Shown one piece after another: positions 1-64,000 of a DNA stretch of 64,000 bases. The translations under genes were made by a program, and so were the position numbers. The DNA comes from Streptomyces sp. NBC_00459. GTDB taxonomy: Bacteria; Actinomycetota; Actinomycetes; Streptomycetales; Streptomycetaceae. The notes below the pieces were generated by a model. It was not told the DNA's origin. It was given only the letters and a program-made list of their open reading frames with translations, and ran no database searches. Each line of letters opens with the position of its first letter. Within the stretch, counting starts at the first letter, position 1. Location: assembly GCF_036013955.1 (NCBI RefSeq), contig NZ_CP107903.1, positions 1,550,001 through 1,614,000 of the forward strand, in the 5' to 3' direction.

Positions 1-385
1 TCGTACCGTCGCTGAGGTCGAGGAACACCCAGGGGTCGCCCGGACGGAGGTTCACCCGGAGGATCTCCGCCCAGTCCAGACGCCTCTTGCTCGCGATGTT
101 GACGACGGTGACCCCGGACTCGTCGGCGACCACCTTCGGCCGGGACAGGAGCAGGAGTACGGAGGCCAGCAGGGCGCCGGTGAAGACGAAGCTGAGGCGC
201 TCGCCGGGGCTGAGCGTCTCCAGGAGCAGCGCGATCGTCGTGATGACGACGAAGATCGCGATACCGGCGGTGGCCAGCACGGCCCGGGTACGGCCCGGCC
301 GGAAAGTGACGGGCAGCGCGGGCAGCGCCGCCGGTACGGGTGCGGTGGGCGGATCCTGCATCGGTGTACGGTCCCTGTCGCTCAC
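1..385 (-). CDS. PH-domain membrane protein (3' part missing at window edge)
   Basis: The N-terminal part of a leftward gene runs off the left edge. From GTG at 385 (or ATG at 361, same frame) it reads a short Pro/Ala-rich start, then about two hydrophobic segments (GIAIFVVITTIALLL and FVFTGALLASVLLLL), then a soluble stretch ending near GDPWVFLDL. Two membrane segments followed by a beta-rich cytosolic domain is the layout of actinobacterial bacterial-PH proteins that sit just downstream of hisG. The gene starts 22 bases after the hisG stop, so it is probably cotranscribed with hisG and hisE. Its function is unknown. The family call rests on the visible half and on context. Confidence 0.7.
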   Translation of the reverse strand, partial: MSDRDRTPMQDPPTAPVPAALPALPVTFRPGRTRAVLATAGIAIFVVITTIALLLETLSPGERLSFVFTGALLASVLLLLSRPKVVADESGVTVVNIASKRRLDWAEILRVNLRPGDPWVFLDLSDGT

Positions 386-407
386 GGTGTCGGTCGCTTC
401 CCGTGCA

Positions 408-1265
408 TCAGAGGCGGCAGGCGTGAATGGCCGTGGTCAGGATGGCCCGCGCGCCGATGTCGTACAGATCGTCCATGATCCGCTGGGCCTCCTTGGACGG
501 GACCATCGCGCGGACGGCGACCCAGCCCTCGTTGTGCAGCGGCGAGACGGTCGGCGACTCCAGACCGGGTGTCAGGGCGACGGCCTTCTCCAGCTGCTCG
601 ACCCGGCAGTCGTAGTCCATCATCACGTACGTCCGGGCGACCAGGACGCCCTGGAGGCGGCGCAGGAACTGCTGGACCTTCGGTTCGGCGGTGTCCTCGG
701 TCTCCGCACCGACCCGGCGGATGACGATCGCCTCGGACTTCATGATGGGCTCGCCGAACACCTCCAGGCCCGCGTTGCGCAGTGAGGTGCCGGTCTCGAC
801 GACGTCCGCGATGACCTCGGCGACGCCGAGTTCGATCGCGGTCTCGACGGCACCGTCGAGGTGGACGACGGAGGCGTCGACGCCGTGGTCGGCGAGGTGC
901 TTGGCGACGATCCCCTCGTACGAGGTGGCGACGGTCAGACCGGCCAGGTCCTCGATACCGGCCGCGGTGCCGGGCTTGCCGGCGAAGCGGAAGGTGGAGC
1001 GGGCGAAGCCGAGCGGGAGGATCTCCTCCGCGTTGGCCCCGGAGTCGATGAGCAGGTCGCGACCGGTGATGCCGATGTCGAGGCGGCCGGAGGAGACGTA
1101 GATCGCGATGTCGCGGGGGCGGAGGTAGAAGAACTCGACCTCGTTCTCCGGGTCGACGATCCGCAGTTCCTTGGACTCGCGGCGCTGCTGGTAGCCGGCC
1201 TCATGCAGCATCGCCGACGCAGGGCCTGAGAGGGAACCCTTGTTGGGGACGGCGATGCGCAGCAT
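408..1265 (-). CDS. hisG: ATP phosphoribosyltransferase HisG, long form
   Basis: It catalyses the first committed step of histidine synthesis, joining ATP and PRPP to give phosphoribosyl-ATP in the cytosol. The protein begins MLRIAVPNKGSLSG, the usual HisG N-terminus, and is 285 residues. That is the long form, which carries its own C-terminal ACT-like feedback domain (about residues 210-285) and needs no HisZ. The open frame extends 67 codons upstream, but ATG at 1265 matches the family start and leaves a 74-base gap after hisE. The hisE-hisG pair follows ribH in the same direction, a linkage I recall as common in actinomycetes. Confidence 0.97.
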   Translation of the reverse strand: MLRIAVPNKGSLSGPASAMLHEAGYQQRRESKELRIVDPENEVEFFYLRPRDIAIYVSSGRLDIGITGRDLLIDSGANAEEILPLGFARSTFRFAGKPGTAAGIEDLAGLTVATSYEGIVAKHLADHGVDASVVHLDGAVETAIELGVAEVIADVVETGTSLRNAGLEVFGEPIMKSEAIVIRRVGAETEDTAEPKVQQFLRRLQGVLVARTYVMMDYDCRVEQLEKAVALTPGLESPTVSPLHNEGWVAVRAMVPSKEAQRIMDDLYDIGARAILTTAIHACRL

Positions 1266-1339
1266 GGGGTCGGCTTCCTTTGCGTGAGATGCGTGGAACG
1301 GTGGACGTGACAAGTGGTGCGTTACCGGTCGGACGAGGC

Positions 1340-1612
1340 TTACAGGTGGGCGTACACGTCGTCCAGCGAGATTCCGCGGGCGACCATCATCACCTGTACG
1401 TGGTAGAGCAGCTGCGAGATCTCCTCGGCGGCTGCTTCCTTGCCCTCGTACTCGGCGGCCATCCATACCTCGGCGGCCTCTTCTACGACCTTCTTGCCGA
1501 TGGCATGGACACCCTTGCCGACCAGTTCCGCGGTGCGGGAGGTGGCGGGATCGCCCGTGGCGGCCTTGTGCTGGAGCTCGGCGAAGAGCTCCTCGAACGT
1601 CTTATTGGACAT
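1340..1612 (-). CDS. hisE: Phosphoribosyl-ATP pyrophosphatase HisE
   Basis: It hydrolyses phosphoribosyl-ATP to phosphoribosyl-AMP and pyrophosphate, the second step of histidine synthesis. The 90-residue single-domain protein has the all-alpha MazG-like core with the acidic metal-binding run [14 protein letters not shown] followed by [14 protein letters not shown]. It is not fused to HisI, as is normal in actinobacteria. It lies 33 bases after ribH and 74 bases before hisG on the same strand, so it may be read from the rib transcript, its own promoter, or both. Confidence 0.97.
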
Positions 1613-1645
1613 GATGGCCCCACATTACGTGGTGAGGAGGGCTCC

Positions 1646-2131
1646 CTATCGCCAGGGTTCGGATACTGAGCGGAGGGTGGCCGCCGTCGCCACGGCCGCC
1701 GTCACCGCCTCGTGTCCCTTGTCCTCGTTGGAGCCCTCGACGCCCGCGCGGTCGAGGGCCTGTTCCTCGGTGTCGCAGGTCAGCACACCCATACCGATGG
1801 GGACTCCGGTGTCGACCGAGACCTGGGTGAGGCCCTGGGTGACGCCCTGGCACACGTACTCGAAGTGGGGAGTGCCGCCGCGGATGACGACGCCGAGGGC
1901 GACGATCGCGTCGTAGCCCCGCCCGGCCAGCACCTTGGCGACGACCGGGAGTTCCCAGCTGCCGGGCACCCTCAGCAGGGTCGGCTCGTCGATGCCCAGG
2001 TCGTGCAGGGCGCGCAGGGCGCCGTCCACCAGACCGTCCATCACCTTCTCGTGCCACTGGGCCGCGATGACGGCGACGCGCAGGTCACCGCAGTTGCGTA
2101 CGGACAGTTCGGGTGCACCCTTGCCGCTCAC
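1646..2131 (-). CDS. ribH: 6,7-dimethyl-8-ribityllumazine synthase RibH
   Basis: It condenses the ribityl-aminouracil intermediate with 3,4-dihydroxy-2-butanone 4-phosphate to form lumazine, the penultimate step to riboflavin, usually in a 60-mer capsid. The 161-residue protein shows VPGSWELPV (active-site region), [14 protein letters not shown] and [19 protein letters not shown] at 2131 is chosen because the protein then begins with a typical short family N-terminus. The longer open frame upstream overlaps ribBA. It lies 49 bases downstream of ribBA and is the last rib gene of the cluster. Confidence 0.96.
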
Positions 2132-2180
2132 GTTCTCGTCTTCTCCTTGGTGATCTCTACAGCGATTTCTACGGCGATCT

Positions 2181-3470
2181 TCACTGGTTGGCGCAGGGGG
2201 ACACCGGGGCCGCGTCCAGCCAGGGCAGGTCGTGTCCCATCCGGTCCCGCTTGGTGCGCAGGTAGCGGAGGTTGTGCTCACCCGCCTGTACGGGCATCGG
2301 CTCGCGGCCGGTGACCTTGAGTCCGTGGCGGACGAGCGCGTCGGTCTTGTCGGGGTTGTTGGTCATCAGGCGCACACTGTGGACGCCGAGGTCCTGGAGT
2401 ATCTGCGCGCCGGCGCCGTAGTCGCGGGCGTCGGCGGGCAGGCCGAGCTCCAGGTTGGCGTCAAGGGTGTCGCGGCCCTGCTCCTGGAGCTCGTACGCCC
2501 GGAGCTTGGACAGCAGTCCGATGCCGCGCCCCTCGTGGCCGCGCAGGTAGACGACCACTCCCCGGCCCTCGTCCCGGATGCGTTCGAGGGAGGTCTCCAG
2601 CTGGGGGCCGCAGTCGCAGCGCAGGGAGTGGAAGACGTCGCCGGTGAGGCATTCGGAGTGGACGCGGACCAGGACGTCCTCGCCCTCGCCGATCTCGCCG
2701 TGGACGAGGGCGACGTGCTCGACGCCGTCCACGGTGGAACGGTAGCCGTACGCCGTGAACGTGCCGAAGACGGTGGGGAGCCTGGTCTCGGCCTCGCGGC
2801 GGACGGTGGGCTCGGCGCTCTGGCGGTAGGCGACCAGGTCCTCGATGGAGATGATCGTCAGGCCGTGCTTGCGGGCGAAGGGGATCAGCTCGGGCAGGCG
2901 GAGCATCCTGCCGTCCTCGCCGGCGATCTCCACGATGGCGCCGGCCGGGCGCAGTCCCGCGAGGCGGGCGAGGTCGACGGCGGCCTCGGTGTGGCCGTTG
3001 CGGACCAGCACACCGCCCGGCCTGGCACGCAGCGGGAAGATGTGGCCGGGGCGGACGAATTCGTCGGCGCCGGCGTCGCCGCTCGCGAGAAGCTGGAGCG
3101 TGGTCGCCCGGTCGGAGGCCGAGATACCCGTGCTCACGCCGTGAGCGGCCGAGGCGTCGACGGAGACGGTGAACGCGGTCTTCATCGACTCGGTGTTGTC
3201 GTCGACCATCTGCGGCAGCCTGAGCCGGTCGAGCTCGTCGCCCTCCATGGGGGCGCAGATGAGCCCGCGGCACTCGCTCATCATGAAGGCGACGATCTCG
3301 GGGGTCGCCTTCTCGGCGGCGATGACGAGGTCGCCCTCGTTCTCCCGGTCCTCGTCGTCGACGACCACGACCGGGCGGCCGGCCGCGATGTCCGCGATGG
3401 CCTGCTCGATCGGGTCGAGGGACCAGTCCTCGATGTTGTCGGTGCTGTAGAGGATCGGGGCCGTGGTCAT
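2181..3470 (-). CDS. ribBA: Bifunctional DHBP synthase / GTP cyclohydrolase II
   Basis: This 429-residue fusion supplies both precursor branches of riboflavin. The N-terminal domain (about 15-215) makes 3,4-dihydroxy-2-butanone 4-phosphate from ribulose 5-phosphate and keeps the acidic motif [11 protein letters not shown] (37-47) and [10 protein letters not shown]. The C-terminal domain opens the GTP ring. It has the zinc cysteines in [16 protein letters not shown], the catalytic stretch [12 protein letters not shown], and RLMTNNPDK. Both halves look intact. ATG at 3470 overlaps the ribM stop by four bases (ATGA), so the two genes are probably translationally coupled. The gene is under the FMN riboswitch upstream of ribE. 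Confidence 0.97.
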
Positions 3471-4108
3471 GCGGGCGCTCCTTCCAGGACGGGCCGCGTG
3501 TCCTTGCGGGAGCGCAGCCACCAGTCGCGCATGCCCCACAGGACGAGCGCGCCGTAGATGACGTAGACGAAGCCGGAGAAGGCGTAGCCGTTGGCGAAGT
3601 TGAGGGGGACGCCTACGAGGTCGACGAGGAGCCAGGCGAACCAGAACTCGACCATGCCGCGCGCCTGGGCGTACATGGCGACGATGGTGCCGACGAAGAT
3701 GTAGGCGTCCGGCCAGGGGTCCCAGGACAGGGTCGGGTAGGCCTTGAAGAGCAGGGCCACGGCGACCGTGCCGACGGCGGCGGCGCCGATCATCGCCGCT
3801 CGCTCGCGCCAGGTGGCGAACCGGGGGGTGATGTGGCCGTCCTCGCCCTCGCCCTTGCGGCGGTTCCACTGCCACCAGCCGTAGCCGGCGACGAGCATGA
3901 CGACGACCTGCTTGCCCGCGCTGCCGGTCAGATGGCCGAAGAACGCACCGAAGAGGATCAGGCCGGAGAGGAACTGCACCGGCCAGCTCAGCAGGGAGCG
4001 CCGCCAGCCCAGCGCGAGGGCGATCAGGCCGAGGATGTTGCCGATCATGTCCGACCAGAGGATGTGCTGGTCGAGGAGGGTGAACGCCTCGGTGTTCAGC
4101 CGGTTCAC
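3467..4108 (-). CDS. ribM: PnuC-family riboflavin transporter RibM
   Basis: This 213-residue integral membrane protein has about seven hydrophobic segments and the PnuC-family aromatic motif [12 protein letters not shown] (about 74-85). PnuC proteins import vitamin nucleosides by facilitated diffusion. Its place between ribE and ribBA in an FMN-riboswitch operon points to riboflavin or a flavin analogue rather than nicotinamide riboside. A gene in this position in S. davawensis (RibM) has been described as a flavin transporter; that is from memory. The GTG start at 4108 overlaps the ribE stop (GTGA), and its stop overlaps the ribBA start. The substrate is inferred from context. Confidence 0.9.
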
Positions 4109-4707
4109 TTCGCCGCCCCCTGTGGTCCGAGCAGCCGCTCGACGTACTTGGCGATGACGTCGACCTCGAGGTTGACCGGGTCACCGGGCTGCTTGCGGCC
4201 GAGCGTGGTCAGGTCGAGGGTGGTGGGGATGAGGCTGACGGTGAAGTAGTCCGGCCCGGCGTCCACGACGGTGAGGCTGATGCCGTCGACGGTGATGGAA
4301 CCCTTCTCGACGACATAGCGGGTGAGGTCGGCGGGGAGCGAGATCCTGACGATCTCCCAGTTCTCGGACGGCTTGCGTTCGAGGACCGTGCCCGTGCCGT
4401 CGACGTGGCCCTGCACGATGTGGCCGCCGAGGCGTGCGCCCAGGGCCATGGGACGTTCGAGGTTGACGCGGGAGCCGACGGCGAGGACGCCGAGGCTGGA
4501 GCGGTCGAGGGTCTCCGCCATGACGTCGGCGGTGAATTCGTCGCCCTCGTGCTCGACGACCGTGAGACACACGCCGTTGACGGCGATCGAGTCGCCGTGG
4601 CGGGCGCCTTCGGTGACGACGGGGCCACGGAGCCTGAAGCGGGAGGCATCGCCGAGGTTCTCGACGGCCGTGACTTCGCCCAGTTCTTCGACGATTCCGG
4701 TGAACAC
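4105..4707 (-). CDS. ribE: Riboflavin synthase alpha chain RibE
   Basis: It converts two lumazine molecules to riboflavin plus the ribityl-aminouracil. The 200-residue protein starts with the diagnostic [10 protein letters not shown] and has two homologous beta-barrel halves, each with an [11 protein letters not shown] or [11 protein letters not shown] motif (about residues 40-55 and 135-150). The partly matching halves are the usual internal duplication of the trimeric enzyme. GTG at 4707 is used because the conserved MFTGIVEE end begins there. It is the first gene of the rib operon, with the FMN riboswitch about 150 bases upstream. Confidence 0.97.
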
Positions 4708-4861
4708 TTCCCGGGTCCTCCCTGCCTCTTCGGGCACGGACTCCGGGGCCTGTCGATGACGACAGCTGTGAACGGGCAGGGACACCGGGAGCGACGCCGG
4801 ACGGAGCTCGGCCCACGGCCGAACGGTACGGCGGCGCGCACGAATGCCCGCCCGCCGCGCA

Positions 4862-4990
4862 CTGCCTCCCATCCGGACTTTAACCGTCGGTCCAGGAATT
4901 CCACCTGGTCAACCGGCCGCCGAAAAAAATGCGGACGGGTCGCGGACTATAACCGCCGGTTCGGACTTTCACCGACCCCGGAGTGCGCTG
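4862..4990 (-). promoter_or_regulatory. FMN riboswitch (RFN element)
   Basis: Read leftward, the RNA has the conserved RFN blocks in order: CGGGGTCGGTGAAAGTCCG, then AACCGGCGGTTATAGTCCG, then GCCGGTTGACCAGGTGGAAT, then a second GGTTAAAGTCCGGATGGGAG that closes the junction. FMN binding normally shuts off downstream rib expression. About 150 bases separate it from the ribE GTG and should hold the expression platform. I cannot tell by eye whether control is by transcription termination or by masking the ribosome site. It governs ribE, ribM, ribBA and ribH. Confidence 0.95.
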
Positions 4991-5113
4991 CTTCTGTTAC
5001 AGGCCAGTGTGCCACGCCGGGTCGTACTCCATGCGGGTGAGTTGTGTGGACTGGCTCACAAGGACCCATGGGAATAAACGCCACGCACAAGACGGGCAAT
5101 CAAGCCAGAGGAT

Positions 5114-5156
5114 TGGTCCATACCTATTGACCGTCATGGTCCAGACCTCTTAGCGT
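5114..5156 (+). promoter_or_regulatory. Chitinase-type promoter with two 12-bp direct repeats (DasR-like sites)
   Basis: Two near-identical 12-mers, tggtccatacct (5114-5125) and tggtccagacct (5137-5148), are spaced 23 bases start to start. They resemble the direct repeats of Streptomyces chitinase promoters and the DasR operator core. A rightward promoter fits around them: TTGACC (5127-5132), an 18-base spacer, and TAGCGT (5151-5156). No rightward gene follows. The next gene is the 3' end of a leftward ROK regulator, 51 bases on. The site may be a remnant of a lost chitinase gene, or it may act on the leftward rib operon. The rest of 4991-5206 shows nothing further that I can support. Confidence 0.6.
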
Positions 5157-5206
5157 CGATGCCGGACCGGCGGCGGTGACGACGGCCCTTGCCCGCCGCC
5201 GGGCCC

Positions 5207-6412
5207 TCAGACCCTCCCGCCGCGTCCGACCGGCGCCCCGAACAGCTCCTCCTGCGCGCCCTCCCGTGCGGTCAGCAACGCCCCTCGCAGTACCGCTCCG
5301 CCGCCCAGCGCACTCGCGCGCACCTGGGCCGGGAGCGGTGACATCCGGGCGAGCCGTTCCTCGACACGGGCGGCGAGTACGTCACCGCCCGCCCGTCCGA
5401 CCTCACCGCCCAGCACGACACACCCCGGGTCGAGGACGGCGACGACGGACGCGGCGCCGATGGCGATGCGATCGGCGAGGGTGTCCAGGAAACCGTCGTG
5501 GGCCGGCACCCCGGGGGTCGCCACGGCCTCGCGGACCAGGGCCGCCGCATAGGGCTCATGGGCGCCGGCATCGGCCACCAGGCCCTGCGCGCCCGCCAGT
5601 CGGGCGACGGCCGCCGCTCCGGCGAGGGAGTGGAAGCCACCCGCACAGTCCGTGGCCGACGGCAGCTGCCCCGTGCCCGGCACCGGCAGGAAGCCGATCT
5701 CGCCCGTACCGCCGGAGGCCCCCCGGCGCAGGACGCCGTCGAGAACCACGGCCGCACCGGTGCCGTGACCGAGCCACAGCAGCACGAAGGTTTCCCGGTC
5801 CCGGGCGGCGCCGTCGCGCTGTTCGGCGAGGGCGGCGAGGTTGGTCTCGTTCTCGACGATCACGCGGGCCCCCGGAAGCCGTTCCTGGAGCGCGGCGACA
5901 AGCCTGCGGTGCCACTCGGGCAGACCCGTGGAGTCCCGGAGTTCGCCGGTCGCCGGGTCGATCAGACCGGGGGCGCCGATCCCGACCGTGTGGAGCTGCC
6001 CGGCCCCTGCCTCTTTGGCGACCCGTTCGACGAGAGCGACCGCCCGTTCCACGGCGGGGCCGGTGCCGGTGTCGTCCCCGATCGGTACGGACGCCTCGGC
6101 GAGAGCCTCGCCCAGCAGGTCGGCGACGACGACGGAGACGCCTTCGGTCCGGATGTCGAGGGCGGCCAGATGGGCGAGGCCGGCGACGATCCCGTACACC
6201 TTCGCGTTGGGGCCGCGCCGCTGCTCCCCCGACTCCCCCACGACCGTGACCAGTCCGGCGGCGGTGAGGCGTTCGACCAGGTCGGCGACCGTCGGCCGGG
6301 ACAGGCCGGTGAGCTGCTTCAGCCGCCCGGCCGTCAACGGGCCCTCCTGCTGGAGCAGACGCAGGGCGAGCCGGTCGTTGATGGCCCGGGCGGTGCTCGG
6401 TGATGCGGGCAT
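5207..6412 (-). CDS. ROK-family transcriptional regulator
   Basis: This 401-residue repressor has an N-terminal winged helix (about 10-65, with PLTAGRLKQLTGLSRPTVADLVERL). It is followed by a two-lobed sugar-kinase-like ROK domain with ALDIRTEGVSVVVADLLGE, GAPGLID, the VENETNLAALAEQ motif and a GHGTGAAVVLDG phosphate loop. The cysteine-rich zinc motif of ROK glucokinases is absent, which fits a sensor rather than a kinase. It is divergent from an MFS transporter. An 8-bp inverted repeat between them (6473-6495) is a likely operator. The ligand is probably a sugar or sugar phosphate, by family only. Confidence 0.88.
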   Translation of the reverse strand: MPASPSTARAINDRLALRLLQQEGPLTAGRLKQLTGLSRPTVADLVERLTAAGLVTVVGESGEQRRGPNAKVYGIVAGLAHLAALDIRTEGVSVVVADLLGEALAEASVPIGDDTGTGPAVERAVALVERVAKEAGAGQLHTVGIGAPGLIDPATGELRDSTGLPEWHRRLVAALQERLPGARVIVENETNLAALAEQRDGAARDRETFVLLWLGHGTGAAVVLDGVLRRGASGGTGEIGFLPVPGTGQLPSATDCAGGFHSLAGAAAVARLAGAQGLVADAGAHEPYAAALVREAVATPGVPAHDGFLDTLADRIAIGAASVVAVLDPGCVVLGGEVGRAGGDVLAARVEERLARMSPLPAQVRASALGGGAVLRGALLTAREGAQEELFGAPVGRGGRV

Positions 6413-6472
6413 GCCGAGATCCTTCCAGATCGGCGGGGCCGTTCCCGCTGCGGACGGCCGGTATCCCGCTAT

Positions 6473-6495
6473 CTATCAGGCAGGGTTCCTGATAG
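6473..6495. promoter_or_regulatory. Inverted repeat between ROK regulator and MFS gene
   Basis: CTATCAGG, a 7-base spacer, then CCTGATAG form a perfect 8-bp inverted repeat in the 160-base divergent region. It lies about 60 bases before the regulator start and 78 before the MFS start. The symmetry and position fit an operator bound by the ROK protein. This is inference; no promoter hexamers were assigned. Confidence 0.55.
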
Positions 6496-6572
6496 TTTAC
6501 GCCAGCGCGCGGCCGAGCCGCTGTGCCGCAGAGGAAGACCGAACAGAGAGCCGACCCGGGGAGGGGCGCAGA

Positions 6573-7784
6573 ATGAGTGCGGTGCTGTACGAACGACACG
6601 AGGTGAGGCGCGCCCGGTACGCCGTGGCCGCCGTCTTCGCCGTGCACGGCGCCGTCACCGGCTCGTTCGCGACCCGGGTGCCGTGGATCCAGGACCACGC
6701 CTCGGTCAGCGCGGGGCAGTTGGGGCTGGCGCTGGCGTTCCCCGCGCTCGGCGCGTCCCTCGCGATGCCGCTCGCGGGCCGTGTCAGCCACCGTTTCGGC
6801 GCCCGTACGGCGCTGCGCGGTCTGATCTCCCTCTGGACCCTGTCGCTGGCCCTGCCCGCCCTGGCCCCGAATCTCCCCACACTCTGCCTCGCCCTGTTCG
6901 TCTACGGCGCCACGGCCGGTATGGCGGACGTGGCGATGAACGCGCTGGGCGTCGAGATCGAGAACCGGCTGGGCAGGTCGATCATGTCCGGCCTGCACGG
7001 CATGTGGAGCGCGGGCGCCCTGATCGGCGCGGCGGGCGGCACCCTCGCCGCGCACCTGGGCTCGGACGCGCGCCTCCATCACGTACTCGCGGCGGCGACT
7101 CTCACGGTTGTCGGCGTGGGTGCCTGCCGCTGGGTGCTCGATCTGCGCCCCACCGAGGACGAGGAGCCGCCCCCGAGGTTCGCGCTGCCGCCCAGGTCCG
7201 CGCTGCTGATCGGCGCGGTCGGCTTCTGCGCGGTGTTCGCGGAGGGCGCGAGCCTGGACTGGTCTGCGGTGTACCTGCGGGACGAGCTGGGCACCTCGGA
7301 CGGGCTGGCGGCGGCCTCCACGACCGGCTTCATGCTGACGATGGCGGTGGCCCGGCTTGTCGGCGACTCGGTCGTGAACCGTTTCGGCGCGGTGCGCACG
7401 GTCCGCGCGGGGGGTGTGCTCGCCGTACTCGGCGGTGTGCTGATCGTGGTCGCGGAACATCCCGTCACGGCGATGACCGGCTTCGCGCTGCTCGGCCTCG
7501 GCATCGCCGTGGTCGTCCCGCTGTGCTTCGCGGCGGCTGGCCGCAGTGGCCCCAACCCCAGTCAGGCCATCGCGGGCGTCGCCACCATCACGTACACCTC
7601 GGGGCTGGTCGCGCCGAGCGCGATCGGTACGCTGGCCCAGGCAACGAGCCTGGTGGTGTCGTTCGGGCTGGTCACGGTGCTGGCGGGTGGGCTCGCCGGG
7701 TTCGCGGGGGTGTTGCGCGCCGGCGAGAAGGACCGCCTGAAGGTCACTCCGCCGAGCGCAGGAGTTCCCGACCGCAGGCCCTGA
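6573..7784 (+). CDS. MFS transporter
   Basis: This 403-residue major facilitator has about twelve hydrophobic segments in two six-helix halves and a loop of acidic and proline residues (PTEDEEPPP) between them near residue 195. The A-like loop after helix 2 reads GRVSHRFGARTALRG, and helix 5 carries MSGLHGMWSAGALIGA, as in the YbjJ/FucP-like group. ATG at 6573 follows a GAGGGGCG ribosome site. The longer open frame upstream runs through the divergent regulator and is discounted. Its 3' end overlaps the convergent thioesterase gene by 41 bases. Export or sugar uptake cannot be told apart from the sequence. Confidence 0.85.
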   Translation: MSAVLYERHEVRRARYAVAAVFAVHGAVTGSFATRVPWIQDHASVSAGQLGLALAFPALGASLAMPLAGRVSHRFGARTALRGLISLWTLSLALPALAPNLPTLCLALFVYGATAGMADVAMNALGVEIENRLGRSIMSGLHGMWSAGALIGAAGGTLAAHLGSDARLHHVLAAATLTVVGVGACRWVLDLRPTEDEEPPPRFALPPRSALLIGAVGFCAVFAEGASLDWSAVYLRDELGTSDGLAAASTTGFMLTMAVARLVGDSVVNRFGAVRTVRAGGVLAVLGGVLIVVAEHPVTAMTGFALLGLGIAVVVPLCFAAAGRSGPNPSQAIAGVATITYTSGLVAPSAIGTLAQATSLVVSFGLVTVLAGGLAGFAGVLRAGEKDRLKVTPPSAGVPDRRP

Positions 7785-8211
7785 ACCGGTCGCTCCACGG
7801 CGTGGGCCGCAGGGTGCCGGCGTCGAGCCGGACCAGCACCCGAGTGCCCCGGGCGTACGTCACCTCACCGTCGGCCGAGCAGAGCCGGAAGCCGTAGGTG
7901 AGGCCGGTGGTGCCGAGGCGTTCCATCCAGAGGTGCACGGCGTAGGCACCGGGCCGGTCGACCGGCGCCTCGTAGCTGATGAGCAGCTCCCTGACCACGT
8001 TGCAGAAGTCGCCGGCCGCCGCCCAGTCGCCGTCGAAGGTGAAGCCGTACCCGTGCAACAACTCGTTCCAGGCACGCTCGACCAGCAGCGGGTAGCGGGC
8101 GTTGTGGAGCATGCCGAGGAAGTCGAGGTCGTCGAAGTGGACGGTGACGGGCATCAGCCGCCCGTACGAGCCGTACTGCGCGGCGGGGGCTATGGAGGCT
8201 TCGGCGGTCAC
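7744..8211 (-). CDS. Hotdog-fold acyl-CoA thioesterase (4HBT family)
   Basis: The 155-residue single hotdog domain carries HFDDLDFLGMLHNARYPLLVERA (split here as HFDDLDFLGMLH and NARYPLL). This is the 4-hydroxybenzoyl-CoA thioesterase signature, with the catalytic Asp before the GMLHNARY helix. It should hydrolyse a CoA thioester in the cytosol; the acyl group is unknown. Its coding sequence overlaps the 3' end of the convergent MFS gene by 41 bases, with no room for a shared terminator. No operon partner is evident, because the next gene on the same strand is separated by about 95 bases and encodes a secreted-type cellulase. Confidence 0.85.
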   Translation of the reverse strand: MTAEASIAPAAQYGSYGRLMPVTVHFDDLDFLGMLHNARYPLLVERAWNELLHGYGFTFDGDWAAAGDFCNVVRELLISYEAPVDRPGAYAVHLWMERLGTTGLTYGFRLCSADGEVTYARGTRVLVRLDAGTLRPTPWSDRFRACGRELLRSAE

Positions 8212-8305
8212 GACGGGGCTCCTGGGACGTACGGGATGAATGGTGGATGCAGTTACCTGCGCACCCTCATCCTAAGCGCACGCTCAGAATCACCCTCCGG
8301 TCGGC

Positions 8306-9523
8306 TTACCGCGCCAGGTCGTAGGCGTACGACGCGGTGAACGTGCCGGGGGTGCCCTTGCAGCCGTCCGACTCCCCCGGCAGCTTGACCCACAGATAGG
8401 CGTCGATCCGCGCCTCGCCGGTGTTGGTGGTCGGCGCCCGGCCGAGTTTCCGGCCCGCCGGGTCGCACCACTCGCCGTCGGCCGGGGCGCCGTTGCCGTT
8501 GCGGCTGGTGTCGATCACGGCACCCAGGCCGGCGGGGCCGCCGAGGGCGTCGAGGACCTGTCGGTCGTAGGAGATCTCGTCGTCCGTGCGGTGGAAGTTG
8601 GAGACGTTGCTGAAGACGCCGTCGGAGGAGGCGGCCGAGGCGGCGCCCGCCTGACGGAGCAGGGTCGCCTGCTTGGCGGGGGCGTTCCAGCCGGAGTGGC
8701 CCGCGTCGTAGTAGACGCGGGCGTTGGGGTCGGCGGCCTTCAGGACGCGGCCCGCGCGGGCCAGCGAGGCGAAGCGGGCGGTGCGCTGAGCGGTGGAGAG
8801 ACAGTCGGACAGGGCGACCGAGTCGGGCTCCAGGACGACGATGACCTCGTCGGAGCCGAGGCCCGCCGCGAACGCGTCGATCCAGTCGTCGTACGCGTCG
8901 AGGCCGGGCGCGCCGCCCTGGGAGGCGCCGCCGCAGTCGCGGTCCGGAACGGCGTACGGCACAAGCACCGGGACCCGGCCGGCGACCGCCGCGCCCGCGG
9001 TGACCGCGCGGACCCGGGCGGTGATCGTCGACGGCGAGAAGTCGGCGAACCAGACCGCCGCCGGGCGGTCGGCGATCTCCGCCTCGATGACGGGGCGGCG
9101 CGGATCGTCGCGGTGGGTGCCGACCCAGTCGAGGACCTGGGAGTCCGGGTAGCGGTAGAGGCGGGCGGACGCCTGGGCGGGCGCCTGCTTCGCCTCGGGC
9201 CCGGGCTTCGGCGCCGTGGGCGAGGGCGTGCGGCTCGGTTCCTTCGCCTTCGTCGTTCGGGCGGACGGGGAGGGCGACTTCGAGGCGCTCGGTGTGGGCG
9301 GGGCCGACGTCACGGCCGGCAGCGGGGCGAGCAGGGGTGAGCTGGTCGCCTCGGGCCTGGCCTCGTCGGCACCGCCACCGCCGGTGTCGAGCGCGGAGAG
9401 CAGCCCGGTGGCGGTGCCGACGGCGACCACGACCGAGGCGGCGGCGACCATGACGGAACGCCGGGCGGCGCGCCTGCGTTCGGCCCGGCGCGCGGCCAGG
9501 CGGTGGGCGCGCAAGCCTGACAC
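8306..9523 (-). CDS. Glycoside hydrolase family 6 endoglucanase/cellobiohydrolase, membrane-anchored
   Basis: This 405-residue protein probably cleaves beta-1,4-glucan by inversion outside the membrane. It has an Arg-rich N-terminus, a hydrophobic segment (about 25-45, SVMVAAASVVVAVGTATGLL), a Pro/Ser/Thr linker (about 60-118) and a GH6 domain. Family motifs are VLVPYAVPDRDCGG (the Asp of RDC, near 196, is the usual general acid), VVLEPDSV (230), YYDAGHSGW, VIDTSRNGNG and AYLWVKLPGESDG. No signal-peptidase site is obvious after the hydrophobic segment, so it may stay anchored. There is no cellulose-binding domain. No clear CebR-type palindrome was seen upstream. Confidence 0.92.
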   Translation of the reverse strand: MSGLRAHRLAARRAERRRAARRSVMVAAASVVVAVGTATGLLSALDTGGGGADEARPEATSSPLLAPLPAVTSAPPTPSASKSPSPSARTTKAKEPSRTPSPTAPKPGPEAKQAPAQASARLYRYPDSQVLDWVGTHRDDPRRPVIEAEIADRPAAVWFADFSPSTITARVRAVTAGAAVAGRVPVLVPYAVPDRDCGGASQGGAPGLDAYDDWIDAFAAGLGSDEVIVVLEPDSVALSDCLSTAQRTARFASLARAGRVLKAADPNARVYYDAGHSGWNAPAKQATLLRQAGAASAASSDGVFSNVSNFHRTDDEISYDRQVLDALGGPAGLGAVIDTSRNGNGAPADGEWCDPAGRKLGRAPTTNTGEARIDAYLWVKLPGESDGCKGTPGTFTASYAYDLAR

Positions 9524-9626
9524 GTACAGCTCCTCTTCCTCTGCCGCGGCGGGCGCGTTCCCCCGTTCTGGGGAAGCGTCCGGCCCGGCGGCACGTGCGC
9601 CAGCCTAGGACTGGGACCCTGCCCTC

Positions 9627-10301
9627 ATGGTGCAATTGGAACAGTTCACCACTTCTGTCGACCACGTCCTCTCCCGTATGCGCGCGCTGGAGGCACATCT
9701 GCCGCCGCGCGACGGGCTGGCGGTCTTCAACCGCGTCTACCTCGCCGTCACGGAGGCCTTCGACCGGCGTCTGGAGGCCGGCGCGTTCCCCGACGCCGAG
9801 GCCGCGATCACTTTGGACGTACGGTTCGCCGAGCGGTATCTACGGGTGGCAGAGGACGACCACGCGCCGGCCTGCTGGCGCCCGTTGCTCCAGTTCCGCC
9901 ACCATCCCGGCGTACGACCGCTGCAGTTCGCGCTCGCGGGCATCAATGCGCACATCGGGCACGACCTGGCGCTCGCCGTCCTGGACGCCTGTCGTACGCT
10001 CGACTGCGAACCGGCCGATCTGGAGGACGAGTTCGAGCGCGTGGGTGATCTACTCGTCTCGCTGGAGGAACGCATCCGCGAAGAGCTGATGCCGGGCCCC
10101 GACCTGCTCCAGATCGCCGATCCGCTCACCCACCTGCTCGGCGCGTGGAGCATGGAGCGGGCCCGGGCCGCCACCTGGTCGGCGGCCCGCACGCTGTGGG
10201 CGCTGCGCCGGCTGCCCGATGTCACCGAGGAGTTCACCGACCGCCTCGACGCGGCGGTCGGCTTCGCGAGCCGCATGCTCCTCACGCCACTGCCGGACTG
10301 A
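9627..10301 (+). CDS. DUF5995 family protein
   Basis: This 224-residue soluble, helix-rich protein is of unknown function. Features include MRALEAHLPPRDGLAVFNRVYLAVTEAF near the start, FRHHPGVRPLQFALAGINAHIGHDLALA in the middle (quoted here as landmarks FRHHPGV and GINAHIGHDLA) and a helical tail. The conserved histidines in INAHIGHD could bind a metal, which is speculation. The DUF5995 assignment is by recollection of the GINAHI-HDL pattern. ATG at 9627 lies 103 bases from the divergent GH6 gene, so the two share a promoter region. Confidence 0.7.
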   Translation: MVQLEQFTTSVDHVLSRMRALEAHLPPRDGLAVFNRVYLAVTEAFDRRLEAGAFPDAEAAITLDVRFAERYLRVAEDDHAPACWRPLLQFRHHPGVRPLQFALAGINAHIGHDLALAVLDACRTLDCEPADLEDEFERVGDLLVSLEERIREELMPGPDLLQIADPLTHLLGAWSMERARAATWSAARTLWALRRLPDVTEEFTDRLDAAVGFASRMLLTPLPD

Positions 10302-10341
10302 TCCGGCCAACTCCCGCGCACGGCCCCCGCCATAGCTAGAT

Positions 10342-10356
10342 GAACGTTGTACGTTC
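10342..10356. promoter_or_regulatory. Palindrome upstream of LLM oxidoreductase
   Basis: GAACGT, a 3-base spacer, then ACGTTC form a perfect inverted repeat 36 bases before the ATG at 10392. The size and symmetry resemble TetR-type operators, but no TetR gene lies nearby. A regulator elsewhere on the chromosome is one possibility. Confidence 0.45.
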
Positions 10357-10391
10357 GATGGCCAGAGCATCTCTTGCGAAGGAGCACGAGT

Positions 10392-11321
10392 ATGGCCGTC
10401 CGTCTGGGTCTGGGTCTTCCGCAGTCACGGCAGTACGAGATCGGACGGGACGTGCCGGACGTGGCACGCGCGGCCGAGCAGATCGGCTACGAGAGTTTGT
10501 GGGTGTTCGAACGCGCCCTGTATCCGGAACCGGCGACCCAGGGCCTGTACGGCATGGAGGGCGTCCCCTGGCCCGACGCGTACCGCGGTCTCGCCGACCC
10601 GCTGGTGACGCTGACGCTGGCCTCCGCGGCCACCGAGCGCGCCCGCCTCGGCACCAGCGTGCTGGTCGCCCCGCTGCACGGCCCCTTCCAACTGGCCCGC
10701 ACGCTCGGCACGTTGGACGCGGCGAGCGGCGGCCGGGTGGTGGCGGGCCTGGGCACCGGCTGGTCCCTCGACGAGTACGCCGCCGCGGGGGTGGCCCCGT
10801 TCGCCGAGCGCGGCCGGGTCCTGGACGAGATCCTCGACGTGTGCCGGGCGGTCTGGGGCCCGGACCCGGTCCAGTACGAGGGCAGCCTGACGAAGATCGC
10901 ATCGTCCGTCGTCGGCCCCAAGCCCGCCCGGCCTATACCGATATTCCTGCCCGCCTTCAGCAAGAAGTCCCTGACCCGCCTCGTCGAACGCGGCGACGGC
11001 TGGAACCCGATCGCCATGGGCGCCGAGCAACTCGCCACCCAGTGGCGGCAGGTGCAGGACTTCGCCGCCGAGAAGGGCCGCACGAGGCCGATCGAAACGG
11101 CGGTGCGGGTGAACCCCTCCTACACGGCGAAGGCGTACGACGGTGCCGACCGCCGGCCCTTCCAGGGCAGCGTCGACCAGATCGTGACGGACCTGGCCGC
11201 CCATGCCGAGATCGGCCTCGACGAGTTCTTCTTCGACTTCGGCGACGCCCCGAGGGACGCCGGCGAACTCAAGGAGCTGGCCGCCGAGTTGTACGAGGCG
11301 GCTCGGGCGGCCGGGATCTGA
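10392..11321 (+). CDS. LLM-class (F420-dependent-type) oxidoreductase
   Basis: This 309-residue luciferase-like TIM barrel has GLGLPQSRQYEIGRDVP at the start, ARLGTSVLVAPLHGPFQLARTLGTLD, VVAGLGTGWSLDEYAAAG and PIFLPAFSKKSLTRL. In actinobacteria such proteins usually use coenzyme F420, sometimes FMN, in hydride-transfer reactions. The cofactor and substrate cannot be told here. ATG at 10392 gives the usual family N-terminus; an earlier in-frame codon at 10347 lies inside the palindrome region and is rejected. Its end is 17 bases from the convergent amine oxidase gene. Confidence 0.88.
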   Translation: MAVRLGLGLPQSRQYEIGRDVPDVARAAEQIGYESLWVFERALYPEPATQGLYGMEGVPWPDAYRGLADPLVTLTLASAATERARLGTSVLVAPLHGPFQLARTLGTLDAASGGRVVAGLGTGWSLDEYAAAGVAPFAERGRVLDEILDVCRAVWGPDPVQYEGSLTKIASSVVGPKPARPIPIFLPAFSKKSLTRLVERGDGWNPIAMGAEQLATQWRQVQDFAAEKGRTRPIETAVRVNPSYTAKAYDGADRRPFQGSVDQIVTDLAAHAEIGLDEFFFDFGDAPRDAGELKELAAELYEAARAAGI

Positions 11322-11337
11322 CCGACCCCGACCGCCT

Positions 11338-13035
11338 CTAATCCTCGGGGAGTTCGACGGGCGCGATCTCGTCGTACACGTCACCGGGGCCCGGGTTGGT
11401 CGGGTCAGTGGTCCCACCGAAGTGGTGCATGACGCCCCAGACCGCGTTCAGCGCGGTCTGGACGGCGCCCTCGGCCCAGCCCGCCGTCCAGGAGATGTCG
11501 TCGCCGGCGAGGAAGATGCCCCGCTTGTCGGCGGGCAGCCGGTCCTGCATGAAGTGCGTGAACAGGCGCCGCTGGTAACGGTAGTGACCGGGCAGGTTGG
11601 CCTTGAACGCGCCCATGAAGTACGGCTCGTTCTCCCAGGAGACGGTGACCGGGTTGCCGATGACGTGCTTCCGGATGTCGACCTTCGGATAGATCTCGCC
11701 GAGCGATTTCAGCATGACCTCCATCCGCTCGTTCGCGGACAGCGGCAGCCACTTGAGGCTGTCGTCGCACCACGTGTACGAGAGGCAGATGACAGCGGGC
11801 CTGTCCGGACCGTCGTCGAGGAGGTAGGTCCCGCGCGTCATACGGTCGGTGAGGGTCATCGACATGACGTCCCGGCCCGTGCTCTCGTCCTTGTCGAGCC
11901 AGAACGGCCGGTCGACGGGCACGAAGAGCTTGCTGGACTCCATGTAGTGGGTGCGCTCGATGGCGGTCCAGTGGTCGATCGGGAAGAGCGAGTCGTCGCA
12001 GGCGATCTTCGAGAGCAGCATCCAGGACTGGGCGGTGAAGACGGCCGCCGGGTACGTACGGATGTCGCCGCCCGCGTCGGTGACGGTGATCCGGTTGCCG
12101 GCGGTGCGGTGGAGACGGGTCACGGCCGGGCGCGGTACGCCGTTCACGTGCAGGGACGCGAGGGAGGTCCCGTACGGCCAGTGGAGGATCTTCCCGGGCT
12201 CGCGTTCCCAGAGCCGCAGCGGCAGTTGCTGGCTGCCGCCCACGATGCCCCGGTGGTGGTCGTCGGCCTCGGTGTAGACGACCCGCAGGATCTCCAGGAT
12301 CGAGTTGGGGAAGTCGGTGTCCCAGCCGCCCGTCCCGAAGCCGACCTGGCCGAATATCTCGCGGTGCCGGAACGACTTGAAGGCCTCGGAGTCGCAGAGG
12401 AAGCCGTAGAAGGTCTGGTTGTCGAGCTTCTCGACGAGCCGTGCCCAGATCTCGCGGATGCGCGGGATGTCGCGCTCGCGCAGGGCCCGGTTCATGTCGG
12501 AGAAGTCCGCGCCCTCTTCGAGGCACGTGTTCCAGGCCTCGGCGACATCACGGTAGACCTGCGGCAGATCGCCGACCGTCTCGGCGTAGTGCGACTCGCC
12601 CTTGAGGTCGACGACCGTCGAAGGTGTGCATTCCGCGAGGGGGTTGGGGAACGGCCTGGTCTCCAGGTCCACCAGGTCGATGTAGTGCTGGAGGGCGGTC
12701 GAGGAGGGCGGGAAGCGCATCGCGCCCATCTCTGCGGTGAGGGAGGGGTCGCAGCCGTCGAACCCGACGGTCCGCAGCCGCCCGCCGATCCGATCGGCCT
12801 CGTACACCACGGGCTTGAGGCCCATCTTCATCAGCTCGTACGCGGCGATGATCCCCGACAGCCCGCCGCCGATGACGGCGACCTCGGTACCGTGCTCGGT
12901 CGCGGGCACCTGCCCCAGGCCGGCCGGATGGGCGAGGAAGTCGTCGTAGGCGTAGGGGAAGTCCGGCCCGAACATGGTGATCGGCGGCTGCTGCGCGTCG
13001 GTGTGCTGGACGGCGGTGGGCACCGTGGACGTCAT
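11338..13035 (-). CDS. Flavin-dependent amine oxidase / amino-acid oxidase
   Basis: This 565-residue flavoenzyme has a Rossmann FAD site VAVIGGGLSGIIAAYELMKMG (begins near residue 52, quoted in part), the second FAD contact VYEADRIGGRLRT, GAMRFP, and the C-terminal amine-oxidase FAD motif GIFLAGDDISWTAGWAEGA. It should oxidise an amine or amino acid, with FAD reoxidised by oxygen. Length and motifs resemble aromatic amino-acid oxidases and 2-monooxygenases. There is no signal peptide. The ATG is preceded by AAGGAG, 61 bases after a carbon-nitrogen hydrolase gene, so the pair is one transcript. If the enzyme is a 2-monooxygenase, the hydrolase would act on its amide product. Confidence 0.85.
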   Translation of the reverse strand: MTSTVPTAVQHTDAQQPPITMFGPDFPYAYDDFLAHPAGLGQVPATEHGTEVAVIGGGLSGIIAAYELMKMGLKPVVYEADRIGGRLRTVGFDGCDPSLTAEMGAMRFPPSSTALQHYIDLVDLETRPFPNPLAECTPSTVVDLKGESHYAETVGDLPQVYRDVAEAWNTCLEEGADFSDMNRALRERDIPRIREIWARLVEKLDNQTFYGFLCDSEAFKSFRHREIFGQVGFGTGGWDTDFPNSILEILRVVYTEADDHHRGIVGGSQQLPLRLWEREPGKILHWPYGTSLASLHVNGVPRPAVTRLHRTAGNRITVTDAGGDIRTYPAAVFTAQSWMLLSKIACDDSLFPIDHWTAIERTHYMESSKLFVPVDRPFWLDKDESTGRDVMSMTLTDRMTRGTYLLDDGPDRPAVICLSYTWCDDSLKWLPLSANERMEVMLKSLGEIYPKVDIRKHVIGNPVTVSWENEPYFMGAFKANLPGHYRYQRRLFTHFMQDRLPADKRGIFLAGDDISWTAGWAEGAVQTALNAVWGVMHHFGGTTDPTNPGPGDVYDEIAPVELPED

Positions 13036-13096
13036 GGGGTACGGACTCCTTGCGGGGTGAAGCAGGTGAAGGGGGTACGGAAAAAACGGGGGAGGC

Positions 13097-13885
13097 TCAG
13101 CCGAGGGAGCCGTACAGGCCGGGACGCCGGTCCTGGAGGTACGGGTTCGCCTCGCGGGAGGCGGCGAGGAGAACGGGGTCGACGTCGGCGAGGAGGAGTT
13201 CCTCGCCGCGGCCGGCCCGGGTGCGGGCGACTCCGTCGGGACCGGCGAGCGTGGAGAGCCCGACGAATTCGAACTCCCCTTCCTGGCCTACCCGGTTGAC
13301 GTAGGCGACGTACAGCTGGTTCTCGAAGGCCCGCACCGGGACGACAGACTCGGCGACGAACTGGAAGGGGTGCATCTGCGCCGTCGGGACCAGGAGGAGG
13401 TCGGTGCCCGCGAGGGCGTGGGCGCGGACGTTCTCCGGGAACTCGACGTCGTAACAGATCATCAGGCCGATCCGGAGACCGTCGAGTTCGGCCTGTACGA
13501 CGGACTGCTCGCCCGGCGTGAAGTGGTCGCGTTCGAAGCAGCCGAAGAGGTGGGTCTTGCGGTAGTTGGCGAGCCGGTCACCGTCGGCGGAGACGAGCTG
13601 CGCGGAGTTGAAGACCTGGTCGCCGGCCCGCTCGGGGTAGCCGTAGGCGATGGCGAGACCGTGTCGGCCGGCGATCTCGGCGACCGCGTCGGCGGAGTCC
13701 CCGTCGGCGGGCTCGGCGAGGTGGCCGATGCCGTCGCCGATCGCGTACCCGGTGAGGAACATCTCCGGCGCGGCCAGCAGCGCGGCGCCCGCGGCGGCGG
13801 CCCGGCCCGCGGCCTCGTCGAGCACCTTGAGGTTCTCGACGAGGGAACCGGGGCGGCCGGAGCTCTGGAGCAGGGCGGTGCGCAT
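13097..13885 (-). CDS. Carbon-nitrogen hydrolase (nitrilase superfamily amidase)
   Basis: This 262-residue nitrilase-fold enzyme hydrolyses a non-peptide C-N bond. The catalytic triad is visible: Glu in LLAAPEMFLTGY (about residue 41), Lys in YRKTHLFG (about 112) and Cys in LMICYDVEFPEN (about 147). It starts MRTALLQSSGRPG and has no leader. It is the first gene of a two-gene unit with the flavin amine oxidase downstream. That arrangement suggests oxidation of an amine or amino acid to an amide or nitrile, then hydrolysis to the acid. The substrate is unknown; omega-amidase-like roles are also possible. Confidence 0.88.
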   Translation of the reverse strand: MRTALLQSSGRPGSLVENLKVLDEAAGRAAAAGAALLAAPEMFLTGYAIGDGIGHLAEPADGDSADAVAEIAGRHGLAIAYGYPERAGDQVFNSAQLVSADGDRLANYRKTHLFGCFERDHFTPGEQSVVQAELDGLRIGLMICYDVEFPENVRAHALAGTDLLLVPTAQMHPFQFVAESVVPVRAFENQLYVAYVNRVGQEGEFEFVGLSTLAGPDGVARTRAGRGEELLLADVDPVLLAASREANPYLQDRRPGLYGSLG

Positions 13886-14029
13886 GCGGGGTCCTTGCAG
13901 GGGCTTAAGGGGGGTTGAGGGCCAGATAGACGGTACGGGGGGTGGGCACGGCGGTACAAGGAGCAGCTGTTGCGCGCTGACAGGCGAATCGTTGCGTGAA
14001 GCGGGGGCGAGGCGACGATTCGTTGTTCC

Positions 14030-14252
14030 GCCCCCGCCGCCCCTACCCGTCCCATCCTCGGGGGCTGCGCCCCCGAACCCCCGCTCCGGCCCTGAACGGG
14101 CCTTGTCCTCAAACGCCGGACGGGCTGGGGGTGCCGGCCGGGGCTTGATCTTTCAGCCCGTCCGGCGTTTGAGGACGAGCGCCTTCAGCGCGAAAGGGGG
14201 GTCTGGGGGCGCAGCCCCCAGTAACGAGATGGGACGGGTAGGGGCGGCGGGG
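14030..14252. repeat. Family A intergenic repeat, long inverted pair
   Basis: The 382-base gap between the hydrolase and the HAD-EEP gene is filled mainly by two inverted copies of one GC-rich element. The left copy (about 14031-14127) includes cgcccctacccgtcccatc and tcaaacgccggacgggctg. The right copy (about 14154-14250) has the reverse complements, cagcccgtccggcgtttga and gatgggacgggtaggggcg. Smaller hairpins (gggggc-gcgcccccg type) sit inside each arm. Related copies lie at 33276-33389 and 53471-53648. The element may end transcription or be a dispersed repeat; it has no coding capacity that I can support. Confidence 0.8.
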
Positions 14253-14267
14253 GGCGAGGAAAAACCT

Positions 14268-15782
14268 CTACCGGAGCCCGAACGTGGTCAGTACCGCCGC
14301 GTGGTCCGAAGGCCAGACATTGCCGGCCACCTCGGGCCACGCATGCACCGCCCCGCTCACCACCACCCGGGAATCCAGCACCCTCAACCCCCTCCCCCCG
14401 TACAGCACGAAGTCGATCCGGTCCTGCGGCTCGGGCCGGCCACTCCCGTCCTCGTGCTCGACGTGGATCGGCGACCAGGTGTGACCGGGCTCCCGGACCG
14501 GGTCCGGATGCACCTCCCGGTACGAGTCCCGCAGCCCCGCCTCCTGCGCCGCCTTCGTCACCGGCCACTCCACCCCGGGCCAGTCCAGATGCGACGGCGT
14601 GTTGAAGTCCCCGACGAGCACGACGGGCACGACCCGGGTGGAGGCGGCGTCCGCGGCCGCAGCTCCGGTCCGCCGCAGGATCTCCCGCATCCGCTCCAGC
14701 CGCCCCGCCTCCTTGCCGATCACCTCATCCGCCGGAAGCCCGTTGAAGTGGACCTCGTAAGGCCCGTACGGCGCGCAGTCGAGGTGGGCGCTCCAGACGT
14801 CGACCTCCTGCCCCGCGTCCAGCCGGACGCGTACCCCGGTCGCCCCGTAGAAGCCGACGTCCGGGTCACCGTGGTGCGCGGTGATCGGATACCGGCTGAT
14901 GACACCCAGGTTCGGGCCCGCCTGGTGGTGGTACCAGCCGAGCGCCTCCGCCAGTTCCCGGGCGGAGGTGCCGGCGGTCTCCTGAAGACCGACGACGTCG
15001 GCGCCCGTCTCGGCGATGACCTTGAGCTGCTTCGCACGGTGGTCGTCGATCTTCGTACCGCCCAGCCACAGGTTCCAGCTCATCACCCGGAGCTGTCGCT
15101 CGGGGGTGACCATGGCGTCGAGCCGCGCCACGGTGACCCCGGCCAGGCTGGTCAGCACCGTCCGGCCGGGCGCCGCCTCGATCGGCGCGAGTGAGGGAAC
15201 GGCGAGCACCGCGCAGCCGGCCGCCTCGGCCGAGGTGACGCCGGTCTCGGTGTCCTCGACGGCCACGCAGGCGGCCGGGTCGACGCCCAGGGCGTGGCAG
15301 GCGGCGAGGTACGGATCGGGGGCGGGCTTGGTGTGTTCGGTGTCGTCGGCGGTGACGGAGACCGCGAAACGGGAGGCGCCGAGCGCTTTGAGTACGGTGT
15401 CGGCGACAGCCCTGGGGGAGGCGGTGACCAGGGCGGTGGGTATGCCGGCCTCGGCGAGCGCGTCGAGCAGGTCGAGGGCGCCGGGGCGGGGCACGATGCC
15501 GGTGCGGACGCGCACCGCGAACTCGCGGTGCAGTTCGGCGGCGAGGCGGCCGGGCTCCGCCCCCGTGGCGGCGGCCAGCCAGTCGGCGGTGTGCTCGACC
15601 GGCCGACCGAGCACATCGGGCTGGTCCGCCTCGGTCAGCGGTCTCCCGGCGACCTGTTCCACCGCCTCCCACCACAGCCGCTCGGTGTCGACGAGCGTGC
15701 CGTCCATGTCGAACAGGGCTGCCTGGAGCTGGAGTTGTGGCAGGCCGGAGGTGTCGGAGGTACGGGGGATGTGGGGGGTCAC
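14268..15782 (-). CDS. Fusion of HAD phosphatase and endonuclease/exonuclease/phosphatase domain
   Basis: This 504-residue two-domain enzyme has no signal peptide. Residues about 20-225 are a beta-phosphoglucomutase-type HAD hydrolase: FDMDGTLVDT (24-33) with the nucleophile Asp25, VTAS, the Lys in HTKPAPDPY, and the VAVEDTETG metal site. Residues about 232-504 are an EEP domain with all key motifs: SWNLWLGG, VGLQET, SAHLDC, GDFNTP, DRIDFVLY and SDHAAV. Together they could cleave a phosphodiester and then a phosphomonoester. It is the last gene of an ABC importer operon, 28 bases after the ATPase gene. The substrate is unknown. Confidence 0.88.
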   Translation of the reverse strand: MTPHIPRTSDTSGLPQLQLQAALFDMDGTLVDTERLWWEAVEQVAGRPLTEADQPDVLGRPVEHTADWLAAATGAEPGRLAAELHREFAVRVRTGIVPRPGALDLLDALAEAGIPTALVTASPRAVADTVLKALGASRFAVSVTADDTEHTKPAPDPYLAACHALGVDPAACVAVEDTETGVTSAEAAGCAVLAVPSLAPIEAAPGRTVLTSLAGVTVARLDAMVTPERQLRVMSWNLWLGGTKIDDHRAKQLKVIAETGADVVGLQETAGTSARELAEALGWYHHQAGPNLGVISRYPITAHHGDPDVGFYGATGVRVRLDAGQEVDVWSAHLDCAPYGPYEVHFNGLPADEVIGKEAGRLERMREILRRTGAAAADAASTRVVPVVLVGDFNTPSHLDWPGVEWPVTKAAQEAGLRDSYREVHPDPVREPGHTWSPIHVEHEDGSGRPEPQDRIDFVLYGGRGLRVLDSRVVVSGAVHAWPEVAGNVWPSDHAAVLTTFGLR

Positions 15783-15810
15783 GTTTCTCTCTCTCGCAAA
15801 TTCTTGTTCA

Positions 15811-16869
15811 CTACGGGCGGTTGGCGCGCTCTGCCACCAGCACCGGCCGCTCCGGCAACGACACGTGTACCGCCGTTCCCGCGCCCAGCGTGACGGCCTC
15901 GTGCGCGGGCAGGTCGGCCTTCACCTCCGTGCCGTCCACGAGCCTTACGGTGATCCGGGTGACCGCGCCGAGGAAGGCCGTGGCCACCACCCGCGCGTCA
16001 CCCCCCGCGTCGGCGCCGACCCGCACCGCCTCGGGCCGGACCAGTACGTCGACCTCGGCGGTGGCCGGCGCCTCACCGTCGACCGGGAGCCGCTGCCCGA
16101 GCACCTCGACCGAGCCTGCGTCCAGCCGCCCCGGAATCCGGCTCATCGTGCCGACGAACTCGGCGACGAAGGCGGTGGCGGGCCGGCCGTACAACTCGGC
16201 GGGGGCGGCGCACTGTTCGAGTCGCCCGGAGTGCATCACGGCGACCCGGTCGGCCATGGACAGAGCCTCCTCCTGATCGTGCGTCACGAACAGGGTGGTG
16301 ATGCCGAGTTCCTGTTGCAGCCGCCGGATCTCCTCGCGCAGGTTCAGCCGCACCTTGGCGTCGAGCGCCGACAGCGGCTCGTCGAGGAGCAGTACACGCG
16401 GACGCAGGGCGAGTGCGCGGGCCAGTGCGACGCGCTGCTGCTGGCCGCCGGAGAGCTGGTGCGGAAACTGCTCGCCCTTGTCGGCGAGGCCCACGAGGTC
16501 GAGCAACTCGGCGGCTCGGGCGCGCCGTTCGGACGTACGCACCTTGCGCATCCGCAGCCCGAAGGCCACGTTGTCGAGGGCACTGAGGTGCGGGAAGAGG
16601 CTGTACGACTGGAAGACCATGCCGGCGTCCCGACGGTGGGCCGGGACCTGGGTGACATCCTCACCGTCCACCAACACCTCACCGGCGTCGGGGTGTTCGA
16701 ACCCGGCGAGCATGCGCAGCGCTGTGGTCTTGCCGCAGCCGGAGGGACCGAGCAGCGCGAGCAGCTCCCCCGGCCGCACGGCGAGGTCGAGTCCGTCGAG
16801 GGCGACGGTCGGGCCGAACTCCCGGCGCAGGCCCCGGAATTCGACAGTGGCTGCCTTGTCGAGCGTCAT
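15811..16869 (-). CDS. ABC transporter ATPase (iron/AEP/polyamine type)
   Basis: This 352-residue ATPase powers the importer encoded upstream. Walker A is GPSGCGKTT, the Q-loop region is MVFQSYSLFPHL, the signature is LSGGQQQRVALARAL, Walker B is LLLDEPLSALD, and the H-loop is FVTHDQEEAL. A C-terminal TOBE-like domain (about 240-352, VLVRPEAVRV) is typical of the ferric iron, 2-aminoethylphosphonate and polyamine group. ATG at 16869 has AAGGG at good spacing. ATG at 16878 overlaps the permease stop (ATGA) and is the alternative. The operon order is binding protein, permease, permease, ATPase, HAD-EEP. Confidence 0.93.
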   Translation of the reverse strand: MTLDKAATVEFRGLRREFGPTVALDGLDLAVRPGELLALLGPSGCGKTTALRMLAGFEHPDAGEVLVDGEDVTQVPAHRRDAGMVFQSYSLFPHLSALDNVAFGLRMRKVRTSERRARAAELLDLVGLADKGEQFPHQLSGGQQQRVALARALALRPRVLLLDEPLSALDAKVRLNLREEIRRLQQELGITTLFVTHDQEEALSMADRVAVMHSGRLEQCAAPAELYGRPATAFVAEFVGTMSRIPGRLDAGSVEVLGQRLPVDGEAPATAEVDVLVRPEAVRVGADAGGDARVVATAFLGAVTRITVRLVDGTEVKADLPAHEAVTLGAGTAVHVSLPERPVLVAERANRP

Positions 16870-16874
16870 GTGGA

Positions 16875-17690
16875 TCATCCCTTGGCGGCGACGGTTCGGG
16901 AACGCCCGCCGAGCCCGGCGAGCGCGAGGAGGAGGGCCCAGGTGACGAGCAGGCTGAGCACGGAGACGGCGACGGACAGCTGGGCCTGCGAGCCACCGAC
17001 GCTGTAGATCCACACGGCGAACGGCTGGAAGCCGAGCAACTGGGCCACCGTGAACTCGCCCAGTACCAGGGCCAGCGTGAGGAAGGATGCGTTGAGCAGC
17101 GCCCCGCGCAGATTGGGCAGCACGGCCGTCACCAGCGCCTGCGCCGGGCTCGCACCGCAGCTGCGGGCGGCCTCGACCAGCGTGCGGACGTCGATCGCGC
17201 GCAGCCCGGCGTCCAGTGCCCGATGGACGAAGGGCAGCGCCATCACGACGTACGCGAGGACGAGGACGACGGGGAAGTCGGGGTTCTGGATGGCGACGAA
17301 GGTCTGGAACAGGGGCGTACGGGAGAGGTGTTCGGGACCCCACTTGAGGACCGTCGAGATCCCGGCGACGAACGCGATCGGCGGGACCACCAGCGGCAGC
17401 GAGCAGATCACCTCGACGACCGGACGCAGCCGGGGTGCGCCGAGCCGCAGGGCGACCATCGCGGGCACCATCAGCAGCAGGACCACGGCGATGGTGGCGG
17501 CGGCCAGTTCGAGGGAGAGCACCAGACCGGGCAGGAAGCCGTCGGCGCCGACGATCTGGCCGTACGCGTCGAAGGTGACGCCCTCGCCCGGTACGTCGAC
17601 CGTGAAGATCACGGAGGCGGCGAGCGGGACGATGAAGTAGACCGCGGCGCCGATCAGGACGACCCCGCGCCACAGGTTCAGGCGAGCCAT
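16875..17690 (-). CDS. ABC transporter permease, second subunit
   Basis: This 271-residue inner-membrane protein has about six hydrophobic segments and the EAA-type cytoplasmic loop LVEAARSCGASPAQALVTAVLPNLR (about residues 170-195; core EAARSCGAS). The start is ATG at 17690, overlapping the first permease gene by 13 bases. Its stop overlaps a possible ATPase start. With its partner it should form the channel of a binding-protein-dependent importer of the 2-aminoethylphosphonate/iron/polyamine group. The substrate is not known. Confidence 0.92.
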   Translation of the reverse strand: MARLNLWRGVVLIGAAVYFIVPLAASVIFTVDVPGEGVTFDAYGQIVGADGFLPGLVLSLELAAATIAVVLLLMVPAMVALRLGAPRLRPVVEVICSLPLVVPPIAFVAGISTVLKWGPEHLSRTPLFQTFVAIQNPDFPVVLVLAYVVMALPFVHRALDAGLRAIDVRTLVEAARSCGASPAQALVTAVLPNLRGALLNASFLTLALVLGEFTVAQLLGFQPFAVWIYSVGGSQAQLSVAVSVLSLLVTWALLLALAGLGGRSRTVAAKG

Positions 17691-18574
17691 CGCGCGCTCC
17701 TCCGTTGCAGGGGCAGGTACACGGCCATGACCAGGCCCGCGACAAGGACCATGTCGAGGCTGAGGGCGAGCGCCACGTTCTCCTGGCCGACCAGCACGTT
17801 GCCGGAGATGGCGTCGGCGATCTGGAGAGTAACCAGCGGGACCGAACTGCCCACCATGGCCGCGGCGGTGGCGTACGCGGCGAAGGCGCTGCCGAAGAGG
17901 AGCACGAACCCGCCGAGCAGTGAGGGCAGCAGCACGGGCAGGGCGACGTGCTGCCAGTACTGGACGTTGGTGGCCCCGTTGTTCCGCGCGGCCTCGCGCC
18001 ACTGGGACCGCAGGCCGTCGAGCGCGGGCGTGATCGTGAGGACCATCAGCGGGATCAGGAAGTAGAGGTAGACGATCACCAGTCCCCAGAAGCTGTAGAG
18101 GCTCCAGCCCTTGTCCGTCAGCCCCAAGTGCCGGGTCAGCACACCGGAGTTGCCGAGGGTGGCGACGAAGGCGAAGGCCAGCGGCACTCCGCCGAAGTTG
18201 GCGAGGACCCCGGAGGCGGTGAGCACGGCCTCGCGCAACGCCCGGAACCGCGAGGACACCACGGCCTGGGCGAGCAGCAGTCCGAGGACGGTCGCGATGA
18301 GCGCCGACACCGCCGACAGCTTGACGCTGCCGAGCAGGGCGGTGAGATACGCGCCCTGGAGGGAGTCGGTCAGATTGGCTGTGGTGTACGAACTGGCGCC
18401 GGTGGCCTGGTTCTTGACGGTGAAGGCGCCGTTCAGCATGGCCAGGGCGGGCACCCCGAAGGCGACCGCCACGAAGGCGAGCAGCGGCAGTACGGCGAGC
18501 CAGCCGGGGGCGCGGCGCCGCCGCTTCACTGAAGCGGCGGGCGCCACGTCGACCCGGGTGAGGGTGGCGGTCAT
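17678..18574 (-). CDS. ABC transporter permease, first subunit
   Basis: This 298-residue membrane protein has about six transmembrane segments after a basic N-terminus (VKRRRRAPGW). The EAA loop is QWREAARNNGATNVQYWQHVALP (core REAARNNGAT). A periplasmic-side stretch (about 45-75, KNQATGASSYTTANLTDS) precedes the conserved membrane domain. ATG at 18574 overlaps the stop of the binding-protein gene (ATGA), so the two are probably coupled. It pairs with the permease encoded immediately downstream. Confidence 0.92.
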   Translation of the reverse strand: MTATLTRVDVAPAASVKRRRRAPGWLAVLPLLAFVAVAFGVPALAMLNGAFTVKNQATGASSYTTANLTDSLQGAYLTALLGSVKLSAVSALIATVLGLLLAQAVVSSRFRALREAVLTASGVLANFGGVPLAFAFVATLGNSGVLTRHLGLTDKGWSLYSFWGLVIVYLYFLIPLMVLTITPALDGLRSQWREAARNNGATNVQYWQHVALPVLLPSLLGGFVLLFGSAFAAYATAAAMVGSSVPLVTLQIADAISGNVLVGQENVALALSLDMVLVAGLVMAVYLPLQRRSARWLA

Positions 18575-19728
18575 CCGGAGACGGCCTTGCCCCAGCCCTG
18601 GGCCAGCACGGTCTTGGCCTTGCTCTGCTGGGCCTCGGTCGGGAAGGACGGCGTGCCGGAGACCTTGGGCAGCTTGGCTGCGGCTGCCTTGTCGAGGGTG
18701 CCGGCCTTCTCCATGGCGGTCATCAGGGCCGGCCGGGCGTACCCCTTGAGCCAGAGGTTCTGCCCCTCGGCGCTGTAGAGGTACTCCTGCCACAGCCGGG
18801 CGGCGGCCGGGTGCGGGGCGTCCTTGTTGATGGCCTGGGAGTAGAACTGGGAGAACTCGCCGTCGCCGGGCACGGACACCGTCCAGTCGACGCCCTTGGA
18901 CTTGAACTCGTCGGCGTAACCGGCGTTGAGGTAGTCCCAGTCGATGCTGATGGGCGTCTCGCCCTTCTCGACGGTGGCCGGGGTCGACTCGACGGGCGTG
19001 TAGTTGCCGTTCTTCTTCAGCTTGGCGAAGAAGTCGAGGCCGGGCTGGATGTCGTCGAAGGATCCGCCACTGGCGAGCGAGGCCGCCCAGACGCCGGCGA
19101 AGGCCGAGCCGGACTTGGTGGGGTTGCCGTTGAGGGCGACCTGCCCCTTGTACTGGGGCTTCAGCAGATCGGCGAAGGAGGTGGGACAGGTCTTCACGCG
19201 CTTGGCGTCGCACCCGATGGAGATGTAGCCGCCGTAGTCGTTGAACCAGCGCCCCTCCGGGTCCTTCTGCCCCTCGGGGATGTCGGCGAAGGAGGCGACC
19301 TTGTAGGGCGCGAGCAGCCCCTGCTGAGCGGCGCTCAGCGCGAACGAACTGCCCAGGTCGAGGACGTCCGGTGCCCGGTCCTGCCCCTTGCGGGAGGTGA
19401 CGGCGTTGATCTCGTCCTGACTCGCCCCGTCGGGGTTCTCGACCTCGATCTTGATGCCGTACTTCTTCTGGAAACCGTCGATCAGGGCGCCGTAGTTGGC
19501 CCAGTCGCGCGGCAGCGCGATGGCGTGGAGCGTGCCCTCCTTCTTGGCGGCGGTGACCAGCTTGGCCAGGCCGCCGAAGTCGGCGGCGGAGGTCGCGGTG
19601 GCCGCGCTCCTGCCGTTCGCGGTGGTCGACGTGTCGTCGGGGGCCGCGCCGCAGGCGCTCAGGGCGAGCGCGGCGACGACGGCGAGGGCGCCGCCGCGGA
19701 CGGCTGTTCTCGGCAGGGTCACGATCAC
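18571..19728 (-). CDS. ABC transporter substrate-binding lipoprotein
   Basis: This 385-residue solute-binding protein has a short basic start, a hydrophobic core and the lipobox LSAC (Cys26 from GTG 19728), so it should be anchored on the outer face of the membrane. The mature part has the two-lobed pattern of iron/2-aminoethylphosphonate/polyamine binders: PRDWANYGALIDGFQKKYGIKI near the start and ISIDWDYLNAGY in the middle. GTG at 19728 sits close behind GGAGAG; GTG at 19722 is equally possible. It is first in the operon and divergent from a GntR/UTRA regulator. Confidence 0.92.
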   Translation of the reverse strand: MIVTLPRTAVRGGALAVVAALALSACGAAPDDTSTTANGRSAATATSAADFGGLAKLVTAAKKEGTLHAIALPRDWANYGALIDGFQKKYGIKIEVENPDGASQDEINAVTSRKGQDRAPDVLDLGSSFALSAAQQGLLAPYKVASFADIPEGQKDPEGRWFNDYGGYISIGCDAKRVKTCPTSFADLLKPQYKGQVALNGNPTKSGSAFAGVWAASLASGGSFDDIQPGLDFFAKLKKNGNYTPVESTPATVEKGETPISIDWDYLNAGYADEFKSKGVDWTVSVPGDGEFSQFYSQAINKDAPHPAAARLWQEYLYSAEGQNLWLKGYARPALMTAMEKAGTLDKAAAAKLPKVSGTPSFPTEAQQSKAKTVLAQGWGKAVSG

Positions 19729-19770
19729 GGTCTCTCCAGGGGTGCGCACGAGGGTTGAGGTAGTGCGGAG

Positions 19771-19788
19771 AACTTGTCTGAACAAGTT
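19771..19788. promoter_or_regulatory. Likely GntR (HutC) operator in divergent region
   Basis: AACTTGTCTGAACAAGTT is an inverted repeat with 7-bp arms and a 4-base centre, 43 bases upstream of the binding-protein start. The TTGT-N4-ACAA form fits operators of HutC-type GntR regulators (TTGTCTAGACAA-like), and the divergent gene at 19941 encodes such a protein. The rest of 19729-19940 is more AT-rich than its surroundings and should hold both promoters; I assigned no hexamers. Confidence 0.6.
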
Positions 19789-19940
19789 GGCTTCAGTAGG
19801 ACTTCCGCTGGTATCACGCCCGTAAACACTGGCGAAACACTGACCACTGATTCCCTGCACATTTCCGGCGCGCCTGGACCGGTCGCAGATGTCGATTAGG
19901 CTGGTCACGCTGTGCACAGCGACAAACCCAGAGGGGAAGC

Positions 19941-20681
19941 ATGACGGCGCGACACGAGGAGATCGCCGACGAGCTGCGCCGGGCGATCGACCGCGAGCAG
20001 TACACGGTCGGCAGCCGTCTGCCTCCGGAAACCGAACTCGCCGCCCACTACGGCGTGGCCCGCGGTACGGTCCGCCAGGCGGTGGCGGCCCTGACGGCCG
20101 AGGGCCTGATCGGCTCCCGCCAGGGCGCCCGCCGGGTGGTCCTGGCCAGCCGCCGCAGCCAGACCTTCGAGGAACTGCGCAGCTTCGCCCAGTGGGCCCG
20201 CGCCATGGGCCGCGAGGCGACGGGCCAGGTGGTGCACCAGGAGTACCGCCGGGCGACGACGGAGGACGCGATCCGCCTCCAACTCCGCGAGAAGACCAAG
20301 GTGTTGCACGTCCTGCGCGTGCGCGGCCTGGACGGCGAACCGGTCCTCCTGGAGCGCACGGTCTACGCCGACTGGATCGCCCCGTCCGTGGAACCCATCG
20401 AACCGGACTGTCCCTCGGTCACCCAGCGCCTCTTCGAGGACACGGGCCTGGTCTTCGCATACGGCGAACACGTCATCGACGCCGTGGCGGCCGGCGCCCA
20501 GGACGCCGAACTCCTCGACATCCGCCGCACCAGCCCTCTCCTGCGCGTCCGCCGCGTCACGACGACGAGGGAGGGCCGCCCGGTCGAATGGTCCGACGAC
20601 CGCTACCGGGGCGACGCGGTGAGCTTCAGCGTCCACAACTCGATAGCGAGCAACGCCCTCGCGAGAAAGACAGCCGAATAG
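19941..20681 (+). CDS. GntR-family (HutC/UTRA) transcriptional regulator
   Basis: This 246-residue regulator has an N-terminal winged helix (about 5-70: EEIADELRRAIDREQY, SRLPPETELAAHYGVARGTVRQAVAAL). Its UTRA effector domain (about 90-240) contains VLHVLRVRGLDGEPVLLERTVY (quoted in part) and the late motif SPLLRVRRVT. It is probably a repressor of the divergent ABC importer/HAD-EEP operon. Phosphonate regulators such as PhnF and PhnR belong to the same subfamily, but so do sugar and amino-acid regulators. A GGGGAAG ribosome site precedes the ATG. Confidence 0.9.
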   Translation: MTARHEEIADELRRAIDREQYTVGSRLPPETELAAHYGVARGTVRQAVAALTAEGLIGSRQGARRVVLASRRSQTFEELRSFAQWARAMGREATGQVVHQEYRRATTEDAIRLQLREKTKVLHVLRVRGLDGEPVLLERTVYADWIAPSVEPIEPDCPSVTQRLFEDTGLVFAYGEHVIDAVAAGAQDAELLDIRRTSPLLRVRRVTTTREGRPVEWSDDRYRGDAVSFSVHNSIASNALARKTAE

Positions 20682-20715
20682 GCGGTGACTTGCAAACAGG
20701 GCTTTGGGCACTGCC

Positions 20716-20803
20716 GCCAAGGGGCGCGGGGCTATGACATTTGCGGCTCCGCCGCGTGGGCGCGACAAGCCACAACGAACCCGCACCCGCCAACGAACCC
20801 GCA
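20716..20803. repeat. Family B intergenic repeat
   Basis: This copy of a dispersed element runs ccaaggggcgcggggc ... cgcgacaagccacaacg ... cccgcacccgc. It carries an extra insert (tatgacatttgcggctccgc) compared with the copies at 27774-27820 and 51143-51190. It fills most of the gap between the GntR gene and the convergent Lrp gene, where it may act as a terminator region. Confidence 0.65.
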
Positions 20804-20811
20804 AGAACCAC

Positions 20812-21264
20812 CTACGTAGGCGACCCGGCAGAAAACCTCCGCAGCAACGGCGACAGCACCAGCACGGACTTGGTCCGCTCGACGAACGGCTCCCCGGCGA
20901 TCCGCTCAAGGACCCGCTCGAAGTGCCGCATGTCAGAGGCGAAGACCTGCACCACCGCATCCGCCTCCCCCGTCACCGTGGACGCGGCCACCACCTCCTG
21001 ATACCGCTCCAGCCCCCGCTGGATCGTCTCCGGCGAGGTGTTCCGCCGGCAGTAGATCTCGACGAACCCCTCCGTCTCCCACCCCAGCGCCGCCGGATCC
21101 ACCCGCACGGTGAACCCGGTGATCGCCCCGCTCTCCCGCAACCGGTCCACCCGCCGCTTCACGGCCGGCGCGGACAGCCCGACCAACTGCCCGATGTCCG
21201 CGTAGGAGCGACGCGCGTCCTCGGCGAGGGCGTGCACGATACGTTCGTCGAGATCGTTCAGCAC
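20812..21264 (-). CDS. Lrp/AsnC-family transcriptional regulator
   Basis: This 150-residue regulator has an N-terminal helix-turn-helix (about 4-50: LDERIVHALAEDARRSYADIGQLVGLS, core SYADIGQLVGLSAPAVKRRV) and a C-terminal RAM effector domain with VTGEADAVVQVFASD. Such proteins sense amino acids as oligomers. The start codon is 8 bases from the stop of guaB1 on the same strand, so it is probably cotranscribed downstream of guaB1. The ligand is unknown. Confidence 0.92.
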   Translation of the reverse strand: MLNDLDERIVHALAEDARRSYADIGQLVGLSAPAVKRRVDRLRESGAITGFTVRVDPAALGWETEGFVEIYCRRNTSPETIQRGLERYQEVVAASTVTGEADAVVQVFASDMRHFERVLERIAGEPFVERTKSVLVLSPLLRRFSAGSPT

Positions 21265-21271
21265 CGTCGGC

Positions 21272-22912
<1,641 letters not shown>

Positions 22913-23329
22913 TCAGGCGAGCACCATCACCACCGCCAGCCCCGTCTCCGTCTCCCGCCAGCTCGCGGCGGCGTCGGCGAAGATCTCCTGGAGCGTGTTC
23001 CACTCCTCGGGCCGGGCCGCCGCGTACGCCTGCCAGTTGCGGACGAGCAGGAGCCTGCCTCGGCTCGCGGGCCACCACTGCAGATCGCCGAGACAGTCCG
23101 CCAGGGCGTCCCAGTTCGAGCCGAAGTGGTCCGGGAAGCGCATCGCGGTGGCACAGGCCGTCATCAGCCCGGCCTTGTCCGACACATCGGCGAGGTCGAG
23201 GTCGGCGCTCTCCCAGCCCGCCTCGCGGGCGGCTTCGAGCGCGCGCTCGTACGGCAGCGCGGCGGGCCAGGACAGGACACCGGCGGGCGCGCGGCCGGCG
23301 AACACCGGAGCGAGCGGGTGGTCGGTCAT
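22913..23329 (-). CDS. Barstar-like (ribonuclease inhibitor fold) protein
   Basis: This 138-residue protein has the barstar pattern: a short beta strand, a helix, DLADVSDKAGLMTACATAM, then the core FPDHFGSNWDALADCLGDLQWWP, and a late strand of hydrophobic residues. FGSNWDAL is the hallmark loop-helix that plugs barnase. No barnase-like ribonuclease is encoded next to it. It may inhibit a nuclease encoded elsewhere or have another role. Confidence 0.85.
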   Translation of the reverse strand: MTDHPLAPVFAGRAPAGVLSWPAALPYERALEAAREAGWESADLDLADVSDKAGLMTACATAMRFPDHFGSNWDALADCLGDLQWWPASRGRLLLVRNWQAYAAARPEEWNTLQEIFADAAASWRETETGLAVVMVLA

Positions 23330-23435
23330 CTCAGCACCACCGTGAGGAGTCGCGAAGGGTCGAAGTGATCATCGCTGTAGTAGATCCCACCGCCCGACCC
23401 ATGACAACGAGGACCCGGGCGGGAAACCGGGCGAA

Positions 23436-23479
23436 AACCTGCACGAGAACCTGCACGAGAACCTGGACGACAGCCTGCC
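23436..23479. repeat. 12-bp tandem direct repeats before an MMPL gene
   Basis: The units aacctgcacgag, aacctgcacgag, aacctggacgac and a partial agcctgcc follow one another without gaps, starting about 110 bases before the MMPL start. The helical-turn-like 12-base period and promoter-proximal place suggest a regulator-binding array, but a simple repeat expansion is also possible. Confidence 0.6.
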
Positions 23480-23545
23480 AACAGGACACGTCGATCGGCT
23501 GGTCGTTCAATGAAGATGACCGGCAGTCTCCGGTGGGAGCCGCGC

Positions 23546-25792
23546 ATGTCATCGTCGACAGCAACACCAGCACCTGCATCGGGGGAACGCAAGGACTCGC
23601 GTGGGAGACTGCGCCGGCTGGGCGAGTGGTGTGCCCGGCACTTCGTGATCGTCATCGTGGCCTGGCTGATCGCGCTCGCCGCGCTCCAGGTACTCAACCG
23701 TTCCTTCGGCGGTGACTACTCCGACAACTTCTCCCTGCCCGGCGTCCAGTCGCAGCAGGGCCTCGACGTACTGAAGAAACACGATCCGGCGGCCGGCGGC
23801 TACGGCAGCCAGATCGTGCTGCGGGACTCGGCCAAGCCCCTCACCTCCATGTCCACGCAGATGTCCCAGACCGTCGCCGACCTGCAGAAACTCCCGCATG
23901 TCCTGTCCGTCCAGAACCCGCTGCCACCGCCGGGATCCCAGCCCGCCGGCAAGCAGACCGTCGGCCCGCTCGCCGGCGACGCGAAGACCGGCTACATCAC
24001 CGTTCGGTTCGACGTCCAGCCGTCCACCCTCGACGACGACTATCTCGACGGCGTCGACGACTCCGTGAAGCCGCTGCGGACGGCCGGTGTGCAGGTCGAG
24101 TACGGGGGACCACTGGGCGAGCTGGCCCGGCCCGCCGCCGACGACCGGGTCAGCGAGCTGATCGGGTTCGCGGTGGCGATCGTCGTCCTGCTGGTCGGCT
24201 TCGGCAGCGTCCTCGCCGCCGGCATCCCCCTGCTGACCGCGCTGATCAGCGTGATCGGCGGACTGGCCTCCCTCGGGCTGCTCGCGGCGGCGTTCACCTT
24301 CGCCACGGTCTCCCCCACACTGGCCACCATGATCGGCCTCGGCGTGGGCATCGACTACGCGCTGTTCCTGATCACCCGGCACCGGCAGAACCTGATGAAC
24401 GGCGACGATCCGGTACGGGCGGCAGGCCGGGCCACCGCCACCAGCGGAAGGGCCGTCCTGGTCTCCGGGTGCACGGTGATCGTCGCGCTGGCGGGGCTGT
24501 CCGTCTCCGGGGTCGCCTTCATCGGCAAACTGGGGGTGGCCGCCGCCGTGACGGTGGTCTCCGCGGTCGTGGGCGCTCTCACGCTGGTCCCTGCCCTGCT
24601 GGGGCTCATCGGCCACCGTATCGACCGCTACCGGGTACGCCGCCCGGTCGCCGAGGCCGGCTCCGACGATGCCGAGGGACACGGCGCCTGGCACCGCTAC
24701 GCACAGCGCGTCGAGCGGCGCCCCTGGTGGTTCCTGGCCGGCGGGGTCCTGGTGGTTCTGGTGCTGGCGATCCCGGTGGCGTCCATCCAGCTCGGCCACA
24801 TCGGGGACGGCGCCGATCCGAAGTCGTTCACGGACCGGCGGGCGTACGACATCATGGCGCAGTCCTTCGGACCCGGCTCCAACGGCCCGCTGACCGTCGT
24901 CATCGACCAGACCAAGGTGCCCTCCGACCAGCGCTCCGCCCTCGCCTCGAAGGCGTCCAAGGCGCTGACGGACGTATCGGGCGCCGCGACCGCCACCCCG
25001 CTCACCGCGACGAAGGACGGCGACGTCCTGATCGGCACGGTCTACTCCAAGGCGGCTCCGCAGAGCGAAACGACCACCGACCTGACGAACCGCCTGGTCG
25101 ACGACACCCTGCCCGAAGCAGTCTCCGGAACGGCCGCGCACGGCTATGTGACCGGCACGACCGCCGCCCAGGTCGACTTCCGGGACATCGTCGCGAGCCG
25201 CCTCCCGCTGATCATCGGCGTGGTCGTCGCCCTCGCCTTCCTGATCATCCTGGCCGTCTTCCGAGGCCTGCTGGTGGCGCTGAAGGCCGCCGTGCTCAAC
25301 GTCCTGTCGATCGCGGCCTCGTACGGCGTCGTCGTGGCCGTCTTCCAGTGGGGCTGGGGCGGGCCCGCACTGGGTGTGACGGGCAAGGTGCCCATCGAGA
25401 GCTACGTACCGATGATGATGTTCGCGATCATCTTCGGGCTCAGCATGGACTACGAGATCTTCCTGCTCTCCCGTGTCCACGAGGCCTGGCTGCGCACCGG
25501 CGACGCACGGGCGTCCGTGGCCCATGCCCTGGAGATCACCGCCCGGGTGATCACCTGCGCGGCCCTGATCATGGTCAGCGTCTTCGCCGCGTTCGTCGTG
25601 AGCGACAACGTGGTGGTGAAGATGCTCGGCCTGGGACTCGCCGTCAGCGTGCTCATCGACGCGACGGTCGTACGGCTGCTGCTGGTGCCGGCGGTCATGA
25701 CGCTGCTGGGTGCCCGCGCCTGGTGGACACCCCGCCGGCTCGACCGGATCCTGCCGCGCCTGGACCCGGAGGGCGACGAGCACGACCGATGA
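23546..25792 (+). CDS. MMPL/RND-family membrane transporter
   Basis: This 748-residue transporter has two homologous halves, each with one TM, a large outer loop and a cluster of five TMs. The RND motifs GLGVGIDYALFLITRHRQ (about 265-282) and GLSMDYEIFLLSRVHEAW (about 630-647) are in place. MMPL proteins export lipids or drugs using the proton gradient. ATG at 23546 is preferred over 23510 because GGGAG lies 6 bases upstream of it. A perfect convergent hairpin ends the gene. The substrate is unknown; a 12-bp tandem repeat precedes it. Confidence 0.9.
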   Translation: MSSSTATPAPASGERKDSRGRLRRLGEWCARHFVIVIVAWLIALAALQVLNRSFGGDYSDNFSLPGVQSQQGLDVLKKHDPAAGGYGSQIVLRDSAKPLTSMSTQMSQTVADLQKLPHVLSVQNPLPPPGSQPAGKQTVGPLAGDAKTGYITVRFDVQPSTLDDDYLDGVDDSVKPLRTAGVQVEYGGPLGELARPAADDRVSELIGFAVAIVVLLVGFGSVLAAGIPLLTALISVIGGLASLGLLAAAFTFATVSPTLATMIGLGVGIDYALFLITRHRQNLMNGDDPVRAAGRATATSGRAVLVSGCTVIVALAGLSVSGVAFIGKLGVAAAVTVVSAVVGALTLVPALLGLIGHRIDRYRVRRPVAEAGSDDAEGHGAWHRYAQRVERRPWWFLAGGVLVVLVLAIPVASIQLGHIGDGADPKSFTDRRAYDIMAQSFGPGSNGPLTVVIDQTKVPSDQRSALASKASKALTDVSGAATATPLTATKDGDVLIGTVYSKAAPQSETTTDLTNRLVDDTLPEAVSGTAAHGYVTGTTAAQVDFRDIVASRLPLIIGVVVALAFLIILAVFRGLLVALKAAVLNVLSIAASYGVVVAVFQWGWGGPALGVTGKVPIESYVPMMMFAIIFGLSMDYEIFLLSRVHEAWLRTGDARASVAHALEITARVITCAALIMVSVFAAFVVSDNVVVKMLGLGLAVSVLIDATVVRLLLVPAVMTLLGARAWWTPRRLDRILPRLDPEGDEHDR

Positions 25793-25824
25793 CCCCATCC
25801 CCCTGTACGCGGCGATCGAACAGA

Positions 25825-25861
25825 GCGGTGCCCGGGCCCCGAAAGGGAACCCGGGCACCGC
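25825..25861. terminator. Bidirectional terminator hairpin
   Basis: A perfect 12-bp stem, gcggtgcccggg with cccgggcaccgc, has a 13-base loop in the 87-base gap between convergent MMPL and SorC-type genes. No T tract follows, as is usual in Streptomyces. Confidence 0.75.
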
Positions 25862-25879
25862 CCGCGACTTCACAACCCG

Positions 25880-26902
25880 TCAGATCCCGTCCGGGTCCGC
25901 CCTGTTGAGTGCCGGCTTCGGCGTCGGGCCCGCCGTCATCAGGTAGTCCGCGGCCGAGGTGTCCGTGACCAGGCTGGTGACCAGCCCGGACCGCAGCACC
26001 GCGTCGATCGCCGCGGCCTTGCGCTGCCCGCCCGCGATCGCGACGACCTCGGGGACCCGGCGGAGCTGGTCCGTCTTGACGGTGATGCACCGCTCACCGA
26101 GGTCACGTCCGACCCGGCGCCCTTCGCTGTCGAAGAGGTGCGCGGACATCTCGGCGGCGACACCCAGGGACGCGTAGTGGCCGCGTTCCTCGTCGCTGAG
26201 CATGTCGTGCACCGTCGAGATACCGGCCTCCCAGGAGCCGATGGAGACGCAGGCGACGGTCACCTTGTCGAAGTACTCGAAGGCCCGCGCGATCCCGGTC
26301 TGGTTGCGCAGCGCGGCGGCGGTGGCCGCGTCGGGCAGCAGCATCGGGGCGTAGATGGGGTGGGCGTCCCCGCCCGACACCTGGGCGGCGCGGCGAACCG
26401 CCTCGACCGAACCGCGCTCGGCGGTTCCGGCGTCGTACACCCCCGTCAACTGGACCACCGTGCAGGGCGGCAGCCGGTCGAGGGCAGCCGCCATGTGGAT
26501 GGTGGACCGGCCCCACGCGAGACCCAGCACATCGCCTTCGTTGACCAGCTCGCCGAGCAGGTCGGCGGCCACTTCACCGAGGTTCTCGGGATCGGGTGAC
26601 TCCTCGGCGGCCTCGGCCGGGGACTCGACCACGACCGCGTGCCTGAGGCCGTACCGGGCACGCAGCGCGTCCGAGCGCTCGGCGTCCAGTTCGGCCGGGA
26701 CACGGATCTCGATCCGCACCAGATCCCGTTCGAGAGCGGTCTCCAGGACCCTGGCCACCTTGAAGCGGCTGACGCCGAACTCCTCGGCGATCTGGATCTT
26801 GGACTTGCCCTCCAGGTAGAAGCGGCGGGCCATGGCCGCCGCCTGCACCAGCTCAGCGGGTCCCATCCGCATGGCTGACCGGCCAGCCGACATACCCGAC
26901 AC
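25880..26902 (-). CDS. SorC/DeoR-family sugar-binding transcriptional regulator
   Basis: This 340-residue regulator has an N-terminal helix-turn-helix (about 15-60: ARRFYLEGKSKIQIAEEFGVS, core KIQIAEEFGVSRFKVARVL). Its large sugar-phosphate-binding domain has GDVLGLAWGRST, VVQLTGVYD and a late VVAIAGGQRKAAAI. Family members respond to sugars or phosphosugars. It lies upstream of rpe on the opposite side of a 116-base gap and on the same strand, so it is likely a separate unit. The ligand and target are unknown; MMPL, rpe or its own gene could be targets. Confidence 0.9.
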   Translation of the reverse strand: MSGMSAGRSAMRMGPAELVQAAAMARRFYLEGKSKIQIAEEFGVSRFKVARVLETALERDLVRIEIRVPAELDAERSDALRARYGLRHAVVVESPAEAAEESPDPENLGEVAADLLGELVNEGDVLGLAWGRSTIHMAAALDRLPPCTVVQLTGVYDAGTAERGSVEAVRRAAQVSGGDAHPIYAPMLLPDAATAAALRNQTGIARAFEYFDKVTVACVSIGSWEAGISTVHDMLSDEERGHYASLGVAAEMSAHLFDSEGRRVGRDLGERCITVKTDQLRRVPEVVAIAGGQRKAAAIDAVLRSGLVTSLVTDTSAADYLMTAGPTPKPALNRADPDGI

Positions 26903-27018
26903 GGCGATCTCCTCACTGCTTTTACATCGCTGCTGTTCACATTCTGGATTCGCCGTTCATCCTGTCAGATCCCGAGTACTTGATCTGCCCAGAAGTACGT
27001 CGTTCACGTTCCCTTGGC

Positions 27019-27705
27019 TCAGTGGCCGCACGCCCAGGACGCACCGGCGGTCGCCGTCTGCGCCTGGGTGCGCAGTGCACGTACCGCCTCGGCCGGGTCC
27101 GCGGCGCCGTAGACCGCCGATCCGGCGACGAAGACATCGGCGCCGGCCTCGGCACAGCGCTCGATGGTGGAGGCGGCGACGCCTCCGTCGACCTGGAGCC
27201 ACAGTTCGAGGCCGTGCTTGCTGATCAACTCGCGGGTGCGGCGAATCTTGGGGAGCATGATGTCGAGAAACGCCTGGCCGCCGAAGCCCGGCTCGACCGT
27301 CATGATCAGCAGCATGTCGAGTTCGGGCAGCAGGTCCTCGTACGGCTCGATCGGGGTCGCGGGCTTGAGGGCCATGGAGGCCCGGGCGCCCTTCGCCCGG
27401 ATCTCACGGGCGAGCCGCACCGGAGCGGCGGCTGCCTCCACATGGAAGGTGACGGAACCGGCACCCGCTTCCACGTACTGCGGAGCCCATCGATCGGGGT
27501 CCTCGATCATCAGGTGACAGTCCAGCGGGGTGTCCGTCGCCCGGGCCAGGGACTCTACGACCGGCACACCCAGCGTGAGGTTCGGTACGAAATGGTTGTC
27601 CATCACATCGACATGAAGCCAGTCGGCCCCTTCGACCGCCTTCGCCTCCTCGGCGAGTCGGGCGAAGTCTGCGGACAGGATACTGGGGTTGATCTGCGCG
27701 GCCAT
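27019..27705 (-). CDS. rpe: Ribulose-phosphate 3-epimerase
   Basis: It interconverts ribulose 5-phosphate and xylulose 5-phosphate in the pentose phosphate pathway. The 228-residue TIM barrel has [13 protein letters not shown], the metal-binding [35 protein letters not shown] and the phosphate loop [12 protein letters not shown] at 27705 matches the family start; 18 further codons upstream are open but atypical. It is divergent from the second MMPL gene, with a family B repeat in the gap. Confidence 0.97.
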
Positions 27706-27773
27706 GCCCCAAGCCTGCCATGCCCTCCGGGGGTTGCGCGTGCGGGTCCGTTCTGGCAAGGGTGGTGCGCGGT

Positions 27774-27820
27774 CTGCGGGTCCGTCGTGGTTGCTCGCGC
27801 AGTTCCCCGCGCCCCTGGGC
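27774..27820. repeat. Family B intergenic repeat (inverse orientation)
   Basis: On the minus strand this reads aggggcgcggggaactgcgc, then gagcaaccacgacggacccg, then cagac. It is the same element as at 51143-51190, with close base-for-base agreement over the first 20 bases. It lies just before the ribosome site of the second MMPL gene (27840), so if transcribed it would form part of that leader. Confidence 0.7.
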
Positions 27821-27839
27821 GGGATCAGCGGAGGTTGGT

Positions 27840-29984
27840 GTGAACGGGAACCGTGGGATTGCTCATCTCGTCTGTGGGCGGCGCTCCAAGTGGGTGGTGT
27901 TGGCTCTGTGGCTGGTGCTGCTCGTGTTTGTCGCGCCCTTCGCCCAGAAGCTCACGGACGCCCAGGACAACGACGCCGCCTCCTGGCTGCCGGGGTCCGC
28001 CGAGTCCACCCAGGTCCTCCATCTCTCCGAGGACTTCAGGCCCGAGCAGATCCCCGCGATCGTCGTCTACGCGCGCGGGAGCGGCCTCACGGCGGCGGAC
28101 CGGGCCCGGATCACCGCGGGCGCCGCGCGGATCGAGCAGCTGAGCGACCACGGCATCCGGGGCTCCGAGACCCGGGGCCCGGTGTACGACCGGGCCTCCG
28201 ATCCACGGGCCGCGCAGATCTTCGTACCCATCACGATGGACGAGAAGGGCTGGGAGCGGATCGCGCCCGCCGTCGACTCCATCCGGGCCGCCGCCGGTAC
28301 CGGTGCGGCCGGGCTGGCCGTGCACATCACGGGTCCTGGCGGTACGTCGGCGGACTTCTCGGAGGCCTTCGAGGGCATCGACTCGACGCTGCTGCTCTCG
28401 GCGATGGGCGTCGTCATCGTGATGCTGCTGCTCACCTATCGCAGCCCCACCCTGATCCTTGTGCCCCTGCTGGGCGTGGTCGCTGCCCTGTTCACCGCGC
28501 AGGCACTGATCTACTTCCTCGCCGAACACGCGGGTCTGACGGTGAACGGACAGAGCGCCGGCATCCTCACCGTGCTGGTGTTCGGCGCGGGGACGGACTA
28601 CGCCCTGCTCCTGGTCGCCCGCTACCGGGAGGAGCTGCGCCGCCACGAGGACCGCCACGAGGCGATGTCCCTGGCCCTGCACCGCGCGGGCCCCGCCGTC
28701 ATCGCGTCGGGCGCGACGGTCGTGCTCGGCATGCTGGTGCTGGTGGCCGCCGAGATGAACTCGACCAGCGGCCTGGGCCCGGTGGCCGCGATCGGTGTGG
28801 CGGTGGCCCTGCTGGCCATGATCACCCTGTTCCCCGCCCTGCTGGTGATCTGCGGCCGCTGGATCTTCTGGCCGGTGATCCCGCACAACGACTCGCCCGA
28901 CCCGACCGAGCGCGGCCTGTGGGCCCGGACGGGCCGAGGCATCGCGATCCGCCCGCGCATGATCTGGGGCATCACGGCGGCGGCTCTGATCGCATGCTCG
29001 TTCGGCCTGATGCAGCTGCGCGCCGAGGGGCTGAGCAACGCCGACGCGTTCACCGACAAGCCGGACTCGATCGTCGGCCAGGAGGTGTCCGCGCGCTACT
29101 TCCCGGCGGGCAGCGGTGACCCTCTCGTCGTCATCAGCAACCAGGCACAGGCCCAGGAGGTCGGCCGGGCGGTCGCGGAGACGCGTGGCGTGGTGCCGAC
29201 ATCCCTCGGTCTGCCGCCGGGCACGAAGTCCTCCCACGAGGGCAAGGTGCTGTTCGAGGCCACGATGAGCGCCCCGGCGGACAGCGAGGCCGCGAAACAG
29301 ACCGTGGAGCGGGTCCGGGACGCCGTGCACGCGGTGCCGGACGCCGACGCCCAGGTGGGCGGCGGTACGGCCGCCATCCTGGACATGGACAAGGCGACGA
29401 CGCACGACAACATGCTGATCATCCCGCTGGTCCTGGCGGTGGTTCTGCTGATCCTCTGCGCCCTGCTCCGGGCCCTGATCGCCCCGCTGCTGCTGATCGG
29501 CACGGTGGTGCTGTCCTTCGCGGCGGCCCTGGGTATCAGCGCCCTCGCCTTCCGCCACCTGTTCGACTATGCGGGCGAGTCGACGGACTTCCCGCTCTTC
29601 GTCTTCGTGTTCCTGGTGGCGCTGGGCATCGACTACAACATCTTCCTGACCACCCGGATCCGCGAGGAGGCGGCCCGTCAGGGCACCCGCAAGGGCGTGG
29701 TGACTGGCCTGTCGACGACCGGCGCGGTCATCACCTCGGCGGGCCTGGTCCTGGCCGGCACGTTCGCGGCCCTGGGCACGCTGCCCATGGTGGCGTTCGC
29801 GGAGATCGGCTTCGCGGTGGCCCTGGGCGTGGTCCTGGACACGTTCGTCGTCCGGTCGGTGCTGGTCCCGGCCCTGTTCCTGGACGTGGGCCCGAAGGTG
29901 TGGTGGCCGCACCGGCTGGCCAGGGAGGACGGCGGGGCAACGTCCCGGGAGTCCGCCCCGGAGGTCAACCGGTCCGGCGGATGA
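27840..29984 (+). CDS. MMPL/RND-family membrane transporter (second copy)
   Basis: This 714-residue protein has the MMPL plan of paired RND motifs, [18 protein letters not shown] (about 250-267) and [16 protein letters not shown] (about 600-615), with large outer loops between TM clusters. GTG at 27840 follows GGAGG by 5 bases and opens with the usual [19 protein letters not shown]. It shares architecture with the MMPL protein at 23546-25792 but belongs to a different subgroup (shorter, GTDYALLL motif). Its 3' end overlaps convergent rsmB by 20 bases. Substrate unknown. Confidence 0.9.
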
Positions 29985-31383
29985 GAGCCAGATACATGGC
30001 GTCGGTCCCGTGCAGATGCGGCCACAGCTGTACGTCAGGACCGTCGCCGAGGTCGGTCACGCCCTCCAACAGCGGCCGGGCGTCGACGAGTTCGGTGTTC
30101 GGGTGCTGCTTGATCAGGTCGTCGACAACGGCCCGGGTCTCGGCGAGGTGCGGCGAGCAGGTGGCGTAGCCGACGATCCCGCCGACACGGACCGACTCCA
30201 GCGCGGTGGCCAGCAGCGCTCGCTGGAGCGGCGCGAAGCCCTCCAGGTCCTCGGGGCGTCTCCGCCAGCGCGCCTCGGGGCGCCTGCGCAGCGCCCCGAG
30301 CCCGGTGCACGGCACGTCCATCAGCACCCGGTCGAAACTGCCGGCCCGCCACGGCGGTCTGGTTCCGTCCCCCACAACGACCTGGTAGGGGCCCGGATTG
30401 CCGTTCAGTGCCTTCGCGACCAGACCGGCCCGGTGCGGCAGCTTCTCGGAGGCGAGCAGCAGCGCACCCCGCTCCGCGGCGAGGGCGGCGAGCAGCGCGG
30501 CCTTGCCGCCGGGCCCGGCACACCCGTCGAGCCAGGCCTTGTCGGGCCCGTCGAGCGGGGCGTTGGCCAGGGCGAGTGCGACGAGCTGGCTGCCCTCGTC
30601 CTGTACGCCCGCACGCCCGTCCCGTACGGCGTCGATGGCCCCGGGTTCGCCGCCCTCGGCGAGCCGCACGGCGTACGGCGACCAGCGCCCCGGCACCGCG
30701 GCCTCTTCCTGGAGCAGTTCCTCGGTGGTGGACCGCCCGGGCCGGGCGACCAGGGTGACCTCGGGCCGCTCGTTGTCGGCGGCGAGCAGCTCCTCGATCC
30801 CGGCGCGTCCGCCACCGAGGGAATCCCACAGCGCGGAAACGACCCACCGGGGATGCGAGTGCACCACGGCGAGGTGATCCTCGGGATCGTCGTCGTAGGG
30901 CGGCGCGACCCGCTCGATCCAGGCGTCGAGATCGTGCTGGGCGACCTTGCGGAGCACGGCGTTCACGAACTTGGCGCGCCCGTCGCCGAGCACGACCCTG
31001 GCCAGCTCGACCGAGGCGGACACGGCGGCGTGCGTGGGGATGCGCGTCCCGAGCAGCTGGTGCACGCCGAGGCTCAGCACATCGAGCACCGGCGGATCGA
31101 CCTCGCGCAGCGGCCGGTCGACGCATTCGCCGATCACGGCGTCGTAGGTCCCCTGCCGACGCAGCGTCCCGTACACCAGCTCGGTCGCGAGAGCCGCGTC
31201 CCGCCCGTCGAAGTCCCCCTTCGCCCGGGCCGCCCGCAGGAGCGGCGGCAACACCAGATTGGCGTACGCGTCCCGCTCGTCCACGGCCCGCAGCGCCTCG
31301 AAGGCGAGGATACGGACGGGGTCCTTCTGGGGCCGACGGTAGGGCTTGCCGGGCTTGTGTGGCCGACGGGGCTGCTCGCTCAC
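29965..31383 (-). CDS. rsmB: 16S rRNA m5C967 methyltransferase RsmB (Sun/Fmu)
   Basis: It methylates cytosine 967 of 16S rRNA using SAM. The 472-residue protein has an N-terminal NusB-like domain (about 25-165, starting VRILAFEALRAVDERDAYAN; quoted in part AFEALRAVDERDAY) and a C-terminal Rossmann methyltransferase. The latter has DGCAGPGGKAALLA, DVPCTGLGALRRRPE (first catalytic Cys) and GYATCSPHLAETRAVV (second catalytic Cys). GTG at 31383 is used; it follows an fmt gene on the same strand by 107 bases, the usual actinobacterial order. Confidence 0.95.
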   Translation of the reverse strand: MSEQPRRPHKPGKPYRRPQKDPVRILAFEALRAVDERDAYANLVLPPLLRAARAKGDFDGRDAALATELVYGTLRRQGTYDAVIGECVDRPLREVDPPVLDVLSLGVHQLLGTRIPTHAAVSASVELARVVLGDGRAKFVNAVLRKVAQHDLDAWIERVAPPYDDDPEDHLAVVHSHPRWVVSALWDSLGGGRAGIEELLAADNERPEVTLVARPGRSTTEELLQEEAAVPGRWSPYAVRLAEGGEPGAIDAVRDGRAGVQDEGSQLVALALANAPLDGPDKAWLDGCAGPGGKAALLAALAAERGALLLASEKLPHRAGLVAKALNGNPGPYQVVVGDGTRPPWRAGSFDRVLMDVPCTGLGALRRRPEARWRRRPEDLEGFAPLQRALLATALESVRVGGIVGYATCSPHLAETRAVVDDLIKQHPNTELVDARPLLEGVTDLGDGPDVQLWPHLHGTDAMYLALIRRTG

Positions 31384-31490
31384 GAAAAAGGTGCTCCGGA
31401 TACGGGAAAAGGGGTGCGGTTTCCAGCGTACGTCGTGTCGGGCGGGCCGGGATCTCGCGGTGCCGCGCTGGAACGGGCCGCGAGAACGGC

Positions 31491-32423
31491 TCAGCCGCCG
31501 AGCACCTCGCCGTCGGCGATCCGCACGCCGCGTGCCCAGTCGGCGGCACGCATCGGCTTCTTCCCCTGAGCCTGCACCCAGAGCAGCTCGACGGCGTACG
31601 ACCCGGTGCCGACGTACACGTTGTTCTTGCCCACGGAGAGCACGCCGGGCGCGAGATCGGTGCGGTCGGGCACGGGCGTGACATGGATGAGCTTGAGCCG
31701 CTCGCCCCGGAACACGGTCCAGGCGCCGGGCGCGGGAGTGCACCCGCGCACGATCCGGTCGGCCCGGAGGGCGGGCACGGACCAGTCGACGTGCGCGTCC
31801 TCGACCGTGATCTTCGGCGCGAGCGTGATGCCCTCGGCGGGCTGCGGTACGGCCTTCAGGGTCCCGTCCTCGATGCCGTCCATGGTCGCGGCGAGCAGCC
31901 CGGAGCCGGCGAAGGCGAGCCGCGTCAGCAGGTCGCCGCTGGTGTCCGTGGGCCGGATCGTCTCGGTCACCGTGCCGTAGACGGGCCCGGAGTCGAGGCC
32001 CTCCTCGATGAGGAAGGTGGAGGCGCCGGTGATCTCGTCGCCGCCCATGATGGAGTGCTGCACGGGCGCGGCGCCACGCCAGGCGGGCAGCAGCGAGAAG
32101 TGCAGGTTGACCCAGCCGTGGGCGGGGATGTCGAGGGCGACGCGGGGCAGCAGGGCCCCGTACGCGACCACGGGACAGCAGTCGGGCCCGATCTCCCGCA
32201 GCCTCGCGAGGAACTCCTCGTCCCTGGGTTTGACAGGCTTCAGCACCTCGATCCCGGCCTCCTCGGCCCGCTGGGCCACGGGGCTGGCGACCAGCCTGCG
32301 TCCCCGCCCGGCAGGCGCGTCGGGCCGTGTGACGACGGCGACCACTTCATGCCGTCCCGACCCGATCAGGGCATCCAGAGCGGGAACGGCGACCTCAGGG
32401 GTACCAGCGAAGACAAGCCTCAT
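31491..32423 (-). CDS. fmt: Methionyl-tRNA formyltransferase
   Basis: It adds a formyl group to initiator Met-tRNA. The 310-residue protein has [16 protein letters not shown] at the start, the catalytic [15 protein letters not shown] with Asn-Leu-His before it (VNLHFSLLP), [15 protein letters not shown] and a C-terminal OB-like domain that grips tRNA. It precedes rsmB on the same strand. The 202-base gap upstream (32424-32625) separates it from a divergent gene and should hold both promoters. Confidence 0.97.
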
Positions 32424-32526
32424 GGGTGGGCGTGGGCCTCTCGGACGGGATTCTGCGGGCAGCGCACCAGTCTAGGACCGCACTCCAGGGGGCGTACGCA
32501 TATGCCCCTACGCCCCCGCACCGTGA

Positions 32527-33186
<660 letters not shown>

Positions 33187-33275
33187 CCCGAGCCGACGCC
33201 CGCCCCCACCCTCTGCCCTCCCGAACCACACCCGGGAGGGCAGAGTCATGCAACACCCCCAGGCCCAGCCACTTT

Positions 33276-33389
33276 CAGCCCGTCTGGGGGTCCCCCCTCT
33301 GGGGGAGTTTGAGGACGAGCGCCTTCAGCGCGACCGGGGGTTCGGGGGCGGAGCCCCCGAGGATGGGACGGGTAAGGGCGGCGGGGGCG
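33276..33389. repeat. Family A intergenic repeat, single arm with small palindrome insert
   Basis: The gap between the HTH-like gene and convergent priA holds one right-arm copy: cagcccgtc, then tttgaggacgagcgcc, then gcggagcccccgag, then gatgggacgggtaagggcgg. Compared with the copy at 14154, the ccggcg between the first two blocks is replaced by about 23 bases of a C/G palindrome (33285-33307, tgggggtcccccc...). The insert looks like a hairpin that landed inside the element. Confidence 0.75.
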
Positions 33390-33444
33390 AACCCCGCTGC
33401 CTCAGCCGCCGCAGGCGTCCAGACCGACGACGCCCACCCCCTTC

Positions 33445-35637
33445 TCACCCGATGTCGGGCGGATCGATCCGCACCCACACGCTCTCCTCCCCGCCCCGCC
33501 CCGCCCGAGCCATCCGCGCCGCCTGGGCCGCCTTCAGCGCGGCGGCCAGCGCGGACCCGCTCCCCGGTGGCACCCGGACCAACGCACGCTCCCAGTGCTC
33601 CCCCGGCGGCGGCGCCCCCGCCCGACGTGGCCGTCCCGCCGCCGTGACCGGCAACGGCACCGGCCCCAACACCTGCGCGTCCCCCGGGAGTTCCGCGGCG
33701 GCGAGGAACCCCGCGACGGCCTCCGCGGTCCCGGCCACGGAGGCCATCCTGGACACCGGCGGGAACCCGAGCTCGGCACGCTCCGAGAGCTCCCGCACGG
33801 CGTGCCCGACGGGATCCCATCGCACCAGCGCCTGCACCGGCCGCAGGGTGGGCTCGGCGACCACGACGACCGTCCCGCCCGGCGTCCCCTCCCCGCGCGC
33901 ACCCTGCCCCCGGACGAGTGCCGCAGCCGCCATCCACCGCCGCAGCGCGTCCTCCCCGGCCCGCAGGTCGGGGCGCCCGAGCATGGCCCACCCGTCCAGC
34001 AGCAGGGCAGCCGCATAGCCACCTTCGGCGACGGGCTCGGCGCCGGGCGTGCTCACGACGAGCGCGGGCGTCCCCGGCACCGTGTCCAGCACATGCTCGC
34101 GCCCGGAGGTCCGCACGGGCACGGCCGGAAACGCCCGCCCCAGCTCCTCGGCGGTCCGCCGCGCGCCCACGATCTGCGCCCGCAGCCGGAACCCACCGCA
34201 CTCCGGACAGTGCCAGCCGGTCTCCTCCCGCCCGCACCACGCGCACCACGGCGCCCCGGCGTCCCGCGCCTCCATCGGTCCGGCGCAGTGCCGGCACCGT
34301 GCGGGTTCCCGGCAGCGGGCGCAGGCCAGCCGCGGTACGTATCCCCGGCGGGGCACCTGCACCAGCACCGGCCCGTGCTTCAGCCCGTCCCGCACCACCT
34401 GCCAGGCGAGGGTCGGCAGCCGTGCGGCCCGGGCAGCCTCGTCCCGGGCAAGATCCCCGTCCCCCACGGTCCGTACGAGCGGGGCGGCCCCCCGCACCTG
34501 CTCCCGCCCGGCGACCAGCGGCCGTGCCCACCCGCTCTCGACGAGCTGCGCGGCCTCCACCGTGCAGCTCCAACTCCCCAGCAGGAAGGCGCACTTGTCC
34601 TGCGCGGCCCGCAGCAGCAGCACCTCACGCGCATGTGGCTGCGGGGCGTGCGGCTCACTGTGGCTGTCGTCGCCGTCGTCCCAGATCGCGACGAGCCCCA
34701 GATCCCGGACGGGCGCGAACATGGCGGCCCGGGTCCCGACCACCGCCCGTACGGCACCCCGCCGCACGGCGAGCCACTCCCGGTACCGCTTCTCGGGGCC
34801 GGCGTCGGCGGTGAGCACGGCGTGCCGCCCCTCACCCAAGAGGGAGGTCAGGGCGGCGTCGACCCGCGCGACGGCCCGCCCGTCCGGTACGACGACGAGC
34901 GCCCCGCGCCCGGAGGCGAGCGTCGCACCGACGGCCCGCGCCAGCTCCTCGCTCCACTCCGGCCCGGGCAAGGCGTTCCACACGGCACGCGGCGCACCCC
35001 CGGAGGCGAGCGCCTCGAGAAACGCGCCTCCCCGCTCGTACCGCCCCCAGGTTCCGGCATCCGGTGCTCCGGTGACGGGCAGTGCCGCGGCCGAGGCCGC
35101 TTTCTCGGCCCGGGCGTTCCTCGGCGGAACGGCCAGTTGCAGCACATCGGCGAGGCTCCCCGCGTACCGATCGGCGACAGCCCGAGCCAGCGACAGCAGC
35201 TCCTCGCTCAGCACGACCTCGGGGGACACGACCTGCGCCAGCGCGGCCAGGGGCCCGGAGTAGTCGGACTCGGCAAGACGCGCCACAAGGAACCCGTCGA
35301 TGAGCCCCCCGCCCTCACGGCGCCCGTCCCGCACCCGATGCCGCCCGGCCCCGAACCTGACCCGCACCCGCACCCCGGGCTGCGCCTCGGCATCCAGCTC
35401 TTCGGGCACGGCATAGTCGAAGTACCGGTCGAGATGCAGCACGCCCTTGTCGACCAGCACCCGAGCGACAGGCAACTCCCTTGCCAGCGCGGCCCCCCGC
35501 CAGGTCCGCGGTTTGGCCCGCGGCGCCTTGGCCTGCCGCACACTCTCCCGAATCAACGCGAGCTGCTCGGGCGGCGCCCCGTCTCCACCCCGGGCCCCGC
35601 CGCCCTCTCCGCTCCCCTGCCCGTTCTCGCTGCTCAC
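33445..35637 (-). CDS. priA: Primosomal protein N' (PriA), ATPase motifs degenerate
   Basis: PriA reloads the replicative helicase at stalled forks. This 730-residue protein keeps the N-terminal DNA-binding domain (ARVLVDKGVLHLDRYFDYAVPEEL, about 58-82) and the eight zinc-binding cysteines (CARCREPARCRHC ... CAWCGREETGWHCPECGG). It has lost both nucleotide motifs. The Walker A position reads ALPGPEWSEELA (about 222-233) instead of GVTGSGKTEVYL. The DEEH box position reads WDDGDDSHSE (about 319-328). Actinobacterial PriA proteins are known to lack helicase activity. GTG at 35637 is preferred; TTG at 35667 is possible. Confidence 0.9.
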   Translation of the reverse strand: MSSENGQGSGEGGGARGGDGAPPEQLALIRESVRQAKAPRAKPRTWRGAALARELPVARVLVDKGVLHLDRYFDYAVPEELDAEAQPGVRVRVRFGAGRHRVRDGRREGGGLIDGFLVARLAESDYSGPLAALAQVVSPEVVLSEELLSLARAVADRYAGSLADVLQLAVPPRNARAEKAASAAALPVTGAPDAGTWGRYERGGAFLEALASGGAPRAVWNALPGPEWSEELARAVGATLASGRGALVVVPDGRAVARVDAALTSLLGEGRHAVLTADAGPEKRYREWLAVRRGAVRAVVGTRAAMFAPVRDLGLVAIWDDGDDSHSEPHAPQPHAREVLLLRAAQDKCAFLLGSWSCTVEAAQLVESGWARPLVAGREQVRGAAPLVRTVGDGDLARDEAARAARLPTLAWQVVRDGLKHGPVLVQVPRRGYVPRLACARCREPARCRHCAGPMEARDAGAPWCAWCGREETGWHCPECGGFRLRAQIVGARRTAEELGRAFPAVPVRTSGREHVLDTVPGTPALVVSTPGAEPVAEGGYAAALLLDGWAMLGRPDLRAGEDALRRWMAAAALVRGQGARGEGTPGGTVVVVAEPTLRPVQALVRWDPVGHAVRELSERAELGFPPVSRMASVAGTAEAVAGFLAAAELPGDAQVLGPVPLPVTAAGRPRRAGAPPPGEHWERALVRVPPGSGSALAAALKAAQAARMARAGRGGEESVWVRIDPPDIG

Positions 35638-35827
35638 GTCTGCATTCTTACCAAACGCCACTGACAACGGACGGCGTCCGAACTCCCGAGATCAAGTCGG
35701 CAGCGGCAGGAAAATCCAGATTCACCGCACGCCCAACGGACGCACTCCACCGAAGCAACCGCGGCCCGCGCACCGGGAGACCGCCACAGTAAGAACCCAC
35801 GCCCCCACCCCGCCAGCCATTTACCGG

Positions 35828-35873
35828 TACGCCGAGGCCCGGCGCCCCCTACAGGGCGCCGGGCCTCGGCGTA
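35828..35873. terminator. Terminator hairpin after metK
   Basis: A perfect 20-bp stem, tacgccgaggcccggcgccc with its reverse complement, closes a 6-base loop 28 bases past the metK stop. It would end leftward transcription of metK; no strong T tract follows. The rest of 35638-35900 shows nothing else I can support. Confidence 0.8.
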
Positions 35874-35900
35874 TCAATCAAGCAAAGTCCGCAGCAGGCC

Positions 35901-37109
<1,209 letters not shown>

Positions 37110-37358
37110 AACGCTCCCTGTGGTTGCAGCGGCTGCTGGCTGATCATTGGCGGACGGCTCGGGAGCTGCGCCCGGTGTCGTCCGAGAACAGTTTATCGGT
37201 CGCACTCGGCCATCGGCCCCTCCGTCTCGCCTCTCGGAAGCGTCATGACCTGCGACACGGGCATTCTGCCCAATCATGTGCGCTGGACGCCAGGGGCGCC
37301 ACGCCCCGAAATGCGAGGATGAAGGGGTGTCCGCGATCTGTCGGGGAGACAGAACCAC

Positions 37359-38561
37359 TCACTCCAGGCGACCGGCAACCAGATCCCATACGATCTCGGC
37401 CAGCGCCTCCTTCGGCCCGTGCGGCACAGTGGTCTCGCTGCCGTCGGCGCCCAGCACGACGGCCTCGTTCTCCTCGGAACCGAAGGTCCGGCGTTCGCCC
37501 ACCTCGTTCACGACGAGCAGGTCGCATCCTTTGCGCCGCAGCTTCGTACGGCCGTTGGCGAGGACGTCGTCCGTCTCCGCGGCGAAGCCGACGACCACCT
37601 GGCCCGCTCTGGCGCGGTCGGCCGAGATCTCCGCGAGAACGTCCGGATTCCGGACCAGGGCGACGGGTTCGGGGTCCTCGCCGTCCTTCTTCTTGATTTT
37701 TCCGGCCGCGTACGCCGCCGGACGGAAGTCCGCGACCGCCGCGGCCATCACCACGGCGTCGGCGTCCGCGGCCGCCTTCAGCACGGCCTCGCGCAACTGC
37801 ACGGCCGTCCCCACAGGCACGACGTCCACACCTGCCGGGTCCGGCAGGCCGGTGTTCGCGGCGATCAGTGTGACCCGGGCGCCCCGCGCGGCGGCCGTAC
37901 GGGCGAGCGCGTACCCCTGCTTGCCGGAGGAACGGTTGCCGAGGAAGCGGACCGGGTCGAGGGGCTCACGGGTGCCACCGGCGCTGACGACGACGTGCCG
38001 GCCGACCAGGTCGGGGTCCGTCACGCCCCTGGCCAGCACCCGGCGGCAGACCTCGAAGATCTCGGCAGGGTCGGGCAGTCGCCCCTTGCCCGTGTCGACG
38101 CCGGTGAGGCGTCCCACGGCCGGTTCGACGACCAGGGCACCGCGGCGGCGCAGCGTCGCCACGTTCTCCCGGGTGGCCGGGTGCTCCCACATCTCCGTGT
38201 GCATGGCGGGGGCGAAGACGACCGGACAGCGGGCGGTGAGCAGGGTGTTCGTGAGCAGGTCGTCGGCGAGGCCGTGGGCCGCCTTCGCGAGCGTGTCGGC
38301 GGTCGCCGGGGCCACGACGACCAGGTCCGCCTGCTGGCCGATGCGGACGTGCGGGACTTCATGGACGTCGTCCCAGACCTCCGTGGAGACGGGGTGGCCG
38401 GAGAGTGCGGACCAGGTCGCGGCGCCGACGAAGTGCAGGGCCGAGGCGGTGGGCACGACGCGGACGTCGTGGCCCGACTCCGTCAGCCTCCGCAGCAGCT
38501 CACAGGCCTTGTACGCGGCGATGCCGCCACTGACCCCCAGTACGACCTTCGGCTTGCCCAT
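37359..38561 (-). CDS. coaBC: Bifunctional phosphopantothenoylcysteine decarboxylase/synthetase CoaBC
   Basis: It performs two steps of coenzyme A synthesis: ligation of cysteine to 4'-phosphopantothenate (CoaB, CTP-dependent in bacteria) and decarboxylation by an FMN-linked enzyme (CoaC). The 400-residue fusion has the N-terminal CoaC flavodoxin-like domain (GVSGGIAAYKACELLRRL, then PAMHTEMWEHPATREN) and the C-terminal CoaB domain (VVSAGGTREPLDPVRFLGNRSSG, about 190-212; VMAAAVADFRP). It sits between rpoZ and metK on the same strand, a common actinobacterial arrangement. Confidence 0.97.
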   Translation of the reverse strand: MGKPKVVLGVSGGIAAYKACELLRRLTESGHDVRVVPTASALHFVGAATWSALSGHPVSTEVWDDVHEVPHVRIGQQADLVVVAPATADTLAKAAHGLADDLLTNTLLTARCPVVFAPAMHTEMWEHPATRENVATLRRRGALVVEPAVGRLTGVDTGKGRLPDPAEIFEVCRRVLARGVTDPDLVGRHVVVSAGGTREPLDPVRFLGNRSSGKQGYALARTAAARGARVTLIAANTGLPDPAGVDVVPVGTAVQLREAVLKAAADADAVVMAAAVADFRPAAYAAGKIKKKDGEDPEPVALVRNPDVLAEISADRARAGQVVVGFAAETDDVLANGRTKLRRKGCDLLVVNEVGERRTFGSEENEAVVLGADGSETTVPHGPKEALAEIVWDLVAGRLE

Positions 38562-38621
38562 CGGGCCTCCCCTGACTCGATACGCGACTCGACACCCGAC
38601 TCGGTACGCGTCTATGACACA

Positions 38622-38656
38622 CCACAGGCCCGACAGTCGCGCTGTCGGGCCTGTGG
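38622..38656. terminator. Terminator hairpin between rpoZ and coaBC
   Basis: A perfect 15-bp stem, ccacaggcccgacag with ctgtcgggcctgtgg, has a 5-base loop 26 bases past the rpoZ stop. It would attenuate or end the gmk-rpoZ transcript before coaBC. Confidence 0.75.
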
Positions 38657-38681
38657 ATAACTGAGCCGAAAGTTGAAAATA

Positions 38682-38954
38682 CTACTGCGCGGGGCCCTCG
38701 ACGGCCTCGGACGTCAGCAGTCCCGCGTTGATCTCACGCAGGGCGATCGAGAGCGGCTTCTCGTGGACGTGGGTGTCCACGAGCGGACCGACGTACTCAA
38801 GGAGGCCCTCGCCGAGCTGCGAGTAGTACGCGTTGATCTGGCGGGCACGCTTGGCCGCGTAGATCACCAGGCTGTACTTCGAGTCGGTGGCTTCGAGGAG
38901 CTCGTCGATCGGAGGGTTGATGATGCCCTCGGGCGTGGAGATGGAAGAGGACAC
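38682..38954 (-). CDS. rpoZ: RNA polymerase omega subunit
   Basis: This 90-residue subunit helps fold and stabilise the beta' subunit of RNA polymerase. The omega signature is [34 protein letters not shown] (recognisable core [10 protein letters not shown]). GTG at 38954 gives the usual length. It lies 38 bases downstream of gmk, the normal bacterial neighbour. In proteobacteria omega helps bind ppGpp; in Streptomyces it affects morphology and antibiotics. Confidence 0.97.
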
Positions 38955-38992
38955 GCTCTGCCTTCCGAAAGGTGGGATGGGATCGAAAACGA

Positions 38993-39586
38993 TCACACAA
39001 CTTCCATCAAGGCTAGCAGCTCGCGCGCCACGTCCTTGACAGAGGTGTTGACCAGGGTCTCGTCGAACTCCGGCTCGGCGGCCAGTTCGATCTTGGCCGC
39101 CTCCAGGCGGCGTTCGATCACCTCGGGCGGTTCGGTGCCCCGCCCGGTCAGTCGGCGCACCAGCTCCTCCCAGGAAGGAGGAGCCAGGAACACCAGCAGG
39201 GCGTCCGCCATGGACTCGCGGACCTGCCGGGCGCCCTGGAGGTCGATCTCCAGGAGGACCGACTCGCCGGACTCCAGCCGCTCCAGCACGGCCGCACGCG
39301 GCGTGCCGTAGCGGTTGCCGGCGAACTCGGCCCACTCCAGGAGCTCGCCATTGGCGATCAGCTTGTCCATCTCCTCGTCGGTGACGAAGAAGTAGTGGAC
39401 GCCGTGCCGCTCACCGGGGCGTGGCTTTCGGGTCGTCGCCGACACCGAGAGCCAGACCTCGGGGTGTGCCTTGCGCATATGGGCGACGACCGTGCTCTTA
39501 CCGACGCCCGAGGGGCCGGAGAGCACGGTCAGCCGCGGACGTACGTCCGGGGGCTCGGGGGTCGTCCCCCGGAATGTTGCAGCCAT
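38993..39586 (-). CDS. gmk: Guanylate kinase
   Basis: It phosphorylates GMP to GDP. The 197-residue protein has the P-loop [13 protein letters not shown] (21-33), the GMP-binding [21 protein letters not shown] (core TTRKPRPGE) and [10 protein letters not shown]. It is followed by rpoZ and preceded by mihF on the same strand, with 36 bases between mihF and gmk. Confidence 0.97.
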
Positions 39587-39622
39587 GCGGCGATTATTCC
39601 AGGAATCCCGGGGTGCCAGGAC

Positions 39623-39946
39623 TCAGGAGCCGGTGCTGCCGAACTCACGCTCCAGGGATGCGACTTGATTGGACCCGAGGCCACGCACCCGGCGGCTCTC
39701 GGAGATACCGAGTCGCTCCATGATCTGCTTGGCGCGGACCTTGCCCACGCCCGGGAGCGATTCGAGCAGCGCGGAGACCTTCATCTTGCCGATGACGTCG
39801 TTCTCACGGCCCTGCTTGATGACCTCGTGAAGGGAGGCGCCGGAGTGCTTGAGTCGATTCTTGACCTCGGCCCGCTCCCGGCGAGCCGCGGCGGCCTTTT
39901 CGAGCGCGGCTGCGCGCTGTTCAGGGGTAAGGGGCGGAAGAGCCAC
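39623..39946 (-). CDS. mihF: Actinobacterial integration host factor (sIHF/mIHF)
   Basis: This 107-residue nucleoid protein bends DNA and affects topology, differentiation and antibiotic production in Streptomyces; it is unrelated to proteobacterial IHF. It has a basic coiled N-terminus (TPEQRAAALEKAAAARRERAEVKNRL) and a helix-two-turn-helix core with SLHEVIKQGRENDVIGKMKVSALLESLPGVGKVRAKQIMERLGIS (core LPGVGKVRAKQIM). GTG at 39946 gives the family length of 107. The S. coelicolor sIHF is the direct counterpart by memory. It precedes gmk. Confidence 0.95.
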   Translation of the reverse strand: MALPPLTPEQRAAALEKAAAARRERAEVKNRLKHSGASLHEVIKQGRENDVIGKMKVSALLESLPGVGKVRAKQIMERLGISESRRVRGLGSNQVASLEREFGSTGS

Positions 39947-40151
39947 GCCTACGTCACCTCGGATGTCGAACTGTCGGATACGGACCGGTGAGGAACCTAA
40001 TCGCCCCTCACCTGGTGAGCTACGAGCAACACGCTCGCTCGTTGGCTCTCGTCGGAGACTAGCGGCCAAGTCCGCCAGAGTCAGCGAGAACAGCGGAAAA
40101 GTCCTGGTCAGCCTTCACCAGGTCGGATATTTCGGTCAAACTGCCCTGGAT

Positions 40152-40173
40152 TTGAGAATGTATTCAGTCTCAA
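40152..40173. promoter_or_regulatory. Inverted repeat upstream of mihF
   Basis: ttgaga, a 10-base spacer, then tctcaa form an inverted repeat about 205 bases before the mihF start and 50 bases past the pyrF stop, within the AT-rich part of the 276-base gap. It may be an operator or a weak terminator remnant of pyrF. The evidence is symmetry only. Confidence 0.35.
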
Positions 40174-40222
40174 GGCGACCGGAAGTCACTCATCGGAGGA
40201 CTCCGCCCAACTGTGCGAATCC

Positions 40223-41068
40223 TCAGGTAGCGGCCACGACGGCCCGGATCTCGTCCGCGAAGCGGTCCGACGCGTCCCTCAGAGCGACGAGTTCGGGACC
40301 GTGACGCAGAACACCTCGGCTGACGTTCGGAACCACGTTCCGCAGCGCCGCCCCGAACACCCCGCGAAGATCGGCCGGGGTCGCGCCCTGCGCACCGACC
40401 CCGGGCGCCAGGAGAGGTCCGTTGATGTCGAGGTCGTAGGACGAGATGTCGCCGAGCGTGGCCCCGACGACCGCGCCGAAGGAGCCCATGGGCCGCTCCC
40501 CCGCGTTCTCCGCGGCGAGGTACGCCAGCATGGTGGCGCCGACGTTCAGCCCGTCCTCGCGGACGGCGTGCTGCACCTGACCGCCCTCGGGGTTGGACGT
40601 CAGCGCCAGTACGAACAGGCCCACGCCGCTCTCCCGTGCGAGGTCGACCGCCGGCTGCAGCGAGCCGTAGCCGAGATACGGCGAAACGGTGAGCGCGTCC
40701 GAGAACAGTGGGGCGCCCTTCTCCAGAAAGGCTGCGGCGTACGCGGCCATGGTGGAGCCGATGTCGCCGCGCTTGGCGTCCATCACGACCAGCGTGCCGG
40801 CCTCCCGCGCCTCCTGGACCGTCTTCTCCAGTACGGCGATCCCGCGCGACCCGAACCGCTCGAAGAACGCGCTCTGCGGCTTCATCACCGCGACCCGTCC
40901 GGCCAGCGCCTCGACGACGGTGCGGCTGAACCGCTCCAGGCCGGCGACGTCGTCGTTCAGCCCCCAGTCGAGGAGCAGGGAGGCGTGCGGGTCGATGCCG
41001 ACACAGAGCGGGCCGCGCTCGTCCATGGCGCGGCGCAGACGGGCACCGAAGGGTTCCAGGACTGTCAT
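40223..41068 (-). CDS. pyrF: Orotidine 5'-phosphate decarboxylase, type 2
   Basis: It makes UMP from orotidylate, the last step of the pathway encoded here. The 281-residue mycobacterial/actinobacterial (type 2) enzyme has GIDPHASLLLDWG, the catalytic MDAKRGDIGSTMAAYA (Asp-x-Lys-x-x-Asp) and LAPGVGAQGATPADL. It overlaps pyrD by four bases (ATGA). It is the last gene of the pyr operon in this window. Confidence 0.97.
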   Translation of the reverse strand: MTVLEPFGARLRRAMDERGPLCVGIDPHASLLLDWGLNDDVAGLERFSRTVVEALAGRVAVMKPQSAFFERFGSRGIAVLEKTVQEAREAGTLVVMDAKRGDIGSTMAAYAAAFLEKGAPLFSDALTVSPYLGYGSLQPAVDLARESGVGLFVLALTSNPEGGQVQHAVREDGLNVGATMLAYLAAENAGERPMGSFGAVVGATLGDISSYDLDINGPLLAPGVGAQGATPADLRGVFGAALRNVVPNVSRGVLRHGPELVALRDASDRFADEIRAVVAAT

Positions 41069-42171
41069 ACGGTCTTCCTCACGTCGGCGCCGACAGCGTC
41101 GGCGAGGGTGGCGTACGGGCTCGTGCGGAGGCGGGCCGCGAGGCCCTTGTGGATGGCGCGTCCCCAGAACGGGCCCTCGTATACGAAGGCGCTGTAGCCC
41201 TGTACGAGCGTGGCACCGGCCAGGATGCGCTGCCAGGCGTCCTCGGCGTTCTCGATGCCGCCGACACCCACCAGGGTGATCCGGTCGCCCACGCGCGCGT
41301 AGAGGCGGCTCAGCACCTCCAGGGAGCGTGCCTTCAGGGGTGCGCCGGAGAGGCCGCCGGTCTCCTTCACCAGGGTGGGGTCGGAGGTCAGGCCGAGTCC
41401 CTCGCGCGCGATGGTGGTGTTCGTGGCGATGATCCCGTCCAGGCCCAGTTCGACGGCGAGGTCGGCGACGGCGTCCACGTCCTCGTCGGCGAGGTCGGGC
41501 GCGATCTTCACCAGCAGCGGGACGCGGCGCGTGGTCACCGTACGGTCGGCGGCCTCGCGGACGGCGCTGAGGAGGGGGCGCAGCGCCTCGGTGGCCTGGA
41601 GATTGCGCAGGCCGGGCGTGTTGGGCGAGCTGACGTTGACGACGAGGTAGTCGGCGTACGCGGCCAGCCGCTCGGTCGATTTCACGTAGTCGGCGACTGC
41701 TTCGTCCTCGGGGACGACCTTGGTCTTGCCGATGTTGACGCCGACGACGGTCCTGAAGACCGCCTCCCGGCTCGCCAGACGGGCCGCCACGGCCAGCGAA
41801 CCCTCGTTGTTGAACCCCATGCGGTTGATGAGCGCCCGGTCCGGCACAAGGCGGAACAGCCGCTTCTTCGGGTTGCCGGGCTGCGGCTCCCCCGTGACCG
41901 TGCCGATCTCGACGTGGTCGAAGCCGAGCATCGACATCCCGTCGATCGCGACCGCGTTCTTGTCGAAACCGGCCGCCAGCCCGAAGGGCCCGTGCATCCG
42001 CAGCCCGAAGGCCTCGGTGCGCAGTTCCTCGTACCGGGGCGCCAGCGCGGCGGCGACGAACGTCCGCAGCACGGGGACACGGGCGGCGAGGCGGATCCAG
42101 CGGAAGGCCAGGTAGTGGGCTTCCTCGGGGTCCATCCGGGTGAAGACCAGCCGGAAGAAAAGCTTGTACAT
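41065..42171 (-). CDS. pyrD: Dihydroorotate dehydrogenase (quinone), class 2
   Basis: This 368-residue FMN enzyme oxidises dihydroorotate to orotate and passes electrons to menaquinone at the membrane. It has an N-terminal amphipathic part ([18 protein letters not shown]), [34 protein letters not shown] with the class-2 catalytic Ser, and a C-terminal FMN loop [11 protein letters not shown]. Its stop overlaps the pyrF start. A 13-bp hairpin separates it from carB. Confidence 0.97.
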
Positions 42172-42212
42172 GGTGGTGTCCTCGCTACGGCCTCGCGGTG
42201 AGGCCTCATGAA

Positions 42213-42242
42213 GAGGGGGACACCGTTTCCGGTGTCCCCCTC
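42213..42242. terminator. Hairpin between carB and pyrD
   Basis: A perfect 13-bp stem, gagggggacaccg with cggtgtccccctc, has a 4-base loop in the 78-base carB-pyrD gap. It may partly terminate or stabilise the carB message so that pyrD and pyrF are made at a lower level. Confidence 0.7.
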
Positions 42243-42249
42243 AGGTCTG

Positions 42250-45550
<3,301 letters not shown>

Positions 45551-45558
<8 letters not shown>

Positions 45559-46693
45559 GCTGGCCCTCCATCAGTGCGGTGAAGCGGTCGAACAGGTAGG
45601 CGGCGTCATGCGGGCCCGCAGCCGCTTCGGGGTGGTACTGGACGCTGAACGCGGGCCGGTCGAGCAGCTGGAGCCCTTCCACGACCTGGTCGTTCAGGCA
45701 GACGTGCGAGACCTCGGCGCGCCCGTAGGGCGTCTCGGAGACCCGGTCGAGCGGCGCGTCCACGGCGAAGCCGTGGTTGTGGGCGGTGACCTCGACCTTG
45801 CCCGTCGTACGGTCCTGCACGGGCTGGTTGATGCCCCGGTGCCCGTACTTCAGCTTGTACGTGCCGAAACCGAGCGCCCGTCCCAGGATCTGGTTGCCGA
45901 AGCAGATGCCGAAGAGCGGTGTGCCGCGCTCCAGGACTGCCTGCATGACGGCGACGGGGTGGTCGGCGGTGGCCGGGTCGCCCGGCCCGTTGGAGAAGAA
46001 CACACCGTCGGGGTTCACGGCGTACACGTCCTCCACCGTCGCCGTGGCGGGCAGTACGTGCACCTCGATGCCGCGTTCGGCCATCCGGTGCGGAGTCATG
46101 CCCTTGATGCCGAGGTCGACGGCGGCGACGGTGAACTTCTTGGTGCCGATCGCGGGGACGACGTACGTCTCCTTGGTGGCGACCTCGGCCGAGAGGTCGG
46201 CGCCCTTCATCTCGGGGGCCTGGCGCACCTCGGCGAGCATGGTGCCGTCGTCGGGCAGCGCGTTGCCGGAGAAGATGCCGACGCGCATGGCGCCGCGCTC
46301 CCGCAGATGACGCGTCAACGCGCGCGTGTCGATGCCGGAGATGCCGACCACGCCCTGGTTGCGCAGTTCCTCGTCGAGGGAGCGCCGGGAGCGCCAGTTG
46401 GAGGGCACGCGCGCGGGGTCCCGTACGACATAGCCGGCGACCCAGATCCGCTGCGACTCGGGATCCTCGTCGTTGACGCCGGTGTTGCCGACGTGCGGGG
46501 CGGTCATCACGACCACCTGGCGGTGGTACGACGGATCGGTGAGGGTCTCCTGGTAGCCGGTCATACCGGTGGAGAAGACGGCCTCTCCGAAAGTCACCCC
46601 CACGGCCCCGTAGGCACGGCCGAGGAAGATCCGGCCGTCCTCCAGGACGAGTACGGCGGGAGTCTTCGTGGCTCCCCGGGTGGAGGTCGTCAT
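45551..46693 (-). CDS. carA: Carbamoyl-phosphate synthase small subunit (glutaminase)
   Basis: This 380-residue subunit releases ammonia from glutamine. The class-I glutaminase triad is visible: Cys in [10 protein letters not shown] (about 266), and His and Glu in [13 protein letters not shown] (about 350). The N-terminal CarA domain has [21 protein letters not shown] at 46693 overlaps the PH-protein stop by four bases, and its own end overlaps carB by 8 bases. Confidence 0.98.
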
Positions 46694-47268
46694 CGTGCGC
46701 CTTCCGTTTCCGTCGTCTTGTTGATCATCTGGTTCAGGGTGCGGACCCACTCGTTGTGCTCGGCCGCGCGATCGGAGCGGAACCCGGAGTCGAGCAGCTT
46801 GCCGCCGTGCTCCCAGGTGACGACCAGCAGGCCGCCCTCGGTGAGGACCTTGCCCGCGATGCCCTTGTCGAGCCGAGCCTCGCGCAGTGCCTCCAGCGGG
46901 ACGTAGAAGTCGGCCGCGCCGGGGCGTACGACGTCCAGTCCCGCGTCCGTCAGCGTGAGCTCGACCCGGCTGCGGGTGCCGAGACCGTGCGCCACGATGC
47001 GGTCCAGCCACTGACCGGCGGTGGTGGACCCGTGATAACGCCCGCTCATCGTCAGTCTGGCCGCACCGGGCTCGTCCGGCGCGGCAAGCAGCTCGGGCAG
47101 GTCGCCCTGGAGCGTGCCGCGCCACTTCCAGCCCTCGCGCATCAGCCAGTAGATGAGCGCGACGAAGAGCGCGAGCCCGACGAGCCAGCCCACCCGGGCG
47201 GCCCAGTCGGTCACCTCCGCCGACTTCTGTTCGGCGGCGACGTACGTCAAATGCGGCAGTGATGTCAC
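46690..47268 (-). CDS. PH-like membrane protein of unknown function within pyr operon
   Basis: This 192-residue protein has one strong TM near the N-terminus ([16 protein letters not shown], about 26-41), followed by a soluble PH-like beta domain (about 90-180) with [14 protein letters not shown] and [14 protein letters not shown]. It overlaps pyrC (GTGA) and carA (ATGA), so it is read with pyrimidine genes. Homologues occur in this slot in other Streptomyces by memory. The function is unknown; a membrane scaffold for the pyr enzymes is pure conjecture. Confidence 0.85.
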
Positions 47269-48551
47269 GCGAGCTTCCCGTCGACGAGCGTGGCCTTGCC
47301 CCGGAGCCACGTGTGCGTGACACGGCCCGGCAGCTCACGGCCCTCGTACGGGGTGTTGCGGCTGCGGGAGGCGAAGCCCGCGGGGTCCACGGACCCACGG
47401 TATGCCGTGTCGACGAGCGTGAGGTTGGCGGGCTCACCTGCCGAGACGGGGCGGCCGTGGCCCGTCGCCCGCCCGATGCGCGCGGGGGCGAAGGACATGC
47501 GGTCGGCGACGGTCGCCCAGTCCAGCAGTCCGGTGTCCACCATCGTCTCCTGGACCACTGACAACGCGGTCTCCAGGCCGACCATGCCCATGGCGGCGGC
47601 GGCCCACTCGCAGTCCTTGTCCTCGTGCGGGTGCGGGGCGTGGTCGGTGGCGACGATGTCGATCGTGCCGTCGGCGAGCGCCTCGCGCAGGGCCAGCACA
47701 TCGCGTTCGGTGCGCAGGGGCGGGTTGACCTTGTAGACCGGGTTGTACGTCCGGACCAGCTCGTCGGTGAGGAGGAGGTGGTGCGGGGTCACCTCGGCGG
47801 TGACGTCGATGCCCCGGGACTTGGCCCAGCGGATGATCTCGACGGATCCGGCGGTCGACAGGTGGCAGATGTGGACGCGGGAGCCGACGTGCTCGGCGAG
47901 CAGCACATCACGCGCGATGACCGACTCCTCGGCGACTGCGGGCCACCCACCGAGCCCCAGCTCGGCCGACACCACACCCTCGTTCATCTGGGCGCCCTCG
48001 GTCAGCCGCGGCTCCTGCGCATGCTGGGCGACGACCCCGCCGAAGGCCTTCACGTACTCCAGCGCCCGCCGCATGATCACGGCGTCGTCGACGCACTTGC
48101 CGTCGTCGGAGAAGACGGTGACACCGGCGGCCGACTCGTGCATGGCGCCCAGTTCGGCGAGCTTCTTGCCCTCCAGCCCGACGGTGACGGCCCCGATGGG
48201 CTGCACGTCGCAGTAGCCGTGCTCCTGCCCGAGCCGGTAGACCTGCTCGACCACACCTGCGGTGTCGGCCACCGGGAAGGTGTTGGCCATGGCGAACACG
48301 GCCGTGTAGCCGCCGCTCGCCGCCGCCCGGGTCCCGGTGAGCACGGTCTCGGAGTCCTCGCGCCCCGGCTCGCGCAGATGCGTGTGCAGGTCGACGAGCC
48401 CCGGCAGCAGCACCTTCCCCTCGGCCTCGACGACCTCGGCCCCCTCGGCGGACAGGCCCGCTCCGACTTCGGCGATGGTCCCGCCGTCGATCAGGACGTC
48501 CTGCGGCTCGCCGCCGAGCACCCGCGCACCACGAATAAGGATCTTGCCCAT
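47265..48551 (-). CDS. pyrC: Dihydroorotase
   Basis: This 428-residue zinc enzyme closes carbamoyl-aspartate to dihydroorotate. It is the class I amidohydrolase type: metal motif [14 protein letters not shown] (about 51-64), [20 protein letters not shown] and [15 protein letters not shown] at 48551 follows pyrB by 5 bases. Its stop overlaps the PH protein start. No bridging Lys position was checked in detail. Confidence 0.97.
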
Positions 48552-48556
48552 GTGTC

Positions 48557-49534
48557 TTACTTCTCCTCGGTACGGGTGTGGGTGACGGCGGGTTCGTTGC
48601 CGCCGAGCAGCAGATAGAGCACGGCCATCCGGATCGAGACACCGTTGGTGACCTGCTCGATGGCGGTGCAGCGCTCCGAGTCGGCGACCTCGGCGGTGAT
48701 CTCCATACCGCGGACCATCGGCCCGGGGTGCATCACGATGGCGTGCTCCGGCATCCGCGCCATGCGGTCGCCGTCGAGGCCGTAGCGCCGCGAGTACTCG
48801 CGCTCGGTCGGGAAGAACGCGGCGTTCATGCGCTCGCGCTGGACGCGCAGCAGCATCACCGCGTCGGACTTCGGAAGGGTGCTGTCCAGGTCGTACGAGA
48901 CCTCGCAGGGCCAGCTCTCGACTCCGACCGGCACCAGGGTCGGCGGCGCGACGAGGGTGACCTCGGCGCCCAGGGTGTGCAGCAGGTCGACGTTGGAGCG
49001 GGCGACGCGGCTGTGCAGGATGTCGCCGACCAGGGTGATGCGCTTGCCGGCGAGGTCCTGGCCGATGCCCGCGTCCCGGCCGACCAGTCGGCGCCGCATG
49101 GTGAAGGCGTCCAGCAAGGCCTGCGTCGGGTGCTGATGCGTCCCGTCGCCGGCGTTGATGACGACCGCGTCGATCCACCCGGAGGTGGCGAGCCGGTACG
49201 GGGCCCCGGAGGCGCCGTGGCGGATGACGACCGCGTCGACGCCCATGGCTTCGAGGGTCTGGGCGGTGTCCTTCAGGGACTCGCCCTTGGAGACGCTCGA
49301 CCCCTTGGCGGTGAAGTTGATGACGTCCGCGGACAGGCGCTTCTCGGCGGCCTCGAAGGAGATCCGGGTCCGCGTCGAGTCCTCGAAGAAGAGGTTGACG
49401 ACGGTACGGCCGCGCAGGGTCGGCAGTTTCTTGATCGGCCGGTCGGCGACCCGGGCCATCTCCTCGGCGGTGTCGAGGATCAGGACGGCGTCGTCGCGGG
49501 TGAGGTCGGCGGCCGAGATGAGATGACGCTGCAT
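48557..49534 (-). CDS. pyrB: Aspartate carbamoyltransferase catalytic chain
   Basis: This 325-residue enzyme joins carbamoyl phosphate to aspartate. It shows [22 protein letters not shown] (carbamoyl-phosphate motif STRTR), the [11 protein letters not shown] loop and [11 protein letters not shown]. No regulatory PyrI is nearby. It follows pyrR by 88 bases and is followed by pyrC with a 5-base gap. Confidence 0.98.
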
Positions 49535-49622
49535 CTTTCAGGCTCCGTAAGGAAGTTCAGGAGATTCCGGGCAGGCAGGGCATCGCGAAGGTGCGTACGG
49601 CGCGGGGCCGCACGCGCGCGTG

Positions 49623-50204
49623 CTACTGCTGGGCGGTCTGCTTCACACCGAGCAGCACGGTGTCCCGACCGTCCTCCTCGGCGAGCTGGACCTTGACCGT
49701 CTCCCGCAACGACGTGGGGAGGTTCTTGCCGACGTAGTCGGCGCGGATGGGCAGTTCGCGGTGGCCTCGGTCGACGAGGACGGCGAGTTGCACCGCGCGC
49801 GGGCGCCCGAGGTCGTTCAGGGCGTCGAGGGCTGCGCGGATGGTGCGGCCGGAGAAGAGCACGTCGTCGACGAGGACGACCAGTCTGCCGTCGAGGCCGT
49901 CACCGGGGATGTCCGTGCGGGCCAGCGCACGCGGCGGGTGCATGCGCAGATCGTCGCGGTACATCGTGATGTCGAGCGAGCCGACCGGGATCTTGCGGTC
50001 GGTGATCTCGGCCAGCTTGGCGGCGAGCCGCTGGGCGAGGAAGACGCCCCGGGTCGGAATGCCGAGGAGCACCACGTCGTCGGCGCCCTTGGCGCGTTCG
50101 ACGATCTCGTGGGCGATGCGGGTAAGCACCCGCGCGATGTCGGGGGCTTCCAGAACGGGCCGTGCGTCGGCCTCGTACTGCTGCTTGTCCTGCTCTGAGT
50201 CCAT
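49623..50204 (-). CDS. pyrR: PyrR bifunctional regulator / uracil phosphoribosyltransferase
   Basis: It is an RNA-binding regulator of pyrimidine synthesis and a weak uracil PRTase. The 193-residue protein has the PRPP loop [20 protein letters not shown] (about 110-129), MYRDDLR and the RNA-binding-region arginines around [12 protein letters not shown]. It is the first gene of the operon. A PyrR-loop-like sequence (50220-50245) directly before its ribosome site suggests translational control of the operon, as proposed for mycobacterial pyr leaders. Confidence 0.96.
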
Positions 50205-50219
50205 AAGAAACGGACCTCC

Positions 50220-50245
50220 TTCTCCGCCTCACAGGACGGATCATT
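50220..50245 (-). promoter_or_regulatory. Putative PyrR-binding loop in pyr leader
   Basis: Read leftward, CGTCCTGTGAGGCG matches 12 of 14 positions (counting N positions) of the PyrR binding-loop consensus ARUCCNGNGAGGYU as I recall it. The AAGGAGG ribosome site of pyrR (50215-50222) starts within about ten bases of its 3' end. Binding of PyrR-UMP could mask translation. It is shown by pattern only. Confidence 0.55.
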
Positions 50246-50394
50246 AAAGGACGTCGGAATTGCGCCATCCACGGTACCAGTCCGCGCAACGCACCTGATC
50301 ACCCCCCTGGTGTCAGGCGTCACCCGACTGCCGTAACCGCACGTCGCCCCGCATGGGAGGGCTGGGCGGGACCGTTCGGCTTGACGGGGGAGAG

Positions 50395-50422
50395 TAACGC
50401 TGCGTAACCTCACAGTGAGTCA
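50395..50422. promoter_or_regulatory. BldD box pair upstream of bldD
   Basis: TAACGCTGCGTAA (50395-50407) fits the BldD consensus TNACNCWGNGTNA at every fixed base. TCACAGTGAGTCA (50410-50422) matches all but one. A promoter TTGACG (50381) with TAACCT (50405) overlaps them. This fits autorepression by BldD bound to cyclic di-GMP, known in S. coelicolor. Confidence 0.8.
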
Positions 50423-50469
50423 CCAGCCGCGCGGCTCGTCCGCACGTCGACACTGTGTCCGGGAGCTAT

Positions 50470-50970
50470 ATGTCCAGCGAATACGCCAAACAGCTCGGGG
50501 CCAAGCTCCGGGCGATCCGCACCCAGCAGGGCCTTTCCCTCCACGGTGTCGAGGAGAAGTCCCAGGGACGCTGGAAGGCGGTCGTGGTCGGTTCGTACGA
50601 GCGCGGCGATCGTGCCGTGACCGTGCAGCGCCTCGCCGAGCTGGCGGATTTCTACGGGGTTCCGGTGCAGGAGCTGCTGCCGGGCACCACGCCGGGCGGA
50701 GCCGCCGAGCCGCCGCCGAAGCTCGTCCTCGACCTTGAGCGGCTGGCCCATGTGCCGGCCGAGAAGGCGGGCCCCCTTCAGCGCTACGCCGCGACGATCC
50801 AGTCCCAGCGCGGTGACTACAACGGCAAGGTGCTGTCGATCCGCCAGGACGACCTGCGCACGCTCGCCGTCATCTACGACCAGTCGCCCTCGGTCCTGAC
50901 CGAACAGCTGATCAGCTGGGGTGTCCTGGACGCGGACGCGCGCCGCGCCGTCGCCCACGAGGAGGGCTGA
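50470..50970 (+). CDS. bldD: Developmental master regulator BldD
   Basis: BldD represses sporulation and many developmental genes during vegetative growth when it is dimerised by tetrameric cyclic di-GMP. The 166-residue protein matches the known sequence closely: an N-terminal HTH (about 1-70, MSSEYAKQLGAKLRAIRTQQ; SYERGDRAVTVQRLAELADF) and a C-terminal c-di-GMP domain with the RGD...DDLR-type signature: RGDYNGKVLSIRQDDLRTLA (about 110-129). ATG at 50470 is the known start. It is divergent from the pyr operon. Confidence 0.97.
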   Translation: MSSEYAKQLGAKLRAIRTQQGLSLHGVEEKSQGRWKAVVVGSYERGDRAVTVQRLAELADFYGVPVQELLPGTTPGGAAEPPPKLVLDLERLAHVPAEKAGPLQRYAATIQSQRGDYNGKVLSIRQDDLRTLAVIYDQSPSVLTEQLISWGVLDADARRAVAHEEG

Positions 50971-51003
50971 GTCCGACGGCTTCCAGCCGTTGAGCAGAAA
51001 CGT

Positions 51004-51054
51004 GCCGCCGGGGTGGCCGGAACCTATGGGTTCCGGCCACCCCGGCGGCGTTTT
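51004..51054 (+). terminator. Strong intrinsic terminator after bldD
   Basis: A perfect 21-bp stem (51004-51024 with 51029-51049), mostly G/C and closing a 4-base loop, is followed by gtttt. A T tract is rare among Streptomyces terminators, and this one is nearly canonical. It begins 34 bases past the bldD stop. Confidence 0.9.
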
Positions 51055-51091
51055 ACGGGCCCGGAGGGCCCCAGGGGTACCGGCAGATGAA

Positions 51092-51132
51092 CGCCGGAGG
51101 GCCCACAGCGTGTCGCTGTGGGCCCTCCGGCG
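51092..51132. terminator. Second perfect hairpin between bldD and nusB
   Basis: A 19-bp perfect stem (51092-51110 with 51114-51132) closes a 3-base loop of tgt. Together with the bldD terminator it gives two strong hairpins between the convergent bldD and nusB ends. This one could also serve the leftward nusB transcript. Confidence 0.85.
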
Positions 51133-51142
51133 AGGTCCGCGC

Positions 51143-51190
51143 CAAGGGGCGCGGGGAACTGCGCGACCAGCCACAGGCGGCCCGCAGATC
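51143..51190. repeat. Family B intergenic repeat
   Basis: The copy reads caaggggcgcggggaactgc, gcgaccagccacaggcggcc, cgcag. It matches the inverted copy at 27774-27820 in its first 20 bases and diverges after agccac. It lies in the bldD-nusB gap. Confidence 0.65.
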
Positions 51191-51226
51191 ACATACGACC
51201 GCAGTTCCCCGGCGTATCCAGCGGAG

Positions 51227-51655
51227 CTACTCGCGGCGCAGCGTGGACTTCAGGTCCTTGAACCGGCCCAGGAGCCCGTTGACGAACGAGGGCGACTCGT
51301 CCGTGGAGAACTCCTTCGCCAGCTGCACCATCTCGTCGAGGACGACGGCGTCCGGGGTCTCGTCGACCCAGATCAGCTCGTAGGCACCGAGGCGCAGGAT
51401 GTTGCGGTCGACGACCGGCATCCTGTCGAGCGTCCAGCCGACCGAGTACTGCGAGATCAGCTCGTCGATGCGCTGCGCGTGCTGCGCGTAGCCCTCGACG
51501 AGCTCCATCGTGTACTCGCTGACCGGGGGCTGGCGGGTGTCGGCCCGGGAGAGCCGGATCCAGTCCCCGAGGACCGTCTGGACATCGGCTCCGCGCTGGT
51601 CGCCTTCGAAGAGGATCTGGAAGGCACGCTTGCGGGCCGTGTTGCGGGCAGCCAC
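51227..51655 (-). CDS. nusB: Transcription antitermination factor NusB
   Basis: This 142-residue RNA-binding protein works with NusE in rRNA antitermination. It begins AARNTARKRAFQILFEGDQRG, the usual RKRAxQxL family start, and continues ILRLGAYELIWVDETPDAVVLDEMVQLAKEFSTDESPSFVNGLLGR (family core FVNGLLGR). It lies 2 bases after efp on the same strand; the two form a conserved pair. Confidence 0.97.
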   Translation of the reverse strand: MAARNTARKRAFQILFEGDQRGADVQTVLGDWIRLSRADTRQPPVSEYTMELVEGYAQHAQRIDELISQYSVGWTLDRMPVVDRNILRLGAYELIWVDETPDAVVLDEMVQLAKEFSTDESPSFVNGLLGRFKDLKSTLRRE

Positions 51656-51657
51656 GG

Positions 51658-52224
51658 TTAGCTGTTCACCCGGCCGAGGTAGTCGCTCGTACGGGTGTCG
51701 ACCTTGATCTTCTCACCGGTGGTGATGAAGAGCGGGACCTGGATCTGGTGGCCCGTCTCCAGCGTGGCCGGCTTGGTGCCGCCCGTGGAGCGGTCGCCCT
51801 GGACGCCCGGCTCGGTCTCCTGGACGACGAGCTCGACGGCGGCCGGCAGCTCGACGAAGAGCACCTCGCCCTCGTGCTGCGCGACCGTGGCGGTGAAGCC
51901 CTCGATCAGGAAGTTGGCGGCGTCGGCGACGGCCTTGCGGTCCACCATGAGCTGGTCGTACGTCTCCATGTCCATGAAGACGAAGTACTCGCCGTCCATG
52001 TAGGAGAACTGCATGTCGCGCTTGTCGACAGTGGCCGTCTCGACCTTGACGCCGGCGTTGAACGTCTTGTCGACGACCTTGCCGGAGAGCACGTTCTTGA
52101 GCTTGGTGCGCACGAAGGCAGGGCCCTTGCCGGGCTTGACGTGCTGGAACTCGACGACGGACCAGAGCTGGCCCCCGTCGAGCTTGAGCACCAGGCCGTT
52201 CTTGAGGTCGTTCGTGGAAGCCAC
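51658..52224 (-). CDS. efp: Elongation factor P
   Basis: This 188-residue factor relieves ribosome stalling at polyproline. It has three beta-barrel domains. The N-terminal loop that carries the tip residue reads [17 protein letters not shown], where the Lys of PGKGPA is the position modified in some bacteria. The middle has [17 protein letters not shown], and the C-terminus has [25 protein letters not shown]. It is followed by nusB. Confidence 0.97.
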
Positions 52225-52283
52225 GGTTGCGGAATCTCCTGGACTGACGTGGACGACCCCGGGGCAGACGCGACAGCTCGAAG

Positions 52284-53393
52284 CTAGAGCGCGAGCAGTT
52301 CCTTGGTCGTGATGGTGAGTAGCTCGGGTCCGCCGTCCGCCTCAGGGCGTACGACGAGCGTGTCATCGATCCGGACACCGCCCCGGCCCGGGAGGTGGAC
52401 CCCCGGTTCGACGGTGACCGGCACGCAAGCGTCCAGTTTACCCATGGCTGCGGGGCCGAGCTGCGGGTCCTCGTCGATTTCGAGCCCGACACCGTGTCCG
52501 ACGAGCTCCGGAAGGCGGTCCGCGTACCCCGCGGAGTCCAGTACCTGGCGGGCCGCGCGGTCCACGTCACGGTAGGCGGCGCCCGGTGCCAGGGCCTCGC
52601 GCCCAGCGCGCTGGGCTGCGAAGACGAGGTCGTAGAGCTCGATCTGCCAGTCGGCCGGCGAGGTCCCGATGACGAACGTGCGGCCGATCTCACAACGGTA
52701 TCCGCGGTAGACGGCGCCGAGACAAACAGAGAGGAAGTCTCCTTCCTCCACACGCCGATCTGTGGGCCGATGCCCCCGGCGGCCGGAATGGGGCCCGGTG
52801 GCGACAGCGGTCGCGAAGGCGGGGCCGTCGGCGCCGTGATCGACGAGCCGCCGCTCCAGTTCCAGGGCGAGATGTCTCTCCGTACGCCCGACGAGAATGG
52901 ACTCCAGCAGCTCGCCGAGCGCCTGGTCGGTGATCTCGGCGGCGATCCGCAGACAGGCGATCTCCTCCTCGTCCTTGACCAGGCGGAGCTGTTCGACGGC
53001 GCCACCGAGATCGGCGAGACGCAGCCGGGGCGCGACCGAGCCGATGGCGCGATGCCGGGCCACGGTCAGATGGTGCTCCTCGACGGCGAGCGACTCGGTC
53101 CCCTGGGCGGCGGCGAGATCGGCGGCTGCGACCGCCGGATCGCCGCCGGGCGCGGACAGCACGTGCACACGCAGGGCCTCGTCAGGACGGCTGCCCTCGG
53201 GGGGCCGGTCGTCCTCGGGCCCCGCACACACGAGCAGGTCCTCACGCTTTCCCAGCAGCAGGACGGCTCCCTGGGGAGCCGCGCCTGCGAGATACCGCAC
53301 ATTGGCGGCGCGGGAGACCAGCGCTCCCGCACTGCCGCCCGCGTGACACTGCTCCCGAAGCCGCGCTCTGCGCGCCGCGTACGCCTCTGACAT
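52284..53393 (-). CDS. M24 (aminopeptidase P-like) protein with altered metal ligands
   Basis: This 369-residue protein has an N-terminal creatinase-like domain (1-135) and a C-terminal pita-bread domain. The usual five metal ligands Asp-Asp-His-Glu-Glu are not all present. The first Asp position is Cys224 ([10 protein letters not shown]), the second is Glu235 (RCEIGRTF), His300 (GHGVGLEI) and Glu329 (VTVEPGVH) remain, and the last Glu is Asp343 (RIDDTLVV). It could use one metal or none, or have lost peptidase activity. It lies 59 bases upstream of efp, which is often preceded by a Xaa-Pro peptidase gene in Streptomyces. Activity is not assumed. Confidence 0.8.
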
Positions 53394-53470
53394 GCCCCGA
53401 GCGTAGGAGCGCGGACGGCTTCCCGCCGGTCGGAGAGGGCCGAGTGGGCGGTGGCCGCAGACCTTCTCGC

Positions 53471-53648
53471 CCCCGCCGCCCCTACCCGTCCCGTCCTTCT
53501 GGGGCTCCGTCCCAGACCCCGCTCCTCAAACGCCGGAGAGGCCGGCATACCAGCCCGTCCGGCGTTTGAGGACGAGGCCGTTCAGGCCGAGGCGGGGGGC
53601 TGGGGGCGGCAGCCCCCAGGGACGGGACAGGTAGGGGCGGCGGGGGCG
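53471..53648. repeat. Family A intergenic repeat, inverted pair
   Basis: The 350-base gap between the M24 gene and the P-loop gene is filled by two inverted copies: cgcccctacccgtcccgtcc and ctcaaacgccggagaggccg to the left, and cagcccgtccggcgtttgag, gacgaggccgttcaggccga and gggacgggacaggtaggggc to the right. The centre is near 53545. It is the third copy of the family seen at 14030-14252 and 33276-33389. No gene is supported here. Confidence 0.8.
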
Positions 53649-53743
53649 GGCCACTCGTTCGGCCCACCCGGACCCGCCTGGCACCGCTCAGTCCCCGACA
53701 GGCGCACGCCCGACGCAAGGCGTATCCTGACCCGCTTCCCGGA

Positions 53744-54715
53744 CTACCACTTGGGCGGGCTGGCCAGCAGTCGCGTGAGGACGTCGTCCAGGACCCGGGC
53801 CGTCGCCGGTACGTCGAGTTGGGAGTTGTCGATGATCGGGAGGCCGGAGCCGTACCAGCCCGCCATCCGGCCGTGGATACGGGCGACCTCCTCGTCGGCG
53901 AGGCGGCGGTTGCCGGAGCGCTCGGCGTTGCGCTCCAGAACGATCTCCAGGCCGGGCAGCAGCACGACCGGCAACAGGCCCGGCCCGACATGCCGCTTCC
54001 AGCCGCCCAGGCCGACGACCGGGCGGTCGGGGAAGACCGCGTCGTCGAGGATGCACGAGATGCCGTTGGCCAGGAAGTTGCGCGCGGCGAAGCCGCAGGT
54101 GCGGCGGGCGAGACGGTACTGCGCCTCGGAATGGTCGTTCCACCCCGACTGCGGGTCGGCGAAGCCCGAGCGGACCCATTCGCGTACGTCGTCGAGGCTG
54201 ATGTGCGCGGTGGGCACCCGGCGATGGTCCGCCCAGTACTTGGCGACGCTCGTCTTCCCGGCGCCGGCCGGGCCGATCAGCAGCACGGCGAGGGGCGCGG
54301 AGGCCGGGTCGACGGCGCCCGTGGCGGGCGGCGGGCCCGGCGCCGGGACGAAGTCGCCCTGCGGCAGCCGCATATGGCCGGTGGTGTCGGGCGTGGGCGG
54401 CACCGGGGCATGCTGAGGAACGGGCGCGTGCTGCGGTACGGGCGGATGCTGGGCCTGCTGACCCGGCCCCGAGGGGACTCCCCCGGTATAGAGCGGGGCC
54501 GGAGCCGGTGGCCGGGTCGGGGGTGCGGAACCCGGGTGCGCGCCCGGGTGTTGCTGCCCCGCGTGCGGGACTGCCGACGACCAGTCGGCGCCCGGTCCTT
54601 GCCCCGGCTGGTGGGGCGGCGGCAGCGGAGACCCCACTGCGTCCTGCATCCGGTGCCACTCCATCTCGTACAGGCGATTGGCGCTGGCCGGCGGGGCACG
54701 GACCCCGCTCGCCAC
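53744..54715 (-). CDS. P-loop ATPase/kinase-like protein with Pro-rich N-terminus
   Basis: This protein of up to 323 residues has a disordered Pro/Gln/His-rich N-terminus (about 30-120, with a repeated PVPQHAPVPQHA tract). Its C-terminal kinase-like P-loop domain (about 140-323) has Walker A LLIGPAGAGKTSVAKYWAD, ISLDDVREWV and ILDDAVFPDRP, with a likely phosphate or nucleotide role. The start is uncertain: GTG at 54715 is the farthest, and ATG at 54664 is plausible. It lies 99 bases downstream of aroB on the same strand. The partner and substrate are unknown. Confidence 0.7.
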   Translation of the reverse strand: MASGVRAPPASANRLYEMEWHRMQDAVGSPLPPPHQPGQGPGADWSSAVPHAGQQHPGAHPGSAPPTRPPAPAPLYTGGVPSGPGQQAQHPPVPQHAPVPQHAPVPPTPDTTGHMRLPQGDFVPAPGPPPATGAVDPASAPLAVLLIGPAGAGKTSVAKYWADHRRVPTAHISLDDVREWVRSGFADPQSGWNDHSEAQYRLARRTCGFAARNFLANGISCILDDAVFPDRPVVGLGGWKRHVGPGLLPVVLLPGLEIVLERNAERSGNRRLADEEVARIHGRMAGWYGSGLPIIDNSQLDVPATARVLDDVLTRLLASPPKW

Positions 54716-54814
54716 CGAACGGTACCGTCCCGGGCCGCCGTTTGGTGAACGGCCCGGGACGGCCCGAAGTGCCCGTCGCCACAGGCAAATCGGGCCAAGC
54801 GCCCGAGGCGGGAG

Positions 54815-57602
<2,788 letters not shown>

Positions 57603-57773
57603 CGGTGCTCCTCATACTCGCGCCCTGGGACTGCCCTGCGTACGCGCGTCCTCGCGTACGGCGACGGCGTGACCCGGGTGCGCGGCCCTGGCCCGCCACC
57701 CCGATCCTCCCACGTCCGGGCCGAATGGCTGATCGGCGGTCCAGCAAGCGGACGCGGAGCGGAATCGCTTGGG

Positions 57774-58613
57774 TCAGCGGTCTGCCAGCGCCTTCTCGCC
57801 CGCCCTGCGCATGGCGCCCAGCGGGCCGGGGACGAGCCCGGTCATCTGTTCCACCTGAAGCACCGCCTGGTGCACCAGCAGGTCGAGCCCGCTCACGACC
57901 GCCCCGCCGTACGCCGACCAGCGGGCCGCCAGATCGGTCGGCCAGGGGTGGTAGAGCACGTCGAAGAGGGTCGCGGGCCGTTCCGGGACCGCATGGGACA
58001 GCGCGTCCGTGGCTCCGGCCGGGGTGGTGGCGATCACCAGCGGGGCGTGCAGCGCGAGGGCCGCGTCCGCCCAGTCCGCCGTACGGACCTCGACGTCGAG
58101 GCGCTCGCCCCACTGCCGCATCTCGGCGGCCCGGGCCTCGCTGCGGACGTACACGACGACCTCGCCCGTACAGATCCGGGCGAGCGCTGCGAGCGCGGAG
58201 GAGGCGGTGGCGCCCGCGCCGAGGATCGCGGCGGAGTCGACCTGTTCGATGCCGTGCTCGCGCAGGGCGCCGACGATCCCGGGGATGTCGGTGTTGTCGC
58301 CGACGCACCGCCCGTCCGCGCCGAACACGACGGTGTTGACGGCCTCGACCGACGCGGCAGTCTCGCTGACCTCGTCGAGCAGCGGGATGACCGCCCGCTT
58401 CAGCGGCATGGTCAGCGACAATCCCGCCCACTCGGCCCCGAGCCCTGCCAGGAACTCCGGCAGTCCCGCCTCGTCGACCTCGAAGCGGTCGTACGTCCAG
58501 TCCGCGAGTCCCAGTTCCTCGTACGCGGCGCGGTGCAGCACCGGGGAGAGGGAATGGGCGATGGGGGAACCGAGCACCGCTGCCCGGCGGGCGTCAGCTG
58601 CCCGTTCTCGCAT
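57774..58613 (-). CDS. aroE: Shikimate dehydrogenase
   Basis: It reduces 3-dehydroshikimate with NADPH. The 279-residue protein has GSPIAHSLSPVLHRAAYEELG, the catalytic Lys in LTMPLKRAVIP, NTVVFG, DNTDIPGIVGAL and a Rossmann ILGAGATASSALAAL. ATG at 58613 has AAGGA 8 bases upstream and overlaps the end of mltG by 20 bases. A longer frame to 58643 is possible. Confidence 0.95.
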   Translation of the reverse strand: MRERAADARRAAVLGSPIAHSLSPVLHRAAYEELGLADWTYDRFEVDEAGLPEFLAGLGAEWAGLSLTMPLKRAVIPLLDEVSETAASVEAVNTVVFGADGRCVGDNTDIPGIVGALREHGIEQVDSAAILGAGATASSALAALARICTGEVVVYVRSEARAAEMRQWGERLDVEVRTADWADAALALHAPLVIATTPAGATDALSHAVPERPATLFDVLYHPWPTDLAARWSAYGGAVVSGLDLLVHQAVLQVEQMTGLVPGPLGAMRRAGEKALADR

Positions 58614-60372
58614 CGAACTTGTCCTTGAGCTTGAGGAATGCATCGTGTGTCTTGGCGAATTCGGTCGTCTTCACACCGTCGGTGGCCACGAAGTAGTACC
58701 AGCCGTCGTCGGTCGGATTCAGCGTCGCCTTGATCGCCACTTCACCCGGGTTTCCGATCGGTCCGGGCGGCAGACCCTTGTTGGTATACGTGTTGTACGG
58801 GTCCTTGTTGCTGTTGATCTCCGACTCGCTGATGTCGATATTGCTCTCGTTCTTGGCGTAGTTGAAGGTCGAGTCGAACTGCAGGGCGCCGTAGGTCTCG
58901 GGGTTCGCGAGATTGAGACGGTTGTAGACGACCTCCGCCATCTTGCGGTAGTCGTCACTGGTCTTACCCTCGGCCTGGACGAGACTCGCGACCGTGATGA
59001 CCTGCAACGGGCTGTCGAGGTCGAGCGCCTTGGCCTTGGCCTCGAGATCGAGCGCGTCGTACTTGGCGGCGGCCGTCGTGACCATTTCCTTCAGGACATC
59101 CGCAGGTTTCATGCCCTTGGCGGCAGGATAGGTGGTCGGGTAAAGGAAACCTTCCAGCGGGTCCTTGATTTCCTTGTTGTCATTCGCCCAATCCGGCAGA
59201 CCCAGGGTCTTGTAATCCTTTTTGGCAACCTTCTGGGTGGTACCGGAGGAAAGTCCGAGCTGTTTGTCGATCGCCTCGTAGACCTGCACGTTGCGCTGCC
59301 CCGGCTTGACGATCAGATTGTTCTGACTCTTCGGGTCGAGCATCATCGTGACGGCACTCTTGGCGGACATCTCCTTGTTCAGGACATAGACGCCGGCCTG
59401 GATCGTCTTTCCCTTGGGATTATCCGACTGGGCGGCCACAAAGGCGTCGACACTCTTGACGACACCTTTCTCCTTCAGCACCTGGGCGATTTCGTAGCCG
59501 CCCGCGCCCTTGGGGATCTCGACGGTGACCGTCGCACTCGTGCCGTCGCCCGCGAAGTCGGGAGCGGGGCCGAAACGATTTTGGTAGAACTGGTACCCGA
59601 AATACCCGATTCCGGCGATGCCGCCGCCGAACACCAGGACGACCACCAGGCAGGCGGTTCCACTGCGGCCCTTCTTGGTCTTGCCGCCCTTCCCGCTCTT
59701 GCCGGCCTTGTCGCCGTCCCTGCCCTTCCGGTCACCGCGGCCCCGGCGCCCCTCTGTCTCGCCCTCGGGCTCGTCCTCATCGTCACCGTCCGCGAAGAAG
59801 GCGTGCTCGCCCTGGTCGGGTCCCGGGTCCCAGCCCGTCTGCGGTTCCGGCTCACGCTCGGGCTCCGGCTCGGCTCGGCGCCTGGCGGGCGGCTCCGGCG
59901 GCGGGTACGCGTCGGGGGTGCCGTAGTAGTCGGGCTGCTGGCCGCCGTACGCGGCGGCCTGCTGGGCGTACGGGTCCGTGGGGTCGGCGGCGTACGGAAC
60001 CTGCCCCTGCTGACCGGCGTCCCAGCCACCGTTCGCGTACTGCTGCTGGCCCTGCTGATCGACGTACTGCTGCGGGTGGGCCTGCTCGCCGTACTGCTGC
60101 GGGTACTGCTGATGCTGAGGCTGCGACGGGTACTGCTGCGGGTACTGCTGGTTCGGGTACTGCTGCTGCGCCTGACCGTAGGCGGCCTGCTGACCGTCGT
60201 TCCAGTCGCCGTACTGCTGCTGTTGCGACTGCTGCTGCGGGTAGTGCTGCGGCTGGCCGCCGTAGGAGGACTGGTCGGCCTGGGCCTGCTGCCCTTCCCA
60301 TCCGACGTCCCCGTACAACGGGTCCTCCGGATGCCACGGTTCGGAGCCTGGGCCCCGGCCATACTCAGTCAT
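58594..60372 (-). CDS. mltG: Endolytic transglycosylase MltG with Gln/Tyr-rich cytoplasmic tail
   Basis: MltG cleaves nascent peptidoglycan strands at the membrane. The 592-residue protein has a long disordered N-terminus rich in Q, Y, P and G (about 25-150), an acidic then Lys-rich stretch, one TM (GTACLVVVLVFGGGIAGIGYFGYQF, about 242-266), and the YceG domain. The domain includes ITVASLVQAEGKTSDDYRK (catalytic Glu in QAEG), LQFDSTFNYAKN and GLPPGPIGNPGEVAIKATLNP. ATG at 60372 is chosen; an upstream stretch is an unlikely extension. The next gene, ruvX, is 125 bases away. The Q/Y tail is unusual. Confidence 0.94.
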   Translation of the reverse strand: MTEYGRGPGSEPWHPEDPLYGDVGWEGQQAQADQSSYGGQPQHYPQQQSQQQQYGDWNDGQQAAYGQAQQQYPNQQYPQQYPSQPQHQQYPQQYGEQAHPQQYVDQQGQQQYANGGWDAGQQGQVPYAADPTDPYAQQAAAYGGQQPDYYGTPDAYPPPEPPARRRAEPEPEREPEPQTGWDPGPDQGEHAFFADGDDEDEPEGETEGRRGRGDRKGRDGDKAGKSGKGGKTKKGRSGTACLVVVLVFGGGIAGIGYFGYQFYQNRFGPAPDFAGDGTSATVTVEIPKGAGGYEIAQVLKEKGVVKSVDAFVAAQSDNPKGKTIQAGVYVLNKEMSAKSAVTMMLDPKSQNNLIVKPGQRNVQVYEAIDKQLGLSSGTTQKVAKKDYKTLGLPDWANDNKEIKDPLEGFLYPTTYPAAKGMKPADVLKEMVTTAAAKYDALDLEAKAKALDLDSPLQVITVASLVQAEGKTSDDYRKMAEVVYNRLNLANPETYGALQFDSTFNYAKNESNIDISESEINSNKDPYNTYTNKGLPPGPIGNPGEVAIKATLNPTDDGWYYFVATDGVKTTEFAKTHDAFLKLKDKFDARTGS

Positions 60373-60497
60373 CGATCCCCTAGAGCCGCGAGGCGGCCGA
60401 TCACGCGGCCCCCACATCGCCGCTACCGTTCCGCCTCTTACTGTGCGGCTACTGTTCGAACAGAGCCACAATCGCGCGGAACGTTACCGTATCGCGA

Positions 60498-60983
60498 TCA
60501 GATGACCACTTCGACGCCCTCGCCGGGTGCTTTACCTGACACTCGTTCGGATTCCAGGGCCTGTTGCAGGATGATCACGGCTGCGGCCTGGTCAATGACC
60601 GATCTGCCCTTTTTCGATTTCACGCCCGAGGCGCGCAGTCCCTGACTGGCCGTCACCGTCGTCATGCGCTCGTCAACCAGCCGCACCGGGATCGGCGCGA
60701 TCAGGCCGGCCAGCTGCTGGGCGAAGCCGCGTACCTTCACGGCGGCGGGGCCCTCGCTCCCCTTGAGGGAGCGAGGGAGGCCGACGACGACCTCGATGGG
60801 TTCGTACTCGTCGATGAGTTGCTTCAACCGGCGCTGAGCTGCGGGAACGTCCCGGCCCGGGACCGTCTCCACCGGAGTGGCGAGGATCCCGTCGGGGTCG
60901 CACGAGGCGACCCCGATCCGGGCGTCCCCGACGTCGATCGCGAGTCGACGGCCGCGTCGCATGGCGTTGTCTTCGCCGCTCAC
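60498..60983 (-). CDS. ruvX: Holliday junction resolvase-like RuvX (YqgF)
   Basis: This 161-residue RNase-H-fold protein is a putative pre-16S rRNA processing nuclease and/or Holliday junction resolvase. It has [20 protein letters not shown] (first Asp), [33 protein letters not shown] (second acidic residue) and [19 protein letters not shown] (final Asp). GTG at 60983 overlaps the alaS stop (GTGA), so it is coupled to alaS. The two form the common alaS-ruvX-mltG-aroE string. Confidence 0.95.
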
Positions 60984-63652
60984 TTGGCCGTTTCCGCCAC
61001 AAGGCGCTCGACGGCGTCGACGGCCTCGCCGATGGCGGCCGGGTTCTGGCCACCGCCCTGGGCGACGTCCGGCTTGCCGCCACCGCCGCCACCGAGGGTC
61101 TTGGCGGCCGTACGAACCAGGTCGCCCGCCTTGAGACCGCGCTCGCGGGCGGCCTCGTTGGTGGCGATGACCGTCAGCGGCTTGCCGTTGGCGGTGGTGA
61201 AGAGGGCGACGACAGCGGCCCGACCGCCCTGGATGCGGCCCCGCACGTCGAGGACCAGCTTGCGCAGGTCGTCGGCGCTCGTGCCGTCCGGCACCTGACC
61301 GGTGACCAGGGCGACCCCGTTGACGTCCTTGGCGCCCTGGGCCAGCCCGGCAGCGGCCTGGAGGACCTTCTCGGCGCGGAACTTCTCGATCTCCTTCTCG
61401 GCGTCCTTCAGCTTGCCGAGCATGGCGGAGACCTTCTCCGGAAGCTCCTCCGGGCGGCCCTTGACCAGCTCCTGGAGCTGGGCGACGACCGTGTGCTCCC
61501 GGGCCAGGAAGTTGTAGGCGTCCACGCCCACCAGGGCCTCGATACGCCGTACACCCGAACCGATGGACGACTCACCGAGCAGCTTGACCAGGCCGAGCTG
61601 GGCGGTGTTGTGGACGTGGGTGCCGCCGCACAGCTCCTTGGAGAAGTCGCCGATCGTCACGACGCGCACACGCTCGCCGTACTTCTCGCCGAACTCGGCG
61701 ATGGCGCCCTGCTTCTTGGCCTCGTCGAGGCTGAGGATCTCGGCGTGCACGTCCAGGTCGCGGGCGAGCACCTCGTTGATCTGCTGCTCGACGTCGGTCA
61801 TCACGGCCGTCGGTACGGCGGACGGCGAACCGAAGTCGAAGCGGAAGCGGCCGGGCTGGTTCTCGGAACCGGCCTGGGCGGCCGTCGGGCCGAGGGCGTC
61901 GCGCAGGGCCTGGTGGGTGAGGTGGGTGGCCGAGTGGGCGCGGGCGATGGCCTTGCGGCGGCGCACGTCGATGGCGGCCTGGGCCTTGGCGCCGACGGTC
62001 ACCTCGCCGACCTGGACGACGCCCTTGTGGACGTACACGCCGGGCACCGGCTTCTGGCAGTCGCGGATCTCGATGACGGCACCGGTGTCGATCCTGATCC
62101 GGCCGGTGTCACCGATCTGGCCGCCGCCCTCGGCGTAGAACGGGGTGCGGTCGAGGACGATCTCGACCTCGTCGCCCTCGGTGGCGGCCGGGGAGGAGAC
62201 ACCGTCGACGAGGATGCCGACGACCGTCGACTCGCCCTCGGTGCGGTCGTACCCGACGAACTCGGTCTCACCGGCGGCGTCGGCGATCTCACGGTAGGCG
62301 CCCATGTCGGCGTGCCCGGTCTTCTTGGCCTTGGCGTCGGCCTTGGCGCGGTCCCGCTGCTCCTTCATCAGGCGCCGGAAGCCGTCCTCGTCCACGGAAA
62401 GGCCCTGTTCGGCGGCCATTTCGAGGGTGAGGTCGATCGGGAAGCCCCAGGTGTCGTGGAGCAGGAAGGCCTTGTCGCCCGAGAGGACCTGGCCGCCGGC
62501 GGCCTTGGTCTCCGTGACGGCGGTGTCGAGGATGTTGGTGCCGCCCTTGAGGGCCTTGAGGAAGGCGGCCTCCTCGGCGAGGGCCACGGTCTCGATGCGC
62601 TTGCGGTCGGTGATGAGCTCCGGGTACTGCTGGCCCATCGTCTTGATGACGACGTCGACGAGGTCGGCGACGACCGGCCCGGAGGCGCCCATCAGGCGCA
62701 TGTTGCGGATGGCGCGTCGCATGATGCGGCGCAGCACGTAGCCGCGCCCCTCGTTGCCGGGCGTGACACCGTCACCGATGAGCATGACGGACGTACGGAT
62801 GTGGTCGGCCACCACGCGCATGGAGACGTCGGTGTCGTGCTTCTCGCCGTAGCGCACACCGGTCAGCTCGGTGGCCTTGTCCATGACGACGCGCAGGGTG
62901 TCGGTCTCGTACATGTTCTGCACGCCCTGCAGGATCATGGCGAGTCGTTCGAGGCCGAGACCGGTGTCGATGTTCTGCGACGGCAGGTCGCCGAGGATCG
63001 GGAAGTCCTCCTTGCCGTCGCCGGCCCCGCGCTCGTACTGCATGAAGACCAGGTTCCAGATCTCCACGTACCGCTCGTCGTTGACGGCCGGGCCGCCCTC
63101 GACACCGAACTCGGGGCCGCGGTCGTAGTTGATCTCGGAGCAGGGTCCGCACGGGCCCGGGACGCCCATGGACCAGAAGTTGTCCTTCTTGCCCAGGCGC
63201 TGGATGCGCTCGGCCGGTACGCCGATCTGCTCGCGCCAGATCTGCTCGGCCTCGTCGTCGTCGAGGTAGACGGTGATCCAGAGCTTCTCGGGCTCAAGGC
63301 CGTAGCCACCGTCCGCGACGGAGTTGGTGAGCAGGTCCCAGGCGTACTTGATGGCTCCTTCCTTGAAGTAGTCCCCGAAGGAGAAGTTGCCGCACATCTG
63401 GAAGAACGTGCCGTGCCGGGTGGTCTTGCCGACCTCTTCGATGTCGGGTGTACGCACGCACTTCTGCACGCTGGTGGCGCGCGGGGCGGGCGGCTTCGTC
63501 TCACCGAGGAAGTACGGCTTGAAGGGGACCATGCCCGCGTTGACCAGGAGAAGAGTCGGGTCGTCCGCGATGAGCGACGCCGAAGGGACAACGGTGTGAC
63601 CGCGCTCCTCGAAGAAGCTCAGCCAGCGGCGACGAATTTCAGCCGACTCCAT
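60980..63652 (-). CDS. alaS: Alanyl-tRNA synthetase
   Basis: It charges tRNA-Ala and edits mischarged Ser/Gly. The 890-residue class II enzyme has the catalytic core (1-about 240, [25 protein letters not shown]), the editing domain with [13 protein letters not shown] (about 580-592) and CGGTHVHNT (about 678-686), and a C-terminal Ala-rich domain with [15 protein letters not shown]. The start ATG at 63652 shares one base with the upstream stop (TGATG). Confidence 0.98.
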
Positions 63653-64000
63653 CAGTGGTCCTCATTCCGGTTGTACGAGCGCTTGTTGTCCAGCATCCCG
63701 TAGTGCTTCTCGTCGTGCTTCTGGTTTTCCGGCCCGCGGTCGAGGGCGGCGAGCCGCCGCTGCGCGGGCAGGCCGCGGCCCGGGGGTTCGGCGATCCCGA
63801 GGGCCTCGCCCAGCTCGGCCTCGCGCTGGAGCATCCCGGCCCGTACGTCGAGGGCGAAGTCCTTGACCCGGTGCCCGGCCTCGATCGCCTTGTTGGCGGC
63901 CTGCGCGGCGAGATGCTCGGGGGTCAGCTGGCGGATCTTGCGGTTGACCTTGGTCGTGGCCCACACACCGGCCGCGGCGCCCGCGGTGAACCAGAACGTA
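63652..64000 (-). CDS. DUF6167-family small membrane protein (5' end cut by window edge)
   Basis: Reading in frame to the right edge gives [33 protein letters not shown] and then [23 protein letters not shown] (quoted in parts). It ends in a Lys/Asn-rich tail. A short hydrophobic stretch ([13 protein letters not shown]) followed by a basic helix is the DUF6167 pattern, usually found upstream of alaS in actinomycetes. The true start lies beyond 64000. Its stop overlaps alaS by one base, so the two are cotranscribed. Function unknown. Confidence 0.8.

Follow-up and report, generated by a model that had tools for sequence, protein, structure and literature searches.

At the locus studied here, the operon of an ABC importer ends in a gene whose product joins a HAD-IA phosphatase domain to an EEP (Exo_endo_phos) domain. 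The locus belongs to Streptomyces sp. NBC_00459 (assembly GCF_036013955.1, contig NZ_CP107903.1), and the window, as we call the whole stretch of DNA that was analyzed, covers positions 1,550,001–1,614,000 (64,000 nt). Its features are collected in Table 1, where the residue numbering of the fusion domains omits the start codon. The original prediction for this DNA had claimed an unbroken 504-codon frame with both domains, which is borne out with the strand corrected to minus; the plus-strand reading of 14268–15782 contains a stop codon. The five-gene operon that it described (lipoprotein, two permeases, ATPase, fusion) was found in full by Pfam, as was the divergent HutC-type regulator, a GntR/UTRA gene on the opposite strand. 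The claimed lack of a leader peptide agrees with the N-terminus of the fusion as read by eye.

Table 1. Features of the importer operon and its surroundings (positions in the window).
Feature	Coordinates	Strand	Remarks
Long hairpin after the fusion stop	14105..14176	-	23-bp stem; z -7.0 for whole stretch 14080-14270
HAD-EEP fusion gene	14268..15782	-	504 codons, GTG start; last operon gene
EEP (Exo_endo_phos) domain, residues 233-493	14301..15083	-	Pfam; Asn236, Glu267, His332, Asp391/Asn393, Asp456, Asp492-His493
Interdomain linker, residues 195-232	15084..15197	-	Variability peak ~217-229 (alignment)
HAD-IA phosphatase domain, residues 19-194	15198..15725	-	Pfam; DxDGT, Thr119/Ser121, Lys151, Glu175-Asp176
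ABC transporter ATPase with TOBE_2	15811..16878	-	Pfam; ATGA start on permease stop (start by eye)
ABC permease 2	16875..17690	-	Pfam
ABC permease 1	17678..18574	-	Pfam; ATGA start on SBP stop
Substrate-binding lipoprotein SBP (SBP_bac_6)	18571..19728	-	Pfam; lipobox LSAC by eye
Perfect palindrome ACTTGT-N4-ACAAGT, candidate operator	19772..19787	.	Between regulator and SBP
Divergent GntR/UTRA (HutC-type) regulator	19941..20681	+	GntR and UTRA domains by Pfam

Both fusion domains exceed the curated Pfam cut-offs. The second half belongs to the EEP superfamily (PF03372, 65 bits against a cut-off of 24.5), and the first half is a HAD-IA protein that keeps its motifs (HAD-SF-IA-v3, 61.4 bits against 29.4). 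The roles that we assign to individual active-site residues are those we take to be general in the two superfamilies. More specific identities were rejected, namely exonuclease III (xth) for the EEP half (TIGR00633, 17.7 bits against 99.05) and, for the HAD half, both the phosphonatase PhnX (TIGR01422, 47.6 against 220) and the beta-phosphoglucomutase/YqaB subfamily (TIGR02009, the top NCBIfam match, 95.6 against 153.35). Named NCBIfam models nearest to the HAD include sugar and polyol phosphatases, all scoring below their cut-offs, and a PDB profile search with the EEP gave weak, general EEP matches only. No account of a HAD-EEP fusion was recognized in a literature search that covered mostly papers free of subscription.

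The operon is compact. The SBP and permease 1 genes, and likewise permease 2 and ATPase, overlap by ATGA, the two permease genes overlap by 13 bases, and the gap between ATPase and fusion is 28 bases. Because a long hairpin lies 3′ of the fusion, the operon and its transcript probably end there. In an alignment of 31 SBPs, the aromatic residues W76, Y79, Y142, W161, Y165, W264, and Y296 (SBP numbering) are each kept in 27 to 31 sequences.

The palindrome between regulator and SBP is perfect in the window and in all 78 loci that have the regulator-SBP intergenic region. It occurs once each in 78 of 105 loci and is absent from the other 27, and the 64 kb of the window hold a single copy. When the regulator-SBP stretch of the window was shuffled 2000 times by mononucleotide, no shuffle gave a match with zero or one mismatch, 8 gave one with two mismatches, and 79 one with three. 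The palindrome resembles what we take to be known sites of the HutC subfamily, and the regulator probably binds it as an operator.

Conservation and spread of the fusion

Of 979 matches returned by a protein search, 120 were listed; each of these has a HAD and an EEP domain by Pfam, and every organism named belongs to Streptomyces. Scanning species genomes yielded 124 stretches encoding a relative of the fusion, of which 80 were kept. In all 80 fetched loci a single open frame runs across both halves, and 78 have the full order of divergent regulator, SBP, permease 1, permease 2, ATPase, and fusion; in the two exceptions (L029 and L045) a contig end cuts into the operon. At nine loci the gap between ATPase and fusion is wider, and a crude frame filter revealed no separate gene there. 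Four shorter matches (P0121, P0137, P0138, and P0192), three of them EEP-only and one partial, had been considered as stand-alone EEP genes. We rejected this, as they begin within the HAD or its tail and therefore look like truncated fusions.

Residue conservation was assessed in 60 aligned proteins drawn from 197 identifiers. D26, T119, S121, K151, E175, and D176 of the HAD are invariant, as are N236, E267, H332, D391, N393, D456, D492, and H493 of the EEP. The first HAD aspartate, D24, is Asp in 57 sequences and falls in a gap in the other three. The complete motifs claimed in the original prediction thus hold for these catalytic residues but not for the Asp of the EEP motif AHLD (D334), which is variable (37 D, 22 H, 1 Q, n = 60). 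Across 11 species pairs, pN/pS ranges from 0.21 to 0.48 for the HAD and from 0.22 to 0.42 for the EEP; purifying selection acts on both halves. The proposal that two genes were joined through a sequencing or assembly error, or that the frame is open by chance, is for practical purposes ruled out by the 80 open frames, the two domains in all 120 listed homologues, and these pN/pS values. A further concern raised with the prediction, that homologues might prove separate and unlinked to the transporter, is answered by the full gene order in 78 of the 80 loci.

We also sought to place the fusion in a broader sample of 394 genomes drawn evenly from the window's class. The full-length fusion is present in nine of these, all in the window's genus (9 of 40 genomes), whereas the SBP was found in 102 of the 394 at an E of 1e-60 or better. 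The nine fusion genomes coincide exactly with those in which SBP identity reaches 89% or more. The importer is therefore not unique to fusion-bearing genomes.

Sister operons and the wider importer family

What stands behind the ATPase in sister operons was examined at 112 of 120 SBP places, the eight omitted being window-type places from fusion-carrying genomes. The ATPase is missing from the stretch in 29 of the 112 and present in 83. Directly behind it, these 83 loci have a stand-alone HAD (16 loci), a HAD-EEP fusion (two loci: L207, of the window type, and L155), or neither (65), as scored by tblastn with the window's HAD, its EEP, and one Nonomuraea HAD, with remoter phosphatases counted among the 65. 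Of the HAD matches in the 112 stretches, 18 occupy this position behind the ATPase and five lie elsewhere. The HAD-only operon ends suggest that the HAD is the recurrent partner of this importer and the EEP an added module. The idea of one orthologous HAD lineage across fusion and sister operons was rejected (p-AU 2e-76); because the operon HADs and the fusion HADs are not one clade, the slot has probably been refilled or is shared with paralogues. Outside the genus, the closest EEPs that stand alone appear, by eye, to be exported and not cytosolic.

A divergent regulator is present in 25 of the 112 places, comprising all 18 HAD-type loci, five others, and two loci without ATPase. The palindrome has at most one mismatch in 21 of these 25 (16 HAD loci, one fusion, L194, L197, L205, and L209), two mismatches in L210, L213, and L214, and four in L155; in L213 and L214 the HAD sits behind the regulator instead. 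In a Nonomuraea locus of the plasmid collection, the last operon gene encodes a HAD of 188 aa and the palindrome has one mismatch. In Embleya, importer and regulator are present, HAD and EEP are absent behind them, and the best palindrome has three mismatches. Since the palindrome is not kept, the Embleya locus, which is closest behind the choline hint discussed below, and L155, the site of the second fusion, appear to be regulated differently.

L155 (genome G336, family f36) is the one other HAD-EEP fusion linked to the importer operon in the class sample, and it comes from another family. It has the same operon with a relative of the divergent regulator, and the operon ends in a 659-aa HAD-EEP frame with the HAD at residues 23–209 and the EEP at 374–649, separated by a middle stretch of roughly 160 residues. 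Holding the Streptomyces and f36 fusions as one clade gave p-AU values of 0.124 for the HAD and 0.043 for the EEP, in a test that left out rows L083, L084, L106, and L108 and identical rows. If the two fusions arose separately, this would be convergent fusion at the same operon position. Part of the f36 middle stretch resembles, by eye, the beta-rich N-terminal part of exported-looking EEPs of family f17 (L144–L148).

Beyond these operons, we inspected 24 plasmid SBP loci, a non-random choice among 302 records that had been ranked in two lists. Four have no adjoining transporter genes and 20 do, and in 8 of the 20 a phosphoesterase lies in or beside the operon. It is a HAD in the Nonomuraea locus; a PF01663 phosphodiesterase in Enterococcus (within the operon, a PHP gene lying opposite) and in R. 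leguminosarum TA1 (separated by a DeoR gene); and a calcineurin-like phosphoesterase in R. tumorigenes (divergent) and in Roseovarius (at the operon end, with pst-phoU-phoB adjoining). Inositol monophosphatase is present in Roseateles (by Pfam) and Ensifer (by annotation); in Roseateles the last operon genes encode a PF01261 TIM barrel and this enzyme, the Ensifer annotation is alike, and betA adjoins both loci. Pararhizobium has a sulfatase-like gene with PhnX in front. The other 12 loci show no phosphoesterase next door in their incomplete gene tables; one of them, in Deinococcus, has a HAD two genes further on. Related HADs on two plasmids (L103 and L104) follow GH35- and GH38-like genes by eye, and a distant EEP of Parabacteroides lies among Gfo/Idh/MocA and PF01261 genes.

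Other loci carry enzymes of phosphonate chemistry or metallophosphoesterases. The Embleya sister importer (SBP 77%) adjoins two oxygenases, the dioxygenase TmpA (408.7 bits against a cut-off of 400) and Phn-HD (216.3 bits against 214.6). An FAD oxidoreductase precedes the SBP in seven class loci (six f18, one f14); that of L224, the only one tested, scores 297.3 against 285.1 with TIGR03364, and five of the seven are 33–36% identical to it. The L224 operon ends in a Phn-HD-like gene below the cut-off (182.4 against 214.6). Four f18 loci have a PhnX-like HAD, of which the one tested, in L219, reaches 259.4 against a cut-off of 218.9. Metallophosphoesterase genes lie directly behind the ATPase in L225, L226, L230, L269, and L298 and on the other side in L257; of two tested with TIGR03767, L225 is over and L269 under the cut-off. 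From these neighborhoods, we read the importer family as one that may serve organophosphorus compounds of at least two chemical types.

A proposed route for an imported phosphate ester

Our main reading, to which we give a probability of about one half, is that the five-gene importer with its fusion takes up a small phosphate ester, whose diester bond the EEP domain cuts before the HAD domain removes the phosphate. When the ester or its product appears, the regulator would release the operator, and the SBP and importer would bring the intact ester into the cell. The EEP domain would then convert diester to monoester, the HAD domain would free inorganic phosphate in a second step, and the leftover alcohol would feed metabolism. 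The ligand is thus probably an organophosphate, with EEP acting before HAD and phosphate and an alcohol as the likely products. This sequence of import, cutting, and dephosphorylation was already put forward in the original prediction. It fits the domains, the transporter-linked fusion, and the relatives with phosphoesterases, but the EEP is evidently not at the core of the system, as 16 of 83 loci have a HAD alone.

Soil phosphorus is largely organic and, to our knowledge, the uptake of intact phosphodiesters by Streptomyces is little known. Arranged by the enzyme attached to them, the importers compared here form a series: none, phosphonate oxidases, a HAD alone, and HAD-EEP. Such a series would let the attached enzyme predict the ligand class and would offer a route to study how an importer changes its substrate. 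Among actinobacterial genes that carry an annotation as 2-aminoethylphosphonate importers, some may in fact serve phosphate esters.

The logic of the proposed route is not without parallel. In the agrocinopine acc operon, ABC import of a sugar phosphodiester is followed by a phosphodiesterase and then a phosphatase; that system differs in having unrelated protein families and separate genes. Among solved structures, the SBP matches 5t1p best (145 bits). This is presumably the SBP of the Campylobacter Cj0727-Cj0733 importer operon, which probably also encodes a type I phosphodiesterase and a HAD; the genes there would be separate and the phosphodiesterase of another fold. In the AfuABC hexose-phosphate and P5PAB pyridoxal-phosphate importers, the SBP belongs to the same broad family and has a phosphate ester as its ligand; we know of no phosphoesterase fusion in either. 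Their solved SBPs are distant from ours (AfuA, 4r72/4r73, 35.8 bits; P5PA, 6wce, 28.3 bits), and the S-G-T phosphate motif of AfuA reads S-G-S in the window's SBP in a single pairwise alignment. AfuA and P5PA bind phosphate monoesters (PMC4546632; PMC8427247). Passages of further papers hold no confirmation of the Campylobacter comparison and nothing on a fusion (PMC2527321; PMC3749233; PMC3197622; PMC4415409).

As for the ligand itself, our guess would be zwitterionic esters of the choline or ethanolamine kind, such as phosphocholine, phosphoethanolamine, and the glycerol diesters of both. We make it because the close sister importer of Embleya adjoins TmpA and Phn-HD, which by model name act on the phosphonate analogue of phosphocholine, and because betA lies beside the Roseateles and Ensifer loci. 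The sister loci behind this choline hint act on phosphonates, however, and not on phosphate esters. The proposal can be extended to a one-protein cytosolic pathway for choline- or ethanolamine-type phosphodiesters. In it, an importer lineage that has amino- and trimethylammonio-ethylphosphonates as its cargo elsewhere would have been turned to the corresponding phosphate esters when an EEP diesterase was fused to a HAD like those at the end of its sister operons. This extension is tentative, and we think it unlikely.

A different phosphate ester may be at issue. Sugar phosphates or inositol phosphates, in monoester or diester form, could be imported to supply carbon and phosphorus, with the HAD as a sugar phosphatase and the EEP opening a sugar phosphodiester. 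The sugar and polyol phosphatase models nearest to the HAD, the plasmid HADs behind glycoside hydrolase-like genes, the PF01261 and inositol monophosphatase genes of Roseateles and Ensifer, and the Parabacteroides EEP context are all consistent with it. However, the window's operon genes include no sugar kinase, isomerase, or glycoside hydrolase, and at the sugar-linked L103 and L104 loci the importer genes of this operon were not matched, so that we regard a sugar phosphate as unlikely.

It has to be asked as well whether the cargo is a phosphate ester at all. The operon might import a phosphonate, either 2-aminoethylphosphonate (AEP) or a methylated or esterified derivative, with the fusion stripping an ester group or phosphate during its breakdown. 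The AEP importers (PhnSTUV/PhnS2T2U2; AepXVW, AepSTU) have the same set of components (SBP, permease function, ATPase). They are the nearest named NCBIfam relatives of the window's SBP and ATPase, the regulator is nearest to the PhnF model, and the Embleya, L224, f18, and Pararhizobium loci described above place phosphonate enzymes beside sister importers. Published work describes importers for AEP as well as oxidoreductases with an accessory part in its catabolism (PMC10590968; PMC8316502).

Yet none of these phosphonate models reaches its cut-off with the window's proteins. The PhnS-type SBP models remain far below (NF011620, 74.1 against 310; TIGR03227, 66.5 against 395.3; TIGR03261, 48.6 against 392.75), as do, by less, the PhnT2 ATPase (400 bits against 457.7) and the PhnF regulator (TIGR02325, 126.7 bits against 156.8). 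We therefore rejected filing the importer as a member of PhnS or of AepX, the latter of which is absent from the models searched. The window's operon also differs from AEP importers in carrying a phosphoesterase fusion and no linked C-P cleaving enzyme. The genome-wide search for C-P enzymes covered four kinds, PhnJ, phosphonatase, TmpA, and Phn-HD. PhnJ was not found in the window's genome by a search that was positive in an E. coli control, nor was TmpA by one that was positive in Embleya; phosphonatase and Phn-HD gave only matches under their cut-offs, and 14 control genomes likewise had none over them. Finally, the HAD has DxDGT, which we take to be the phosphomonoesterase form, and not the DxAGT of phosphonatases. 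Because of this motif and the lack of a C-P enzyme over cut-off, a phosphate ester is likelier here than a phosphonate, and we consider import of a phosphonate quite unlikely. A phosphonate ester, one of the substrates suggested for testing in the original prediction, is less likely in this genome, given the outcome of the searches for the four C-P enzymes. Judged from these comparisons, a phosphate ester, possibly a choline- or ethanolamine-type diester, appears to be the likeliest cargo.

The two-step reading of EEP before HAD also requires that the EEP act on what is imported. It is conceivable that it does not, being regulatory, a scaffold, or active on nucleotides, and that the HAD alone matters. 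The 16 sister operons without an EEP are in keeping with this, and pN/pS is higher for the EEP than for the HAD in 5 of the 11 species pairs, with the largest difference in the closest pair (0.41 against 0.21). Against it, all tested EEP catalytic residues except D334 are invariant in the 60 sequences, which makes a non-catalytic role very unlikely, and an EEP stands in the same place in a second lineage.

The probable downstream boundary of the operon

Past a long hairpin, which we take to be of a kind repeated in Streptomyces genomes, the fusion in the window is followed by genes for a flavin amine oxidase and a carbon-nitrogen hydrolase. Of the 80 fetched loci (genome stretches encoding relatives of the fusion), 67 carry both genes, at a distance that varies; the two are therefore probably a unit separate from the importer operon.

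Positions of features around the fusion and of its relatives
Feature	Position	Source
Long hairpin after the fusion	14105-14176	window
Flavin amine oxidase and carbon-nitrogen hydrolase genes, past the hairpin	11338-13885	window
HAD-(middle stretch)-EEP fusion, 659 aa	L155:9323-11302	genome G336, family f36
SBP copies lacking permease and ATPase	L088:5826-10032; L089:5861-10056; L201; L211; L212; L221	
Stand-alone HAD-half relatives	L103:6881-7696; L104:6944-7654; L082	
Distant EEP relative in a gene run	L107:2952-8227	Parabacteroides plasmid

Related operons and signs of decay

The longer fusion of L155 closes the same importer operon as that of the window, in a different actinobacterial family. 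A decayed relative of the operon is found in the window's own genus (L149, genome G332), where the regulator, permease 2 and ATPase match partially or piecewise, no match to the substrate-binding lipoprotein (SBP) was found, and the EEP is still there (54%). In L207, from a genome with a fusion, the SBP match is split in two pieces, in the region from about 3163, as if its frame were broken.

Relatives of single parts

The SBP copies without a transporter are 55–67% identical and may be a ligand sensor derived from a component of the importer. In L088 and L089 the gene immediately ahead of the copy is annotated as a SpoIIE family phosphatase; in the remaining four loci that place is taken by a long membrane-type protein, always from a single BLAST cluster.

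The stand-alone HAD relatives (48–56%) are preceded on two Streptomyces plasmids (L103, L104) by genes judged by eye to resemble GH35 and GH38 enzymes, and one, in the window's own genome (L082), adjoins a gene judged in the same way to be metH-like.

EEP relatives in family f17 genomes (L144–L148) lie in frames of 517–626 aa, at 41–48% over the EEP domain, and the importer was not matched within the fetched 17–20 kb. Inspected by eye, each has a stretch that resembles a signal peptide and an N-terminal part that is beta-rich, and most carry an NWIGLY-like motif (NWVGLY in L148). Around the distant EEP of the Parabacteroides plasmid are a DUF1080 gene, two Gfo/Idh/MocA oxidoreductases and a PF01261 TIM barrel, neighbors that suggest it takes part in breaking down sugars or inositol.
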